A DNA stretch of 64,000 bases from Kribbella voronezhensis (GTDB taxonomy: Bacteria > Actinomycetota > Actinomycetes > Propionibacteriales > Kribbellaceae), in the NCBI RefSeq assembly GCF_004365175.1, contig NZ_SOCE01000002.1:434001-498000 (forward strand), read 5' to 3'. The translations under genes and the position numbers were made by a program. This document shows positions 1-64,000 of this stretch, piece after piece (within the stretch, counting starts at the first letter, position 1; every line of letters starts with the position of its first letter). The notes under the pieces are model-generated. The model worked only from the letters and a program-made list of their open reading frames with translations, had not been told where the DNA came from and did no database searches.

Positions 1-558
<558 letters not shown>

Positions 559-559
<1 letters not shown>

Positions 560-1500
560 TGCGCCATCTGCTGAGTGCCGGCGACCTGAGTCGCGACGAG
601 GCCAACCTGATCCTGGACACCGCCGAGGAGATGCGCTCGCTGGCGGACCGGCCGATCAAGAAGCTGCCCGCGCTGCGCGGCCGCACGGTGGTGAACCTGT
701 TCTTCGAGGACTCCACCCGGACCAGGATCTCGTTCGAGGCGGCGGCCAAGCGGCTGTCGGCCGATGTGATCAACTTCTCCGCCAAGGGCTCCAGTGTGAG
801 CAAGGGCGAGAGCCTGAAGGACACCGCGCTGACGCTGCAGGCGATGGGCGCGGACGGCGTGGTCTGCCGACACGGCTCCTCGGGTGCGCCGCATCTGCTC
901 GCCACCTCGGGCTGGATGACCGGCTCGGTGGTGAACGCCGGCGACGGGACCCACGAGCACCCAACGCAGGCGCTGCTCGACGCCTTCACCATGCGCCGGC
1001 ACCTCGGCTCGCTGGACGGCCGCCGGATCACCATCGTCGGCGACGTCCTGCACAGTCGGGTGGCTCGGTCGAACGTGTTGCTGCTGGCAACACTCGGCGC
1101 TGAGGTCACCGTGGTCGCGCCCCCGACGCTGCTGCCCGTCGACATGTCCGGCTGGCCGTGCGCCACGTCGTACGACCTGGATGCGACTCTGCCGAAGAGT
1201 GACGCGGTGATGATGCTGCGGGTGCAGCGTGAGCGGATGGGGGAGGCGTTCTTCCCTAGCGCTCGCGAGTACACCCGGCGGTACGGGCTGGACGTGCACC
1301 GGATGGCGCAGCTGCCCGACGAGGCCATCGTGCTGCACCCCGGCCCGATGAACCGGGGCATGGAGATCAGCGCCGAAGTGGCCGACTCCACCCGCTCGGT
1401 GATCGTCGAGCAGGTCACGAACGGCGTGGCCATCCGGATGGCCGTCCTTTATCTGCTGTTGTCAGGAAGTAACGAAACCAGCGAGGAGCCGCAAGCATGA
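559..1500 (+). CDS. pyrB: Aspartate carbamoyltransferase, catalytic chain
   Basis: Joins carbamoyl phosphate and L-aspartate to give N-carbamoyl-aspartate, step 2 of UMP synthesis in the cytosol. The 313 residues match the usual length. Carbamoyl-phosphate motif STRTR is at residues 52-56, HPTQALLD at 134-141 and HPGPMNRG at 260-267. A strong Shine-Dalgarno (GAGGTGAGG) sits inside the end of pyrR, and ATG shares a base with the pyrR stop. The 3' end overlaps pyrC by 4 bases (ATGA). No pyrI regulatory chain is seen; the neighbouring pyrC suggests the actinobacterial type of enzyme working next to dihydroorotase. Confidence 0.98.
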
Positions 1501-2804
1501 CCGCGTACCTGATCACCGGGGCATCAATCGTCGGGGAAGGTGTCGCGGACCTGCTGATCGAGAACGGCGCGATCGTGGCCATCGGCAACGATCTGGCCCG
1601 GCCGGACGGCGTCGAGATCGTCGACGGGAGCGGCAAGATCGCGCTCCCCGGCCTGGTCGACCTGCACACCCACCTGCGGGAGCCGGGCCGCGAGGACGCG
1701 GAGACCGTTCTCACCGGGACCCGGGCCGCCGCGATGGGCGGGTTCACCGCGGTCTTCGCGATGGCCAACACCGATCCGGTCGCCGACACCGCCGGCGTGG
1801 TCGAGCAGGTCTGGCGCCTGGGCCGCGAAGCCGGGTACGCCGATGTCTACCCGATCGGCGCTGTCACGGTCGGCCGGCAGGGGACTCAGCTGGCCGAGCT
1901 GGGCGCGATGGCCGACTCGGCCGCCCGGGTCCGCGTGTTCTCCGACGACGGGGACTGCGTCTGGGACGCGGCGCTGATGCGGCGCGCGCTCGAGTACGTG
2001 AAGGCCTTCGGCGGCGTGATCGCCCAGCACGCGCAGGAGCCGCGGCTCACCCAGGGCGCGCAGATGAACGAGGGAGCGCTCTCCGGCGTTCTCGGCCTGA
2101 CCGGCTGGCCGAGTGTCGCCGAGGAATCGATCATCGCCCGCGACATCCTCCTGAACGCGCACGTCGGCTCCAAGCTGCACATCTGTCACCTGTCCACCAA
2201 GGGCTCGGTCGAGATCGTCCGCGCGGCGAAGAAGCGCGGCCTCGAAGTAACCGCCGAGGTGACGCCGCACCACCTGCTGCTCACCGAGGACCTGCTGACC
2301 TCGTACAACCCGGTCTTCAAGGTGAACCCGCCGCTGCGGACCAAGGCCGACGTCGAGGCGGTCCGCGAGGGCCTGGCCGACGGCACCATCGACATCGTCG
2401 CCACCGACCACGCGCCACACCCGGTGGAGGACAAGGACTGCGAGTGGAGCGCGGCGGCCTTCGGGATGACCGGGCTGGAGACCGCTCTCTCGGTGGTCCA
2501 GCACGCGATGATCGACACCAAGCTGATGACGTGGGCCGACCTCGCCGACCGGATGAGCTACCGGCCGGCCGCGATCGGACAGATCGGCGAGCACGGGCGG
2601 CCGCTCGAGGTCGGCGCGCCCGCGAACGTGACCCTGATCGACCCGGCGGTCGAGCGCACCGTCGTACCGGGGGAGTCGGCTTCGCTGTCGCGGAACACTC
2701 CGTTCGCAGGCATGAAGTTGCCTGGTCAGGTGGTTGCCACCTTCCTGCGGGGTACGCCGACCGTTCTGGACGGGAAGCTGACCCGGTGCGGTATCAACTC
2801 ATGA
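1497..2804 (+). CDS. pyrC: Dihydroorotase
   Basis: Zinc amidohydrolase that closes N-carbamoyl-aspartate to dihydroorotate, step 3 of UMP synthesis. Length 435 residues. Metal ligands can be read: HTH at 57-59 in [11 protein letters not shown]178 in QHAQ, H231 in HICHLS and D304 in ATDHAPH; D151 in FSDDG lies where type I enzymes have a bridging Asp instead of a carboxylated Lys. Starts inside the end of pyrB (ATGA) and ends in another ATGA overlap with the membrane protein at 2801, so translation is probably coupled. A copy of the iterated word GAGCGCTCTC sits at 2074. Confidence 0.97.
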
Positions 2805-3292
2805 GGCCAGTCCTGGCAATACTCGGCACGCTCGCGGTGATCGGGGGTGGCTGGTACGGCATGTACCGCGGCTGGCGCAATCGCCAGGCGCGGCAGGCCG
2901 ATCTCGCCCCGCTGCCACCGGTGCCGCCGACCGACAAGATCACCGGTGTCGAAGGCGTGTACGTCGCGACGACCACCTCCGGCGACTGGATGGACCGGAT
3001 CGCCGTGCACGAGCTCGGTGTCCGCAGCAACGCCGACCTGGACGTCAACCCGGCCGGCCTGATCTTCCACCGCCAAGGCGCCGCGGACGTCTTCATCCCG
3101 GCCGACCGGCTGACCGGCGTACGGACCGACCGTGGCATCGCCGGCAAGGTGACCGCCGAGGCGTCCGGCCTGGTGGTCGTCACCTGGAACCACGACGGGC
3201 ATCAGTTCGACACCGGGTTCCGGCCGCGCCGCAAGGCCGACACCGCTTCCCTGACCGATTCCATCTCGACCCTGATCGGAGCCGAGCAATGA
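2801..3292 (+). CDS. PH-like-domain membrane-anchored protein of the pyr operon
   Basis: 163 residues. One N-terminal transmembrane segment (about residues 2-20, [20 protein letters not shown]), then a basic stretch ([10 protein letters not shown]) predicting a cytoplasmic C-terminal domain. Residues 45-163 are a small beta-rich domain of the PH-like type that recurs between pyrC and carA in actinobacteria. Function is unknown; older annotations call it a transporter, which one membrane segment does not support. The start was set at ATG 2801 because it overlaps the pyrC stop (ATGA) and opens on the membrane helix; an in-frame extension upstream runs through pyrC and is not credible. Its own stop overlaps carA in the same way. 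Confidence 0.85.
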
Positions 3293-4421
3293 GCCAGGCT
3301 GCCCATAATCCGGCCCTGCTGGTCCTCGAGGACGGCCGCGCGTTCGCCGGTACGTCGTACGGTGCGACCGGCGAGACGTTCGGCGAGGCGGTGTTCACCA
3401 CCGGCATGACCGGCTACCAGGAGACGCTGACCGACCCGTCGTACCACCGGCAGATCGTCACCCAGACCGCGCCGCACATCGGCAACACCGGGGTGAACGA
3501 CGAGGACGACGAGTCGAGCAGGATCTGGGTCGCCGGGTACGTCGTCCGCGACCCCGCCAGGGTCTCGTCCAACTGGCGCGCGAAGCGCTCTCTCGACGAG
3601 CAACTCAAGGCCCAGGGCGTCGTCGGGATCTCCGGTATCGACACCCGGGCGCTCACCCGGCACCTGCGCGAACGTGGTGCGATGCGGGCCGGGATCTCGA
3701 CCGAGATCCTCGACCCGGCCGCGTTGCTCGCGAAGGTGCTCGAGCAGCCGCAGATGGCCGGCGCGGATCTTGCCGCCGAGGTGACCGCGGCCGAGGCGTA
3801 CGTCGTACCGGCCGAAGGCTCGAAGAAGTTCACCGTCGTGGCGCTCGACCTGGGCATCAAGACGATGACGCCGAAGCGGATGGCCGAGCGCGGCATCGAG
3901 GTACACGTCCTGCCTGCAACGGCCTCGCTGGAGGAGGTGCTCGCGGTGAAGCCCGACGGCATCTTCATGAGCAACGGCCCCGGCGACCCGGAGACTACCG
4001 AGCACCCCACCACGCTGCTGAAAGCCCTGCTGGAGCGAGAGATTCCGTACTTCGGGATCTGCTTCGGCAACCAGGTCTTCGGCCGGGCGCTCGGACTCGG
4101 CACCTTCAAGCTGAAGTACGGGCACCGGGGAATCAACCAGCCGGTGCTGGACCGGGCCACCGGGAAGGTCGAGATCACCGCGCAGAACCACGGCTTCGCC
4201 GTCGACGCGCCGCTGAACGAAGGCGTGGAGACGCCGTACGGCGTCGCCGAGGTGAGCCACGTGTCGCTCAACGACAACGTCGTCGAAGGGCTGAAGCTGA
4301 CCGGTCGCGACGGGAAGCCGCTCGCGTTCTCGGTCCAGTACCACCCTGAGGCAGCGGCGGGTCCGCACGACTCGGCGTACCTTTTCGACCGTTTCGTTTC
4401 GTTGATGGAAGGACGTAGCTG

Positions 4422-4422
<1 letters not shown>
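3289..4422 (+). CDS. carA: Carbamoyl-phosphate synthase small (glutaminase) subunit
   Basis: Hydrolyses glutamine and passes ammonia to CarB; feeds pyrimidine and arginine synthesis. 377 residues: N-terminal CPSase small-chain domain (about 1-145), then a class I glutamine amidotransferase domain (about 190-375). Catalytic Cys258 lies in FGICFGNQ, with His352 and Glu354 in YHPEA. The FGNQ variant of the usual LGHQ nucleophile elbow is, to my memory, normal for actinobacterial CarA. Coupled to the preceding gene by ATGA and to carB by a shared base (TGATG). At 3583 it carries AAGCGCTCTC, a partial copy of the iterated word. Confidence 0.97.
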
Positions 4423-7826
<3,404 letters not shown>

Positions 7827-7831
7827 GCGGC

Positions 7832-8899
7832 GTGACCGCGTTTCCCCTTTACCGCAAGGTGGTCCGGCCGGTGCTGTACCGGCTGGGCCACGGGGACGCG
7901 GAGATCGCGCATGAGCAGACGCTGCACGGACTGCGCCGGCTGAGCCGCGTTCCCGGCGCGGTGAGCGCTCTCTCGCGCAGCTACGGCTCTCTCCCGGCAG
8001 GCCTGGCCCGCACCGTCTTCGGGGTGCGTTTCCCAAGTCCGGTCGGGCTCGCGGCGGGGATGGACAAGAACGGGATCGCGCTACCGGCCTGGCGGGCGCT
8101 CGGCTTCGGCTTCGTCGAGGTCGGCACGGTCACGGCGCAGCCCCAGCCGGGGAACCCGAAGCCGCGCTTGTTCCGCTTGGTGCAGAGCGAGGCCGTGATC
8201 AACCGGATGGGGTTCAACAACCTCGGCTCGGCGGCACTGGCGGAGCGGCTCGCGGCGTACGGCGATCTCGGGTACCCGCTCGGCATCTCGATCGGCAAGT
8301 CGAAGGTGACGCCACTGGAGGACGCGGTCGAGGACTACGTCACCTCGCTGCGAAGGCTCTACCGGTACGGCGACTACTTCGCGGTCAACGTGAGTTCGCC
8401 GAACACCCCGGGATTGCGCTCTCTGCAGGACTCCGGTCACCTCCGCGAGCTGCTCGGCGCGCTGCATACCGAGGCCGGCTCCCTGGCGACCGGCGGTCGC
8501 GGCCCGAAGCCGATCCTGGTCAAGATCGCACCGGACCTGACCGAGCCGGCGATCGACGAACTGCTCGGTGTCTGCACCGACGTCGGCGTCGCCGGGATCA
8601 TCGCGACCAATACGACGATCGGCCGGTCGGGTCTCGCTCCTGCCGACGAACGGCTGGCCGGCGAAGCCGGCGGGCTGTCCGGCAGACCGCTCACCGAGAC
8701 CTCGGCCAAGGTGGTCGCGCACATCCACGCGGAAACGCAGGGAGCGCTCCCCATCATCGGCGTCGGCGGGATCCTCGATCCGTCCGACGCCGCCCGCCTG
8801 CTGGACGCGGGCGCGAGCCTCGTCCAGCTCTACACCGGCTTGATCTACCGCGGTCCCGGTCTCGTACGCCGGACGAACCGCCTTCTGGAGGATCGATGA
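7832..8899 (+). CDS. pyrD: Dihydroorotate dehydrogenase, class 2 (quinone-linked)
   Basis: Oxidises dihydroorotate to orotate with FMN and passes electrons to membrane quinone. 355 residues, GTG start. The N-terminal helical extension (1-50) is the membrane-docking part that marks class 2. Motifs AAGMDKNG (74-81), NRMGFNN (124-130) and [11 protein letters not shown] (186-196, with the class 2 catalytic serine) are clear. The start is 5 bases after carB, and the stop overlaps the first possible pyrF ATG (ATGA at 8896). Carries three copies or near-copies of the iterated word (7963, 8415, 8742). Confidence 0.97.
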
Positions 8900-9753
8900 G
8901 AGAGCGAGAACGCCCTATGAGCAGCCAGCCCTTCGGCATCCGTCTGCGCGCCGCGATGAACCAGCGCGGCCCGCTCTGCGTCGGGATCGACCCGCACCAG
9001 CACCTCCTCGACCAGTGGGGCCTGCCCGACACCGCTGAGGGCCTGGCGTCCTTCACGTACGGCGTGGTCGACGCGCTGGCCGAGCACGTCGCGGTATTCA
9101 AGCCCCAGTCGGCGTTCTTCGAGCGCTTCGGCTCGGCCGGCATCGCAGTACTGGAACAGGCCACGATCCGCCTCCGGGACGCCGGTGCGCTCGTGATCAT
9201 CGACGCCAAGCGCGGCGACATCGGCTCGACGATGGCCGGCTACGCGGCCGCCTACCTGGCCGAGAAGGGCCCGCTGGCCTGCGACGCGCTCACAGTCAGC
9301 CCGTACCTCGGCTTCGGCTCGCTGCAGCCGGCGATCGACGAGGCCCGCGCTGCCGGTGCCGGTCTCTTCGTCCTCGCTCTCACGTCGAACCCCGAAGGCC
9401 CCCAGTTCCAGTCCGCCCGTACGACGGCCGGCCCGACCGTGGCAGGCGCCGTACTCGACGGTCTTCGTGAGCTCAACGCCGACGCCGAGGACCTCGGTTC
9501 CTTCGGTGCCGTGGTCGGCGCGACCATCAAGTCCACCGGCGAGGACCTCGACATCCGCGGCCCCCTCCTCGCCCCCGGCCTGGGCGCCCAGGGCGGCACC
9601 GCCGCCGGCCTCACCGAGGTCTTCGGCACCGCGGTCCGCAACGTCGTCCCCTCCAGTTCCCGCGAAATCCTCGCCGCCGGCCCCGGCGCCACCGCACTCC
9701 AGGACGCGGCGGCCCGCTCCAACGACGCCTTCCGGACAGTCCTCGGCTACTGA
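8896..9753 (+). CDS. pyrF: Orotidine 5'-phosphate decarboxylase, subfamily 2
   Basis: Last step of UMP synthesis. 285 residues from ATG 8896, which overlaps the pyrD stop. A second ATG at 8917 gives 278 residues and a more usual N-terminus ([13 protein letters not shown]); either could be used, and the ATGA coupling seen elsewhere in this operon tips the choice. Catalytic motif [10 protein letters not shown] (D103, K105, D108 in the long form) is in the form typical of the longer subfamily 2 enzymes of actinobacteria. Last recognisable gene of the operon; a 164-bp gap follows. Confidence 0.96.
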
Positions 9754-9917
9754 GGCATCGGCGCATCAACGGGGCAGCGACGCCGGAGGTTACGGGGTGG
9801 TTCCAGTCCGGGGGTGCGATGTTGTTCACGGCGTGGCCTGCGGGCAGTTGACCCCGGGATTCGGAAGGGTTACGCCGACGGGGAGAGACGGTCTTCCCGC
9901 GGGCAGTTAGGAACGGA

Positions 9918-10286
9918 ATGCGTAAGGTTGCGGCCCTGGTGGCGGTAGTGACATTGAGCGTCGGCACGTTGACGGCGTGCTCGGGCGGCGACTACTGCAG
10001 TGAGCTGCAGAACTATGCCGAGGCGGTCAAGGGCCTCGACATCAAGGACAAGGCCGCGGTCGACAAGATGCGCGGTGAGGCGAAGAAGCTGTCCAAGTCG
10101 GCGCCGGACGACCTGAAGGACGACTGGAAGACCGTGCTGGACTACGCCGACAAGGCCAAGGACGCCAACGGCGACACCGCCAAGCTGACGGACCTGGCCA
10201 AGAAGGACGGCGAGAAGATCGCGGCCGCCTCGCAGGCGATCGCCAAGCAGGCGAAGGACACCTGCAAGGTCAACATCGAAGGCTGA
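9918..10286 (+). CDS. Small secreted lipoprotein, member 1 of a tandem pair
   Basis: 122 residues with a signal peptide (MRKVAALVAVVTLSVGTL) ending in lipobox LTAC at about residue 21, so it is probably a lipoprotein on the outer face of the membrane. The mature part is about 100 residues, Lys/Asp/Ala-rich and mostly helical, with two cysteines (in DYCSEL and DTCKV) flanking it that could form a disulfide. It is clearly related to the next gene (shared patterns KKL..SAP..(L/V)KDDW and AKD(T/S)CKV). No enzymatic motif; function unknown. TTGACC at 9848 with TACGCC 17 bases later is a possible weak promoter. A strong terminator follows. Confidence 0.8.
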   Translation: MRKVAALVAVVTLSVGTLTACSGGDYCSELQNYAEAVKGLDIKDKAAVDKMRGEAKKLSKSAPDDLKDDWKTVLDYADKAKDANGDTAKLTDLAKKDGEKIAAASQAIAKQAKDTCKVNIEG

Positions 10287-10301
10287 TCACCGGACCCACG
10301 A

Positions 10302-10333
10302 ACGCGCAGTACCGGATCGCCGGTACTGCGCGT
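10302..10333 (+). terminator. Strong hairpin terminator after lipoprotein 1
   Basis: Perfect 14-bp stem (ACGCGCAGTACCGG) with a 4-base loop ATCG, starting 15 bases after the stop codon of the first lipoprotein. There is no U tract, as is common for actinobacterial terminators. It separates the two lipoprotein genes into different transcripts. Confidence 0.85.
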
Positions 10334-10423
10334 CGTTGTGCTGCGAGCCGGTTCGCGGGGTTTGTGCCGACCGGTAGCGTCGGGGGTTCATCCCGACCGA
10401 CCGACAGCGAGGACGAGAACCAG

Positions 10424-10795
10424 ATGCGCACTGTTGTGATGACCGCCGCGATGATCGCGGCGGCCGCCGGTCTGACCGCGTGCACCGAGGAGCAGGCGTA
10501 CTGCGTCGATCTCGCCGGGTACGCCGCGTCCGCGGTGAACGTGGATCCGCAGAAGCCGGCCGACTACGTGAAGATCCTGGACGACGCCAAGAAGCTGCAG
10601 GACTCCGCGCCGAAAGAGGTGAAGGACGACTGGGCCGCGATCGTGGCGTTCGCCGAGAAGGCACAGAAGGCCGGTACCGATCGGGTTCAGCTGGCCCGGC
10701 TGAGCAAGGAGACGGGCGCGGTGACCACGGCGTACCAGCAGATCGCCAGCCATGCCAAGGATTCCTGCAAGGTGGACGTGCCCGCGCTCAACTGA
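10424..10795 (+). CDS. Small secreted lipoprotein, member 2 of a tandem pair
   Basis: 123 residues from ATG 10424, chosen because it opens directly on a signal peptide (MRTVVMTAAMIAAAAG) with lipobox LTAC and follows GAGGACGAG at the right distance; an in-frame extension to 10364 would bury the signal peptide. The mature domain aligns along its whole length with the preceding lipoprotein: the cysteine pair (AYC and DSCKV), KKLQDSAPKEVKDDW against KKLSKSAPDDLKDDW, and an AEKAQKAG/ADKAKDAN segment. This is a tandem duplication that has since diverged. Function unknown; a cell-surface helical bundle is likely. Confidence 0.8.
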   Translation: MRTVVMTAAMIAAAAGLTACTEEQAYCVDLAGYAASAVNVDPQKPADYVKILDDAKKLQDSAPKEVKDDWAAIVAFAEKAQKAGTDRVQLARLSKETGAVTTAYQQIASHAKDSCKVDVPALN

Positions 10796-10823
10796 CCGTG
10801 TCCGCGACCTCACGCTGCCGGTC

Positions 10824-10843
10824 GGAGCCGCGGCCCTGGCTCC
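10824..10843 (+). terminator. Possible weak terminator after lipoprotein 2
   Basis: 6-bp GC-rich stem GGAGCC / GGCTCC with an 8-base loop, 28 bases after the stop codon and followed by CTTAT. It is short, so confidence is low. Confidence 0.35.
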
Positions 10844-10946
10844 CTTATCAGCACGGAGTTCGGACGAGCCCTCCTGAGCCTGTCCCGGGGCCGTCCGAAG
10901 CCGTGTTAGGTTCACGTTCGAAGCCACAAACGGGACAGGTGAAACG

Positions 10947-11261
10947 GTGCCACTTCCTTCTTTGACCCCGGAGCAGCGAGCGGCGGCTCTGGACAAGGCC
11001 GCGGCGGCGCGGCGCGAGCGTGCGGAGATCAAGAACCGGATCCGCCACTCCGGAGCGTCCCCGACGCAGGTTCTGCACGAGGGGCAGGTCAACGACGTGA
11101 TCGGCAAGATGCGGGTCAGCGCGCTGCTGCAGTGCATCCCCGGCGTCGGCAAGGTGCGGGCCCAGCAGATCATGGAGCGGGCCGGCATCTCCGAGACGCG
11201 CCGGGTCCGCGGTCTGGGCACGAACCAGATCGCCGCGCTCGAGCGCGAATTCGCCGAGTGA
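10947..11261 (+). CDS. mihF: Actinobacterial integration host factor (mIHF/sIHF)
   Basis: 104 residues, GTG start after AGGTGAAACG. A small nucleoid-associated DNA-binding protein of the actinobacterial type, unrelated in fold to E. coli IHF. The sequence is near consensus: long N-terminal helix ([20 protein letters not shown]), then an H2TH-like DNA-binding part with [15 protein letters not shown] and the C-terminal [18 protein letters not shown]. First gene of the conserved mihF-gmk-rpoZ-coaBC cluster. A -10-like TAGGTT lies at 10907-10912. Its stop overlaps a GTG (11258) in frame with gmk. Confidence 0.97.
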
Positions 11262-11266
11262 AGCTG

Positions 11267-11983
11267 ATGTCGGTCACGAGGACTGAACCGAGCACGAATC
11301 GGGCGGAGACGGGCCGGGAGATGGAATCGGACACGGGGAACGCAACACCAGCCGACAGCGGTACGGCGATCTCGCGCGGCAACCCGTCCGGCCGGACCGG
11401 CCGCGGCGTCGGCGGCGCGCGGCTGACCGTGCTGGCCGGCCCGACCGCCGTCGGCAAGGGCACGGTCGCCGCGGACATCCGGGAGCGCTTCCCCGAGATC
11501 TGGATCTCGGTCTCGGCGACCACCCGCAAGGCGCGGCCGGGCGAAGAGCACGGTGTGCACTACCTGTTCGTGACCGACGACGAGTTCGACCGGATGATCG
11601 CCGACGACGAACTGCTCGAGTGGGCGGTCGTCCACAAGGCCGCCCGGTACGGGACGCCCCGGCAGCCGGTGCTCGACAAGCTGGCCGAGGGCCGGCCCGC
11701 GCTGCTGGAGATCGACCTGCAGGGTGCCCGGCAGGTCCGCGAGACGATGCCGGACGCGCATTTCGTCTTCCTCGCCCCGCCGAGCTGGGACGAACTGGTC
11801 CGCCGGCTGGTCGGCCGGGGCACCGAAACGGCCGAGGAGCGGGAGCGCCGGCTGGAGACGGCTACTCTGGAGCTGGCGGCCGAGAAGGAGTTCGACGTCA
11901 CGATCGTGAACGCCTCGGTTCGGGAGGCGGCCGATCAGTTGGTAAAGTTGATTCGATCACCCTCCATCTCTGGAAAGAGCTGA
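11267..11983 (+). CDS. gmk: Guanylate kinase
   Basis: Phosphorylates GMP to GDP. P-loop [10 protein letters not shown] lies about 50 residues in and is the actinobacterial variant; [10 protein letters not shown] and the GMP-binding segment [19 protein letters not shown] are clear. The first 45 or so residues are an unconserved Ser/Thr/Gly-rich extension, so the true start is uncertain: ATG 11267 is given (238 residues), GTG 11258 would overlap the mihF stop (GTGA) and add three residues, and a start inside the extension is possible. rpoZ begins 2 bases after the stop. Confidence 0.93.
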
Positions 11984-11985
11984 CC

Positions 11986-12291
11986 TTGTCTGGCAACCAG
12001 CCCGTCGCCATCGGCATCACCTCCCCGCCGATCGACGACCTGCTCACCCGTACCGACTCGAAGTACAAGCTGGTCCTGTACTCGGCCAAGCGGGCCCGGC
12101 AGATCAACGCCTACTACTCCCAGCTCGGCGAAGGCCTGCTGGAGTACGTCGGACCGCTGGTCGAGACCCACGTCCAGGAGAAGCCGCTCTCGATCGCCAT
12201 GCGCGAGATCAACGAGGGCGTGCTGACCTGCACGGACATCGACCCCGAGGCCGAGGCGGAAGCCGCCGCAGCCGCGGAGAAGTCCGAGTAG
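11986..12291 (+). CDS. rpoZ: RNA polymerase omega subunit
   Basis: 101 residues, TTG start 2 bases after the gmk stop; the Shine-Dalgarno GGAAAGAG lies at the end of gmk. The omega core is near identical to the actinobacterial consensus ([48 protein letters not shown]). Assists assembly of beta-prime into RNA polymerase. The C-terminus is an acidic Glu/Ala tail. The TTG start is supported because no other in-frame start gives the expected N-terminus; reading further upstream runs through gmk. Confidence 0.95.
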
Positions 12292-12301
12292 TACCGGCTC
12301 G

Positions 12302-13594
12302 ATGACGCAGCCACCTCCGACCCCCGGCGAAGCCTCGGCCCCGGGGGGTTCGGTCGTTCCCACCACCAAGCCGAACGTGGTGCTCGGCGTCGGTGGTGGC
12401 ATCGCGGCGTACAAGGTCTGTGATCTGCTCCGGCGGCTGACCGAGTCGGGGCATCGGGTCCGGGTGGTGCCGACCGCGGCCGCGCTGGAGTTCGTCGGCG
12501 CGGCGACCTGGGCGGCGCTGTCGGGGCAACCGGTGACTGCCGATCCGTTCGACGACGTGCACGAAGTGCCGCATGTCCGGATCGGGAAGGGTGCCGATCT
12601 GGTGGTCGTGGCGCCCGCCACCGCGAACCTGATCGCCAAGGCCGCCCACGGTCTGGCCGACGACCTGCTCACCAACACCCTGCTGACCGCGCGCTGCCCG
12701 ATCCTGTTCGCGGCCGCGATGCACACCGAGATGTGGGAGCACCCCGCCACGCAGGCGAATGTGGCGACGCTGCGGTCGCGCGGCATCACCGTGCTCGATC
12801 CCGCGGTCGGGCGCCTGACCGGCAGCGACACCGGCCGCGGCCGGCTGCCCGAACCCGCCGAGATCTTCGCGATCAGCCAGCTGATGCTCGCCGACGAGAC
12901 CGCCCGGGCGGCGGGTCAGTCCGTCGCCGACCTGACCGGCAAACACGTCCTGGTCAGCGCCGGTGGAACGCGCGAGCACCTTGACCCGGTCCGGTACCTG
13001 GGCAACTCCTCCTCCGGCAAACAGGGCTACGCCCTCGCCCGGATCGCGGCCGCCCGCGGTGCGAAGGTCACGCTGGTCGCCGCCAACTCGGAGCTGGCCG
13101 ATCCGGCCGGCGTCCAGGTCGTCCCGGTGACGAGCACCCGCGAGCTGTACGACGAGATCACCGGCCGCGCGGTGGACGCCGACGCGATCGTGATGGCAGC
13201 GGCCCCGGCAGACTTCCGGCCGGCCGACGTCGCGGGGCACAAGATCAAGAAGACGGCCGACGGCTCGGTGCCCGCCGTCAGCCTGGTGCAGAACCCGGAC
13301 ATCCTCGCGACCATCTCGCACGACCGGCGACGGACGGACCAGGTGATCGTCGGCTTCGCGGCCGAGACCGGCGACGAAGAGCACAGCGTGATCGAGCTGG
13401 CCCGTGCCAAGCTCGAACGCAAGGGTTGTGACCTGCTGGTGGTCAACGACGTGTCCGGCGGCAAGGTCTTCGGCAGCGACACCAACGAAGCGGTCATCCT
13501 GGACCGCGACGGCGGCGCGCTGCCCTTCCCCTCCGGCAGCAAGGACGCACTCGCCGGTGTCATCTGGAACTTGGTCGCCACCCACTGGCACTGA
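12302..13594 (+). CDS. coaBC: Bifunctional phosphopantothenoylcysteine decarboxylase / phosphopantothenate-cysteine ligase
   Basis: 430 residues; two steps of CoA synthesis. The N-terminal flavoprotein decarboxylase half (about 20-210) has GVGGGIAAYK and the catalytic His in HEVPHVRIG; the substrate-clamp region reads GRLTGSDTGRGRLP. The C-terminal ligase half (about 215-430) has GGTREHLDPVRYLGNSSSGK, AAPADFRP and KIKK. A short Pro/Gly-rich leader (1-20) precedes the fold. The last bases and stop codon are inside a 20-bp direct repeat (13590-13630). Confidence 0.96.
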   Translation: MTQPPPTPGEASAPGGSVVPTTKPNVVLGVGGGIAAYKVCDLLRRLTESGHRVRVVPTAAALEFVGAATWAALSGQPVTADPFDDVHEVPHVRIGKGADLVVVAPATANLIAKAAHGLADDLLTNTLLTARCPILFAAAMHTEMWEHPATQANVATLRSRGITVLDPAVGRLTGSDTGRGRLPEPAEIFAISQLMLADETARAAGQSVADLTGKHVLVSAGGTREHLDPVRYLGNSSSGKQGYALARIAAARGAKVTLVAANSELADPAGVQVVPVTSTRELYDEITGRAVDADAIVMAAAPADFRPADVAGHKIKKTADGSVPAVSLVQNPDILATISHDRRRTDQVIVGFAAETGDEEHSVIELARAKLERKGCDLLVVNDVSGGKVFGSDTNEAVILDRDGGALPFPSGSKDALAGVIWNLVATHWH

Positions 13595-13630
13595 TCGCCG
13601 GTGAGGACGACTGATCGCCGGTTGAGGACG
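13590..13630 (+). repeat. 20/21-bp tandem repeat across the coaBC stop codon
   Basis: ACTGATCGCCGGTGAGGACG at 13590-13609 is followed at once by ACTGATCGCCGGTTGAGGACG-type copy 2 (13610-13630, one inserted T). Copy 1 contains the coaBC TGA. Similar stop-spanning duplications occur at 20821 and 50134. Confidence 0.85.
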
Positions 13631-13664
13631 GAAGCTGGCCGCTTCTCGTTCTAGCGTTCTCGGC

Positions 13665-14807
13665 ATGAGCGGCTTGGCGTGGGAAGCGATCGTGGCGCGG
13701 CGGATGCGGCGGCACTACCTGGACGTACCAGCGGCGGGAAGCCCGACGGACGTCGTACGGGCTATGTCTGGGGCGCATGCGCAGGTGCTGTCGGCGGCGG
13801 AGATCTCTGTTGCGCTGCGGATGGAGAAGGCGACGCGGGCCGACGTCCAGCGTGCGCTGTGGGAGGACCGCACGCTGGTGAAGACTTTCGGGCCGCGGGG
13901 GACTGTTCACCTGTTGCCTGCGGACGAGCTTTCGCTGTGGATGCGGGCGTTGTCGGTGTTGCCTCGGTCTGGTGGTCAAGCGGCACCGGCTGCGCGCATG
14001 ACCAGCGACCAACTGGCCGAGGTGATCGAAGCAATCGGGAGCGCGCTCTCTGCCGGCGATCTGACGATGGAAGAACTCAGCGAACAGGTGATCGCCCGGA
14101 CCGGTTCCTGGGCGGGCGATCTGGTGATGCCGGCGTTCCAGGAGTTCTGGCCGCGCTGGCGCCAGGCGATCCCAGCGGCCAGTAAGGCGGGTGTCCTCTG
14201 CTACGGCCCGAACCGGGGTCGCAAGACCACCTACTCCAACCCGCAGCGGTTCGCGCCGTTCGCACCCGGGAACGGCGAGGAAGCGCTCTCTGAGGTTCTC
14301 CGGCGGTTTCTGCACACGTACGGCCCGGCCACTCCGCAGCAGTTCGCGAAATGGCTGAGTGCGCCGCCGGGCTTTGTGGCGAAGGTGTTCGCGACCACCG
14401 CGGGCCTCGAGCAGGTGGAGGTGAACGGCACCACGGCGTGGCTGAAGGCCGGCGACACGGAGTTGCCCCCCGAGCCGGTTCGCGGCGTACGACTGCTGCC
14501 GTACTTCGACGCGTACGGCGTGGGCAGCCATCCGCGCGAACTCGTGTTTCCCGGCGAGGCGTACACCCGCGCACTGGCAGGCGGGCAAGCCGGCAACTAT
14601 CCCGTCCTGCTGGTCGACGGCATCGTCGCCGGAGTGTGGCACCAGAAGCGCTCAGGCCGCCGTCTGCAGGTGACGGTCGAAACCCTTCGCCCGTTGAAGC
14701 CTGCCCAGCTCCGGTCGCTGGACGAACAAGTCGAGCGCTTGGGTGAGATCGTCGGCGCCACGCCGGAATTGACCCTCGGCAAGGTCACCGTCGGACCACA
14801 TGCGTGA
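13665..14807 (+). CDS. Winged-helix DNA-binding protein of the AlkZ/YcaQ-like (HTH_42) family
   Basis: 380 residues, the usual length for HTH_42 proteins, some of which (AlkZ, YcaQ) are DNA glycosylases that unhook interstrand crosslinks or bulky alkyl adducts. The N-terminal helical repeat carries H38-A-Q40, where those glycosylases have their short catalytic Q/H-x-Q/D motif; this placement is from memory. Other family-like segments are [19 protein letters not shown] and [17 protein letters not shown]. Codon use is less GC3-strict than in the neighbouring housekeeping genes, with more G-ending and T-ending codons. Function as a glycosylase is inference. It stands alone between coaBC and metK. 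Confidence 0.8.
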
Positions 14808-14857
14808 CCAGCATTCGGTCGCCGATTCCGCGATATGGACGGATCGGCGGGGCCGAC

Positions 14858-14886
14858 CTGACCGTCGACCGAAGTGCTGGCATACT
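14858..14886 (+). promoter_or_regulatory. Probable sigma-70-type promoter of metK
   Basis: CTGACC at 14858-14863 and CATACT at 14881-14886, spaced 17 bases. It would start a leader of about 75 nt before metK. Consensus match only. Confidence 0.5.
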
Positions 14887-14921
14887 GCCCAGGAGCATCG
14901 CTCGAGCCGATGCGAGGTGGG

Positions 14922-14940
14922 GTACGGCTACCCGCCGTAC
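14922..14940 (+). promoter_or_regulatory. Hairpin in the metK leader
   Basis: Perfect 7-bp stem GTACGGC / GCCGTAC with a 5-base loop, 29 bases before the metK start. The leader is too short for the SAM riboswitch classes I can judge by eye, so no class is assigned. Confidence 0.45.
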
Positions 14941-14968
14941 GACAGACAAGAAAACCCGAGGGAGAACC

Positions 14969-16162
14969 GTGGCGAGGCGCCTTTTCACGTCCGAGTCGGT
15001 GACGGAAGGTCATCCGGACAAGATCGCTGACCAGATCAGCGACTCCATCCTCGATGCCCTGCTGGCCGAGGATCCGAAGAGCCGCGTCGCGGTGGAGACC
15101 CTTGTCACGACCGGCCTGGTGGTCGTGGCCGGCGAGGTCACCACGTCGGCGTACGTGGACATCCCCGGGATCGTCCGCAAGCGGATCCTGGACATCGGCT
15201 ACGACTCGTCGCTGAAGGGCTTCGACGGCGCCTCCTGCGGCGTCTCGGTCGCCATCGGCAGCCAGTCGCCCGACATCGCCCAGGGCGTCAACACGGCGTA
15301 CGAGACGCGCACGGACGCCTCCGTCGACGAGCTCGACCTGCAGGGCGCCGGCGACCAGGGCCTGATGTTCGGCTACGCCACCAACGAGACGGCCGAGCTG
15401 ATGCCGCTGCCGATCACCATCGCGCACCGGCTGTCCGAGCGGCTGTCGGAGGTCCGCAAGGACGGCACGATGGCGTACCTGCGTCCCGACGGCAAGACCC
15501 AGGTCACGGTCGAGTACGACGGTGACAAGGCGGTCCGGATCGACACCGTCGTGGTCTCCAGCCAGCACGCCGCCGACATCAGCCTCGACTCGATGCTGAC
15601 GCCGGACGTGAAGAAGCACGTCGTCGACCCGATCCTCGAGCAGTTCGACATCGACTCGACCGACTACAAGCTGCTGGTGAACCCGACCGGCCGGTTCGAG
15701 ATCGGCGGCCCGATGGGCGACGCGGGTCTGACCGGCCGCAAGATCATCGTCGACACCTACGGCGGCATGGCCCGCCACGGTGGTGGCGCGTTCTCCGGCA
15801 AGGACCCGTCGAAGGTCGACCGCTCGGCGGCGTACGCGATGCGCTGGGTGGCCAAGAACATCGTCGCCGCGGGGCTCGCCGCGCGGGCCGAGGTCCAGGT
15901 CGCCTACGCGATCGGCAAGGCCAGCCCGGTCGGCGTCTACGTCGACACCTTCGGCACCGAGACCGTTCCGGTCGACAAGATCAGCGACGCGGTGCTCGAG
16001 GTCTTCGACCTGCGCCCGGCCGCGATCATCCGCGACCTCGAACTGCTCCGGCCGATCTACGCCCAGACCGCCGCCAACGGCCACTTCGGCCGCACCGGCG
16101 ACGACTTCACCTGGGAGCGCACCGACCGCGTCGACGCCCTCAAGGCCGCCGTCGCGAAGTAG
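14969..16162 (+). CDS. metK: S-adenosylmethionine synthase
   Basis: 397 residues; makes SAM from methionine and ATP. GTG 14969 is chosen: AGGGAG lies 5-10 bases upstream and the protein then opens on the family N-terminus [17 protein letters not shown]; in-frame codons back to 14804 have no family match. Motifs: [12 protein letters not shown] (14-25), [12 protein letters not shown] and [16 protein letters not shown]. Followed by a strong terminator. In actinobacteria metK and priA are often neighbours, as here. Confidence 0.98.
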
Positions 16163-16175
16163 TTCACGCACGCTG

Positions 16176-16209
16176 ACTGCCCGCCGACCTCCCGAGGCCG
16201 GCGGGCAGT
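16176..16209 (+). terminator. Terminator after metK
   Basis: 11-bp perfect stem ACTGCCCGCCG / CGGCGGGCAGT enclosing a second 4-bp stem CCTC/GAGG, 13 bases after the metK stop. Confidence 0.85.
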
Positions 16210-16472
16210 TGCACATCCCGTCCCCGCGCGCTCCTCGTCCCCGCGCGCTCCTCGTTCCCGCGCTCCCCGCGCTCCCCGCGCCCCCGCGTGCCCCGCGTGC
16301 TCCGCGCGCTCCGCGCGCTCCCCGCGCCCAGCGCTCCCCGCGCTCCCGCCCCACCTGCTCCTGCTCCTGCGCTCTCCGCGCACCGCGCTCCGCGCAGGCG
16401 TGCTTCCTCGTCTTTCCGTCCTTGTCCACAGGCCTCCCGGCATCTGTCGGGTGGCCCGACTAGAGTTCACCG
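16210..16472 (+). repeat. Pyrimidine-rich low-complexity spacer between metK and priA
   Basis: From about 16217 to 16400 the + strand is made of degenerate CCCGCGCTC / CGTGCTC units (cgcgctcctcgtccc, ccgcgctccccgcgctcc), almost without A. All six frames give low-complexity Arg/Ala/Pro or Gly/Ala text, so I see no gene here. The priA start follows after a more normal 70 bases. Confidence 0.75.
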
Positions 16473-18512
16473 GTGGCACAGAACGGGGACTCACCTGAGC
16501 AGTTGACGCTGCTCCGCGAGACCGTCCGCCGTTCCCGCACGAAGGCGCCGGCCGGGATCACCTCCGCGCTGCCCGTCGCGCGCATCGCGGTCGACGTCTC
16601 GCTGCCACACCTCGACCGTCCGTTCGACTACCTGGTGCCGGACGATCTCGCCGATGCCGCCCAGCCCGGAGCCCGGGTGAAGGTGCGGTTCGCGGGCAAG
16701 GACCTGGACGGCTTCGTCCTCGAACGGCTGGAGTCGTCCGACCACGACGGCAAGCTGGCCCACATCCGCAAAGTCGTCTCACCCGAGCAGGTGCTGACAC
16801 CCGAGGTCGCCGACCTCTGCCGCGCTGTCGCCGACCGGTACGCCGGAGTGCTCTCCGACGTGACCCGCCTCGCCGTGCCACCACGGCACGCGAAGGTCGA
16901 AGCCGAGCCGCTGAAATGTACGCAACCGATCCAGCCGGTCGTCTCGACATCGGTGTCCGAGTGGTCGCCGTATCCGCTCGCCCCGGGTTTCCTCGACGCG
17001 CTCCGCCGTTCCGAGGCGCCGCGCGCGATCTGGACCGCGGTACCAGGTGCCGACTGGGCGATGGGCTTCGCGCAGGCCGCGGCCGTCTGCGCATCGGCCG
17101 GCCGGGGAGCGCTGCTGCTCGCCCCGGACGCGCGTGATCTCGAGCGACTCGCCGCCGCCTGCTCCGAAGTACTGGGCCCGGACGGGTACGTGACACTGTC
17201 CGCCGACCTCGGTCCGACTGCCCGGTATCGCGCTTTCCTCGCCGCTCTGCGGGGCTGCACCCGAGTCGTGATCGGCACCCGTGCCGCCGCCTTCGCGCCC
17301 GTCACCGACCTCGGCCTGGTCGCGTTGTGGGACGACGGCGACGACTCGTACGCCGAACCGCGCGCGCCGTATCCCCATGCGCGCGAGGTGCTCCTGCTGC
17401 GCGCCTATCGGCAGAAGTGCGCGTTCTTGCTGGGCGGGTTCGCGCGGTCGGCGGAGACTGCGGCCTTGCTGGAGTCGGGTTGGGCGGGTGAGCTGATCGC
17501 GGATCGGGCGGTAATTCGTGCGGCCGCGCCGTCGGTTCACATCGCGGGGGAGTCGGACACGGAGCTGGCTCGCGATCCGGGGGCTCGTGCCGCGCGGTTG
17601 CCGCATCGCGCTTTCGAGATTGCTCGGGAGGGACTTCGATCGGGTCCAGTGCTCGTGCAGGTTCCGCGCGCGGGGTACTTGCCGAGCCTGGTCTGCCAGA
17701 CGTGTCGTGCTCCGTCGAGATGCTCGACCTGCGGCGGGACGTTGCGGCGTACCGGTGGATCGGGGCCGGCGAGTTGCAGCGTGTGCGGGCGACCCGCGGC
17801 CGATCACCGTTGTCCCGAGTGCGGCGACACCCGGATGCGGGCTGCGGTGGTCGGTGCGCGGAGAACGGCTGAGGAACTGGGGAGAGCGTTTCCTGGCTTT
17901 CTCATCCGGACGTCGGGCGGCGACAACATGCTGGACACTGTGTCTGACCAGCCGGCGTTGATCGTCACCACGCCGGGCGCAGAGCCGGTGGCTTCCGGTG
18001 GTTACAGCGCAGCCTTGCTGCTGGACACCTGGTTGTTGCTCGCGCGGCCAGATCTGCGGGCGCCGGAGGAAGCCGTACGCCGCTGGTTCAACGCGGCCGC
18101 CTTGGTTCGTCCTGCTCGTGAGGGTGGGACGGTGATCATGGTGGGGGAGCCGTCGGCCACGCCCTTGCAGGCGGTCGTGCGGTGGAGTCCTGAGGGATTC
18201 GCGACCCGCGAGCTGAGCGAACGCCGTACTGCGCGCCTCGCGCCGGCCGCCAAACTCGCCGAGCTGACCGGCCCGACCGAAGCGGTCGCCGACTTCCTCG
18301 GTCGGTTGCGCCAACTCATGGATCCTCAAGCAGGCTTGGAGATCCTGGGCCCGGTCGCTCTGGACGACGAAACAAGCCGGGCAGTGGCCCGTACGCCGCG
18401 TGCCTCAGGCTCGACCTTGGCTCGCACCCTCAAAGAAGCCCAAGCCGCCCGAACCACCAAGAAACTCCCCGGCTCGGTCCGCATCCAGATCGACCCCGTC
18501 CACTTCGGCTAA
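16473..18512 (+). CDS. priA: PriA-type primosomal protein N' without helicase motifs
   Basis: 679 residues, GTG start. The N-terminal 3'-DNA-binding domain is typical (VDVSLPHLDRPFDYLVP, about 35-140). A zinc-binding region near residues 410-455 has paired cysteines (CQTC, CSTC, CSVC, CPEC). Where E. coli PriA has Walker A GxxGxGKT, Walker B and the other superfamily 2 helicase motifs I see no match, so ATP-driven helicase action is unlikely. This is the known actinobacterial form, thought to act in replication restart without unwinding. Not a broken gene: the frame is intact and the length is normal. Confidence 0.9.
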   Translation: MAQNGDSPEQLTLLRETVRRSRTKAPAGITSALPVARIAVDVSLPHLDRPFDYLVPDDLADAAQPGARVKVRFAGKDLDGFVLERLESSDHDGKLAHIRKVVSPEQVLTPEVADLCRAVADRYAGVLSDVTRLAVPPRHAKVEAEPLKCTQPIQPVVSTSVSEWSPYPLAPGFLDALRRSEAPRAIWTAVPGADWAMGFAQAAAVCASAGRGALLLAPDARDLERLAAACSEVLGPDGYVTLSADLGPTARYRAFLAALRGCTRVVIGTRAAAFAPVTDLGLVALWDDGDDSYAEPRAPYPHAREVLLLRAYRQKCAFLLGGFARSAETAALLESGWAGELIADRAVIRAAAPSVHIAGESDTELARDPGARAARLPHRAFEIAREGLRSGPVLVQVPRAGYLPSLVCQTCRAPSRCSTCGGTLRRTGGSGPASCSVCGRPAADHRCPECGDTRMRAAVVGARRTAEELGRAFPGFLIRTSGGDNMLDTVSDQPALIVTTPGAEPVASGGYSAALLLDTWLLLARPDLRAPEEAVRRWFNAAALVRPAREGGTVIMVGEPSATPLQAVVRWSPEGFATRELSERRTARLAPAAKLAELTGPTEAVADFLGRLRQLMDPQAGLEILGPVALDDETSRAVARTPRASGSTLARTLKEAQAARTTKKLPGSVRIQIDPVHFG

Positions 18513-18547
18513 CCCCTCCGCGGTGCTGTGTCCGTCTGCTGTCGGGC

Positions 18548-19543
18548 TCAGGCGCTGTCGGCCAGCGGCGTGGGGGAGGAGAGGTTGAGTAGTTGGGTGC
18601 CGATCGGAGTGCGGTAGTAGAGGACTGCGCGGCCGTCGCGGCGGGAGTCGACGACGCCGGCTGCGCGGAGGATGCCGAGGTGGACGCTGAGCGTCGGCGC
18701 GGAGATGCCGAGTTGGTGGGCGAGGTGGGTGGTCGACATCGGCAGGTCGAGGTGGCTCATGATCGCCGCGCGGGTCCGGCCGACCAGATCCGCCAGCGGG
18801 GATTCACTCGCGTCCTGCTGGCTCTCCCACAACCGGCCGAGACCGCGCGGCGGATAGGTGATCGTCGGCACGTGCGGCGCCGCCATCACCGAAAGCCCGG
18901 CCGGCCAGGTGAACACGCACGGCACCAGCAGCAATCCCTGTCCGGGCAGCGGAACGCCGTCACACGAGTAAGGCCGGTCGATCTCGACCCGGTTGCCGCT
19001 GAAGCTGATCGACGGATGCAGATTGCGGAACAGCCGCTCCACCCCGCCGGCGGCGAGTTCGTCCAGCCGGAACGCCAGATCCTCCTGCAGCAACGACCGC
19101 ATCCAGCGCCAGTCCGGTTCGATCGTCCGTCGCCAGTAACTGTCGAGCGCGCCCGTGATCCGCTCCAGCGCCTTCGCCGGAGCTGCGATCAACTCCGGCA
19201 GCACTGGATGCGGATGCTCGTCATGCAGCTTGCCGAGCTCCTCGACCACCAGCTGGTGCGGCGTCGCTGAGATCGCGGCCAGGCCCGACTCGAAGCTCGT
19301 CGACCGTCGCGGCGGTGCCGGCGTGATGAAGTCCGGGATGTAGCCCACCGGCGGAATGAGTGCCCTGAGCAACGTCAGGTCGTCGCCCGCCGCGACCGGA
19401 CCGATCTTGCGCAACCACGGGCCGTGCACGCTCCGAGCCGAGTTGTTGCTGAGTGCCCGGACGCTGGTCACCGCCTCCCAGACCGGCGAGAATGCGAACC
19501 TGATCCGGCTCACGTCGTCCGTGCTGAGCCTGATGGTGATCAC
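18548..19543 (-). CDS. ArsR-type transcriptional regulator with long N-terminal domain
   Basis: 331 residues. The last 90 or so residues are a winged helix of the ArsR type (GRTRAAIMSHLDLPMSTTHLAHQLGISAPTLSVHLGILRAAGVV, positions about 250-300, wing SRRDGRAVLYY). The first 230 residues form an alpha/beta domain seen in actinobacterial ArsR relatives (DUF5937-like, by memory), probably for sensing; no cysteine cluster for metal is seen. Divergent from the MFS exporter at 19626 with an 82-bp spacer, so it most likely controls that gene. Confidence 0.8.
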   Translation of the reverse strand: MITIRLSTDDVSRIRFAFSPVWEAVTSVRALSNNSARSVHGPWLRKIGPVAAGDDLTLLRALIPPVGYIPDFITPAPPRRSTSFESGLAAISATPHQLVVEELGKLHDEHPHPVLPELIAAPAKALERITGALDSYWRRTIEPDWRWMRSLLQEDLAFRLDELAAGGVERLFRNLHPSISFSGNRVEIDRPYSCDGVPLPGQGLLLVPCVFTWPAGLSVMAAPHVPTITYPPRGLGRLWESQQDASESPLADLVGRTRAAIMSHLDLPMSTTHLAHQLGISAPTLSVHLGILRAAGVVDSRRDGRAVLYYRTPIGTQLLNLSSPTPLADSA

Positions 19544-19570
19544 TCCCGCACTCTAACTCCGATCTCGCCG

Positions 19571-19588
19571 ATTAGTCCTGTGCCTAAT
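19571..19588. promoter_or_regulatory. Possible operator between the ArsR regulator and the MFS gene
   Basis: Dyad ATTAG-N8-CTAAT in the divergent spacer. The arms are short; assignment to the ArsR protein is inferred from position only. Confidence 0.35.
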
Positions 19589-19625
19589 GTTCGACAGCAC
19601 GGCCGAAGCATCGGAGAGTGGTTCC

Positions 19626-20843
19626 ATGAGTGAGACCGTCGCCACGCCAGAGAGCGCTCCCCGCCTTCCCCGCGCTTTCTGGGCGCTCTGGGTCTGCCAG
19701 TTGGTCAACCGCCTCGGCAGTTTCGTCCAGCCGTTCCTGGTGCTCTACCTGACCCAGGACCGACACCTCTCCGCCGGTACCGCGGGTGCCGTGGCGGCGG
19801 CGGTCGGTGCGGGCTCGGTGATCTCCCAACTCGTCGGAGGCTGGGTCTCCGACCGCTTCGGACGGCGCCGCACGATGCTGATCGGCTTCCTCGGTACGGC
19901 GGCCGCGCTGATCCTGCTCGGTTCGGCCCGGTCGATGGAGACGATCTGGGCCGCTGCCTTCGTGGTCGGCCTGCTGGGTGACATGTTCCGGCCCGCCGTG
20001 TCCGCGACCGTCGCCGACCTGCTCCAGCCCAAGGAACGCGTCCGCGCGTACGGGCTGCTCTTCTGGGCGATCAACCTCGGCTTCTCCGTCTCGACCGTCA
20101 GTGCGGGCGTCCTGGCGAGCGTCGGCTACAGCCTGCTGTTCTGGATCAACGCCGGTACTTCGGTCGTCGCGGCGCTCGTGATCTGGCGGATGGTGCCGGA
20201 GACCAGGCCGGTGAGCTCCGACGGCTCGCGACGGCCGTTGCTGCCGGTGGCGCTGCGCGACACCACGTTCCTGCTGATGATCCTGCTCCAGGTCGGGTAC
20301 GCGACCATCTACTTCCAGGGCTACTCGACGCTTCCGCTGGCGATGGCGGGGGACCGGCTCAGCAGTTCGACGTACGGGCTGGTGATCGCGTTGAACGGTG
20401 TGGTGATCGTCGTGGTCCAGCCGTTCGTGAACCGGCGGCTGGCCACCTTCGACCGGCCGAAACTGCTCGCCTCTTCGATGCTGATCGTGGGCCTCGGCTT
20501 CGGGCTGGGCGCGGTCGTGCACAGTTGGTGGGGCTACGCGCTGTCGGTGGTGGTCTGGACGATCGGCGAGATCGGTTTCGCCGCGGTGATCGGCGCGGTC
20601 TTCGCCGACCTCGCCCCAGCGGACCTGCGCGGCGGCTACATGGGTCTGGCCGGCAGCATGTCCTTCGGCCTGGGCAGCGTCATCGGCCCACTCCTGGGCA
20701 CCAACGCCCTCGAACACGCCGGCCCCACCGCCACCTGGCTCGCCTGCGCCGCCCTGGGCGCCGTCATCTACGTCGGCCAACTCGCCCTGGCCCCCGCCCT
20801 CCACCGCCGAGCCGAACTCAACGCCCTCGCCGAGGTGGCCTGA
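19626..20843 (+). CDS. MFS transporter (drug-exporter type)
   Basis: 405 residues with about 12 membrane segments; the loop 2-3 MFS motif is GGWVSDRFGRRRTM near residue 80. Start ATG 19626 follows GGAGAG by 7 bases; ATG 19587 is in frame but has no ribosome-binding site and would put the start inside the presumed operator. Substrate unknown. The pairing with a divergent regulator suggests ligand-induced efflux. The gene end (LAEVA-stop) lies in a 48-bp tandem repeat. Confidence 0.88.
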   Translation: MSETVATPESAPRLPRAFWALWVCQLVNRLGSFVQPFLVLYLTQDRHLSAGTAGAVAAAVGAGSVISQLVGGWVSDRFGRRRTMLIGFLGTAAALILLGSARSMETIWAAAFVVGLLGDMFRPAVSATVADLLQPKERVRAYGLLFWAINLGFSVSTVSAGVLASVGYSLLFWINAGTSVVAALVIWRMVPETRPVSSDGSRRPLLPVALRDTTFLLMILLQVGYATIYFQGYSTLPLAMAGDRLSSSTYGLVIALNGVVIVVVQPFVNRRLATFDRPKLLASSMLIVGLGFGLGAVVHSWWGYALSVVVWTIGEIGFAAVIGAVFADLAPADLRGGYMGLAGSMSFGLGSVIGPLLGTNALEHAGPTATWLACAALGAVIYVGQLALAPALHRRAELNALAEVA

Positions 20844-20916
20844 CCCCTCGCCGACATGGAGCTCGCCCACGCCCTCGCCGAGGTGGCCTGACCTCTCGCC
20901 GACGTGGAGCTCGCCG
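20821..20916 (+). repeat. 48-bp tandem repeat across the MFS stop codon
   Basis: Two adjacent copies (20821-20868 and 20869-20916), 45 of 48 bases identical. Copy 1 holds the last codons and TGA of the MFS gene; copy 2 repeats the same codons and a second TGA. Shorter, more degraded pieces (CCCTCGCCGACGTAGATCTTG) continue to about 20990. No ORF of its own is credible. Confidence 0.9.
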
Positions 20917-21053
20917 ACGACCTCGCCCGAGGGGGCTCGACCCCTCCGGCCGGGATCTTGCCGGCGCCCTCGCCGACGTAGATCTTGGGGACGCGCTCTC
21001 CGTTCGTGACCCGGTCTGTGAGGGGGCGGGCAGGGGTTTCGTAGGGTTGCGTC

Positions 21054-21677
21054 ATGAGTGAGCAGAGGGTGGATGTTGTCGTGTTCGACATCGGTGGGGT
21101 GTTGCTGGACTGGAGTCCGGACTACCTGTACGGCGAGCTGATCCCGGATGCCGCACAGCGCGAACACTTCCTGGCCAACGTCGCCACCAGCGAGTGGAAC
21201 AGGCAACAGGACGCCGGGCGTAGCTGGTCCGAGGCGGTTGCCGAACTCTCGTCGCTGCACCCGGAGCACGCCGAGTGGATCGAGGCGTACGACAAGGGCT
21301 GGTTGAAGATGGTCAACGGTGTCTTCGAGGACACCGCCGAGTTGGTCACCGAGATCCGCGAACTGGGGATTCCGAACTACGCGCTGACGAACTTCTCCCA
21401 CGAGAAGTGGGAGATCGCCAAGGAAGCGTTCCCGATCCTCACCGGGTTCGACGGTGAGGTTGTGTCGGGCGTCGAGCTGACAACGAAGCCGGAGGAGAAG
21501 ATCTACCGGATTCTGCTGGACCGGTTCGACCTCGATCCGGCGCGCACGTTCTACACCGACGACGTCCAAACCAACGTCGACGGCGCCCGCGCGGTAGGCA
21601 TCGACGCCGAACTCTTCACCGACGCCCCCACCCTCCGCCACCACCTCAGAGCCCGCGGCCTCCCCCTGACCGCCTGA
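21054..21677 (+). CDS. HAD-family hydrolase (HAD-IA phosphatase type)
   Basis: 207 residues. Motif I VVFDIGGVLLDW (about 9-20), motif II Thr in ALTNFS, motif III Lys in TTKPEEKIY and motif IV TDDVQTN make a complete haloacid-dehalogenase site. The small helical cap places it with HAD-IA phosphatases such as YihX. Substrate unknown. ATG 21054 follows GTAGGG. Stands alone between the MFS repeat region and a convergent lipoprotein gene. Confidence 0.88.
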   Translation: MSEQRVDVVVFDIGGVLLDWSPDYLYGELIPDAAQREHFLANVATSEWNRQQDAGRSWSEAVAELSSLHPEHAEWIEAYDKGWLKMVNGVFEDTAELVTEIRELGIPNYALTNFSHEKWEIAKEAFPILTGFDGEVVSGVELTTKPEEKIYRILLDRFDLDPARTFYTDDVQTNVDGARAVGIDAELFTDAPTLRHHLRARGLPLTA

Positions 21678-21872
21678 CCACTCGCTACACATTTCGGCCG
21701 TACGTCGTGCTGGCCCGGCTGCTCTGCGCAGACCCCGAGAGCCCGATCTCCGATGGAGCGACGGACGCAGCCGAGGCGGGCTGGAGCGTTAGACCGACGG
21801 CTGTTCTGTCGTGCGGCTTCGGAGAGCGCGATCTCTTGTTGAGGGGCTCGGGTCAGGTTTGGGGGGCTTGGC

Positions 21873-23138
21873 TCAGGCGGTGGTTGCTTGGAGGGCTTCT
21901 GTGTACTTCGGGCCGGCGCCCAGGTGGGCGGCTTCGAGGATGAGGGTGTTGTTCTGGCAGGTGGGTGCGGTCAAGGCGGTGTCGGGTGGGGTGGCGTAGA
22001 TCCGTTGCGGCCGGAGGAGGCCGGGTTGCCAGCGTTGGAGTTGGAAGGACTCGGTGCCGTTCGTGACGGTCCGGACTTCCCAGTGGATCCAGTTGCCGCA
22101 AGCAATGATCGTGCCGGTGATGATCTGGCCGAGCGACTGGGCGGGGCTGTCCGCACCGGTCCGTAGATAGGCCTTGCTCTGGTACTGGTCCGGGTCCGCG
22201 GCGCCGACCTCCGACCAGATGGTTGCTCCACGCAACGAGGCGCCGCTCCACTGGATGCAGTTCTTGGTTGCCGCGATCGGCCGGGCCGGGCCGCCCGAGA
22301 GCGCGGCGGTGAAGAGGCGCTTACAGCGTTGCGGAGTCGACGGCGCGGTGATCTGGCTGAACGTGACGGAGTCGGCCGATACGACCGGATCGGCGAGGTA
22401 GCCAGGGTCGGCGACGCATGTCACGCTGCGGGTTTTCAGCGACGCCAGTTCGGCGACGATCAGGCAGGAGCGTTTGCGGCTGTCCGTCGAGCTGTAGGCG
22501 AACACGCCGTCGTACGCGCCGATCTCCGGTTCGGAGATCCGGGGGAGCGCTCTCTGCTGGGCCAGATCCGTTCTCGCGCCGGAGGACAGGTCGTATCGGT
22601 AGGCCCGGATCTCCGGCGACGGCCCGTCCGAGCGGATCTCTTCGACCAGCGCCCATCGATCGTCGATCACCACCGGCGACTGGGCGACGAACCCGGCCGG
22701 CGGTACGTGGCGGACGATGACTCGCCGGCTCGCGCGTTCGGTGATGGTCGTGGTGCCGGCTTCGTCGCTGCCGCGTGTCACGAGGTACTTCGGGAGAGCG
22801 GTCACCACATGCTGCCCGTCCACCGGTTGCCGGAGCAGCTTGGTCCATTTCGGCGGGCCACCGGGCTTGGCCGAGCTGCCCGGCGGAGTGCCTGGAGTGG
22901 AGCCAGGCGTCGTGGTCGGCGAGCTGCTCGGCGACTGGGTGCCGCCTGGCGTGCTGGTCGCAGTACCGGACGGGCTCTGCGAGGGAGCGCTCTCCGGTGA
23001 GGACGAGCATGCGCTGAGCACCAACGCGAGCGCCACCACACCGCCCGCCGCCGCCAACACCAGCCGATTCCTGGCAAGTGGCGTGCTGTCGAACGGCTTT
23101 GTGGTGAACGAGTCTTGACGGGGTTTGTTCAGGTGCAC
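21873..23138 (-). CDS. Secreted lipoprotein with Ser/Thr/Pro linker
   Basis: 421 residues from GTG 23138, 4 bases after the stop of the C39-like gene, so the two are co-transcribed. An N-terminal charged stretch is followed by a hydrophobic segment and lipobox LSAC (about residue 44). Next comes a Ser/Thr/Pro/Gly linker (about 45-95) and a beta-rich domain of about 320 residues with recurring short strands and W/Y turns, compatible with a beta-propeller but without a diagnostic motif. Four cysteines in the second half (SCLI, VTCV, RCKR, NCIQ) could pair outside the cell. Function unknown; a start nearer the lipobox is possible. Confidence 0.75.
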   Translation of the reverse strand: MHLNKPRQDSFTTKPFDSTPLARNRLVLAAAGGVVALALVLSACSSSPESAPSQSPSGTATSTPGGTQSPSSSPTTTPGSTPGTPPGSSAKPGGPPKWTKLLRQPVDGQHVVTALPKYLVTRGSDEAGTTTITERASRRVIVRHVPPAGFVAQSPVVIDDRWALVEEIRSDGPSPEIRAYRYDLSSGARTDLAQQRALPRISEPEIGAYDGVFAYSSTDSRKRSCLIVAELASLKTRSVTCVADPGYLADPVVSADSVTFSQITAPSTPQRCKRLFTAALSGGPARPIAATKNCIQWSGASLRGATIWSEVGAADPDQYQSKAYLRTGADSPAQSLGQIITGTIIACGNWIHWEVRTVTNGTESFQLQRWQPGLLRPQRIYATPPDTALTAPTCQNNTLILEAAHLGAGPKYTEALQATTA

Positions 23139-23142
23139 TGGA

Positions 23143-24591
23143 TCAGAGGCCGATGTTCTTGAAGGAGTTGGCGAGGGTGGCGTTGAACATGGCCGAGGCC
23201 GGGATGTTCTTCGGGCCGTTGGTGGTGTTGCCGCGGCTGTTGAAGCGGCGTTCGTTGAACACCTCGAAGATGCCGATCGTGCCGTTCTTCATGTCGTAGC
23301 CGCGGCCGACCTGGTAGTGGCCGCTGTGGTTGAAGGCGAGGTACGGGAAGTACCGCTTCAGCAGCTGCACGTGTTCGATCACCGGCGCGGGCGCAGCGTC
23401 GCCCAGGTGCTTCTGGTGGACGGCGAGGAACTTCTGCGAGTTCCAGCCGCTGACGTTCTGCACGATGTAGGTGCCGGCGGCAATGTCCCACTTCGTCTTC
23501 AGGTTGGTCTGCTTCACCATCGACGAGATCCCGGTCCCCGAACTGGTCGAACCGAGGTCCTTCGCCCACGACGCCTGGGTGTCCTTCTGCTTGTCGTCCG
23601 CCCAGTCGATCGACTGGAACGTCGCCGGGCCGCACCAGTAACCCTTCTCCTGCGAGACCTCGAAGCCCTTCATGATGTACGCCGAACTCGGCAGCGGCTT
23701 GCTCACGACGGGCGTACTCGGAGCCGACGGCGTCGACCGCGTCGGCTCGGGCGTGCGCGGCGGCGTACCGGGCGTGCCGGGCGTACTGGGTGCACCGGGG
23801 GTGCCGGGTGCACCGGGGGTGCTGGGCGCGCTGGGTGGCGAGGTCGGCGTACCGGTTGTTCCGGGTGTCCCGTTCGCGGTCGAGGAAGCGTCCATCAAGC
23901 GCAGGGAGCGGGCCTTGTCGCGGCCGTCCCAGGCGGTCTGCATCTCCTCGAGTTCGGCGGCGATCCGGAGAGCCTTCGGCATCGCGGCCCGTTCGGTGAC
24001 GAACACCGCAGGCGACTGGTCACCGGTGGCGATGCCCTGCTCCACGCCGACCTCGCCGACCTCGCCGACCTTGCCGCTCGCCGAACTGCTCGCCCGGCCG
24101 GCCGTCGCGTCATCAGAGGGCGACTCGGTCACGGCCGCGCTGATCTGAGCGCCGCTCGGCATCTTGTCGACGAAGCCGAGTCCGAGGCAGTAGTTCTCCT
24201 CGTCCAGCTTGAAGCAGCGCATCACCTGGGCGGCCTGCTCGGCCGTGCTGACCCGGAGCATCAGGTCGTTGGGCGAGGTCTGCTGGACCTGCTGCGCCAG
24301 TTCGCTCCACGAGTGCGCGGCCGGCTCGGGCCGGTCGTCCACGGCAGTCGGGTCCGGTTCCGGCGGGATCGTCGGCGTGTCCGTCGGTACGGCGGTCGGC
24401 GTACCGGTGGGTGCCCCAGTTGGTGCCGCGGTCGGCGCCAGCGAGGGCTGCGCGGCCGGGGTGTTCCCATTGGTGGAGCGGTAGGCAGGATCGCGCGGTT
24501 GATATGCGGCGGCGGTTCCGGCCAGCGGCGCCTGCGCGAGCAGTGCGCCGAGGAGGATCAGTGCTGCTCCCCCCCGTGTCGCTGTGGGCAT
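23143..24591 (-). CDS. Secreted C39-peptidase-like (papain fold) protein
   Basis: 482 residues from ATG 24591, which follows GGGAG and opens on a signal peptide (MPTATRGGAALILLGALLAQ..). Then a Pro/Thr linker (about 35-80), a middle helical domain (about 90-235), a second Pro/Thr/Gly linker built of TPGTPGAP-like units (about 250-300), and a C-terminal papain-like domain with the nucleophile in KGYWCGPATFQ and the His in HSGHYQVGRGYD. That pair fits C39-like peptidases, though it does not sit beside any bacteriocin transporter or leader peptide. It may be a cell-wall or surface protease or a non-proteolytic relative. Shares a transcript with the lipoprotein downstream. Confidence 0.75.
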   Translation of the reverse strand: MPTATRGGAALILLGALLAQAPLAGTAAAYQPRDPAYRSTNGNTPAAQPSLAPTAAPTGAPTGTPTAVPTDTPTIPPEPDPTAVDDRPEPAAHSWSELAQQVQQTSPNDLMLRVSTAEQAAQVMRCFKLDEENYCLGLGFVDKMPSGAQISAAVTESPSDDATAGRASSSASGKVGEVGEVGVEQGIATGDQSPAVFVTERAAMPKALRIAAELEEMQTAWDGRDKARSLRLMDASSTANGTPGTTGTPTSPPSAPSTPGAPGTPGAPSTPGTPGTPPRTPEPTRSTPSAPSTPVVSKPLPSSAYIMKGFEVSQEKGYWCGPATFQSIDWADDKQKDTQASWAKDLGSTSSGTGISSMVKQTNLKTKWDIAAGTYIVQNVSGWNSQKFLAVHQKHLGDAAPAPVIEHVQLLKRYFPYLAFNHSGHYQVGRGYDMKNGTIGIFEVFNERRFNSRGNTTNGPKNIPASAMFNATLANSFKNIGL

Positions 24592-24806
24592 GGTGGTCTC
24601 CCGTTGGGCGTGTGTGACTGTAGTGACTGTAGGTACGCCTGAGACCACAGTACGTGCTCACAGCAACAATCAACACCCCCACCAACCCCACCGGCCCCGC
24701 CAATCACCATGCCTATGCAAGAGGAATGGGTGCTTGCGTGCCGGGGGAGTGAGCGAGCGCACTAGACTGTTTCGGTCCCCCTGTCTGTGACTGCTGTGGA
24801 GTTTGT

Positions 24807-25349
24807 GTGTCGGTCCAACCCATCCGTTTGTTCGGCGATCCCGTCCTGCTCACCAAGGCCGATCCCGTCGTCGACTTCGACGCAGAGTTGCGCCGGCTGG
24901 TCGCCGATCTCACCGACACCATGCAGGCCGCGCCCGGCTCCGGCCTCGCCGCTCCGCAGATCGGTGTCGGCCTCCGCGTCTTCACGTACTTCGTCGAAGG
25001 AGAGCTCGGCCACCTGGTCAACCCGGAGCTGAGCCTGTCGACGGAGGACCAGTTCGGCCCGGAGGGCTGCCTGTCGATCCCCGGCCTCACCTTCGACTGC
25101 CGCCGCGCGCTGAACGTGATCGCCAAGGGCTTCAACATGTACGGCGAACCTGTGGTGATCGAGGGCTCCGACCTGCTCGCCCGTTGTATCCAGCACGAGA
25201 CCGACCACCTCGACGGCGTACTGTTCGTCGACCGGCTGGACACCGAGACCCGCAAGGCCGCGATGAAGGCGATCCGCGAGGCGGACTGGCTCGGCGGCCC
25301 GCCGCAGCTCAAGGTCTCGCCGCACCCGACGAACGGATTCGGTCTGTGA
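24807..25349 (+). CDS. def: Peptide deformylase
   Basis: 180 residues, GTG start after GGAG. Removes the formyl group from new proteins. All three metal/catalytic motifs are present: GSGLAAPQ (44-51), EGCLS (86-90, Cys ligand) and HETDH (130-134). A -10-like TAGACT lies at 24763. Its stop overlaps the fmt GTG (GTGA), forming a def-fmt-rsmB operon. Confidence 0.97.
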
Positions 25350-26275
25350 GAGTCGTCTTCGCCGGCACCCCCGAGGTGTCGGTCACCGCACTGAAAGCCA
25401 TCGTTGCCAGCAGCCATGAACTGGTTGCCGTCGTCACCCGTCCCGACGCGCCCGCGGGTCGCGGCCGCAAGCTGGTCGCGTCCCCGGTCGCGCAGTACGC
25501 CGAGGAGCTCGGCGGCATCGAGATCCTCAAGCCGGTCAAGCCGAGCGACCCCGAGTTCCTCGCCCGGCTCACCGAGATCGCGCCGGACTGCTGCCCGGTG
25601 GTCGCGTACGGCGGGTTGCTGCCGCAGGCCGCGCTCGACATCCCGCCGCACGGCTGGATCAACCTGCACTTCTCCGTGCTGCCGGCCTGGCGTGGTGCCG
25701 CGCCGGTGCAGCAGTCGATCATCTCCGGCGACGACGTGACCGGGGCGAGCACGTTCCGGATCGTGAAGGCGCTCGACGCCGGACCCGTGTACGGCGTGCT
25801 GACCGAACGCATCGGCCCGAAGGACACCGCCGGCGATCTGCTCACCAGGCTGTCGGTCTCCGGCGCGAAGTTGCTCGTCGACACTCTCGACGGGATCGAG
25901 GCCGGTGTCCTCGAAGCGCGGGAGCAGCCGACCGACGGGGTCACCCTCGCGCCGAAGATCACCGTCGAGGACGCCGAGCTGGACCTGGCCGCGCCCGCGC
26001 AGCGAGTGGACCGCCTCGTGCGCGGCTGCAACCCGTCGCCAGGCGCGTGGACCACCTTCCGCGGCGAGCGCCTCAAGGTCCTCGAGGTCAATCCGACCGA
26101 CGAGGAGCTGAAGCCCGGCGAGATCCGCGCCACCAAGTCCTCGGTGCTGGTCGGCACCGGGAGCAAAGCGCTCGAGCTCGTCACGGTCCAGCCGCAGGGC
26201 AAGAAGCCGATGGCCGCGGCCGACTGGGCGCGCGGCGTACGGATCGTCGACGAAGACCGTCTGGGCTCCGAGTGA
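25346..26275 (+). CDS. fmt: Methionyl-tRNA formyltransferase
   Basis: 309 residues; formylates initiator Met-tRNA with 10-formyl-THF. The N-terminal Rossmann-like domain opens [16 protein letters not shown]; the catalytic segment [16 protein letters not shown] is complete and the C-terminal OB-like domain begins near 205. GTG 25346 overlaps the def stop (GTGA); in-frame codons before it lie inside def. The stop overlaps the rsmB start in the same way. Confidence 0.97.
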
Positions 26276-27663
26276 GCGACCGCAGTCCCCGCAATCGCGC
26301 ACCGCAACGCCGTCCGGACCCGGTCCGCCAGCTCGCCTACCGGGTGATCCGCCAGGTCACCGCCGAAGATGGGTACGCCAACCTCGTTCTCAACAAGACG
26401 CTGCGCGACCAGCGGATGAGCGGCCGGGACGCGGCGTTCTGCACCGAACTGGTGCACGGGACGCTGCGCTGGCAGGGGACGTACGACGCGGTGCTCGCGC
26501 GCTGCGTGTCTCGTCCGCTCCCCGAACTGGACGCGAACCTGCTCGACCTTCTTCGCCTCGGCACCCACCAGTTGCTCCGGATGCGCGTCGACTCGTACGC
26601 GGCTGTCAACGAGATGGTCACGCTCACCCGCGCCGAAGCCGGCCAGAGCCGCAGCGGCCTGGTCAACGCCGTACTGCGGAAGGTCAGCCAGCGCACGCTC
26701 GACCAGTGGATCACCACGATCGCGCCGGCGCCCGAGGACGACGAGTACGGCTATCTCGCCATCGCCAAGGCTCACCCGCGCTGGGTGATCGGGGCCTTCG
26801 ACGATGCGCTCGGTGTGCGTGGCCTCGAACGTGACCTGGTCGACCTGCTCGACGCCGACAACGACCCGCCGCGCGTCACGCTGGTCGCTCGTCCCGGTCT
26901 TGCGGAGCTGGACGAATTGATCGAGGCCGGAGCGACCCGCACCCGCTGGTCGCAGTACGGCGCTGTGCTGCAGGGCGGCGGTGATCCGGGACGGATCGGT
27001 GCCGTGGCGACAGGTCGTGCAGGTGTGCAGGACGAGGGATCCCAGCTAGTCGCTACTGCACTGGCCACTGCGCCGCTGGAGGGCGACGACGCACGGTGGC
27101 TCGACCTCTGTGCCGGTCCTGGAGGCAAGTCGGCACTACTGGCCTCGCTGGCTAACCAGAAGGACGCCCTGCTCACTGCTGTCGAGCCACAGAAGCACCG
27201 CGCCGACCTGGTGCGCTCCAACCTTCGTGCGATTCCCGGTGATCACCAGGTGCTTGTCGGCGACGGTACGAAGCCGACGTGGCCTGCCGGGTGGTACGAC
27301 CGGGTGCTGGCCGACGTACCGTGCAGCGGACTTGGGGCGCTACGCCGCCGGCCCGAAGCACGCTGGCGCCGTACGCCGGACGACATCGCCGAGCTGCAGC
27401 CACTGCAGGAGGCTCTGCTGTCGTCAGCGATCACCTCCGTGCGACCTGGCGGCATCGTGGCGTACGTGACGTGCTCGCCGCACTACGCGGAGACCCGCGC
27501 AGTGGTGGACGCCGTACTCGACAGCCGGAGTGATGCGGTCGTCGAGGACGCCCGGGAGCTGTTCCCGGGTGTGCCGTCGCTCGGCGGTGGGCCGGATGTG
27601 CAGCTGTGGCCGCATCTGCACAGCACCGACGCGATGTACCTCGCGCTGATCCGGCGTACGTGA
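26272..27663 (+). CDS. rsmB: RsmB/Sun-type 16S rRNA (cytosine-C5) methyltransferase
   Basis: 463 residues from GTG 26272 (GTGA overlap with fmt). The N-terminal NusB-like RNA-binding domain is about 20-150; the SAM-dependent methyltransferase domain is about 255-460, with SAM motif [16 protein letters not shown] and both cysteines of the C5 mechanism in [16 protein letters not shown] and [12 protein letters not shown]. Equivalent E. coli RsmB methylates C967 of 16S rRNA. Its place after def-fmt is the usual one. Confidence 0.95.
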
Positions 27664-27693
27664 GGGCCATTCTGCGGACCGCCTGTCAGGTGC

Positions 27694-28713
27694 ATGGCGA
27701 GTGACGGTCATGATGGTGCCGTGACAATCACCGAATCCCGGCCTGCCCTGAGTACTCGGCAAAGCCAGATCATCGGACTTTCCGCGGCCTTCGGCATCGG
27801 CATGCTGGTCGCCGTCCAGTCCAGGATCAACGGTGAACTCGGCAACCGGCTCGGCGACGGCGTACCGGCAGCGCTCATTTCGTTCATTTCGGGGCTGCTG
27901 ATCCTCCTGGTCGCCTGCCTGCTGATCCGGCGGATCCGTACCTCGCTCCGCAACGTCTGGCGGACCATTCGTACGAGCTCTGGTGAGCAGGGCCAGCTCC
28001 GCTGGTGGCAGTGCATCGGGGGAGTCGCAGGTGCCTTCCTGGTGGCCACCCAGTCCATCACCGTCTCGGTGATCGGCGTAGCGGTGTTCACTGTGGCTGT
28101 TGTCGCGGGGCAGGCCGTCAGCAGCCTTGTAGTCGACCGACTCGGTTTCGGGCCGGCAGGGCCACAGCCGTACACCACGCTGCGGGTAGTGGGCGCTGTG
28201 CTTGCACTAGCGGCGGTGGTGCTCGCAGTTTCCGACCGTTTGAACCACCCGTCCGGCCTGCTGATCGCAGTACTGCCTGCACTCGCTGGTATCGGCACTG
28301 CGGTGCAGCAAGCGATCAATGGCCGCGTGGCGCGCACTGCCTCGGCGGATGCCTACGGCGCGCTCGCTGCCGGCTTCATCAACTTCTTGGCGGGCACTGC
28401 AGCGCTGGTGATCGTCCTGCTGATCGACCTGTTCTTCCGCGGTGCACCCCGCAGCCTGCCCACCGAACCTTGGCTGTACTTCGGTGGTGCGTGCGGCGTG
28501 ATCTTCATCAGCTCCGCGGCCGCCGTCGTCCGGGTGGTCGGCGTCTTCGTGCTCGGCCTCGGCACGATCGCAGGCCAGCTGATCGCGAGCCTGCTGATCG
28601 ACCTCTTCCTGCCGGCGTCGGACCAGGCTGTCACCTTCCCGGTCGTCGCGGGAACGCTGCTGGCGCTGGTCGCTGTGGTCGTCGCAGCAATTCCCAATCT
28701 GCGGAAGAACTGA
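27694..28713 (+). CDS. DMT-superfamily membrane protein, fused double DUF606 (YdcZ-like)
   Basis: 339 residues with about ten membrane segments in two repeats (about 20-170 and 185-335), each starting with a Q-x-x-I/V-N-G-R/E type signature (AVQSRINGELG and AVQQAINGRVA). Single-domain members are about 140-150 residues, so this is a fused pair. Transport substrate unknown. ATG 27694 is used; GTG 27721 is also in frame, and neither has a clear Shine-Dalgarno. Converges on the EamA gene with a 4-base gap. Confidence 0.8.
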   Translation: MASDGHDGAVTITESRPALSTRQSQIIGLSAAFGIGMLVAVQSRINGELGNRLGDGVPAALISFISGLLILLVACLLIRRIRTSLRNVWRTIRTSSGEQGQLRWWQCIGGVAGAFLVATQSITVSVIGVAVFTVAVVAGQAVSSLVVDRLGFGPAGPQPYTTLRVVGAVLALAAVVLAVSDRLNHPSGLLIAVLPALAGIGTAVQQAINGRVARTASADAYGALAAGFINFLAGTAALVIVLLIDLFFRGAPRSLPTEPWLYFGGACGVIFISSAAAVVRVVGVFVLGLGTIAGQLIASLLIDLFLPASDQAVTFPVVAGTLLALVAVVVAAIPNLRKN

Positions 28714-28717
28714 GCTC

Positions 28718-29701
28718 TTATTGCACGGGGGTGGCGGCCGACTCGGCCGGAACCTTCGGCTTGCGGGTCCAACGGCCAGGGCTCAGGACGCCCTGAGAGA
28801 CCGCGACGCCGAACAGAACGACCAGGGCACCCACCGGCTGGTACCAGGTGAGGTGCTCGTCCAGCACCAGGACGCCGACGATGATGGCGAAGATCGGCAT
28901 CACGTAGGTGACCATCGAGGTCACGCTGGCGCCGACCAGCCGGATCACCCGAAGGTTCAGCACGAAGGCGATCCCGCTGCCCAGAGCACCCAGGGCGATC
29001 ACGCTGGCGACGGTCTTGAGCGAGAGCGTCCACGGCATCGGCGGTGCGTGCCCGGTGACGATCGGTGCCACGATCGCGAGCTGGACAGATGCGCAGAGCA
29101 ACAAGCTCGCCGACAGCGCGGTACCGGACAGCTTGCTGCCGGCAATGAACCGCTTCTGGTACGGAATGGCCACACCGTACGAGCAGGCGGCGGCCATGCA
29201 CAGGAGCTGGCCGGTGAGATCGGCGCCGCCGTGCAGCTGCCAGGCGCCGAGCACGACCAGCATGCCGATGAATCCGAGCACCAAACCGATCGCCCGCTGG
29301 GCATTGAACTTCTCGGTCCGGAAGACCAGGACCGCGACGGGCAGCACCACGAGCGGGGTGATGCCGTTCCAGATGCCGGCCAGCAGCGACGGGACCCGCT
29401 GCTCGCCGTACCCGAACAGTGTCCAGGGGAGTGCGGAGCCGATCGCGCCCATCACGAAGGTGTGCGCCCAGATCTTCGGCTCGCGCGGCAACGACTCGCG
29501 CTTGATCGCGAGAATCACGAGCAGCACCGCGGAACCGGCCAGCACCCGGCCGAGCGCGAGATAGGTCGGATGGAGTTCGCGGACTCCGACGGAGATGAAC
29601 AGGAAGCTGCAGCCCCAGATCGCGGCCAGCAGCAGCATGGTCGGAAGCCAGGAACGAAGCGGCGGCATGTCAGGAGTCGTCTTGAAGCTCACTCCTGACA
29701 T
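28718..29701 (-). CDS. EamA-family (DMT) transporter
   Basis: 327 residues from ATG 29701; ten membrane segments in two EamA repeats (first helix LPTMLLLAAIWGCSFLF). Family members export amino acids or metabolites; substrate not predictable here. The start is uncertain: ATG 29701 and ATG 29668 are both in frame, neither has a good Shine-Dalgarno, and a perfect 11-bp dyad joins them. Divergent from the class V aminotransferase at 29898. Confidence 0.82.
   Translation of the reverse strand: MSGVSFKTTPDMPPLRSWLPTMLLLAAIWGCSFLFISVGVRELHPTYLALGRVLAGSAVLLVILAIKRESLPREPKIWAHTFVMGAIGSALPWTLFGYGEQRVPSLLAGIWNGITPLVVLPVAVLVFRTEKFNAQRAIGLVLGFIGMLVVLGAWQLHGGADLTGQLLCMAAACSYGVAIPYQKRFIAGSKLSGTALSASLLLCASVQLAIVAPIVTGHAPPMPWTLSLKTVASVIALGALGSGIAFVLNLRVIRLVGASVTSMVTYVMPIFAIIVGVLVLDEHLTWYQPVGALVVLFGVAVSQGVLSPGRWTRKPKVPAESAATPVQ
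29667..29701. promoter_or_regulatory. Perfect 11-bp dyad spanning both possible starts of the EamA gene
   Basis: ATGTCAGGAGT at 29667-29677 and ACTCCTGACAT at 29691-29701 with a 13-base spacer. In the EamA mRNA this hairpin would pair an AGGAG with CUCCU and enclose one AUG. It could be a protein operator or a translation-control hairpin. Confidence 0.6.
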
Positions 29702-29897
29702 CCTGCAGCATCCCGCCGACAATTTCCCCATCCTGCCCGCAATTGGGCAACAACCCCACCTCCGCCGCCGCCCCCGGCACCCCAGCCCTCGGCAATAGCA
29801 ATGGGCAGCCCCGCGAGAGGGAGTGGAGCCCGCCGGTGGGGCGGCCACACGCGGGTGCGCTGGCGGTGGGTTGGGTTGGGTGGTGAGGATGGGCGGT

Positions 29898-31088
29898 ATG
29901 GGTGTCTTCGAGGTGGATTCGGTACGTAAGCAGTTTCCGGCGCTGAGTGAGGGGGCGGCTCATTTCGACGGGCCGGGTGGGTCGCAAACCCCACAGGTGG
30001 TCGCGGACGCGGTGGCGGCGACGATGGTGTCCGCGCTGGCCAACCGGGGCCGGTTGACGGCGGCCGAGCGGCGGGCCGACGACATCGTTCTCGGCGCCCG
30101 CCAGGCAATGGCGGACCTGCTCGGCACCGAGCCCGGCGGCATCGTTTTCGGTCGGAGCATGACGCAGTTGACCTACGACTTCGCCCGCACGCTCGCGAAG
30201 AACTGGGCGCCAGGGGACGAGGTCGTCGTCACCCGCCTGGATCACGACGCGAACATCCGACCCTGGGTGCAGGCCGCGGAGGCGGTCGGCGCGACAGTTC
30301 GCTGGCTGGCCTTCGACCCCGCGACGTCGGAACTCGAAGACCTCGAGCCGCTCCTTTCGGAGCGCACCCGGCTCGTCGCCGTCACCGGAGCGTCCAACCT
30401 GATCGGCACCCGCCCGGATCTGCCGGCCATCGCCGAGCTTGTGCACTCGGCGGGTGCGCTCGTGTACGTCGACGGCGTGCACCTGACACCGCACGCACCA
30501 GTGGACGCATCCTTCGCCGACTTCTACGCCTGCTCGCCGTACAAGTTCTTCGGGCCGCACTGCGGGGTGCTCTCGGCCGCGCCCGCATTGCTTGAGGGGC
30601 TCCGGCCGGACAAGTTGCTTCCGGCAACGGACGTGGTGCCGGAACGGTTCGAGTTCGGCACCTTGCCGTACGAACTGCTCGCCGGAACTGCAGCAGCCGT
30701 TGACTTCCTGGCCGGTCTCGGCGGAACGGGAGAGAACCGCAGAGAGCGTTTGCTGAGTTCTCTGGCGTTGCTCGAACTGTACGAGGACAAACTGCGCGAA
30801 GACCTCGAATCCCGGCTCGCCGCCATCGACGCCGTCACTCTCTACGGCCACGCGCAACGCCGTACGCCGACGTTGCTCTTCTCCGTCGCCGGCCACGACT
30901 CACGATCGGTCGCGGCACGGCTCGCTGAAGAGGGCGTCAACGCGCCAGCCGGTTCGTTCTACGCACTGGAGGCGTCCCGGCACCTCGGCCTCGGCGACAG
31001 TGGGGCGGTGCGGGCCGGTCTTGCTCCCTACACGAACGAGTCCGACGTCGATCGGCTGGTCGAAGGCGTCACCCGGCTGGTCTCTTGA
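29898..31088 (+). CDS. Class V aminotransferase, cysteine-desulfurase-like
   Basis: 396 residues from ATG 29898; GAGG lies 9 bases upstream, and the in-frame upstream codons are Gly-rich and unconserved. PLP enzyme of fold type I: cofactor segment VDGVHLTPH, Lys in ACSPYKFFGPHCG (Schiff base), and an N-terminal GPGGSQTP phosphate contact. It resembles the SufS-like subfamily often named cysteine desulfurase-like, but no mobile-loop catalytic cysteine is evident, so the reaction may differ. No Suf/Isc partner nearby. Confidence 0.83.
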   Translation: MGVFEVDSVRKQFPALSEGAAHFDGPGGSQTPQVVADAVAATMVSALANRGRLTAAERRADDIVLGARQAMADLLGTEPGGIVFGRSMTQLTYDFARTLAKNWAPGDEVVVTRLDHDANIRPWVQAAEAVGATVRWLAFDPATSELEDLEPLLSERTRLVAVTGASNLIGTRPDLPAIAELVHSAGALVYVDGVHLTPHAPVDASFADFYACSPYKFFGPHCGVLSAAPALLEGLRPDKLLPATDVVPERFEFGTLPYELLAGTAAAVDFLAGLGGTGENRRERLLSSLALLELYEDKLREDLESRLAAIDAVTLYGHAQRRTPTLLFSVAGHDSRSVAARLAEEGVNAPAGSFYALEASRHLGLGDSGAVRAGLAPYTNESDVDRLVEGVTRLVS

Positions 31089-31114
31089 CTGCCTCGGAAG
31101 TTAATAACTAAAGT
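31085..31114 (+). promoter_or_regulatory. Promoter with embedded operator before the glycosidase-ROK-GH125 cluster
   Basis: TTGACT (31085-31090) and TAAAGT (31109-31114) spaced 18 bases. Between them is the palindrome AGTTA-A-TAACT (31099-31109), in a patch much more AT-rich than its surroundings. The -35 overlaps the stop codon of the preceding gene. The likely ligand is the ROK protein encoded at 32792. Confidence 0.6.
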
Positions 31115-31180
31115 CAATGGGGTAAGTCGGTCCGTGCTGCTCGGCTGGCTTCCGGAACCCGATCTGGAGGAGCCCGCGGA

Positions 31181-32764
31181 GTGAACGAACCGGCCAAGGT
31201 ATTCGTCCAGGCGACGTTCGGCGACTCGCTCGCGGAGGCTTCCCGCAGTACCGGCCAGACCTGGACCGCGGCCGGTATCGAGGTCAGCTGGAACGATCCG
31301 GAGATCGTTGTGAGCGCGATCCGCGAGGTCTCGCGGGTCGCGCTGCGCTGGGAGCAGCCGCTCGCGCCTGAGGTGCTCGTACTCGGAGACGCCTGGGAAC
31401 GCTCGTACGGCGATCTCCAGTGGCGCCACCTCCAGCCCGACCGCCTGCTCCCGTGGTACTGGCTGGCTCACGACCGTCGTACCGGCACCACCACCGGCAT
31501 GGGCGTCGACGTCCATCCCGGCGCCTTCTGCTCGTGGACCGTGGATCTCGCCGGCGTCACCCTCTGGCTCGACCTTCGCAACGGAGGCGGGCCGACCCGG
31601 CTCGGCGGCCGTTCCCTGGTCGCCGCTGTGGTCCGCCGGTTCGAGGACGCCGGTACGCCGTGGCTGACGCTGCAGGGGGCGGTGGAGTCCATGAGTTCCC
31701 GGCTACCGGCGCGACCTGAGCCCGTGCCGGTAGTCGGGGCGAACAACTGGTACTACGCGTACGGCGAGGGTTTCGACGAGAAGGCTGTCCTGCAGGACGC
31801 GGCGACCGTGGTCGAACTGGCCGACGGCCATCCGGTCAAGCCGTTCTCGGTGGTCGACGACGGCTGGAACCCGGGTGGCAACGGTTCGGGCGGACCCTGG
31901 GAGAGCGGTATCTCGGGGATCTTCGACGACATGGCCGGTACCGCCGCCGCGATCAAGGCTCTCGGTGCGCGGCCGGGGCTCTGGTTCCGCCCGTTGCTGT
32001 CCCGGGAGAGCGGTCTCTGGGGTCGCCAGGGACAGAACGACGGTTTCGGGCGCGCCCTCGACCCCTCGTACCCGGAAGTCCTCGATCTCGTGCGCGCGGA
32101 CCTTCAGCGCTTCCGGGACTGGGGCTACGAACTGGTCAAACACGACTTCAGCACCTACGACGTCTTCGGCAGGTTCGGTCCGGCGATGGGTGCCCGGCTG
32201 ACCGACAACGGCTGGCAACTGCACGACACCTCGCGTACTACGGCCGAGATCGTGCTCGCGTTCTATCGCGAACTCCGCGCGGCGGCGGAAGACGTAGTAC
32301 TGATCGGCTGCAACACCGTCGGTCACCTGGCGGCCGGCCTGGTCGACATCCAGCGGACCGGGGACGACACGTCCGGCCGGGACTGGGAGCGGACCCGGAA
32401 GATGGGCGTCAACTCGCTCGCCTTCCGGCTGCCGCAGCACAACCGGTTCTTCACGCTCGACGCCGACTGCGTGCCCTGCACGCCGCAGACGCCCTGGGCG
32501 CTGAACCGCCAGTTCCTGGATCTGGTGGCTCGCTCAGGGAGCGCTCTCTTCGTTTCCGTCGACCCGGCAGCCAGGACGGAGCGGACCGATCGCGAGCTGA
32601 GCGACGGTATACGGTTGGCGCTCAGCGGTGGAGACGCGGCGCGGGGCGGGATCGAGCCGCTGGACTGGCTGGTCAACACGACGCCGAACAGCTGGCGGGC
32701 CGGCGGTGACGAGATCCGCTACGACTGGTCGCAGCCGTGGGGCGCCGACCCGGCCTCGGGCTGA
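31181..32764 (+). CDS. Glycoside hydrolase, GH36/clan GH-D-like (alpha-galactosidase type)
   Basis: 527 residues, GTG start after GGAGGAG. An N-terminal beta-rich part (1-180) leads to a (beta/alpha)8 barrel with VDDGWNP, the K-x-D strand ELVKHDFSTYD (Asp as likely nucleophile) and VLIGCNTVGHLAAGLVDIQRTGDDTSG (candidate acid/base region). This layout is that of clan GH-D enzymes, but similarity to characterised members is not close enough for a substrate. No signal peptide, so cytosolic. With the GH125 enzyme downstream it may trim imported oligosaccharides. Confidence 0.72.
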   Translation: MNEPAKVFVQATFGDSLAEASRSTGQTWTAAGIEVSWNDPEIVVSAIREVSRVALRWEQPLAPEVLVLGDAWERSYGDLQWRHLQPDRLLPWYWLAHDRRTGTTTGMGVDVHPGAFCSWTVDLAGVTLWLDLRNGGGPTRLGGRSLVAAVVRRFEDAGTPWLTLQGAVESMSSRLPARPEPVPVVGANNWYYAYGEGFDEKAVLQDAATVVELADGHPVKPFSVVDDGWNPGGNGSGGPWESGISGIFDDMAGTAAAIKALGARPGLWFRPLLSRESGLWGRQGQNDGFGRALDPSYPEVLDLVRADLQRFRDWGYELVKHDFSTYDVFGRFGPAMGARLTDNGWQLHDTSRTTAEIVLAFYRELRAAAEDVVLIGCNTVGHLAAGLVDIQRTGDDTSGRDWERTRKMGVNSLAFRLPQHNRFFTLDADCVPCTPQTPWALNRQFLDLVARSGSALFVSVDPAARTERTDRELSDGIRLALSGGDAARGGIEPLDWLVNTTPNSWRAGGDEIRYDWSQPWGADPASG

Positions 32765-32791
32765 GGGTGCCGTAGTGCGAGGCTCGGCCCG

Positions 32792-34123
32792 ATGGAAGAG
32801 ACAGGGGGAGTGGTGAACGCCGAACAGCCTCCGGCCGTGGTGCGCCGGGGTACGAACCTGGATCGGGTCGGCGGCTTCAACGACACCGTGGTGCTGGACG
32901 CGATCCGCCGCGCCGACCAACGGCTCAGCCGGGTCGAGATCGCCGCGGCAACCGGTCTCTCGGGCCAGGCCATCTCCAACATCACCCGCCGGCTGCTGGA
33001 CGCCGGCCTCGTACGCGAAGCCGGCCGGCAGAAGAACGCCGGCCTCGGCAAACCGCGCACCCTGCTCGAACTCGAACCCACCGGCCAGTACGCCGTCGGC
33101 GTGCACCTGGACCCGGCCGTCGTCACCGTGGTCGTGCTCGACCTGACCGGCCAGGTGGTCGCGCGCCGGCGGTCCGAGACACCGGCGACCACCGACGACC
33201 CGGACGTCCTCATCGCCGGTATCGCCGCCAGTGTCGAAGAGGTCATCACCGCCGCGGGCGCACCGCGGGAACGAGTCGTCGGGGTCGGCATCGCAGCGCC
33301 CGGGCCGATCGACGTGGACCGGGGCGTGGTCGTCGATCCGCCGAACTTGTCAGCCTGGCACCTCGTTCCGCTGCGCGATGCCCTGCGCGAGCAGACCGGG
33401 CTGCCGGTCCTGCTGGACAAGGACGTCACCGCGGCCGCGTCCGCCGAGAAGTGGGCCGGTGGGCCGAACGGCCGCGGCAGCTTCGTCTTCTTCTATCTCG
33501 GCACCGGCGTCGGAGCCGGCTTGGTGATCGGGGACGAGGTGGTCCGTGGCTCGTCCAGCAACGTCGGCGAGATCGGCCACGTGATCGTCGACCCGGACGG
33601 CCCGCTCTGCTACTGCGGCCGGCGCGGCTGCGTCGGCGAGACCAGCCGCCCCGCTTACCTGGTCCAGCAGGCGATGCAGGCCGGAGTACTTGCCCAGGGC
33701 ATCGATCTCGACGATCGGCACGCCGTCGACGCCGCCTTCGCCGAGCTGTGCTCGCAGGCAGCCGCCGGCTTCGGATCGGCCCGGGACATCATCATCGCGC
33801 TGGCCGGCCGGATCGCCAAGGTGGTCGAGGACATCGCGAACCTGCTCGACCTGGAGCGCGTCGTCTTCGGCGGACCGCACTGGGACCAGCTCGCTCCCTT
33901 CTTCGACGAGTTCGTCCGGGCGGCGCTGGTGGAGCGCTTTCTCGTGCGCTCCGTGCACCCGTTCGTCGTCACCGGCACGTCGCTCGGCGCCGATGTCGGT
34001 GCGGTCGGCGCGGCCAGCCTCGTGCTCGACCACACGTTCTCGCCGAACCCCTCGGTGTTGCTGCTCGGACCGGCGCCGGCGGAGAATCCGCCGGCCGTCC
34101 AGCTCGGATCTGCTGAAAGGTGA
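32792..34123 (+). CDS. ROK-family transcriptional repressor
   Basis: 443 residues from ATG 32792 (GAGG 9 bases upstream); GTGs at 32810 and 32813 are alternatives. The N-terminal winged helix (about 30-90, RVEIAAATGLSGQAISNITRRLLDAGLV) is followed by a ROK sugar-kinase-like domain with GVGIAAPGPID, YLGTGVGAGLV and zinc site CYCGRRGC preceded by GEIGHV. Sugar-responsive repressor by family. Lies between two glycosidase genes, 7 bases before the GH125 start, so it probably regulates its own operon through the palindrome at 31099. Confidence 0.93.
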   Translation: MEETGGVVNAEQPPAVVRRGTNLDRVGGFNDTVVLDAIRRADQRLSRVEIAAATGLSGQAISNITRRLLDAGLVREAGRQKNAGLGKPRTLLELEPTGQYAVGVHLDPAVVTVVVLDLTGQVVARRRSETPATTDDPDVLIAGIAASVEEVITAAGAPRERVVGVGIAAPGPIDVDRGVVVDPPNLSAWHLVPLRDALREQTGLPVLLDKDVTAAASAEKWAGGPNGRGSFVFFYLGTGVGAGLVIGDEVVRGSSSNVGEIGHVIVDPDGPLCYCGRRGCVGETSRPAYLVQQAMQAGVLAQGIDLDDRHAVDAAFAELCSQAAAGFGSARDIIIALAGRIAKVVEDIANLLDLERVVFGGPHWDQLAPFFDEFVRAALVERFLVRSVHPFVVTGTSLGADVGAVGAASLVLDHTFSPNPSVLLLGPAPAENPPAVQLGSAER

Positions 34124-34130
34124 TGTGTTG

Positions 34131-35414
34131 ATGACCGGTATCGATCGCGAGGTTCTGGCCCGCGCCGTCGAGGAGGTCCGCCGGGCGACCGGCGACCCGG
34201 TGATCGCGGGGATGTTCGAGCGCTCGATGGCGGAGAACCTGCCGGCCGTCGCGGAGCGGCTGCCGGACGGGACCACCTTCGTGCTGACCGGCGACATCCC
34301 CGCGATGTGGTTGCGCGACTCGGCGGCCCAGCTCCGTCCGTACCTGGTGCTGTGCGGCGACGATCCGGAGCTGCAGGACGTCCTGATCGGCGTACTGCAC
34401 CGTCAGCTCGAGTACATCGTGATCGACCCGTATGCGAACGCATTCAACCGGGCCGCCGACGGCGCCGGGCACACCACCGACGAGACCGAGATGTCGCCGT
34501 GGGTGTGGGAACGCAAGTACGAGATCGACTCGCTCTGCTACCCGATCGAGCTGGCCTACCGGCTGTGGCGGATCACCGGTCGCAAGGAGGTGATCGACCA
34601 TCGGTTCACCGCGGCGGCGACCGCGGTTCTCGAGTTGTGGCGGATCGAGCAGGATCACGAGCGGAACTCGAAGTACCGGTTCCAGCGCCACGACGATCGA
34701 CCCTCGGACACGTTGGTCCGGGACGGGCGCGGCCGTCTGACGCAGCCGACCGGAATGTCGTGGAGCGCTTTCCGGCCGAGCGACGATGCCACGGAACTCG
34801 GGTTCAACGTGCCGGGCAACATGTTCGCCTCGGCCGTGCTCGGCTATCTGCAGGTGATCGCCCGCGAAGTGCTGGACGACGAGTCGCTGGCGGCCCAGGC
34901 GGAGGAGCTCAAGGCCGCCATCGACGACGGGATCGCGCGCCACGGCATGGTCGAGCACTCGACGTTCGGCCGGGTCTACGCCTACGAGGTCGACGGCGAC
35001 GGGGCGCACTTGTTGATGGACGACGCGAACATGCCGAGCCTGCTGTCCGCGCCGTTGTCCGGTTTCGTGGCGGCCGACGACCCGGCGTACCTGGCGACCC
35101 GGAAGCTGTTGCTGAGCCCCGAGAATCCCTACTACTACAGCGGATCCGCCGCGGCGGGGATCGGCAGTCCGCACACACCGCCGGACTACGTCTGGCCGAT
35201 CGCGCTCGCCGTCCAGGGCTTGACCAGTACCTCGGCCGACGAGCGCCAGCGCGTGCTGGAGGTCCTCCGCGACACCACCGGCGGGACCGGGCAGATGCAC
35301 GAGGGGTTCCACATCGACGACCCGTCGAAGTACACCCGGGAATGGTTCTCGTGGGCGAACGCGATGTTCTGCGAACTGGCCCTCGCGCATGCCGGTCGCC
35401 GGCTGCCCGACTAG
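34131..35414 (+). CDS. GH125 exo-alpha-1,6-mannosidase
   Basis: 427 residues, close to the family norm. Inverting, metal-independent family acting on alpha-1,6-linked mannose. Family features: GDIPAMWLRDSAAQLRPYL near the N-terminus, WERKYEIDSLCYP, FRPSDDATELGFNVPGN (general-acid Asp) and GQMHEGFHIDDP (general-base Glu). No signal peptide. ATG 34131 is chosen over TTG 34128; GAAAGGTGAT precedes it. Its TAG stop shares two bases with the stop of the convergent ABC permease. Confidence 0.92.
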   Translation: MTGIDREVLARAVEEVRRATGDPVIAGMFERSMAENLPAVAERLPDGTTFVLTGDIPAMWLRDSAAQLRPYLVLCGDDPELQDVLIGVLHRQLEYIVIDPYANAFNRAADGAGHTTDETEMSPWVWERKYEIDSLCYPIELAYRLWRITGRKEVIDHRFTAAATAVLELWRIEQDHERNSKYRFQRHDDRPSDTLVRDGRGRLTQPTGMSWSAFRPSDDATELGFNVPGNMFASAVLGYLQVIAREVLDDESLAAQAEELKAAIDDGIARHGMVEHSTFGRVYAYEVDGDGAHLLMDDANMPSLLSAPLSGFVAADDPAYLATRKLLLSPENPYYYSGSAAAGIGSPHTPPDYVWPIALAVQGLTSTSADERQRVLEVLRDTTGGTGQMHEGFHIDDPSKYTREWFSWANAMFCELALAHAGRRLPD

Positions 35415-36245
35415 GTGACGTCTCGTCGGCGAGTCGTGAAGGCGGCCACGGCGATGAACACCAACGCGTAGCCGAGCAGCGTCAAGAGAGCGCGATCTCC
35501 GCCGACCGCCTCCCGTACGCCGGGCGGCGCGTCGGCCGAGGCCATCCCGGTGACCGCGTACACCAGTGAGCCCGCGTTCGCGCCCGGCATCGCGTCGGAC
35601 AAGAACTCCAGACTCGGCAGCAAGCTGCTCACCAGACCGGCCAGCAACGCCTCGATGCCGAGGATCCACACCACGCCGAGCCCGATCGGCAGCGCGATGT
35701 TGCGGAAGGCAACGGCTAGGGCGGCGCCGGCCAAGCACCACACGGTCAGCACCAGCCAGCCGCCGGCCAGACCCTGCAGCAGCTCGAGAGGACTCGGCCA
35801 GTTCAGGTCCGCGCCTTCGCCGACGGCGATTCCGATGCTGCACAACGAGCACGCCGCGAAGATGCCGAGAACCCAGACGGCGATGGCGGTGAACAAACCG
35901 AGGAACTGGCCTGCCAGCAACGAGCCGCGTCCGGGGCGCTGGGTGAGGATCGTCTTGAGCGTTCCCCACGTGTATTCGCTGCCGATCACCACCGCGCCGA
36001 GAACCAGAGCAAGCGCTCCCGCGAACACCGGGAAGCCGCCGACCGTGTTGTCCAGCACGCGTTCCGGCAGCACGCCGCGCAGTACTTCGGCGCGCGGGAT
36101 CCCGTCGGTCTGCTGATTGCCGTCGCCGGTCACGTAGCCGAGGTACGGCAGCACGTAGCCGAAGACGACGCTCAGCACCAGGCCCGCCGCGAACAGCACC
36201 CAGACAGCGGATCGCTTGCGGAGCTTGAGCAACTCGGCTCGATAG

Positions 36246-36256
<11 letters not shown>
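35411..36256 (-). CDS. ABC-2-type transporter permease
   Basis: 281 residues with about six membrane segments (first about 16-40). Signature stretch VIGSEYTWGTLKTILTQRPGR is typical of ABC-2 permeases that act with a drug or antibiotic exporter ATPase. Start overlaps the end of the ATPase gene by 11 bases. Substrate unknown. The end is convergent with and overlaps the GH125 stop. Confidence 0.9.
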
Positions 36257-37160
<904 letters not shown>

Positions 37161-37352
37161 GCCCCGACCTTGCCGCCCGAGGCTCTGCTTCCGCGTCGGC
37201 TCAGGGAAGTGACCGCGCGTACCGCGAGAGGAGTAGCCGCCCCTGAGGCACCCCTGGCGGCCAGGTAGGGGTCCGGTGCCGAGCAGGGCGATCGCCATGC
37301 CGTACAAGCGGCGGTGGCACCCTCCCGTGCATGCCGCTGCGAGGCGATGACG

Positions 37353-37373
37353 TACAGTGTTCGTTGGACGAAC
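37353..37373 (+). promoter_or_regulatory. Candidate -10 with adjacent dyad before the NAD(P)-binding protein
   Basis: TACAGT at 37353-37358 is followed immediately by GTTCG-N5-CGAAC (37359-37373), a TetR-like operator shape at the start site. No regulator gene is next to it. Confidence 0.45.
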
Positions 37374-37400
37374 GGTGTTCGAGATTAAGGAAGCGGAGCC

Positions 37401-38015
37401 ATGAGCAGAGTGGTCATTTTCGGGGCCGGCGGGCGGACCGGGCGGTGCCTGGTCGACGAGGCGCTGGCGGCCGGCCATCAGGTGAGCGCGGCGATGAGGA
37501 CCTCGGTGCCGCTGCCGGGAGTCGAGTCGATCGTCGCCGACCTACGGGATCCAGCCTCGGTGGAAGCTGCCGTGAAGGGCCAGGACGTCGTGATCTCGGC
37601 GATCGGACCGTCCGGCCGCAAGGCCATGGGCCTCTACTCCGCTGCCGCGCGGGCACTCGTCCCGGCGCTCGAGGCGAGCGGCGGCGCGCGGTTGATCGCG
37701 ATCACCTCAGCCGGCGTCCGGCGCGACGACCCGAGCTTCAAGCCGATCTATCGCGTGCTCGCCCGGACGGTGATGAAAGAGGCGTACGACGACATGCGGT
37801 TGATGGAGTCGATCGTGCGATCGAGTTCTGTCGATTGGACCTTCGTCCGGCCCACCCGCCTGCAGGACGAGCCGGCCACCGGGACCTATCGGGTCCAGGA
37901 CAACGAGACTCCCGAGGGTGGCTGGCAGGTGACCCGGACGGATGTCGCCCGCTTCATCGTCCAGGAGATCGGGAAGCGTCAGTGGTCCCACGCTTTCCCG
38001 ACGCTCGCCGAGTAG
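37401..38015 (+). CDS. NAD(P)-binding protein, atypical SDR / NmrA-like
   Basis: 204 residues; AGGAAG precedes ATG 37401. A Rossmann fold with dinucleotide motif FGAGGRTG (6-13) and VVISAIGPSG; no YxxxK catalytic pair of classical SDRs is evident, so it belongs with the NAD(P)H-binding flavin-reductase-like/NmrA group. Could be a redox sensor or reductase. Ends one base before the convergent response regulator. Confidence 0.85.
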   Translation: MSRVVIFGAGGRTGRCLVDEALAAGHQVSAAMRTSVPLPGVESIVADLRDPASVEAAVKGQDVVISAIGPSGRKAMGLYSAAARALVPALEASGGARLIAITSAGVRRDDPSFKPIYRVLARTVMKEAYDDMRLMESIVRSSSVDWTFVRPTRLQDEPATGTYRVQDNETPEGGWQVTRTDVARFIVQEIGKRQWSHAFPTLAE

Positions 38016-38016
38016 C

Positions 38017-38682
38017 TCAGCCGAGCCAGCCGGGGCGGACCAGGCCGGTTTGGTAGGCGAGTACGACGAGTTGCGCGCGGTCGCGGACGCCGAGCTTCAC
38101 CATCGCGCGGCTGACGTGGGTTTTGGCCGTCGCCGGACTCAGAACCAGCCGAGCGGCGATCTCGTCGTTCGACAGACCTTCGCCGACCAGTGCGACGATC
38201 TCCCGCTCCCGCTCGGTCAGCACGTCGAGCTCCTTGCTCGCGTGCGGCTGACGGCTCCGCGTCGCGAACTCGGCAACCAACCGCTTGGTGACGCCGGGGG
38301 AGAGCAACGCATCCCCGCGGGCCACGACCCGCACGGCCTGCAGAAGTTCGACCGGCTCGGTGTCCTTGACCAGGAACCCGCTCGCACCGACCCGCAACGC
38401 CTCGAACACGTACTCGTCCAGATCGAACGTCGTCAGGATCACGACGTGAACGTCAGAGAGCGCTCCATCCGCTCCGATCTCCCGCGTCGCCTCCAGCCCG
38501 TCCATGCCGGGCATCCGGATGTCCATCAACACCACGTCGGGCTTCTCGGCACGTGCCAGTTCCACCGCCGCGGCACCGTCGGCGACCTCGCCGATCACCG
38601 TGATGTCGTCCTCGGCATTGAGCAATGACCGGAACCCCGCCCGCACCAACGCCTGGTCATCCGCCAGCAACACCCGAATCAT
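38017..38682 (-). CDS. NarL/LuxR-type response regulator (second regulator of the cluster)
   Basis: 221 residues. Receiver domain (1-120) with acidic pocket DD near residue 8 and phospho-acceptor Asp in VVLMDIRMPG, Thr in ILTTFD and Lys in FLVKDT; C-terminal LuxR HTH (about 155-215, LTEREREIVALVGEGLSNDEIAARL). 25 bases after the stop of the next response regulator on the same strand, so probably the third gene of a kinase-regulator-regulator operon. About half identical in the receiver to that neighbour by eye. Confidence 0.93.
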   Translation of the reverse strand: MIRVLLADDQALVRAGFRSLLNAEDDITVIGEVADGAAAVELARAEKPDVVLMDIRMPGMDGLEATREIGADGALSDVHVVILTTFDLDEYVFEALRVGASGFLVKDTEPVELLQAVRVVARGDALLSPGVTKRLVAEFATRSRQPHASKELDVLTEREREIVALVGEGLSNDEIAARLVLSPATAKTHVSRAMVKLGVRDRAQLVVLAYQTGLVRPGWLG

Positions 38683-38707
38683 GCGCCCACGCTAAGCCAT
38701 CCCCCGG

Positions 38708-39367
38708 TCAGGCCAGACCGGCGTCATGCGCCAGCAGCGCTACCTGAGTGCGGTTTCCCAGGTCCAGCTTGGTGAGGATGTGGGAGATGTGCGCCTTCAC
38801 CGTCGCCACGCTCATGAACAGCTCCGTCGCGATCTCGGCATTCGCCTTGCCCTGGGCAACAGCCAGCATCACGTCGTACTCGCGCGGACTGAGTCTCTCC
38901 AGCGCCACCCTCGCCCGCGTGTGCGCATCGGCTTCCGTCGCGGCCCGATCCATCAGCCGCCGCGTGATCGCCGGCGAGAGAATCGGGTCGCCCGCCGCAA
39001 CCCGGCGTACGGCCTCGACGATCTGCGCCGGGGGAGTGTCCTTCAGCAAGAACCCGCTGGCTCCGGCCCGCAATGCGTGCAGCACGTTCTCATCGGTGTC
39101 GAACGTCGTCAGCACGACCACCTCCGGCGGGTTCTTGCGCGCCCGCAGCCGCCGCGTCGCGACGATCCCGTCCACCCGCGGCATCCGCAGATCCATCAGC
39201 ACCAGATCGGGGAAGTGCTTGTCGATCGCGGCCGGTACCTCGTCGCCGTCGGCCGCCTGACCGACCACGGAGATCCCGTTCGCGCCATCGAGCATCATCT
39301 CCAGACTGGCCCGGACCAACGCGTCGTCGTCCACGACCAGCACCCTGATCAGCTCGGAGTCGCTCAT
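38708..39367 (-). CDS. NarL/LuxR-type response regulator
   Basis: 219 residues from ATG 39367, which overlaps the kinase stop (ATGA). Receiver with phospho-acceptor Asp in LVLMDLRMPR, Thr in VLTTFD, Lys in FLLKDT; HTH domain LSPREYDVMLAVAQGKANAEIATELF. The frame continues open far upstream, but that text is the shadow of the kinase gene. Cognate of the kinase at 39364-40554. Confidence 0.94.
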   Translation of the reverse strand: MSDSELIRVLVVDDDALVRASLEMMLDGANGISVVGQAADGDEVPAAIDKHFPDLVLMDLRMPRVDGIVATRRLRARKNPPEVVVLTTFDTDENVLHALRAGASGFLLKDTPPAQIVEAVRRVAAGDPILSPAITRRLMDRAATEADAHTRARVALERLSPREYDVMLAVAQGKANAEIATELFMSVATVKAHISHILTKLDLGNRTQVALLAHDAGLA

Positions 39368-40554
39368 GCGGGCCACGGTAGCGAGGCGTGCAGCCGGAAC
39401 CCGCCACCGGTCTCGCCGTGATCCAGCGTGCCGCCCGCAAGTTGCACCCGCTCGGTCAGCCCGACCAGCCCCGTACCACTTCCGGGCGTCAGCGGTACGC
39501 CGTTCCCGCGAGGGTTGGTCAACTCGATCTGCAGGGTCCCACCCGGCCGCCCCTTCACCACCACGGTCACCGGCCGTCCAGCCGCATGTTTCCGGGCATT
39601 CGTGAGCCCTTCCTGCACGACCCGGTACGCCGTACGCCCGGTTGCCGGTGGCAACGACTCCGGCGCGGTGACGGCTTCGTCGTACCGGATCTCGGTGCCC
39701 GCGTCGCGGGACTCGTCGACCAGCGCGGCCAGGTCGCCGAAGGTCGGTTGCGGCCGCCCGCCCGGCAGTTCCTCGATGTCGCTGTCGCGCAGGACGCTGA
39801 TCACCTCGCGCAATTCGTCCAGCGCCTGATGGACCCCGGCGCGGATCACCCCGGCTGCCTGGGCGAGCTTCTCCGGCGACGAGTCCGGCCGGTACTCCAG
39901 CGCACCGGCGTACGTCGCGAGCAGCGACAACCGATGCGCCAGTACGTCGTGCATCTCGCGAGCCATCCTCGTGCGCTCGAGAGTCCGCGCCTCGGCGACC
40001 CGGCGGCCCTGTTCGTTCTCGGCTCGGAGAGCGCGTTCTCGCAGTGAATGCAGCAACGCCCGCCGAGCCTGCGTCCACTGCCCCCAGCCGAGCAGAGCGG
40101 CGTGGATGGCCACGTCGAGGACGACGTACCAGGCCAGGTTCAACCCGTGGATCGGTCGCCAGAAGCCCTGCACCAGATGACCGAGCGTTCCGGCGAGTGC
40201 CACCAGAGCCGCGACTCGCAGCGGACGTCGCTGGGCGACCGTCAAGGTGCCGACCGTCGAGGGCGGCGTGGCCGCGGGAGAGAGCGCGGCCAGCGCGGCC
40301 AGGGCGAGGGCCGCATGGATCGGGCGGCGGCGCAGCAACAGGATCAGACCGCAGGCGATCAAACCGATGGCGATGTCGAAGATCAACCAGCCCGGCGTCC
40401 GGAAGCTTGCCTGGTGACGGCCCAGGATCGTCGTCCCCGTGAGAACGGCGATCGCACCCACCGAGAGGAGGTCGCCCCTCCAGAAGCCCGGCTCCCCGCA
40501 CTGGTCTGCCGCTGTGCCGGCCATTGGTGGCGCCGGCTGATAGCTCTCCTCCAT
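39364..40554 (-). CDS. Sensor histidine kinase (HisKA_3 type)
   Basis: 396 residues from ATG 40554; TTG 40599 is an in-frame alternative, and neither has a clear ribosome-binding site. N-terminal half: about five membrane segments with short loops, so it senses the membrane or its interior. Dimerisation/phospho-acceptor helix ERTRMAREMHDVLAHRLS (His in EMHD), then ATPase domain with GRTAYRVVQEGLTNARKHA (N box) and GTGLVGLTERV (G box). Coupled to the response regulator by ATGA. Confidence 0.92.
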   Translation of the reverse strand: MEESYQPAPPMAGTAADQCGEPGFWRGDLLSVGAIAVLTGTTILGRHQASFRTPGWLIFDIAIGLIACGLILLLRRRPIHAALALAALAALSPAATPPSTVGTLTVAQRRPLRVAALVALAGTLGHLVQGFWRPIHGLNLAWYVVLDVAIHAALLGWGQWTQARRALLHSLRERALRAENEQGRRVAEARTLERTRMAREMHDVLAHRLSLLATYAGALEYRPDSSPEKLAQAAGVIRAGVHQALDELREVISVLRDSDIEELPGGRPQPTFGDLAALVDESRDAGTEIRYDEAVTAPESLPPATGRTAYRVVQEGLTNARKHAAGRPVTVVVKGRPGGTLQIELTNPRGNGVPLTPGSGTGLVGLTERVQLAGGTLDHGETGGGFRLHASLPWPA

Positions 40555-40717
40555 GCCGCCGACAGTAGGCGGCGATCGGCAAGCCTCGCCACCGACCAAA
40601 GTCGAAGCCGGAACGACCTTCGGGGGTACGCCCGCAGTCGCACGACTGATGCCGGGAGGTCGCGCTCTCCCTGATGGTTGGTGAAGTCAGGAACCTCCCG
40701 TCGCGAAAGGCACCGAA

Positions 40718-41176
40718 ATGAGCATCAACGAGAGCAACCGAACCGCGCCGGCAGCCGGAGCCTCGCGGCCCCGTCGGGTTGAGGGCCGTCGGAGACTGGA
40801 CGTCGTCGGCCTCGCGGTCGGCGTAGCCCTGATCTGGTGGGCCGTTCTGTCCCAGGCCGCCGGGATCGATCTGCAGGCCAAGCAGGGATCCGTCACGCAC
40901 ATCAACGGTGTGTCGGTCTTTGTCGCAACGCTCGTGACGAGCCTGGCCGGCTGGGGATTGCTGGCCGTGCTGGAGCGCCGTACGCCGAACGCCCGCAACG
41001 TCTGGACCCTGGTGGCAACGATCTTCTGCCTCACCTCGCTGGGCAGTCCACTTCTCAACGGCATCGGAATGGATGCGAAGCTCGCCCTGGCCTCACTCCA
41101 CCTGGTGGTCGGTGCGGTCGTGATCCTCGGGCTTCGCAGGACCGCGCTCACCGCCCAGGAACGCTGTGCCTGTTGA
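40718..41176 (+). CDS. Four-helix membrane protein (DUF6069-like)
   Basis: 152 residues; GAAAGG precedes ATG 40718. A basic N-terminus (1-27) and four membrane helices (about 30-46, 66-84, 96-114, 125-142) with short loops. The pattern matches small actinobacterial DUF6069 proteins, by memory; function unknown. The methyltransferase starts 9 bases later, so they likely form an operon. Ends in CAC with a C-terminal cysteine pair. Confidence 0.75.
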   Translation: MSINESNRTAPAAGASRPRRVEGRRRLDVVGLAVGVALIWWAVLSQAAGIDLQAKQGSVTHINGVSVFVATLVTSLAGWGLLAVLERRTPNARNVWTLVATIFCLTSLGSPLLNGIGMDAKLALASLHLVVGAVVILGLRRTALTAQERCAC

Positions 41177-41185
41177 GTACGTCCG

Positions 41186-41758
41186 ATGGGAATGACAGCT
41201 TGGAGCGAGTACGCCGCCGCGAAGTCGCGACTCATCGGCGGGTTGCGCGGAACCGTCCTCGAGATCGGGGCCGGACGCGGCGCCAACTTCGGCTACCTCT
41301 CCCCGGACGTGTCGTGGATCGGCCTGGAACCGCACGATCGGACCCGGGCCGCTCTGCTCCGGACAGCAGCCGCTCACGACCTGCCGAGCCGGCAGGTCCT
41401 GGCCGCGTCGGCCGAGCGCATTCCGTTGCCTGAGGCAAGCGTTGACGGGGTGCTCTCGACAGTGGTGTTGTGCTCGGTGTCCGACCTCGGTGCCGCCCTG
41501 GCTGAAGTCCGGCGAGTACTCCGGCCGGGTGGCCGATTCGTCTTCTTCGAGCATGTCGCCGCGCCGTCGGGCACCTGGACGCACCACCTGCAACGCATCG
41601 CAGCACCCTTCACCCGTACCTTCGACAAGGGATGCGACCCGTCCCGAGACATCGGAACTGCGATCCGTTCCGCCGGCTTTGCCACCGTGGAGTTCGATCG
41701 CTACGTCCGTCCGGGTCCGCTCCACATCCCTTTCATCGCCGGAACCGCCGACAACTGA
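41186..41758 (+). CDS. SAM-dependent methyltransferase (class I)
   Basis: 190 residues. SAM motif I VLEIGAGRGANF (about 25-36), motif II acidic residue in IGLEPH, motif III region AERIPLPEASVDGVLSTVVLCSV and motif IV LRPGGRFVFFEHV mark a Methyltransf_11 fold. The C-terminal part is similar to small methyltransferases that act on membrane lipids or quinone-like substrates, but no substrate can be set. Follows the DUF6069-like gene. Confidence 0.85.
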   Translation: MGMTAWSEYAAAKSRLIGGLRGTVLEIGAGRGANFGYLSPDVSWIGLEPHDRTRAALLRTAAAHDLPSRQVLAASAERIPLPEASVDGVLSTVVLCSVSDLGAALAEVRRVLRPGGRFVFFEHVAAPSGTWTHHLQRIAAPFTRTFDKGCDPSRDIGTAIRSAGFATVEFDRYVRPGPLHIPFIAGTADN

Positions 41759-41773
41759 ACCGGGGACAGCTGA

Positions 41774-42526
41774 TCAGAGGCGCGCGGCGCGGTAGAACCC
41801 TTCGATGTGGTCGACGACAAGCTTCGACGCATCGTCGGGTCGGCCCGCTCGAATCGCCGCGATGATCGCGCGGTGCTCGGCCCGGAGACCAACCGCGGTC
41901 GTGTCCCAGTCGGGCAGATTGGGCACCGCCGCCAGTACGTAGCCGTGGATGGCCGTCCGCAACGACGACATCACCGCCGCGATCAACACGTTCCCGGCCA
42001 GCGCCGCCATCGCCACATGGAACTCCGCATCCAGCAGATGAAACTCCTCCGGCGACAACCCCGCCACATCCATCCGATCCAGCAGCCCCTCAGCCACCGC
42101 CAATCCGGCCGCATCCCCAACCTCGTCGCCCAGCCCAACCACCCCACCACCAGCCGCCTCGGCGTCCTGGTGGTCGGTGGCCTGGCGTTCGGCGGCTTGG
42201 CGGGCGGCCCAGGATTCGAGCAGGACGCGAGTCTGCACGATGTCGCCCATCGGCAGATGGTTGGTTGCCAGGTGCAACCGTAGGAGCGCGGTCAGCGGCG
42301 AGGCCGGCTCGGCGACGATCACCGCGCCGGCCTCCGGCCCCGACCCGGTCGCGGTTCGTACCACGCCCATCGCCTCGAGCACCCGCACCGCCTCGCGCAC
42401 CGACGGCCGGCTGATCCCGAGCTGCTCCGCCAGAGATCGCTCTCCCGGCAGCCGTTCACCGATCCGCAACCGCCCGGCGGCGAGATCGGCCTCGACCCGG
42501 CTCAGCACCAACTCGTAGTTCTTCAC
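41774..42526 (-). CDS. GntR/FCD-family regulator, LldR-like
   Basis: 250 residues from GTG 42526, which gives the family N-terminus (VKNYELVLSRVEADL); a longer frame to 42628 would run through the operator. Winged helix about 5-70 (LPGERSLAEQLGISRPSVREAVRVLEAMGVV), then an FCD all-helical sensor domain. It contains an unusual Ala/Gly-rich insert near 130-155 (DAEAAGGGVVGLGDEVGDAAG). Divergent from the lactate dehydrogenase gene across two perfect TGGTCnGACCA-type operators, so it is very likely a lactate-responsive repressor. Confidence 0.88.
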   Translation of the reverse strand: MKNYELVLSRVEADLAAGRLRIGERLPGERSLAEQLGISRPSVREAVRVLEAMGVVRTATGSGPEAGAVIVAEPASPLTALLRLHLATNHLPMGDIVQTRVLLESWAARQAAERQATDHQDAEAAGGGVVGLGDEVGDAAGLAVAEGLLDRMDVAGLSPEEFHLLDAEFHVAMAALAGNVLIAAVMSSLRTAIHGYVLAAVPNLPDWDTTAVGLRAEHRAIIAAIRAGRPDDASKLVVDHIEGFYRAARL

Positions 42527-42614
42527 GGCCGCACCCGCTCGACAGCGCCCGCCGGCAACTGTTCGTAGTACGCGGCGCTCCTGCTGCTGGACCTCATGCC
42601 GGTGAGTGTAGCTG

Positions 42615-42629
42615 TGTGGTCGGACCACA
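42615..42629. promoter_or_regulatory. LldR-type operator 1
   Basis: TGTGGTCGGACCACA, a perfect palindrome around G42622. Matches the TGGTCnGACCA core bound by GntR/FCD regulators. Upstream of the -10. Confidence 0.8.
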
Positions 42630-42632
42630 GGT

Positions 42633-42638
42633 TATGCT
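42633..42638 (+). promoter_or_regulatory. -10 element of the lldD promoter
   Basis: TATGCT, lying between the two operators and touching the second. No good -35 is seen 16-18 bases upstream, where operator 1 begins. Confidence 0.5.
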
Positions 42639-42652
42639 GTGGTCCGACCACA
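42638..42652. promoter_or_regulatory. LldR-type operator 2
   Basis: TGTGGTCCGACCACA, a perfect palindrome differing from operator 1 only at the centre base. Centres are 23 bp apart. Confidence 0.8.
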
Positions 42653-42680
42653 CCGTTCCCGGCTGAGAGAGCGCTCCCCG

Positions 42681-43892
42681 ATGACTGATCGACAGCTGCC
42701 GCGCTGGTCCGAGCTCAAGCCGCTGCTGCGCGCCAAGCCGGTCACCGTCAACCCGACCGAGCGGAGACTCGAGAAAGCGCTCACCATCGCGGACCTGCGC
42801 GCGATCGCGAAGCGCCGTACGCCGCGCTCGGTGTTCGACTACACCGACGGTGCCGCGGAGGCCGAGATCAGCCTGCGCCGGGCCCGGCGGCTGTTCGCCG
42901 AAATGGAACTGCAGCCGTCGATCCTGCGCAACGTCGCCGACATCGACCTCGGGACGACGATCCTCGGCAAGCGCTCGGAGCTCCCGTTCGCGTTCGCGCC
43001 GACCGGGTTCACCCGGATGATGAACCACGAGGGCGAGAGCGCGGTGGTCCGGGTCGCCGAGCGGATCGGCATCCCGTACGCGCTCTCCACGATGGGAACG
43101 ACCTCGATCGAGGACGTCGCGGCAGCCGCCCCGGACGCGCGGAAATGGTTCCAGCTCTACGTCTGGAAGGACCGCGACGCGGGGGAGGACCTGGTCAAGC
43201 GGTCCGCCGCCGCGGGGTACGAGGCGCTGATGCTGACCGTCGACGTTCCGGTCGCCGGCGCGCGGCTGCGCGACGTACGGAACGGGTTCACGATCCCGCC
43301 GTCGCTCACCGTCAAGACTGTCCTGGACGCGTCCATGCACCCGGCCTGGTGGGCAAACCTGCTCACCACCCGGCCGCTGACGTTCGCTTCGCTGTCGAGC
43401 TGGGACGGGACCGTCGCAGACCTGCTGAACCAGTTGTTCGACCCCACGATGACCATCGACGACCTGAACTGGCTCCGCTCGATCTGGGACGGCCCGCTGA
43501 TCGTGAAGGGCATCCAGACCGTCGAGGACGCCCGCCGCGTCGTCGACGCCGGCGCGGACGCGATCGTGTTGTCCAACCACGGAGGGCGGCAACTGGACCG
43601 CGCTCCCACACCGCTGCGAATTCTCCCGGAGGTCCGGAAGGCCATTGGCAGCGACGCCGAGATCTACCTCGACACAGGCATCCTGAGCGGTGCCGACATC
43701 GTCGCGGCCATCGCCTTGGGCGCGGACGCGTGCCTCGTCGGTCGGGCCTACCTGTACGGGCTGATGGCCGGGGGAGAGCGCGGCGTCGCCCGTGCGGCGG
43801 AGATTCTAACGACTGAGGTGCGCAGGACGATGGCTCTCCTAGGCGTCCCCAGCGTCGCGGACCTCAACCCCTCGCACGTCCGCCTGCCCTAG
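42681..43892 (+). CDS. lldD: FMN-dependent alpha-hydroxy-acid dehydrogenase, L-lactate dehydrogenase type
   Basis: 403 residues from ATG 42681; codons upstream in frame lie in the operator region. FMN-binding TIM barrel of the glycolate oxidase/LldD family: [11 protein letters not shown] with catalytic Tyr, [31 protein letters not shown] (FMN Lys), and SNHGGRQLD with catalytic His. Probably oxidises L-lactate to pyruvate and feeds the quinone pool. Controlled by the divergent FCD regulator. Its stop overlaps that of the convergent kinase. Confidence 0.9.
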
Positions 43893-45031
43893 AGTCCGGC
43901 GGGCTCCAACGGCAACTGGGCAACGATCCTCAGCCCACCGGCCGGAGTACGAGTTGCTGTGAGCGTGCCGCCGAGTGCGGTGGCCCGTTCACGCATCCCG
44001 ATGATCCCGTTGCCTTCCTTGGGCGGCCCGGTCAATGACTGCCCGTCGTCGTCCACCTGGAGTACGAGAGCGCTGTCGCCGTACTGGATGCGTACTGTCG
44101 CCGACGTCGCCTTGGCATGACGTACGACGTTGGTCAGCGACTCCTGGATGATCCGGAACGCCGCACGGTCCAGGCCGGTCGGCAGCGGTCGTGGAACTCC
44201 GTGGATCATGCTGTGCACCTCGAGGCCGGCCATCGACGTACGGCTGATCAGGCTGTCCAGGTGATCCAGGCCGACCACGGGTTGGCGTGGTGCTGCTTCG
44301 TCCGACTGGCGCAGGATGCCGACGATCGAGCGCAGCTCGACCAGTGCTTCCTTGCTGGCTTCTTTGATTGCGGCAAGAGCCGGTGCGGCCTGCTCTGGTT
44401 GACGATCAGCCAGGTGCAGCGCCGTGGACGCCTGCACGTTGATCAGGGAGATGTGGTGCGCCACCACGTCGTGCAGCTCCTGCGCGATCCGCAGGCGCTC
44501 CTCGCCCGCCTTGCGGAGCTCTTCCTCGCGCCTGGTCCTGTCTGCGGCCAGTACACGTTCGCGGTGACCGCGGAAGAGCTCGGCCAGGAAGCCGAGTACG
44601 ACGAAGCACGTGCCGACCAGGAGGACCTGGTAGATGCTCTGCCCGTTGATCCCGAGCACTGCCCGGCCCAGCACGTGCCCGGCGTACAGGGCCACGAGCG
44701 CCGACCAGCCGGGCACTCGGTAGCCCCGGCGGATCGCTGTGAAGACGGCGATGACGAAACTGAAGATGACCGGGCCGTACGCGTACTGCATCAACATGTA
44801 GACGAGCGTGGAGACGACAGTTGCCCACAGCACCGGGATCGGCCGGCTGCGCAGCCAGTAGAGCGACACCGAGCCGATCAGGAGCAGCACGACCATGAAC
44901 CAGTCGGCTGCCCGGCGATCGGTTTCACCGCGTGAGGCCCCGAACGATCCCACCACCGCAATCACCGACACCACGACCGGCAGCATCACCCGCCGGATGC
45001 GGTCGTCGTGTGAGAGCTCAGTACTGGTCAC
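43889..45031 (-). CDS. Orphan sensor histidine kinase (HisKA_3 type)
   Basis: 380 residues from GTG 45031; ATG 45067 or 45076 are in-frame alternatives with equally poor ribosome-binding sites. About five membrane helices (30-180), coiled linker ([23 protein letters not shown]), phospho-acceptor [19 protein letters not shown] box [17 protein letters not shown] and G box [11 protein letters not shown]. No response regulator is adjacent; the nearest unpaired one is at 38017-38682. Confidence 0.92.
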
Positions 45032-45115
45032 CCTCGAACCGTAGATGGCTGCACGTCCCACTGTCATCGCCGCCACGTGGTACTTCGTACTGCTACACCT
45101 GCAGTACGCCGTGGG

Positions 45116-45766
45116 TCAGTACTTGGTCTTGTAGATGCCTGCCTCGTACTGCGGGCCGTAGTACACCTCCAGCTCGGCCAGCTCCGCGTCCTTGCGGTCC
45201 AGGGCCTTCGCGATCTTCGCGCGGCTCGGCATCGCATCCGGGTTCCACGTCTCGGGCTTCCAGAGCTGCGAGCGCAGGAACGCCTTGGAGCAGTGGTGGA
45301 AGATCTCCTCGATCTCGACCAGCAGCGCCAGTTGCGGCCGGTTGCCCTTCACGATCATGTCGTCGAAGAACGGCGCCTCGCGGATGATCCGGGCGCGGCC
45401 GTTGATGCGCAGCGTCTCGCCGCGACCCGGCAGCAGGTAGATCAGGCCGACGTGCGGATTGCTGAGAATGTTCGTGAAGCCGTCGATGCGGCGGTTGCCC
45501 GCTCGCTCCGGGATCACGATCGTCGTGTCGTCGAGCACCTTGGTGAACCCTGCGGGGTCGCCCTTGGGGGAGACGTCGCAGCTGCCGTCCGCGGCGGAGG
45601 TCGCGATCAGGCAGAACGGCGACTGGGCCAGCCACTGCCGGTCCAGCTCGTGCAGTTCCTTGCGGGTCTTGTCCGTTGCGTGCTGCAACGGTGCCGGGAC
45701 CACCTCGCGCAGCTCCTCGTACGAGGTGATCTCGGCCAGTCCTGTCAGGTCCAGAAGGTGGTTCAT
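45116..45766 (-). CDS. FMN-binding PPOX-type flavoprotein (pyridoxamine-phosphate-oxidase-like)
   Basis: 216 residues. A split-barrel flavin reductase-like fold: FCLIATSAADGSCDVSPKGDPAGF, IVIPERAGNRRIDGFTNILSNPHVGLIYLLPGRGETLRINGRARI. It matches the subgroup named after MSMEG_1061 (memory). These enzymes use FMN or F420; the substrate is unknown. The ATG shares a base with the stop of the MFS gene upstream, so the pair is one operon, possibly for detoxifying and exporting a compound. Confidence 0.87.
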   Translation of the reverse strand: MNHLLDLTGLAEITSYEELREVVPAPLQHATDKTRKELHELDRQWLAQSPFCLIATSAADGSCDVSPKGDPAGFTKVLDDTTIVIPERAGNRRIDGFTNILSNPHVGLIYLLPGRGETLRINGRARIIREAPFFDDMIVKGNRPQLALLVEIEEIFHHCSKAFLRSQLWKPETWNPDAMPSRAKIAKALDRKDAELAELEVYYGPQYEAGIYKTKY

Positions 45767-47058
45767 CAGGCGGCGCACTCCCCATTGAGCGACGGCTCGA
45801 CCACCTGGCTGGCGGGCCGGGTCCGTGCCGCCCATCGTACGGTGGGACCAATCGCCACACTGGTCCCCAGGAACAGTGCACCGAGTACCAGCCAGCCGAT
45901 CGGGCCCCAGCCGAGGACCAGCGTCGTCAGCAGCGCCGGGCCGAGCATGCGGGCGATCGCGGGTCCGGTTCCGAAGAAGCCCTGGTACTGGCCCTGCTTG
46001 TCGGCGGGGGCGAGGCCGAAGCTGATTTCCCAAGCGCCAGAGGCCAGCTTCATCTCACCGAGCGTCAGGAGAATCGCAGCGACAGCCAGTACTGCGGCGG
46101 CGCCGGCTGGAGCCATTCCGAAAGCGGTGACCGCGAAGACGCTGCACGCGGCGAGGAAGGCGAGTCCGGCGAATCGGATCGAGCGGGTCGCAGTACGGAG
46201 GTCTTTGACGCCGCGAGCGACCCTCACCTGGAACAGCGTGACGCCGATGGTGTTGACGATCAGGAGCGAGGCGACCATCCAGCTGGGAGCACTGGTGCGC
46301 TCCACGATCCACAGCGGTGCGATCAGGCTGAGCAGTGGCATGAACATGAGCATCACGGCGTTGAGCAGCGCGAGTACGGCGTACGGGCGGTCGTGCAGGA
46401 CAGCTAGGCGGGGTTCGCCGGCGACCTTGAGTACCGCGGTGACTGCCGGGACCCTGTGGATCAATGCGGCGGCGATGAGGAAGCTGGCTGCGTCGATCGC
46501 AAATACAGTCAGGTACGCCGGTGCCGTGTCGAACCGAAGGGCTACGCCACCGAGTGCAGCGCCTACGGCAAGGCCTGCGTTCACCGTGGACTGCAGGAAC
46601 GCCCGGATTCGAGTGCGCTCGGCTGGGGCGACCAGTCCGGCCAGTAGAGCCTGGCGTGCGGCGGTGAGGCCGGTTTGGCTGCTGGCGTAGGCGATCGCTG
46701 CGATCAGGAACAGCGGGAAGCTTCGGACGAAGAGGAACGATCCGACCGAGAGCGCGGTGGACAGCGCGAGCAGGATCGCGACGCCGCGCGGGCCCTTGCG
46801 GTCGGCCAGGTTGCCGAGCGGGACGCCGGTGAGGAAGCCGATCAGCCAGGCGACCGTGAGTCCGAGGCCCACCTGGGCGGTGGAGAGGCCGACCACTCGG
46901 GTGAAGAACAGCGCCGAGGTGACGATGAATGCGCCGTCGCCGACGGAGTTGGCCAGCTGGGCCATGGCGAGGTTCCTGGCTGCTCCGGCGGGCGGGAGGA
47001 GCCTGGTCAACCGGCCCCCAGTGGAGGTCTCGGTGCGATCGGTGGCGGTGCTGGTCAT
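45766..47058 (-). CDS. MFS transporter (MFS_3, macrolide-efflux type)
   Basis: 430 residues from ATG 47058, preceded by AGGAGA. Twelve membrane segments; loop 2-3 motif GNLADRKGPRGVAIL near residue 80. Resembles MFS_3 drug exporters. Upstream in-frame sequence is shadow of the opposite-strand gene. First gene of a two-gene operon with the PPOX flavoprotein. Confidence 0.88.
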   Translation of the reverse strand: MTSTATDRTETSTGGRLTRLLPPAGAARNLAMAQLANSVGDGAFIVTSALFFTRVVGLSTAQVGLGLTVAWLIGFLTGVPLGNLADRKGPRGVAILLALSTALSVGSFLFVRSFPLFLIAAIAYASSQTGLTAARQALLAGLVAPAERTRIRAFLQSTVNAGLAVGAALGGVALRFDTAPAYLTVFAIDAASFLIAAALIHRVPAVTAVLKVAGEPRLAVLHDRPYAVLALLNAVMLMFMPLLSLIAPLWIVERTSAPSWMVASLLIVNTIGVTLFQVRVARGVKDLRTATRSIRFAGLAFLAACSVFAVTAFGMAPAGAAAVLAVAAILLTLGEMKLASGAWEISFGLAPADKQGQYQGFFGTGPAIARMLGPALLTTLVLGWGPIGWLVLGALFLGTSVAIGPTVRWAARTRPASQVVEPSLNGECAA

Positions 47059-47229
47059 CGTCGGTCTCCTTGCTCGCGCTTGATGCTCTGAGCCTAGGAG
47101 CACAGCGGCCCAGACAGCAGATCCACTTCGGCCGGATCCTGGTGGGCCAATTGTCGGGCCGGCTCGATCGCGCCGGATTGCCCTGTGGACAACCGCGGAA
47201 CGGGCTGCGAATCGCGGCACCTTGTAGGT

Positions 47230-47661
47230 ATGAGCTTCCTGAATCTCCCCCCGGACTGGTCCGAGAGCCCGCTGTCGGACACCACCCTCGCCGCTGACGT
47301 GGTCGATCTCTGCGTGAGCGCGGGCGATCGCCGCCTCGGCCTGTTCAAAGCGATCTTCTGCGACCAGGAGGATCGCTTCCGCGGCGGCGTCGACATCTCG
47401 CTGCGTGACCGGCACGGCCAGCTCCATCTGACCGACTGCCGCACGGTCCTCGAGCCTCTCGTGGCCGCCCTCAGCGACCACCCAGACCTCGGTGTTCTGC
47501 TGGCGCTCGGCCGGCCCGGGCCCGAGTCATGGCCGGCCGTCGACAACCAGTGGGCCGAGCTGTCGGCAGACATTTGCAACGAGGCCGGCGTCCGCCTTCT
47601 CGCCTTCTACGTTGCTAGCGCCGACCACATCCGCCGCGTCGAAGCGCCGGTCAATGTCTGA
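47230..47661 (+). CDS. Hypothetical protein
   Basis: 143 residues from ATG 47230. No signal peptide, membrane segment or known motif. Mixed alpha/beta with a regular strand-helix pattern (SAGDRRLGLFKAIFCDQEDRFRGGVDISLRD, HLTDCRTVLEPLVAAL) and a Trp/Pro-rich turn (GRPGPESWPAVDNQW). Shine-Dalgarno weak. Codon use (GC-rich third positions) supports a real gene. The last 11 bases overlap the end of the convergent XRE regulator. Confidence 0.65.
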   Translation: MSFLNLPPDWSESPLSDTTLAADVVDLCVSAGDRRLGLFKAIFCDQEDRFRGGVDISLRDRHGQLHLTDCRTVLEPLVAALSDHPDLGVLLALGRPGPESWPAVDNQWAELSADICNEAGVRLLAFYVASADHIRRVEAPVNV

Positions 47662-48499
47662 CGGGCGGGCCGTCACTACTGAGCCGGGCCTCGGTGGGTT
47701 CGCCGAGGGTGCTCAGCAGGCGCAGGCCGTCCTCGGCCGGGCTTCCGGGTGCCGCGGACAGGACTATGAGTTCCATGCCCGATTCCGCCGGCAGCAGGAA
47801 GTTCTCCTGGTGCAGTTCGAGGAGTCCGACCAGGGGATGCTGATAGGCCTTGCGCCCATGGGTGCGGGCGCTCACGTCCGCGCGGGCCCAGAGTTTGCGG
47901 AAGCGCGTGCTGCCCATCGCCAGCTCGCCGATGAGGGAAGCCAGCCGCGGGTCGTCGGGGTACTTGCCGGCCGCCAGCCGCAGGTGTCCGACCACGTCGA
48001 GAGTGCAGGTCTCCCAGTCGGCGTACAGGCCGCGTTCGGTCTCCTCGAGGAAGATGTGCCGGGCCGTGTTCAAGCCTGGGAGCTGCCGGCCGTAGAGGAG
48101 TCCGGCGAGACGGTTCCCTGCGATCACGTCCAGCCGGTGGTTCATGATCAGCGCAGGTGCGTCGGGGACCAGGTCGAGAACGCGCAGCAGCTCGGGTCGC
48201 AGTCGTCCGCTCGGCGCCTTCGCGCGGCGGCGACGCTGCCGGGCGAGCCGGTAGAGGTGCGCGCGTTCGGTCTCGTCGAGGCCGAGGACGCCGGCGAGTG
48301 CGTCGAGGATCTGTTCGGAGGGCTGGGTGGCGCGGCCCTGCTCCAGGCGGACGTAGTAGTCGACGCTCACCCCGGACAGGTGCGCGACCTCCTCGCGGCG
48401 CAGGCCTTCGACGCGGCGGCGGCTGTCGGTGGGGATGCCGACCGAAGCAGGGTCGACCCGGGAGCGCCGGGTGCGCAGGAAGCCCGCGAGATCGTCCAT
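47651..48499 (-). CDS. XRE-family regulator with MmyB-like ligand domain
   Basis: 282 residues from ATG 48499 after GGAG. N-terminal HTH (about 5-75; RREEVAHLSGVSVDYYVRLEQGR, the usual XRE pattern of this actinobacterial group) and a C-terminal PAS-like/MmyB domain (about 105-265; PALIMNHRLDVIAGNRLAGLLYG). Divergent from the quinone reductase at 48645, a common pairing; likely its regulator. Confidence 0.9.
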   Translation of the reverse strand: MDDLAGFLRTRRSRVDPASVGIPTDSRRRVEGLRREEVAHLSGVSVDYYVRLEQGRATQPSEQILDALAGVLGLDETERAHLYRLARQRRRRAKAPSGRLRPELLRVLDLVPDAPALIMNHRLDVIAGNRLAGLLYGRQLPGLNTARHIFLEETERGLYADWETCTLDVVGHLRLAAGKYPDDPRLASLIGELAMGSTRFRKLWARADVSARTHGRKAYQHPLVGLLELHQENFLLPAESGMELIVLSAAPGSPAEDGLRLLSTLGEPTEARLSSDGPPVRH

Positions 48500-48644
48500 G
48501 TCTCCAAGTATGGCCTCGGATGGTGGCCGTGAAGGTGGCCCTGCCGGTACCAGGAAGTCCTGTCCGACGGTGAAAGCGTCCCTGAACAAGGCGGTCTCGA
48601 AGGCCGAGCATCGATGGCGAACAACTCCTCGAAGGGAAACAGCT

Positions 48645-49424
48645 ATGAAGACGCACATCGTCTATGCCCACCCCGAGCCGCATTCGCTCAACGGCTCACT
48701 GAAGGACCTCGCCGTGACCACGCTCGAAGCCGCCGGCCACGAGGTACAGGTGAGTGACCTGTACGCGATGAACTGGAAGGCCGTGGTCGAGGCGGCCGAC
48801 TTCGGCGAGCAAGCCACCAGTCCGCTACAGGTCGTCCGGAGCTCGGGTGCGGCGTACGACGCCGGCGCGCTCACGCCCGATGTGATGGCCGAGCAGGAGA
48901 AGCTGCTGTGGGCGGACACGGTGATCTTCCAGTTCCCGCTGTGGTGGTACACGATGCCGGCCATCCTCAAAGGCTGGGTGGACCGCGTGTTCTCGTACCA
49001 CTTCGCCTACGGCGTCGGCGTACACGACGAGACGCGGTACGGCGAACGCTTCGGTGAAGGCACTTTGCAGGGCCGCCGGGCGATGCTCTCGGTGACCGCC
49101 GGCGGACCCGAGTCCCACTACAGCGACCGCGGAATCAACGGCCCTATCGACGACCTGCTCTTCCCGATCCACCACGGGATCCTCTACTACCCAGGCCTGG
49201 AGGTCCTACCGCCGTTCGTCCTCTACGGCACAGACAGGATGACCGCTGACGAGTTCAAGGACGCCGCCAAGGCCTGGACCGAGCGCCTGCTCTCACTGGA
49301 GACAACCGACCCGATCCCCTTCAGACCACAAAACTTCGGCGACTACGAAATCCCCTCCCTCCAACTCAAACCAAACCTGGAACTCCCCGGCCGCGGCAGC
49401 TTCGACCTCCACGTCCGGGCCTAG
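48645..49424 (+). CDS. NAD(P)H-dependent quinone oxidoreductase, flavodoxin-like fold
   Basis: 259 residues from ATG 48645 with AAGGGA 8-13 bases upstream. Opens MKTHIVYAHPEPHSLNGSL (flavin phosphate loop), then FQFPLWWYTMPAILKGWVDRVFSYHFAYG, the signature of the NQO1/YabF/MdaB family. Two-electron reduction of quinones. The C-terminal 30 residues extend past the usual family end. Divergent XRE regulator probably controls it. Confidence 0.93.
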   Translation: MKTHIVYAHPEPHSLNGSLKDLAVTTLEAAGHEVQVSDLYAMNWKAVVEAADFGEQATSPLQVVRSSGAAYDAGALTPDVMAEQEKLLWADTVIFQFPLWWYTMPAILKGWVDRVFSYHFAYGVGVHDETRYGERFGEGTLQGRRAMLSVTAGGPESHYSDRGINGPIDDLLFPIHHGILYYPGLEVLPPFVLYGTDRMTADEFKDAAKAWTERLLSLETTDPIPFRPQNFGDYEIPSLQLKPNLELPGRGSFDLHVRA

Positions 49425-49473
49425 CCCTCAGTCGGCTTGTGGTGGTGGCAATGCCGCATTCGCCAGATCTTAA

Positions 49474-49504
49474 GGGAACACCTGTTCGAGCCAGGGTGTA
49501 CTCT
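49474..49504 (+). promoter_or_regulatory. LexA (SOS) box and -10 of the AlkB-like gene
   Basis: GGGAACACCTGTTCGA at 49474-49489 contains the invariant GAAC-N4-GTTC of the actinobacterial SOS box. TACTCT (49499-49504) is a good -10, putting the box over the -35. The gene starts 7 bases after the -10, so the mRNA is nearly leaderless. Confidence 0.8.
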
Positions 49505-49511
49505 GTTGGGC

Positions 49512-50156
49512 ATGGCTGGAGGGCTTCAGGCTTCGTTGCTGGATGCGTTCGAGGATCCTGCGCTGGGATCTCTCGAAGGGCTGCAGCGGACAGAGTTGGG
49601 TCAGGGCGCCTGGATCGACGTGCTGCCAGGGTGGTTGACCGGTGCGGACCAGGTTTTCGATCGTCTGGCGGTCGAGGTGCCGTGGCGTGAGGAGCGGCGG
49701 CAGATGTACGACCGGATGGTCGACGTCCCTCGGCTGCTCTGCTTCTACGGCGAGACCGACAACCTCCCGTTGCCGATCCTCGACGAGGCGCGCGACGCGC
49801 TCACCGATCGGTACGCCGAGGAGCTGAGGGAGCCGTTCCGCACGGCAGGTCTCTGCTACTACCGCGACGGACGGGACAGCGTCGCCTGGCACGGCGACAA
49901 GATCGGTCGCGGCGCCCGCGAGGACACCATGGTCGCCATCCTCTCGGTCGGCGAACCACGAGTCCTGGCGCTCCGCCCGCGCCCCGGCAGCACGTCGGCA
50001 AAGGTCGCCTCGACCATCCGCTACCCCCTCGGCCACGGCGACCTCATCGTCATGGGCGGCTCCTGCCAACGCACCTGGGAACACGCCATCCCCAAGTCCA
50101 CCACCCACACCGGCCCCAGAATCAGCATCCAATACCGCCCCCGCGGCGTCCGCTGA
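49512..50156 (+). CDS. AlkB-like 2-oxoglutarate/Fe(II)-dependent dioxygenase
   Basis: 214 residues from ATG 49512, just after a predicted SOS promoter. Double-stranded beta-helix dioxygenase: iron ligands His and Asp in SVAWHGDKIGR and His in TWEHAIPKS, 2-oxoglutarate Arg in RISIQYRPR. Family members reverse alkyl lesions on DNA or RNA. A LexA box upstream supports a DNA repair role. The gene end lies in a 24-25-bp tandem repeat that copies its stop codon. Confidence 0.9.
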   Translation: MAGGLQASLLDAFEDPALGSLEGLQRTELGQGAWIDVLPGWLTGADQVFDRLAVEVPWREERRQMYDRMVDVPRLLCFYGETDNLPLPILDEARDALTDRYAEELREPFRTAGLCYYRDGRDSVAWHGDKIGRGAREDTMVAILSVGEPRVLALRPRPGSTSAKVASTIRYPLGHGDLIVMGGSCQRTWEHAIPKSTTHTGPRISIQYRPRGVR

Positions 50157-50183
50157 TCCACCGCCCCCCGGCGTCCGCTGATC
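50134..50183 (+). repeat. 24/25-bp tandem repeat across the AlkB-like stop codon
   Basis: ACCGCCCCCGCGGCGTCCGCTGATC (50134-50158) is repeated at 50160-50183 with one base lost. Both copies contain the TGA. Confidence 0.85.
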
Positions 50184-50763
50184 TCGCGAGCAGACTCAGA
50201 CTCCACCCGAGCCGCCCCAGCCGAGCCAATCGAGCTGCCTGCGCCTCCCGAGTCGCCCGAGCGCCGGGCCGCCGAGTCGTCCGAGCCGGGCCGACGGAGC
50301 CACCGCTCGCCTTCCGAGTCGCCCGAGCCGATGGAGCCCGCGCCACCCGAACGTCCGAGCTAACCGACCCGCCCAAACACCCGAGCCAAGCGAACCGCCA
50401 GCCCCGCTTGAGGCACCCGAACCGCCGACGCCGCTCGCGCAGGCCGGTTGCCCGCGCCGCCCGAGCGTCCCGCGCCTGCCGAGTTCGGCTACCTGAGTCG
50501 GCGAGTCGCCCGAGTCCTCGGAGCCCACCTGAGTCGATGGAGTCCGGCCGACCGCGGGGTTTGCGTGGTGCCCGACATGCCCAGCCGCGACGGGGTGACT
50601 GGTGGGTCGCGTCGCCGGAGCCGGGAACGATGCGGCGGCGCAGGTCGCCTCGGCTCGGCCCTCGGATGTGGCGGACGGTGGTGCCGACCAACTGCATGGC
50701 AGAGGCGACTGGACCGTGGCTGGCACAGACTGGGGGCGTCGGCGCGGTAGAGGTGGAGGATGC
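50184..50763. repeat. Low-complexity CCGAG-rich spacer, no gene
   Basis: About 50200-50545 consists of degenerate CCGAGC / CGAGTCGCC units (gtcgcccgagcgcc, gccgagtcgtccgagcc). All frames give repetitive Arg/Gly/Ala or Pro/Glu text and no start with a ribosome-binding site, so I call no gene. From about 50590 the sequence is normal and leads into GGAGG before the amidohydrolase. Confidence 0.75.
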
Positions 50764-52455
50764 ATGCGGCAACTGGTGATCCGGAATTGTTCCGTCCTGG
50801 TCGTCCCGGAGACGGGGGAGTGCCGTGTCGATGAAGCGCAGGACATCTACGTCCAGGACGGCGCTATCGCCGCGATCACCGATACCGGTACGCCGGTCGC
50901 TGGTCGCCCTCCATTCGCGCGCTCAGCCGACGCTCGATCGGTCAGTGCCAGCCAGACCGACGATCACCAGTCCGATGCCGCACCGGGTGCTGCGGGATCG
51001 GTGGATGCGCGTTCGGGTGGTGCGGGATCGGCGGATGCAGGACCGGGTGGTGCGGGATCGGTGGGTGCGGGTTCCGCTGATGCCCGATGGGTGGATGCCA
51101 GTTCGGGTGGTGCGGGATCGGCGGATGCAGGACCGGGTGGTGCGGGATCGGTGGGTGCGGGTTCCGCTGATGCCCGATGGGTGGATGCCAGTTCGGGTGG
51201 TGCGGGATCGGTGGATGCGCGTTCGGGGAGTGCCGGGTCGGTCGAGGTGCTCGATGGGAGTGGGCTGCTTGCTGTGCCGGGGCTGACGAACTCGCATACG
51301 CACAGTCCGATGGTGATGATGCGGGGCGCGGCTGAGGACGTGTCGATCGACGACTGGTTCAACCGCAAGATCTGGCCGATGGAAGTGAACCTCACCCCGG
51401 AGCGCGTCCGAGTCGGCGCCCGTCTCGCCTGTGCGGAGATGCTGCTCGCCGGCGTCACCACCTTCGTCGACCACTACTTCCACGCCGACCAGATCGCCGA
51501 AGCAGCCCTCGAATCCGGCATCCGCGCCGACCTCGCTCCGACCTTCTTCTCATCCACCGGCACCGAAGGTCGAGAAGCCGCCTTCGCAGCGGTCCGCGAG
51601 ATCCGCGCACGAGGCGAAGCAGCCGCAAACGGCCACCCGCCACGCGTCACCGCCTCCCTCGGCCCGCACGCGCCCTATACCGTCACCGACGAAGACCTCC
51701 GCCGTACTGCGGAAGTCGCGCGCGCCGAAGGATTGCGGATCCACCTGCACGCGGCCGAGACCGAGGACCAGACGCAATCGTCGATCGACCGCCACGGCGT
51801 GACCCCGATCGAGGTGCTCGCGCGTACCGGCGTACTGGAAGCTGGTGCCCTGATCGCCCACGGGTGTGGCATCCGCGAAGCTGACCTCGCCTTGCTGGCA
51901 CCCTTCGCCGACCGTACTGCGGTCGCCTGCTGCCCCAAGGTCTACCTCAAACTCGCAATGGGCTCAACCACGCCGATCAAGTCGCTGCAGTCGGCCGGCA
52001 TCCCCGTCGGCATCGGCACCGACGGGGCCGCGGTCCACAACACCTTGGACCTCTGGGAATCCCTGCGCCTCGTCGCTCTCACCCAGAAACAACGCGAACA
52101 GAACGCCGAGTGGATGACCGTCTCGGACACCCTCCGCCTCGCCACCCGAGGCGGCGCGACCGCAGCCGGGCTGCACTACCTCACCGGCGCCCTGGAACCA
52201 GGCCGCCGGGCCGACATCGCCCTCGTCGACCTCTCGGCCCCGCACCACCAGCCGATCCACGATGCCCGGGCGAGCCTCGTCTACTCCACCCGAGCATCCG
52301 ACGTGGTCCATGTCGTTGTCGACGGCAACATAGTCGTCCGCGACCGTACCCTCACCACTGTCGACCTGGCGGAGATCCTCGAGGATGCCCGCACCCTGGC
52401 GCACACCCTCGTGGACCTGTCCGCAAACAGCACGATCCAGACCTACGCGCCCTGA
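50764..52455 (+). CDS. Amidohydrolase (cytosine/adenosine-deaminase-like) with inserted repeat loop
   Basis: 563 residues from ATG 50764 (GGAGG upstream). Metal-dependent deaminase of the SsnA/MtaD group: HTH metal pair in TNSHTHSP, HLHAAE, HGCG and Asp in GIGTDGAAVHN. Family members are about 440-470 residues. The extra length is an insertion at about residues 55-160 in the N-terminal beta-sandwich, just before the strand VLDGSGLLAVPGLTN; residues 80-159 are eight 10-residue repeats. The fold either side is intact. Substrate could be an S-adenosylhomocysteine-like or purine compound. Confidence 0.88.
   Translation: MRQLVIRNCSVLVVPETGECRVDEAQDIYVQDGAIAAITDTGTPVAGRPPFARSADARSVSASQTDDHQSDAAPGAAGSVDARSGGAGSADAGPGGAGSVGAGSADARWVDASSGGAGSADAGPGGAGSVGAGSADARWVDASSGGAGSVDARSGSAGSVEVLDGSGLLAVPGLTNSHTHSPMVMMRGAAEDVSIDDWFNRKIWPMEVNLTPERVRVGARLACAEMLLAGVTTFVDHYFHADQIAEAALESGIRADLAPTFFSSTGTEGREAAFAAVREIRARGEAAANGHPPRVTASLGPHAPYTVTDEDLRRTAEVARAEGLRIHLHAAETEDQTQSSIDRHGVTPIEVLARTGVLEAGALIAHGCGIREADLALLAPFADRTAVACCPKVYLKLAMGSTTPIKSLQSAGIPVGIGTDGAAVHNTLDLWESLRLVALTQKQREQNAEWMTVSDTLRLATRGGATAAGLHYLTGALEPGRRADIALVDLSAPHHQPIHDARASLVYSTRASDVVHVVVDGNIVVRDRTLTTVDLAEILEDARTLAHTLVDLSANSTIQTYAP
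51001..51240 (+). repeat. In-frame 30-bp minisatellite, eight units
   Basis: Eight contiguous 30-bp units encoding VDARSGGAGS-like decapeptides. Units 2-4 (51031-51120) and 5-7 (51121-51210) are an exact 90-bp duplication; units 1 and 8 are diverged caps. Phase is kept, so unit gain or loss would not break the gene. Confidence 0.97.
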
Positions 52456-52456
52456 C

Positions 52457-52867
52457 CTACACTGCCTGATCGCCTTCGCAGATCCTCCGAACGGTCTCCA
52501 GTTCCTCATCGATGAACTTCAGCTGATCCTCGACCGCCTCCTCCGGCGTGCCCGGAGGGAACAAGATCGTGAACTGGTACTCGCTGCCCTCGCCGTTGGG
52601 CAGCACCCGGCTGAAGCCGCCGACCCGGAGGTCATGGGCGCGAAGGAAGTCCACCGTCCCGTACTCCGACGAGGTGCGCACCACCACGCGCAGCTGACCC
52701 GCCTCGCTGTCGATAACCCACTCGTCACCACTTTGCTCGATCTTCGGCGCGAACCCCGGCGCCCACTCCGGCAGGTTCCGCGCGTCGGCCACGTACTCGA
52801 AGACAACCTCCGGGGAGGCGGCAATGGAAATGGTCCGCGTCTCGGCGCGGGGAAAATTAGTAAGCAT
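52457..52867 (-). CDS. SRPBCC-fold (START/polyketide cyclase-like) protein
   Basis: 136 residues. Helix-grip fold: ISIAASPEVVFEYVADARNLPEWAPGF at the start, then beta strands and a long C-terminal helix (AVEDQLKFIDEELETVRRI). Binds a hydrophobic ligand in this family; exact role unknown. Divergent from the MarR regulator at 52919 with a 51-bp shared spacer, and probably regulated by it. Stop is 1 base after the amidohydrolase stop, convergent. Confidence 0.87.
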   Translation of the reverse strand: MLTNFPRAETRTISIAASPEVVFEYVADARNLPEWAPGFAPKIEQSGDEWVIDSEAGQLRVVVRTSSEYGTVDFLRAHDLRVGGFSRVLPNGEGSEYQFTILFPPGTPEEAVEDQLKFIDEELETVRRICEGDQAV

Positions 52868-52872
52868 GTTCA

Positions 52873-52896
52873 GATCATATGCAACTGCGTATCATC
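52873..52896. promoter_or_regulatory. MarR-type operator between SRPBCC and MarR genes
   Basis: 11-bp arms GATCATATGCA / TGCGTATCATC around AC, 9 of 11 positions paired. AT-rich and centred in the divergent spacer. Confidence 0.6.
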
Positions 52897-52918
52897 TGTC
52901 ACTACCTATCATGACCGG

Positions 52919-53338
52919 GTGGAACGCGAAGACCTCGGAGCCCTGCTCGCCCGGCTGATCCGCCGCATCATGGAAGCGGAGCGCCCGCTGCTGGAGGCGC
53001 ACGGTCTCTCGATGTGGGGCTACTCGGTCCTGACCCGTCTCGCGGACCGGCCGATGGAGACCCAGCAGGCCCTCGCCAAATCCATCGGCTACGACAAGTC
53101 CCGCCTGATCGCGCTCCTGGACGACCTGGAACGCGACGGCCTCCTCACCCGCCAACCCGACCCCTCGGACCGCCGCGCCCGCACCGTCACGCTCACCGCC
53201 GCCGGCAAGTCCCGCCTGCGCGCAGCCAAGGCCGACATCCGGGCCATGGAAGAAGACCTCCTCGCCCCTCTGACCCCGACCGAACGCCGTCACCTCTTAA
53301 CAGCCCTACCCCGCCTGGCCCAAACCCCCGACCACTGA
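52919..53338 (+). CDS. MarR-family transcriptional regulator
   Basis: 139 residues, GTG start at 52919; ATG 52911 is out of frame. Typical MarR winged helix: LSMWGYSVLTRLADRPMETQQALAKSIGYDKSRLIALLDDLERDGLLTRQPDPSDRRARTVTLTAAG with the DxRxR wing. Probably represses itself and the divergent SRPBCC gene. A shared bidirectional terminator follows. Confidence 0.94.
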   Translation: MEREDLGALLARLIRRIMEAERPLLEAHGLSMWGYSVLTRLADRPMETQQALAKSIGYDKSRLIALLDDLERDGLLTRQPDPSDRRARTVTLTAAGKSRLRAAKADIRAMEEDLLAPLTPTERRHLLTALPRLAQTPDH

Positions 53339-53342
53339 CAAA

Positions 53343-53374
53343 GCGGCCCCGAACTCTGACGAGTCCGGGGCCGC
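53343..53374. terminator. Bidirectional terminator between MarR and the subtilase
   Basis: 14-bp stem GCGGCCCCGAACTC / GAGTCCGGGGCCGC with one mismatch and loop TGAC, lying between convergent stops at 53338 and 53391. Confidence 0.88.
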
Positions 53375-53390
53375 GGTTGGTACGACGGGT

Positions 53391-56264
53391 TCAGCTGACC
53401 GTGAAGGTCTTGGATGCGGAGACCGCGGTGGCGTGGTCTGCGTCTGCTACGAAGACCACTCGGTAGGTGTAGGTGCCCTTCGCCGTCGGCTTGATGCCGA
53501 AGGCGTAGTTGCCCGTGCTGTTGAGCTTGGTGGACGTGATGGTCGACCAGGTCGAACCGCTGAGCCGCTGCAGGTACACCAGCGAGCCGGCGTGCTGCGG
53601 GCGGACGTAGCCGTAGAAGTTGGTCGAGGCACCGAGTTTGATCGCGGTCGGGGAGACGTACGACGCGATCGTCGGACGAACCTCGACGGTGAAGTTTCCG
53701 GTGCGGGAGCCCAACAGGTCAGCCGATCCGTTGTAGCCCCAGGCGAACACGGTCGAAACCGACGGTGCGTAGACCACGCTTGCCGTTCCGTCGGCGGCGG
53801 TGGTCCTGCGGGCGATCTCGCGCCAGACGGTGCTGTTCTTGTTGCGGCCGTAGAGCGAGAGCGGCACGCCGGCGAGCGGCGCCTTGGTGTCGATCCTGCT
53901 GGCCTTGCCGTTCAGCGTGACCGAACCACCGAAGTTGACGATCGATGCGCTGGCTGACGTCAGGCTCGTGGCAGTGCCGATCAGCTGGGTGGTGGCAGGA
54001 GTGGCGCTGAGCTTGCCGCTCCGGTCCTTCACCCACGCGCTGAAGGCGTAGCTCGTCGCATTGGCCAACCCGGTCGCAGTACCGGACGTGGTTGCGCCCG
54101 GTGCGTACGCAGTACCGGCGGTCGGCGAGGCAGGCGGCGTGGTTCCGGCTGCACCTCGTACGACGACCTGGTCGAGATCCGTGATGCCCGGGAGGGTCCA
54201 GCTCAGCGCGGCCGTGGTGTAGCCACCGGTCGCGTCGAAGGCGCTCAACGGGGCCGGAGCCTGGTCAACCGTGCGGAAGACCGAGGTGAAGCTCGACACG
54301 GTCGCCCCGCTGGTCTCCTGCACACCGTCGACCGAGATCCGGTACGGCGTGTTGTCGAGCAACTCCGCGGTCGGCGTGATGGTGATCTGCTTCGTGTCGG
54401 CCGCGTAGTCGACCGTGCTCGGCACGACGGCGCCGGTCTTGCCGTTGAGCAGCCGGACAGTGCTGTCGATGACGCTCGCCGGCGACAGGTCCGTCGCCGA
54501 CGTGATCACGGGCTTCACCGTCTGCGCGACACCGTTCGAGTAGTCGGCCACGGACGAGTTCTGCACCCAGGCGTGGTCGAAGGGAGCGGCCCCAGCCGAC
54601 GAAGCGGCGTACGACACGGTGTAGGCCCGGCTGTCGCGCGAACCGTTGTAGTTGCGGACGGAGATGTAGTTGTCGCCGACCACCAGATTGACGTTGACGC
54701 TCGCCGTCAGCGCTACCGGGGTGTCCGGCTCGTAGTTGATCTCGGCGCCGCCGATCTGCTGCAGGTCCTTGTCGTAGACCTTGACGACGGGAGCGAAGTT
54801 CTGCGCCCGGTTCTCGAAGTCGTAGACCGGACTGGTCACGTTGACCACGACGCTGTGCGCGGTGGTCGAAGTGATCTTGTACCAGTCGACGTCGCCTTCG
54901 GGGCCGGTCGTGCCGGTGACCGAGCTGCCGGTGATCGCGGTGGCGCGGGCCGGGACGTCGTTGCCGTCCGGTCCGGCGCTCCAGAACTCCGGCGCCCACG
55001 AGCCGCCCAGAGCGTTGTAGGCGTCGAGAATGCCGGCGCCGTAGAACGGGTCGAGGCCGCGCGGGCCCGCGTCACGAGCCGTCGACTTGAGACGTGCCAT
55101 GACCTGAGCCGGCGTGTAGGTCGGGTACTTGTTCCGCACCAGAGCGGCGACGCCCGCGACCATCGGGGCGGAGAACGACGTGCCGCTGCCGGTCCAGTAC
55201 GGCAGGTAGCCCGCCGGGGTCAGGCTGCGGGGACCGGTGGAGATGATGTTCCAGCCCGGGGCTGCGATGTCGACCCAGTCGCCCTGCGTGCTGAAGCTGG
55301 TCAGCGCGCCGTTGTTGTCGGTCGCGGCGACCGAGAGGACCTCCGGGTACGACGCCGGGAAGTGCGGCACGTTGACGCCGGTGTTGCCGGCCGCCGCCAC
55401 GACGACGACGCCCTTGGCGACAGCGGACTTGACCGCGTCGTGCAGCAGGCTGTCGTCACCGTCGCCGCCCAGTGACATGTTGATCACCTTGGCGCCGTTG
55501 CTCGCGGCCCAGTTGATGCCCGCGATGATGCCGGAGTCGGGGCCGGAGCCGCTCGAGTCGAGCACCTTGACCGGGAGGATCTTGACGTTCCATGCGACAC
55601 CGGCGACGCCGGCACCGTTGTTGGTGTTCGCGCCGATGATGCCGGCGGTCATCGTGCCGTGGCCGTTGTCGTCGTTCGGTGACGTGCCCGGCCGGATCTC
55701 GTTGTATCCGGCCAGCACGCGGCCCGCCAGGTCCGGGTGACCGGCGTCGATGCCCGTGTCCAGTACGGCGACCGTCTGCGCCCCGGCCGTCTTCGTCAGG
55801 TCCCATGCCTGCGGCATCCGGATGGCGCCCAGGGCGCCGGCCTGATCCGAGCCGTAGTACGTGTCGTTCGGCGCGGAGGACGCGGTCCGGATGTAGTCCA
55901 GGGACGCCTTCTCGACACTCGCGTCGGCCTTCAGCGTCTTCAGCATGTCTGGCGCGGCGAGCTCGCTCTTCACCGCGACGATGCCGGAACCGACGGCGGC
56001 CGACGAGCGGCTGTTGACCTTGCCGAGTGCCTTGGACTTCGCCGCGGCGGAGGCGGTCTTCTTGAACTTCACCAGCACCGTGTTCGGCGTGTAGGCGTCC
56101 TTGGCCGGCTTCGCGGTGCGCGCGAAGTTCGGCTTGACGGCGTACGGGCCGGGCTGCGGCTGGGCGGCGTTACCGGATGATCCGGTGATGGTGACCAGGG
56201 TGGCGGCTACCAGAGCAGCGGGCACACCGAGGCGCAGGAGATGGACAGGGCGGACGGGAATCAC
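53391..56264 (-). CDS. Secreted subtilisin-like serine protease (S8) with C-terminal beta domains
   Basis: 957 residues from GTG 56264, preceded by a G-run as Shine-Dalgarno; an in-frame ATG at 56294 is the alternative. Signal peptide about 1-35; fervidolysin-like propeptide about 45-130; catalytic domain about 140-430 with Asp169 in AVLDTGID, His202 in NGHGTMTAG and Ser363 in GTSFSAPMVAG. Then a PPC-like domain (TGPEGDVDWYKIT), a Big-like and an Fn3-like domain (TTAALSWTLPG), and two beta domains near the end (TLNGKASR.., IKLGASTNFYGYV). All triad residues present, so likely active outside the cell. Confidence 0.93.
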   Translation of the reverse strand: MIPVRPVHLLRLGVPAALVAATLVTITGSSGNAAQPQPGPYAVKPNFARTAKPAKDAYTPNTVLVKFKKTASAAAKSKALGKVNSRSSAAVGSGIVAVKSELAAPDMLKTLKADASVEKASLDYIRTASSAPNDTYYGSDQAGALGAIRMPQAWDLTKTAGAQTVAVLDTGIDAGHPDLAGRVLAGYNEIRPGTSPNDDNGHGTMTAGIIGANTNNGAGVAGVAWNVKILPVKVLDSSGSGPDSGIIAGINWAASNGAKVINMSLGGDGDDSLLHDAVKSAVAKGVVVVAAAGNTGVNVPHFPASYPEVLSVAATDNNGALTSFSTQGDWVDIAAPGWNIISTGPRSLTPAGYLPYWTGSGTSFSAPMVAGVAALVRNKYPTYTPAQVMARLKSTARDAGPRGLDPFYGAGILDAYNALGGSWAPEFWSAGPDGNDVPARATAITGSSVTGTTGPEGDVDWYKITSTTAHSVVVNVTSPVYDFENRAQNFAPVVKVYDKDLQQIGGAEINYEPDTPVALTASVNVNLVVGDNYISVRNYNGSRDSRAYTVSYAASSAGAAPFDHAWVQNSSVADYSNGVAQTVKPVITSATDLSPASVIDSTVRLLNGKTGAVVPSTVDYAADTKQITITPTAELLDNTPYRISVDGVQETSGATVSSFTSVFRTVDQAPAPLSAFDATGGYTTAALSWTLPGITDLDQVVVRGAAGTTPPASPTAGTAYAPGATTSGTATGLANATSYAFSAWVKDRSGKLSATPATTQLIGTATSLTSASASIVNFGGSVTLNGKASRIDTKAPLAGVPLSLYGRNKNSTVWREIARRTTAADGTASVVYAPSVSTVFAWGYNGSADLLGSRTGNFTVEVRPTIASYVSPTAIKLGASTNFYGYVRPQHAGSLVYLQRLSGSTWSTITSTKLNSTGNYAFGIKPTAKGTYTYRVVFVADADHATAVSASKTFTVS

Positions 56265-56427
56265 GGACCCCCCCAAAGGGTCTAAGAGTGACATTCTTGC
56301 CGGAGTATGTCAGAGGGTGGGAGCAACTTTCCCGGCTGTCTCGATGTCAAAAGCTGCAATCGCGCTCCGACGTCCCGGCTGGACCGCCCGCAGGAGGCGG
56401 AGTTCCGCGAGATAGCGAGGAGATCCC

Positions 56428-56766
56428 ATGAAGTACATGCTGCTGATCCGCCCGGACGTCGACTTCTCCGGTGAGGTGCCGGCCGACATGGTCGCCGCCA
56501 CTGTTGCCTGGGTGGAGGAGATGACGGAGCGTGGCGTGCGGTTACACGGTGACGCGATCCGTCCTGCGTCAGAGGGGGTCGGCGTGCGCCGGCGCGGGGG
56601 CAAGGTGGTCACCACGGACGGCCCGTACGCGGAGGCGAAGGAACAGATGGGCGGGTACGACATGCTCGAGTGCCGTGATCTGGCGGAAGCGATCGAGATC
56701 GCGTCCAAGCACCCGGTCGCCGAGATCGGCGTCGTGGAAGTCCGCCCTGTCGCAGAAATCGCCTGA
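56428..56766 (+). CDS. YciI-like (DGPF-domain) protein
   Basis: 112 residues, ATG after GAGGAG. YCII fold with TTDGPYAEAKEQMGGYDMLE, the DGPF signature of the group usually found beside ECF sigma factors; no sigma factor follows here. Small alpha/beta ferredoxin-like dimer, activity unknown. Confidence 0.92.
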   Translation: MKYMLLIRPDVDFSGEVPADMVAATVAWVEEMTERGVRLHGDAIRPASEGVGVRRRGGKVVTTDGPYAEAKEQMGGYDMLECRDLAEAIEIASKHPVAEIGVVEVRPVAEIA

Positions 56767-56836
56767 CCCCGTACTACGGGTCTGTGGTTGCTTGCAGGCC
56801 CGGTACTGCGGACCGGTTACCGCTGTAGCCCTTGTG

Positions 56837-56931
56837 CCAGGTGCCTTGTGCGAGGTGCCTTGTGCCAGGTGCCAGGTGCCAGGTGCCAGGTGCCAGGTGC
56901 TGCCAGGTGCCGGGTGCCGGGTGCCGGGTTG
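56837..56931 (+). repeat. Heptamer microsatellite (CCAGGTG)n
   Basis: About twelve units of CCAGGTG and close variants (TTGTGCC, CCGGGTG); five consecutive perfect units run through 56866-56900. Lies between the convergent YciI and DUF1906 genes. Open frames across it (for example on the minus strand) are repeats only. Confidence 0.9.
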
Positions 56932-56953
56932 CTGGTGGTCGGGCATGGCGGCA

Positions 56954-56980
56954 CCGGGCCCCTCGGGACAGGGGGCCCGG
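56954..56980. terminator. Terminator-like hairpin between YciI and DUF1906 genes
   Basis: 9-bp stem CCGGGCCCC / GGGGCCCGG with a 9-base loop, close to the end of the minus-strand gene (57038). Confidence 0.45.
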
Positions 56981-57037
56981 CGCCGCGCAGTACCGGCTGC
57001 TTGGGAGGGGGAGCCGGTGCTGCCGCAGGAGAAGTTG

Positions 57038-58750
57038 TCAGGCGGGGTCGAAGTACCAGCGCTGGCAGGAGCCGCCGTGGAAGGGCCAGATGATCACGTC
57101 GGCGCCGCGGTCGGTCGAGCAGCCTGCGACGTCCAGGGACTTGCCGCTGCCGGTGCCGATGATCTTGTAGGCACCCCCGACGATCGGCTCGATCGTCCAG
57201 GTCTGGCAGTCGGCTCCCGCGTAGTCCCACAGATCAACCGGCGTCACGTCGGCCGTCGAGCAACCGGATGCCTCCAGCGCCTTGCCCGTATTGCCGTCGA
57301 CGATCTTGAACGTGGTCCCGCTGACGTTCTCGATATGCCACTTCTGACAAGGGCTTCCGGCGATCCGGTCCCACATCCGTACGTCGGCGCCGTTCTGGCT
57401 CTGACAGTCGACGACGTCCAGGTCGAAACCGCCGGCCTCCGCCCTGAGCCGGTAGACACCGTCCGTCATCGGCGGGGGAGTGCCGCTGGAGACGTCGAGG
57501 AAGTTGCTGTCGATGTTGATCGTCACGCCACCCCAGGTCTCGTTGTGGTCGCCCTTGTACTGGTGCAGCCGCTGGTGGTTCACCCACAGCCCACTCGAGA
57601 TGTACTGGCCCCCGTCGGTGTTAGCGGCCCCGTTCCACCAGGCGAACCAGATGTGGTCGGGCGACGTGTAGCGGCTGTCACCGGCGCCGCTGGCAAGGTC
57701 ACGGCCACCTGAGCCCGCACTGCTGTAGACGCCGCCGAGGAAACCGCGAGCGCGGAGCTCGTTGGTCCAGCCGCTCACATAAGAGAGCACTGCATCCTTG
57801 CAGGCCGCGGTCGTCGGGTAGGCCTCGATGTCGGAGTAGAGAGCGCTCCCTGGGCCGATCCCGAGGTTCAGCGCCGCCTGGGCCGAGACACCGGCGGATT
57901 GCGCTCCCTGGTTTCTCGCGGTGGCGGGATCGAACGACATCTTCGGGTTCCGGGTCCCGCACGGCGCCTGGTAGCCGACGTCGATCGGCATGAACGACCA
58001 GCCGTTGGCGGCGTTCGAGGAGACCCACGATGCGGTCAGATTCGCTTGGCTGCAGGACCGGGAGGAGCCGCTGATGTAGATGCCGACAGCCTTGAACGGC
58101 GAGGCTTTCCAGGCGTTCATCGCGCCGAGCGACGGTGCCGTGCACTGATCGAACGCCTGCTGGTTGATCATGTTGCCTGGGGCAACGACAGTTGCGGCCG
58201 TGGTGTTGGGCTGGGTTGTCGCCTTCGGTTGGATGGTTGGCGGGACGAGCTTGGCCGGCGTACCGCCGCTGGTCAGTCGCGCCTTGCCGAGGATCTGGCG
58301 TACGGAGGATTCCTGGTCGAAGCCGTGTACCGCGGTGACGAGGACACCGGCGTCTTCGACAGCGACCTGGATCTCGTTGTCCGAGGACGACGCGGTGGCG
58401 GGCGCCGTCGCAGTACGGGGCATTGAGGCGACCGCAGTACGCCGGGGTGCTGAGCCGTTGAGTGGCTCGATCACCAAGCCTGCGGTGCGTCCGACGAGGT
58501 GAGCCGGGCAGTTCTGTTGTGCCGCGGGGTGGCCGAGGTAGACGGCCGGCTGGTCGAACCGGACGCAGGCTGCCGGGTCGGCGGCGAGGTCGACCATCTT
58601 CCAGTCGGACGGTACGGCGACCTGATAGCCGTGGTACTTCACGATCCGGTCGGCTGAGGCGCCTTGGGCAGGAGTGATGCCGGCGGACAGACCGACCACG
58701 GCGAGACCGGCGGCCGAGATCAGGGAGAGCGCTCTTCGGGAACGTTTCAT
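57038..58750 (-). CDS. Secreted DUF1906 (glycoside hydrolase-like) protein with ricin-B lectin domain
   Basis: 570 residues from ATG 58750 (AAGGATC upstream). Signal peptide about 1-30 with [13 protein letters not shown]. About 31-190 is an unassigned N-terminal domain; about 200-430 is the DUF1906/Rv2525c-like barrel ([48 protein letters not shown]). The last 130 residues are a ricin-B beta-trefoil with QKW (469), QTW (516) and QRW (563), so it binds carbohydrate. Probably acts on or binds cell-wall or plant/fungal sugar. Cys pairs suggest extracellular disulfides. Confidence 0.88.
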
Positions 58751-59063
58751 GGTGATCCTTCGTGGGCGGCGAGGTGCGACGCCCCCACCGTCCACCCACC
58801 CGCCAGCCCCCGCCACCCTTTCGAACCAGACAGAACCTCTGACCGCACGTGACGAGAGAGCCGAGGCGAAACGCCTGCAAGGCGTCTGTGCCGCGGGTTC
58901 CGCCGATCGGGTGGCGGGGCCGGGGCTGGCTGAGGGGGTGACGAGAGACGTAGTTCGGTGGCGGGCGATGTGCTGTGCCGGGGTTGGTGTGGGTGCGGCG
59001 AGTCGGGGGATGGGGAGGTGAGTGGTTCTAGGGTGGGGAGCCCGAGTGGTTGGAGTTGTGGTC
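58751..59063. other. Intergenic region between divergent DUF1906 and dienelactone-hydrolase genes
   Basis: No gene seen. It holds a short dyad ACGCCT-GCA-AGGCGT (58871-58885), a possible operator, and a -10-like TAGGGT (59029-59034) for the + strand gene. The right half is G-rich. Confidence 0.6.
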
Positions 59064-59876
59064 ATGGGTGAAGGTGCGCCGAGTTCTGGGTTGGGTGGAT
59101 GGCGGAAGGGGCCGTTCACGGGTGCGGGGTTGACCTATGACTGCTACGAGAAGGGCTCAGGGCCGGGGGTGGTGTTGATTCCGGAGATTCCCGGGATCAC
59201 GCCGCCGGTGCTCGGCCTTGCGGATCATCTGGTCGACGAAGGGTTCACGGTGGTGATCCCGTCGCCGTTCGGGACGCCGGGCCGGCCGGAGACGACGGGG
59301 TACGTGATGGGCGTGTTCGCGCGACTCTGTGTCAGCAAGGAGTTCCGGGCGTTCGCCGTCGACGCCAAGCGACCGATCACGGCGTACCTGAGAGCGGTTG
59401 CTGCCGATCTCGCCGTCCGTACGCCGGGACGCGGGGTCGGCGTGATCGGGATGTGTTTCACCGGCGGGTTCGCATTGGCGACCGCGGTGGACGACGTCGT
59501 ACTGGCGCCGGTGATGAGCCAGCCGGCCACACCGTTCCCGCTCGGCGCGACCCGGCGGCGTGATCCCGGGGTCTCGCACGAAGAACTCGAGCGCATCGTG
59601 GAGCGCTCTCGCACGGATGGTCTCTGTGTTCTCGGACTGCGGTTCAGCGAGGACCGCGCAGTACCGCCGGAGCGGTTCGCGACGCTGCGAGAACAACTCG
59701 GCGACGCCTTCGAGGTGATCGAACTCGATTCGAGCCCCGGCAACCCCGGCGGCTTCAAAAAGAGCGCACACGCAGTCCTCACCGCCGAGGTCCGCGAGAC
59801 CCCCGGCCACCCAGCCCTCGCCGCCCGCACCCGCACGGTCGAGTTCCTCCGAGAACACCTCACCCCCACCACCTGA
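59064..59876 (+). CDS. Dienelactone hydrolase-family alpha/beta hydrolase
   Basis: 270 residues from ATG 59064 (GGAG 9 bases upstream; ATG 59022 is an extension without support). Cys nucleophile in [13 protein letters not shown], Asp in [12 protein letters not shown] and His in KKSAHAVL complete a DLH-type triad. No signal peptide. Substrate could be a lactone or ester; no ring-cleavage genes lie nearby. Confidence 0.88.
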
Positions 59877-60300
59877 CCCGACCCGCCGGTTCGAGTCGTT
59901 GGCCGGGGCGGAGTGCTCGTGTGGTGGTGCGAGGCGTCGGTGCTGTGCGGGTGGGTTGAGAGTGTTCGTCTCTCATTGGCTGGCCCTGACGCGTGGGACC
60001 AGGCGGCGGTTGCTCGTGGGTAACAAGAGCCGGGTGGAGTGGGGTGGTGACGGTGGGTGGGGGCAGTGTTAAGGGACGGTATGGAATTCCGTTGGTGTGA
60101 TTGGGCAGGCTGAGGAGCGGGCACCTGGGATAGCAAAATCGAGGGCGAGCGAGCTTTCCGGCGGTACTGAGCGGTATTCCGTTGCTCTACGCAAGGTGAC
60201 AGGAGCCGTGCGTGAACCTCGTGGATTTGCTCTGGCCGCAGCCCCCGCGGGCATGGCACCATCGGCCGTCGGGGGAGATATGTCACCAGGGGGCAGACGA
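59877..60300 (+). other. Long upstream region of the Cys/His-rich protein gene
   Basis: No gene called. It is open in frame back to 60097, but the text there is not family-like. AT-rich patches lie at 60078-60112 and 60128-60140, and GGTAT(GGAA)TTCCGTTG occurs at 60079 and, without GGAA, near 60170; these could be regulatory. GGAATTCC palindrome at 60083. Confidence 0.5.
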
Positions 60301-61332
60301 ATGGCGAAAGCCAAGCGGGCGAACCACAGGACCGGTTCGGAACATGTCGACGAACCGGGCTGGGAGTCTGCGGCCGGTACCGGAAACACCGGTCCGGGTA
60401 CCAACGGCTACACGGGGCAGAACGGTGGGAACGGCCGAGGCGGCAGCGGCGCCGATGGTGGCAACGGGTCGGATGGCGGCAACGGTGCCAACGGCCACGA
60501 TGCGGACCCTTCGGACAGCGGTGGATCGGTCGGTGACCGTCCGGTTGCGCAGAGCGCGGAGGGTGGGCGGCCGCCGCAGTACGGGCCGCAGAACGGACCC
60601 CTTCAACAGTCCGGCCGTCAGCCACAGGATCAGCAGGCTCGCACTCGGCAGCCCCAGGCCCGGATGACGCAAGGCCAGAACGGGCAGCGGGGACAGAACG
60701 GGGTGCAGGGACAGAACGGGGTGCAGGGACAGCGAGGCCAGGAAGAGCAGGGGCAGAACGGGCAGCGGGGCCAGGTTTCGACGGCGGTGTGGCGAACTGT
60801 GCAGCGCCCGCAGGATGTACCGCCGAACGGTCAGCCGGGGCAGAACAGAGCCGCCGATCTCGGTACGCCGGTGAAGGTGGACGAGATCGCCATCGCAGCG
60901 ATGACGTTGTCCGAGAACCTTCAGGCTGCCGCTCGAGGTCTGCCGGAGTCTGTTGAGTCGCGTCAGTTCCGGCGCGATCTGGACGAGGCCGCCGACACTT
61001 TCCGGGAAGCCGCCAACGAGCTGGAATCGACCGCCGGCAAGCTACTGCGGCTTGCTGCCAGCGAAGGCGAGACCTGCGGTGTCGTCTGGGGCGATTGCCC
61101 CGATCACGGTCTCACGCTGATGAATGTCGGCGAGGTCGTCACCTGCCATGTGCTCGGCTGTCACCGCGAGTACGAAGGCGTCATCGAGCGCTGCACCCAA
61201 CCCGTCGCCTACCGGGTCGTCGACGCCGCCGGTCCTGCCCTGATGACTTGTGCCGGTCACGCGATCGCCTGCCGGCTGCACCTCGACGGCGCAGTCATCA
61301 CGCTCGCCTCCGACAGCCTCGAAGTGCTCTGA
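60301..61332 (+). CDS. Hypothetical protein: disordered Gly/Asn/Gln-rich N-terminus plus Cys/His-rich domain
   Basis: 343 residues from ATG 60301 (AGGGGG 8 bases upstream); ATG 60280 is an alternative. Residues 30-185 are low complexity, rich in Gly/Asn then Gln (units such as GQNG, QGQR), certainly unstructured. Residues 195-255 are a helical, probably coiled segment. Residues 259-324 hold C259, C266, H269, C282, H283, C287, H288, C298, C317, H320 and C324, a plausible two-zinc domain. It resembles a cysteine-rich C-terminal module I recall from other actinobacterial hypothetical proteins. No signal peptide. Function unknown. Confidence 0.8.
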   Translation: MAKAKRANHRTGSEHVDEPGWESAAGTGNTGPGTNGYTGQNGGNGRGGSGADGGNGSDGGNGANGHDADPSDSGGSVGDRPVAQSAEGGRPPQYGPQNGPLQQSGRQPQDQQARTRQPQARMTQGQNGQRGQNGVQGQNGVQGQRGQEEQGQNGQRGQVSTAVWRTVQRPQDVPPNGQPGQNRAADLGTPVKVDEIAIAAMTLSENLQAAARGLPESVESRQFRRDLDEAADTFREAANELESTAGKLLRLAASEGETCGVVWGDCPDHGLTLMNVGEVVTCHVLGCHREYEGVIERCTQPVAYRVVDAAGPALMTCAGHAIACRLHLDGAVITLASDSLEVL

Positions 61333-61340
61333 CCCCCGGC

Positions 61341-61368
61341 AGGTTGGTCCGCCGCAACGGACCAACCT
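61341..61368. terminator. Terminator after the Cys/His-rich gene
   Basis: Perfect 11-bp stem AGGTTGGTCCG / CGGACCAACCT with a 6-base loop, 9 bases after the stop. It also faces the end of the minus-strand glycosidase at 61503. Confidence 0.85.
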
Positions 61369-61502
61369 TCACGCCTAGGGCGGGACCGACCTCCGGGATT
61401 CGCATCGGCCAACCGCGATCGGGTAGGCCCGATCGCCTTGACTCATGACCGGCCCAGGTCCACCACGCGTCGCCGCTTGTCGGGCGGGAAACGAGAGAGC
61501 GC

Positions 61503-63044
61503 TTACTGGATGCGGCAGGAGGTCAGTTGGTCGTTGGCGTTCGGAGTGAGGGTGGTGAAGTTGGCCGTGTCTGCTGTCCGGGTCCAGCTCTGGCCGGAGA
61601 AGTTGTCTTCGGCATAGATCGTCACCGACCAGCCGGCCGGAACGCGCACCGACGACGCCCAGTTGTCCTGTACGCCGGCCGCCAGCAACTGCGCTCGCGT
61701 GTAGTTGCCCTTGGCAAGTGGTTGGCCGGCCGCGCCGAGATAGTCCACGTGCTCATAGAACGTCACCGCGCCACCACCTTGGCTCGGCATCGGTGGGGTC
61801 GGCCTGGTCGCGGTGAGCGCGATCTGCCCCTTGAACATCTGGCCGCCGTCGTTGGTCAGCCGCAGATAGTAGTCCGACGAGCACGCCGTACCGTCCTCGT
61901 CGAGCGCCCGGATCCCTGACCCACTGGGAATCCAGGCCGCGCTCTCCGCGGTCTTGGCGATCTGGTTGCCCTCGTTGAACTCGTCGAACATGGAGATGTA
62001 CATGCCCTGTACGCCGACCCGCGTCAGGTTGTAGAACTGCCGCCACATCAGCTCGCCGTGCCGCCGGTGCCCGGACTGCAGATCGCCCGGAATCACGCAC
62101 GGCTGGTAGTCGATCCCATGAGCGTTGCAGTCCGCCTGATCCTGCTGATTCACGTTGTTGTAGTAGTGATCCGCGCCGGCCAGGTCGCTGATCCGGCCGA
62201 CCATCCACGGCGAGATCATGTCGAACGCGTGGTACACGTCGAGATACCCGGGTCGCGAGTCCTCGTTGCCCGGCAGCCAGTGCGTGGGAACGCCACCGAT
62301 GACGTAGCAGCCCTGGCCCTTGAACCAGTTGACGACATCGAGACAAACCGAAGCAGGGAAGGCCTTGTTGGCCTCGTTGAAGCCGAAGCCCCAGATGCAG
62401 ACGACCGGCTTGCCGTTCTGCTTCGCGTACGCCGGTGACGAGGTGTACGCCCGCATCTTGTTGATCCAGTCGGCCTTCATCTCCGACTGCATGTTCGTCC
62501 AGTCGGTCGCGTCGTACATGATGTAGAACTTCCGGCCGTACTGTTCGGCGGCCTGCCGGACCTTGGCCGCCATCGCGTCCCGGGTCGGGCCTTCGCCGCC
62601 GGTCGGGTTGAACCGTTGCAGCGCGGCGGTGTCGCAGCCGTTCTGCTGCATCCACTGGAAATGCGTGTTCACCGTCTGCTGGTCGTACGACGAGAACAGC
62701 TTGGCCGGCCGGCCGTTGCCGAGATTCGCGTACGCCGTTTGGTAGGTGGCGGAGAAGTCGCGGACATCCGGCCAGCTGACGATCGTGGTGTTGTTCGGTG
62801 AAGGTGGCTGACTCGCGTTCTGGCTGTAGTGCCACCAACTGTTGATCGGGGCACCGTCGCCGATACAGGCGAACCAGCCCTGGTAGCCGACGGTGATCTT
62901 ACCGACGACATCGCCGACCGGACTGGCGGCCGGCGTCGCCGTGGTACTGGAATTGGCCCGGGCCGCCAGGGCGTTGCCGACGGTGGTTCCGGCGGCGGCG
63001 GTGGCTGCTGAGGCGGCCAGGAAAGTGCGTCTGGTGAGTGACAT
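61503..63044 (-). CDS. Secreted GH71/99-like glycosidase with C-terminal beta/gamma-crystallin-like domain
   Basis: 513 residues from ATG 63044 (AGGAG upstream). Twin-arginine signal MSLTRRTFLAASAA. The barrel (about 45-410) is of the xylosidase/arabinosidase GH71/99-like type: GKITVGYQGWFACIGD, FYIMYDATDW, VCIWGFGFNE, YISMFDEFNEG (candidate acid at the end of a strand). The last 85 residues have two Greek-key signatures (AVTFYEHVDYLG; SVTIYAEDNFSG), typical of beta/gamma crystallins, which often bind calcium. Secreted folded by Tat; polysaccharide degradation likely. Confidence 0.85.
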   Translation of the reverse strand: MSLTRRTFLAASAATAAAGTTVGNALAARANSSTTATPAASPVGDVVGKITVGYQGWFACIGDGAPINSWWHYSQNASQPPSPNNTTIVSWPDVRDFSATYQTAYANLGNGRPAKLFSSYDQQTVNTHFQWMQQNGCDTAALQRFNPTGGEGPTRDAMAAKVRQAAEQYGRKFYIMYDATDWTNMQSEMKADWINKMRAYTSSPAYAKQNGKPVVCIWGFGFNEANKAFPASVCLDVVNWFKGQGCYVIGGVPTHWLPGNEDSRPGYLDVYHAFDMISPWMVGRISDLAGADHYYNNVNQQDQADCNAHGIDYQPCVIPGDLQSGHRRHGELMWRQFYNLTRVGVQGMYISMFDEFNEGNQIAKTAESAAWIPSGSGIRALDEDGTACSSDYYLRLTNDGGQMFKGQIALTATRPTPPMPSQGGGAVTFYEHVDYLGAAGQPLAKGNYTRAQLLAAGVQDNWASSVRVPAGWSVTIYAEDNFSGQSWTRTADTANFTTLTPNANDQLTSCRIQ

Positions 63045-63146
63045 GTGCAGGCTCCTGTGGGGGGCGGGCAGGACTGCGGAGAGTGGCGCGAGCGTACAAA
63101 CGGCTGCGGTGCCACGCAAGGGTTGACTGCAAATCCTTGACGAAGA

Positions 63147-63154
63147 CTTGCAAG
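63147..63154. promoter_or_regulatory. CTTGCAAG palindrome upstream of the glycosidase
   Basis: 8-bp perfect palindrome about 100 bases before the minus-strand start, of the kind bound by LacI-family sugar regulators. No LacI gene is seen nearby. Confidence 0.3.
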
Positions 63155-63195
63155 ATCATGATGGAAGCGTGATCGAGAAACATTCTCGCAACATC

Positions 63196-63242
63196 TTGAC
63201 GCGGCCTCTCCCGCTACTTAGTTTGTTGGTTCAACAGACAAA
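63196..63242 (+). promoter_or_regulatory. ROK promoter with embedded XylR/NagC-type operator
   Basis: TTGACG (63196-63201) and TAGTTT (63219-63224) spaced 17 bases. Overlapping the -10 is the 21-bp palindrome at 63222-63242 (TTTGT-N2-GTT-C-AAC-N2-ACAAA), the usual shape of ROK operators. Confidence 0.65.
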
Positions 63243-63300
63243 GTCTGTGACTGGGCTCACAGATGCTGTCTCTGGTCGGGGGAGAAGGGGTGGGACCGGC

Positions 63301-64000
63301 ATGACTTTGACCGAAGGCAGCCGTCCGGGCCGTGGCGTTGTGGCTGCCGATCACGTCTCACTCCGGCGGAACAACCTGTCCGTGGTGCTTCGGCACGTGC
63401 GGGAAATGGGATCGCGCTCTCGCGCGCGGATCGCGGCCGACACCGGCCTGAACAAGGCGACCGTCAGCAGCCTGGTTGCCGAGTTGGTCGAACGTGGGCT
63501 ACTTCGCGAAGGTCTCGCCGAGTCCGAACGCGGCGCCCTCGGCCGCCCGGGCCAACTGGTCGAGCTCGACGGCAGCGCTGTCTGTGGCGTCGGTGCGGAG
63601 ATCAACGTCGACTACCTCGCCGTCACGGCGCTCGACCTCAGCGGCGAGACCGTGATCGAGCGGCGCGTCCCGTTGGACGTCGCCCACCTGGACCCCAGTA
63701 CGACGCTCGACCAGCTCGCCAAGCTGATCCTCCATGCCGTGGCGGCCGTAGACGTGCGTGGCGGCCAAACGGCCGGTGTCACCCTGGCGGTGCCCGGCCT
63801 GGTGCAGAGCGCGACCGGCTCCCTCAAGCTGGCCCCCAACCTTGGCTGGGCCGAGGTCCCGGTGGTCGAGTCGATGCGGGAGCGGCTCGGCGATCCGGCG
63901 TACCCGCTGCGGGTGGACAACGAGGCGAACCTGGCCGCGCTCGCGGCGTACGCCGAGATGCAGATCGGGCCGGAGGACAAGATCCAGGATCTCGTGTTGC
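63301..64000 (+). CDS. ROK-family transcriptional regulator, 3' end cut by window
   Basis: ATG 63301 after GGAGAAGGGG. 233 residues are visible of a usual 380-410. Winged helix about 20-80 (RARIAADTGLNKATVSSLVAELVERGLL), then the start of the ROK domain (GVGAEINVDYLAVTALDLSG, GVTLAVPGLVQ, VDNEANLAALAAY). The zinc motif lies beyond the window end. Divergent from the secreted glycosidase, which it may control together with itself through the operator at 63222. Confidence 0.92.
   Translation, partial: MTLTEGSRPGRGVVAADHVSLRRNNLSVVLRHVREMGSRSRARIAADTGLNKATVSSLVAELVERGLLREGLAESERGALGRPGQLVELDGSAVCGVGAEINVDYLAVTALDLSGETVIERRVPLDVAHLDPSTTLDQLAKLILHAVAAVDVRGGQTAGVTLAVPGLVQSATGSLKLAPNLGWAEVPVVESMRERLGDPAYPLRVDNEANLAALAAYAEMQIGPEDKIQDLVL

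Follow-up and report, generated by a model that had tools for sequence, protein, structure and literature searches.

Our analysis of a 64,000-nucleotide stretch of Kribbella voronezhensis DNA (the window) identified a predicted LexA operator upstream of alkB, at the position of the promoter's -35 element, and alkB is in all probability driven by a LexA-repressed, leaderless SOS promoter. We infer both LexA binding and damage induction in K. voronezhensis from the sequence. SOS control of alkB had been proposed in a preliminary description of this DNA, and it is strongly supported by the conservation of the site and by the presence of boxes at recA and lexA. In the model that we favor, a LexA dimer would occupy GAACACCTGTTC in the undamaged cell, covering the -35 and keeping RNA polymerase off the promoter. 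Damage that yields single-stranded DNA would lead to the assembly of RecA filaments and to LexA self-cleavage, leaving the operator free. RNA polymerase would then use the TACTCT -10, with transcription beginning at or beside the ATG, and the AlkB produced would clear lesions of the 1-methyladenine and 3-methylcytosine type, its presumed substrates, by oxidative demethylation.

The alkB promoter and its product

The features of the locus are as follows.

49476–49487, no strand: predicted LexA operator (SOS box) GAACACCTGTTC, the same 12-mer as before lexA
49499–49504, forward strand: -10 element TACTCT, of the form TANNNT
49505–49512, forward strand: probable transcription start, at or adjoining the ATG (putative leaderless mRNA)
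49512–50156, forward strand: alkB, encoding a 214-residue 2-oxoglutarate/Fe(II) dioxygenase with PF13532, invariant active-site residues and a fold nearest to ALKBH3

The box consists of GAAC (49476–49479), ACCT (49480–49483) and GTTC (49484–49487), followed by GA. With its flanks, GAACACCTGTTCGA fits the actinobacterial LexA consensus tCGAAC-N4-GNNCGa (PMC9380542) with a single mismatch, at the C preceding GAAC. The 14-base form CGAACN4GTTCG is likewise matched at all but one base, with G for C at 49475, so the box was placed correctly and was fairly called near-perfect in the preliminary description. The left flank is GG rather than TC, which we count against the LexA reading. Two further points of that description can be confirmed: the -10 lies 7 bases ahead of the ATG, as read directly from the window, and with a spacer of 17–18 bases the -35 position coincides with the left half of the operator. 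A -10 only 6–8 bases from the start codon, the spacing found throughout the promoters compared below, implies a leaderless transcript, and the alkB mRNA is probably of this kind, with its start at or beside the ATG.

The assignment of the product as an AlkB-like dioxygenase holds up well. The protein matches PF13532 with 57.1 bits (curated cut-off 31.2; E = 3.8e-15) and is the only PF13532 protein found in a genome-wide search; no NCBIfam model matched it at 0.001. Among 23 aligned orthologues H127, D129, H191, R203 and R209 are invariant, and we take these, from an alignment to ALKBH3 and from general knowledge of the family, to be the HxD...H metal triad and the two C-terminal arginines. Of proteins with solved structures, human ALKBH3 (9.7e-19) and then ALKBH2 (2.8e-9) match best by sequence, with about 20–27% identity over the aligned part. 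The predicted model (pLDDT 83) ranks them in the same order by fold (2.6e-15 and 4.2e-13); E. coli AlkB, a member of the same superfamily, scores as more distant (1.4e-7). Crosslink repair, which had been offered as one possible role, finds no support here and we reject it, since both family and fold indicate direct demethylases, the closest solved relatives being ALKBH3 and ALKBH2.

Some local features of the gene and its surroundings may be recorded here. One genus orthologue (L057, genome G023) has 424 residues rather than 214, as about 200 residues of low complexity, rich in Gly, Ala and Val, are inserted between its LRPR and GHGDLIVMGG segments, and a shorter insertion occupies the same place in a 237-residue orthologue (L056, genome G002). 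In the window, positions 50160–50600 after alkB are GAGCCGCCCGAG-like low-complexity DNA, and in the next frame (50602–52455), which encodes an amidohydrolase, GSADARWVDASSGGAGS-type repeats stand in tandem close to the N-terminus (50900–51300).

Conservation of the operator and competing explanations

An alkB orthologue is present in 37 of the 38 genomes of the family, all under one genus code, and absent from G011. Absence of the motif from orthologous promoters had been named in the preliminary description as grounds for abandoning its reading; we found the motif present. All 37 genus promoters, the window's own included, contain GAACN4GTTC exactly, and the same promoters gave no match to versions with spacings of N3, N5 or N6. 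One of four control words had a single exact match, and controls came within one mismatch in up to 9 of the 37. An alignment of the genus promoters, anchored at the box, shows no variation in the eight palindrome bases or in the GA that follows, and G occupies the two positions immediately ahead of GAAC in 95% and 97%. Within the -10, the first T, the A and the last T are each kept at 84%, while no base from 5 to 45 upstream of the box carries more than 0.45 bit. The start codon itself reads ATA in one orthologue (L053), where the others show ATG.

Conservation extends through the class. Of 394 class genomes, 225 gave AlkB matches in a protein search, and 68 promoters were picked by hand over 16 family codes from the better-scoring matches listed, a sample that represents strong rather than weak homologues. 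Scanned from 150 bases before to 25 bases after the aligned start, 37 of these 68 promoters contain the exact box and 63 contain it with at most one mismatch, compared with averages of 0.1 and 3.4 for shuffled promoters (at most 9 within one mismatch) and with 0–1 and 1–6 for control words and spacings. The 63 include L113, although the site counted there is unlikely to be the operator (a GTAC-N4-GTAC palindrome overlaps the -10 of this promoter); in L125 an exact box lies just beyond the scanned stretch, and a 170-base window raises the exact count to 38 of 68. Four promoters (L076, L078, L092 and L093) have only boxes with two mismatches. In two of them, L076 of family f39 (GTAC-N4-GTAC) and L078 of f49 (GCAC-N4-GTGC), both halves are altered together, so that the palindrome is retained, and such paired changes might point to a LexA of altered specificity. 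Right halves altered in a common way mark some lineages: 4 of 5 f21 promoters have TTTC, 9 of the 10 from f19 and f20 together have GTTT, and all 4 of f6g11 have GTGC. Our guess is that these variants may tune the strength of the operator or the time at which AlkB is released.

What does vary is the position of the operator within the promoter. The -10 was called as any TANNNT 3–14 bases before the start codon, and it lies 6–8 bases from that codon in 36 of 37 genus and 65 of 68 class promoters, figures biased by the script's preference for a gap of 7. The box stands 9–11 bases ahead of the -10 in 36 of the 37 genus promoters, and at this spacing, over the -35, in 48 of the 68 class promoters (including L089, for which inspection by eye moved the site to GAACAGATTTTC at -34). 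In 14 of the 68 it stands 2–3 bases ahead of the -10, and in 3, from the f35 genomes L103, L105 and L106 (the last placed by eye), it overlies the start codon; these counts leave out L062, L113 and L125. In L105 and L106 the alkB ATG falls inside the palindrome. On an AlkB tree of 74 rows, with L113 and L125 unlabelled, the box-position labels need 8 changes; resolution of the tree is poor, with 29 of its 71 inner branches open, and its well-supported branches force only 3 changes, counted on the main class. An operator that is kept while its position varies suits repression by bound LexA better than it suits a fixed promoter element. This retention at differing promoter positions between lineages is possibly new.

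Could the conserved element instead be part of the promoter proper? The genus reads GGGGAAC, which we liken to the GGAAC-type -35 presumed for ECF-sigma promoters, and about 95% of the promoters in the genus have GG ahead of GAAC. An ECF-sigma -35 would leave unexplained that GTTCGA, on the right, varies no more in the genus than the left half does; beyond the genus the left flank of the box is mostly TC or TA; and a box 2–3 bases before the -10 (14 of 68) or on the start codon (3 of 68) cannot be a -35. We regard this explanation as very improbable; the GG flank may nonetheless serve as part of the -35. Equally improbable in our judgment is that an Ada-type adaptive response governs alkB as in E. 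coli, the box being incidental. The genome does encode two Ada-type proteins, but both genes are on another contig than alkB, the LexA box is absent from both of the Ada gene stretches examined, and the box at alkB is conserved across the class. The 87-base intergenic stretch (49425–49511) also has no word resembling four variants of what we take to be the Ada box, although actinobacterial Ada may bind otherwise. The least probable candidate, to which we give next to no weight, is that the RecA-independent activator PafBC drives the promoter. The alkB -10 is a TANNNT, like that of PafBC promoters, whose motif we presume to be TTGTCRGTG-N8-TAN3T; yet the nine-base element is matched at only 5 of 9 positions in the window and at no more than 6 of 9 in the 37 genus and 68 class promoters.

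LexA boxes elsewhere in the Kribbella genome

How much weight should a single palindrome bear? In the window there are two exact matches to the 12-mer pattern, against 0.77 expected, and 12 of 100 shuffles reach that number. Over the 8.03 Mb assembly (four contigs) GAACN4GTTC occurs 116 times and the reversed pattern 71 times, from which the probability of finding it within 60 bases ahead of a given start is about 0.0009. The presence of one such palindrome would by itself be weak evidence, and it is conservation in orthologous promoters that raises the alkB box above chance. The longer form CGAACN4GTTCG has 34 occurrences against 2 for its reversed control. Among the 29 of these 34 sites that were inspected, 12 precede genes; the other 17 either fall within a candidate frame or could not be assigned. 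Those preceding genes include the sites at lexA, recA, dnaE2, an imuA'-like frame, a Y-family polymerase and ruvC, along with a radical-SAM gene and a DinB_2-family gene. The imuA' frame has no Pfam match and is named from its position ahead of an ImuB-like Y-family frame, distinct from the Y-family polymerase just listed. Where the longest frame is taken mechanically, it encloses the box at imuA', recA, dnaE2 and the radical-SAM gene, but in each case the likely start is downstream of the box. The remaining four of the 12 sites (L005, L006, L131 and L135) stand 20–112 or 123 bases ahead of genes with no obvious part in repair, encoding a DUF4262 protein, a DM13 protein, a 194-residue protein without a family and an AMP-binding enzyme. 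Together with the 17 sites in frames or unassignable, these four indicate that a perfect box need not function.

The preliminary description had suggested looking for the motif in the same form before recA and lexA, and in this genome it precedes both. The 12-mer at alkB is identical to one facing lexA, and its reverse complement faces dnaE2 and imuA'; recA, ruvC and a Y-family polymerase have exact palindromes upstream whose central bases differ from those at alkB.

One RecA was found in the genome. The LexA DNA-binding domain has three matches, two of them in proteins that also carry an S24 peptidase domain, and these two LexA-like proteins, encoded in the 564206 region of contig C2 (L048) and on contig C3 (L058/L047), share 50% identity across 232 aligned columns. 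Several LexA-type boxes lie ahead of the gene for the first, and no such box was found within the 3.2 kb surrounding the second. Since a second LexA-like protein is encoded, either could be the repressor at alkB, a point that we count against the proposed model.

LexA and alkB in other bacteria

The class-wide comparison also bears on a published operator. A table in PMC9380542 lists GGTTACGCTGGATC at -20 as the alkB box of Streptomyces venezuelae and marks it as validated; the section of that paper on binding in vitro names lexA, recA, dnaE2 and uvrA only. We found the bare 14-mer in 5 of 392 genomes of a sampled genus, f21g26, which is probably Streptomyces. Three of the five carry it before an alkB orthologue, where it ends 1 base from the ATG and holds the -10, and its first base is at -15, five bases from the published position. 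In two of these (L172 and L175) a GAACN4TTTC site begins 19–20 bases further upstream, and in the third (L174) the corresponding upstream site is GCTCATGCGTTC, with two mismatches. Among named genomes, the 14-mer lies six bases before an ATG at 30 loci, and tblastn detected an AlkB homologue at none of them. Judged from the relatives with the 14-mer before alkB, the printed S. venezuelae sequence looks like the -10 region; we offer this as a lead rather than a finding, because relatives were compared in place of S. venezuelae and the position is five bases off. Taking the comparisons together, we consider it an even chance that LexA control of alkB is both old and class-wide, that selection keeps the operator while its position moves and its right half changes by lineage in ways that may tune AlkB release, and that the printed S. 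venezuelae box is the -10 region, with the true operator about 20 bases upstream.

In E. coli, alkB is under Ada and not under LexA (PMC1839093), and the contrast that the preliminary description drew with the Ada regulon is correct. The different wiring is not in itself new, however, as LexA or SOS control of alkB has been published for S. venezuelae (PMC9380542) and Mycobacterium tuberculosis (PMC8151990). The S. venezuelae gene (vnz_32390) belongs to the core LexA targets: it has a ChIP-seq peak, mitomycin C induces it 11.02-fold, and it shares the LexA regulon with recA, lexA, dnaE2, dinP, ruvC and a radical-SAM gene (PMC9380542). The box printed for it is a poor palindrome, whereas that of Kribbella is exact. 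M. tuberculosis alkB, Rv1000c, is counted among the SOS-box genes and shows RecA-dependent induction by mitomycin C; AlkB is still induced by mitomycin C under double depletion of recA and pafBC (PMC8151990), and a further input may therefore exist in that species. Moxifloxacin raises Rv1000c 8-fold (PMC7911356). In f6g11, which we take to be Mycobacterium, the box has the GTGC right half and lies 2 bases ahead of the -10, unlike the Kribbella box over the -35.

With the link between LexA and alkB already shown in two genera, what the present analysis adds is breadth, the anatomy of the promoter and a published operator that could be corrected; among the open-licence papers that our literature searches listed, no title announces a class-wide survey of the alkB LexA operator. 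In this actinobacterial class, the direct reversal of alkylation damage would be coupled to the general SOS alarm and not to a dedicated alkylation sensor. Such coupling would be sensible if the lesions repaired by AlkB matter most where stalled replication leaves single-stranded DNA.
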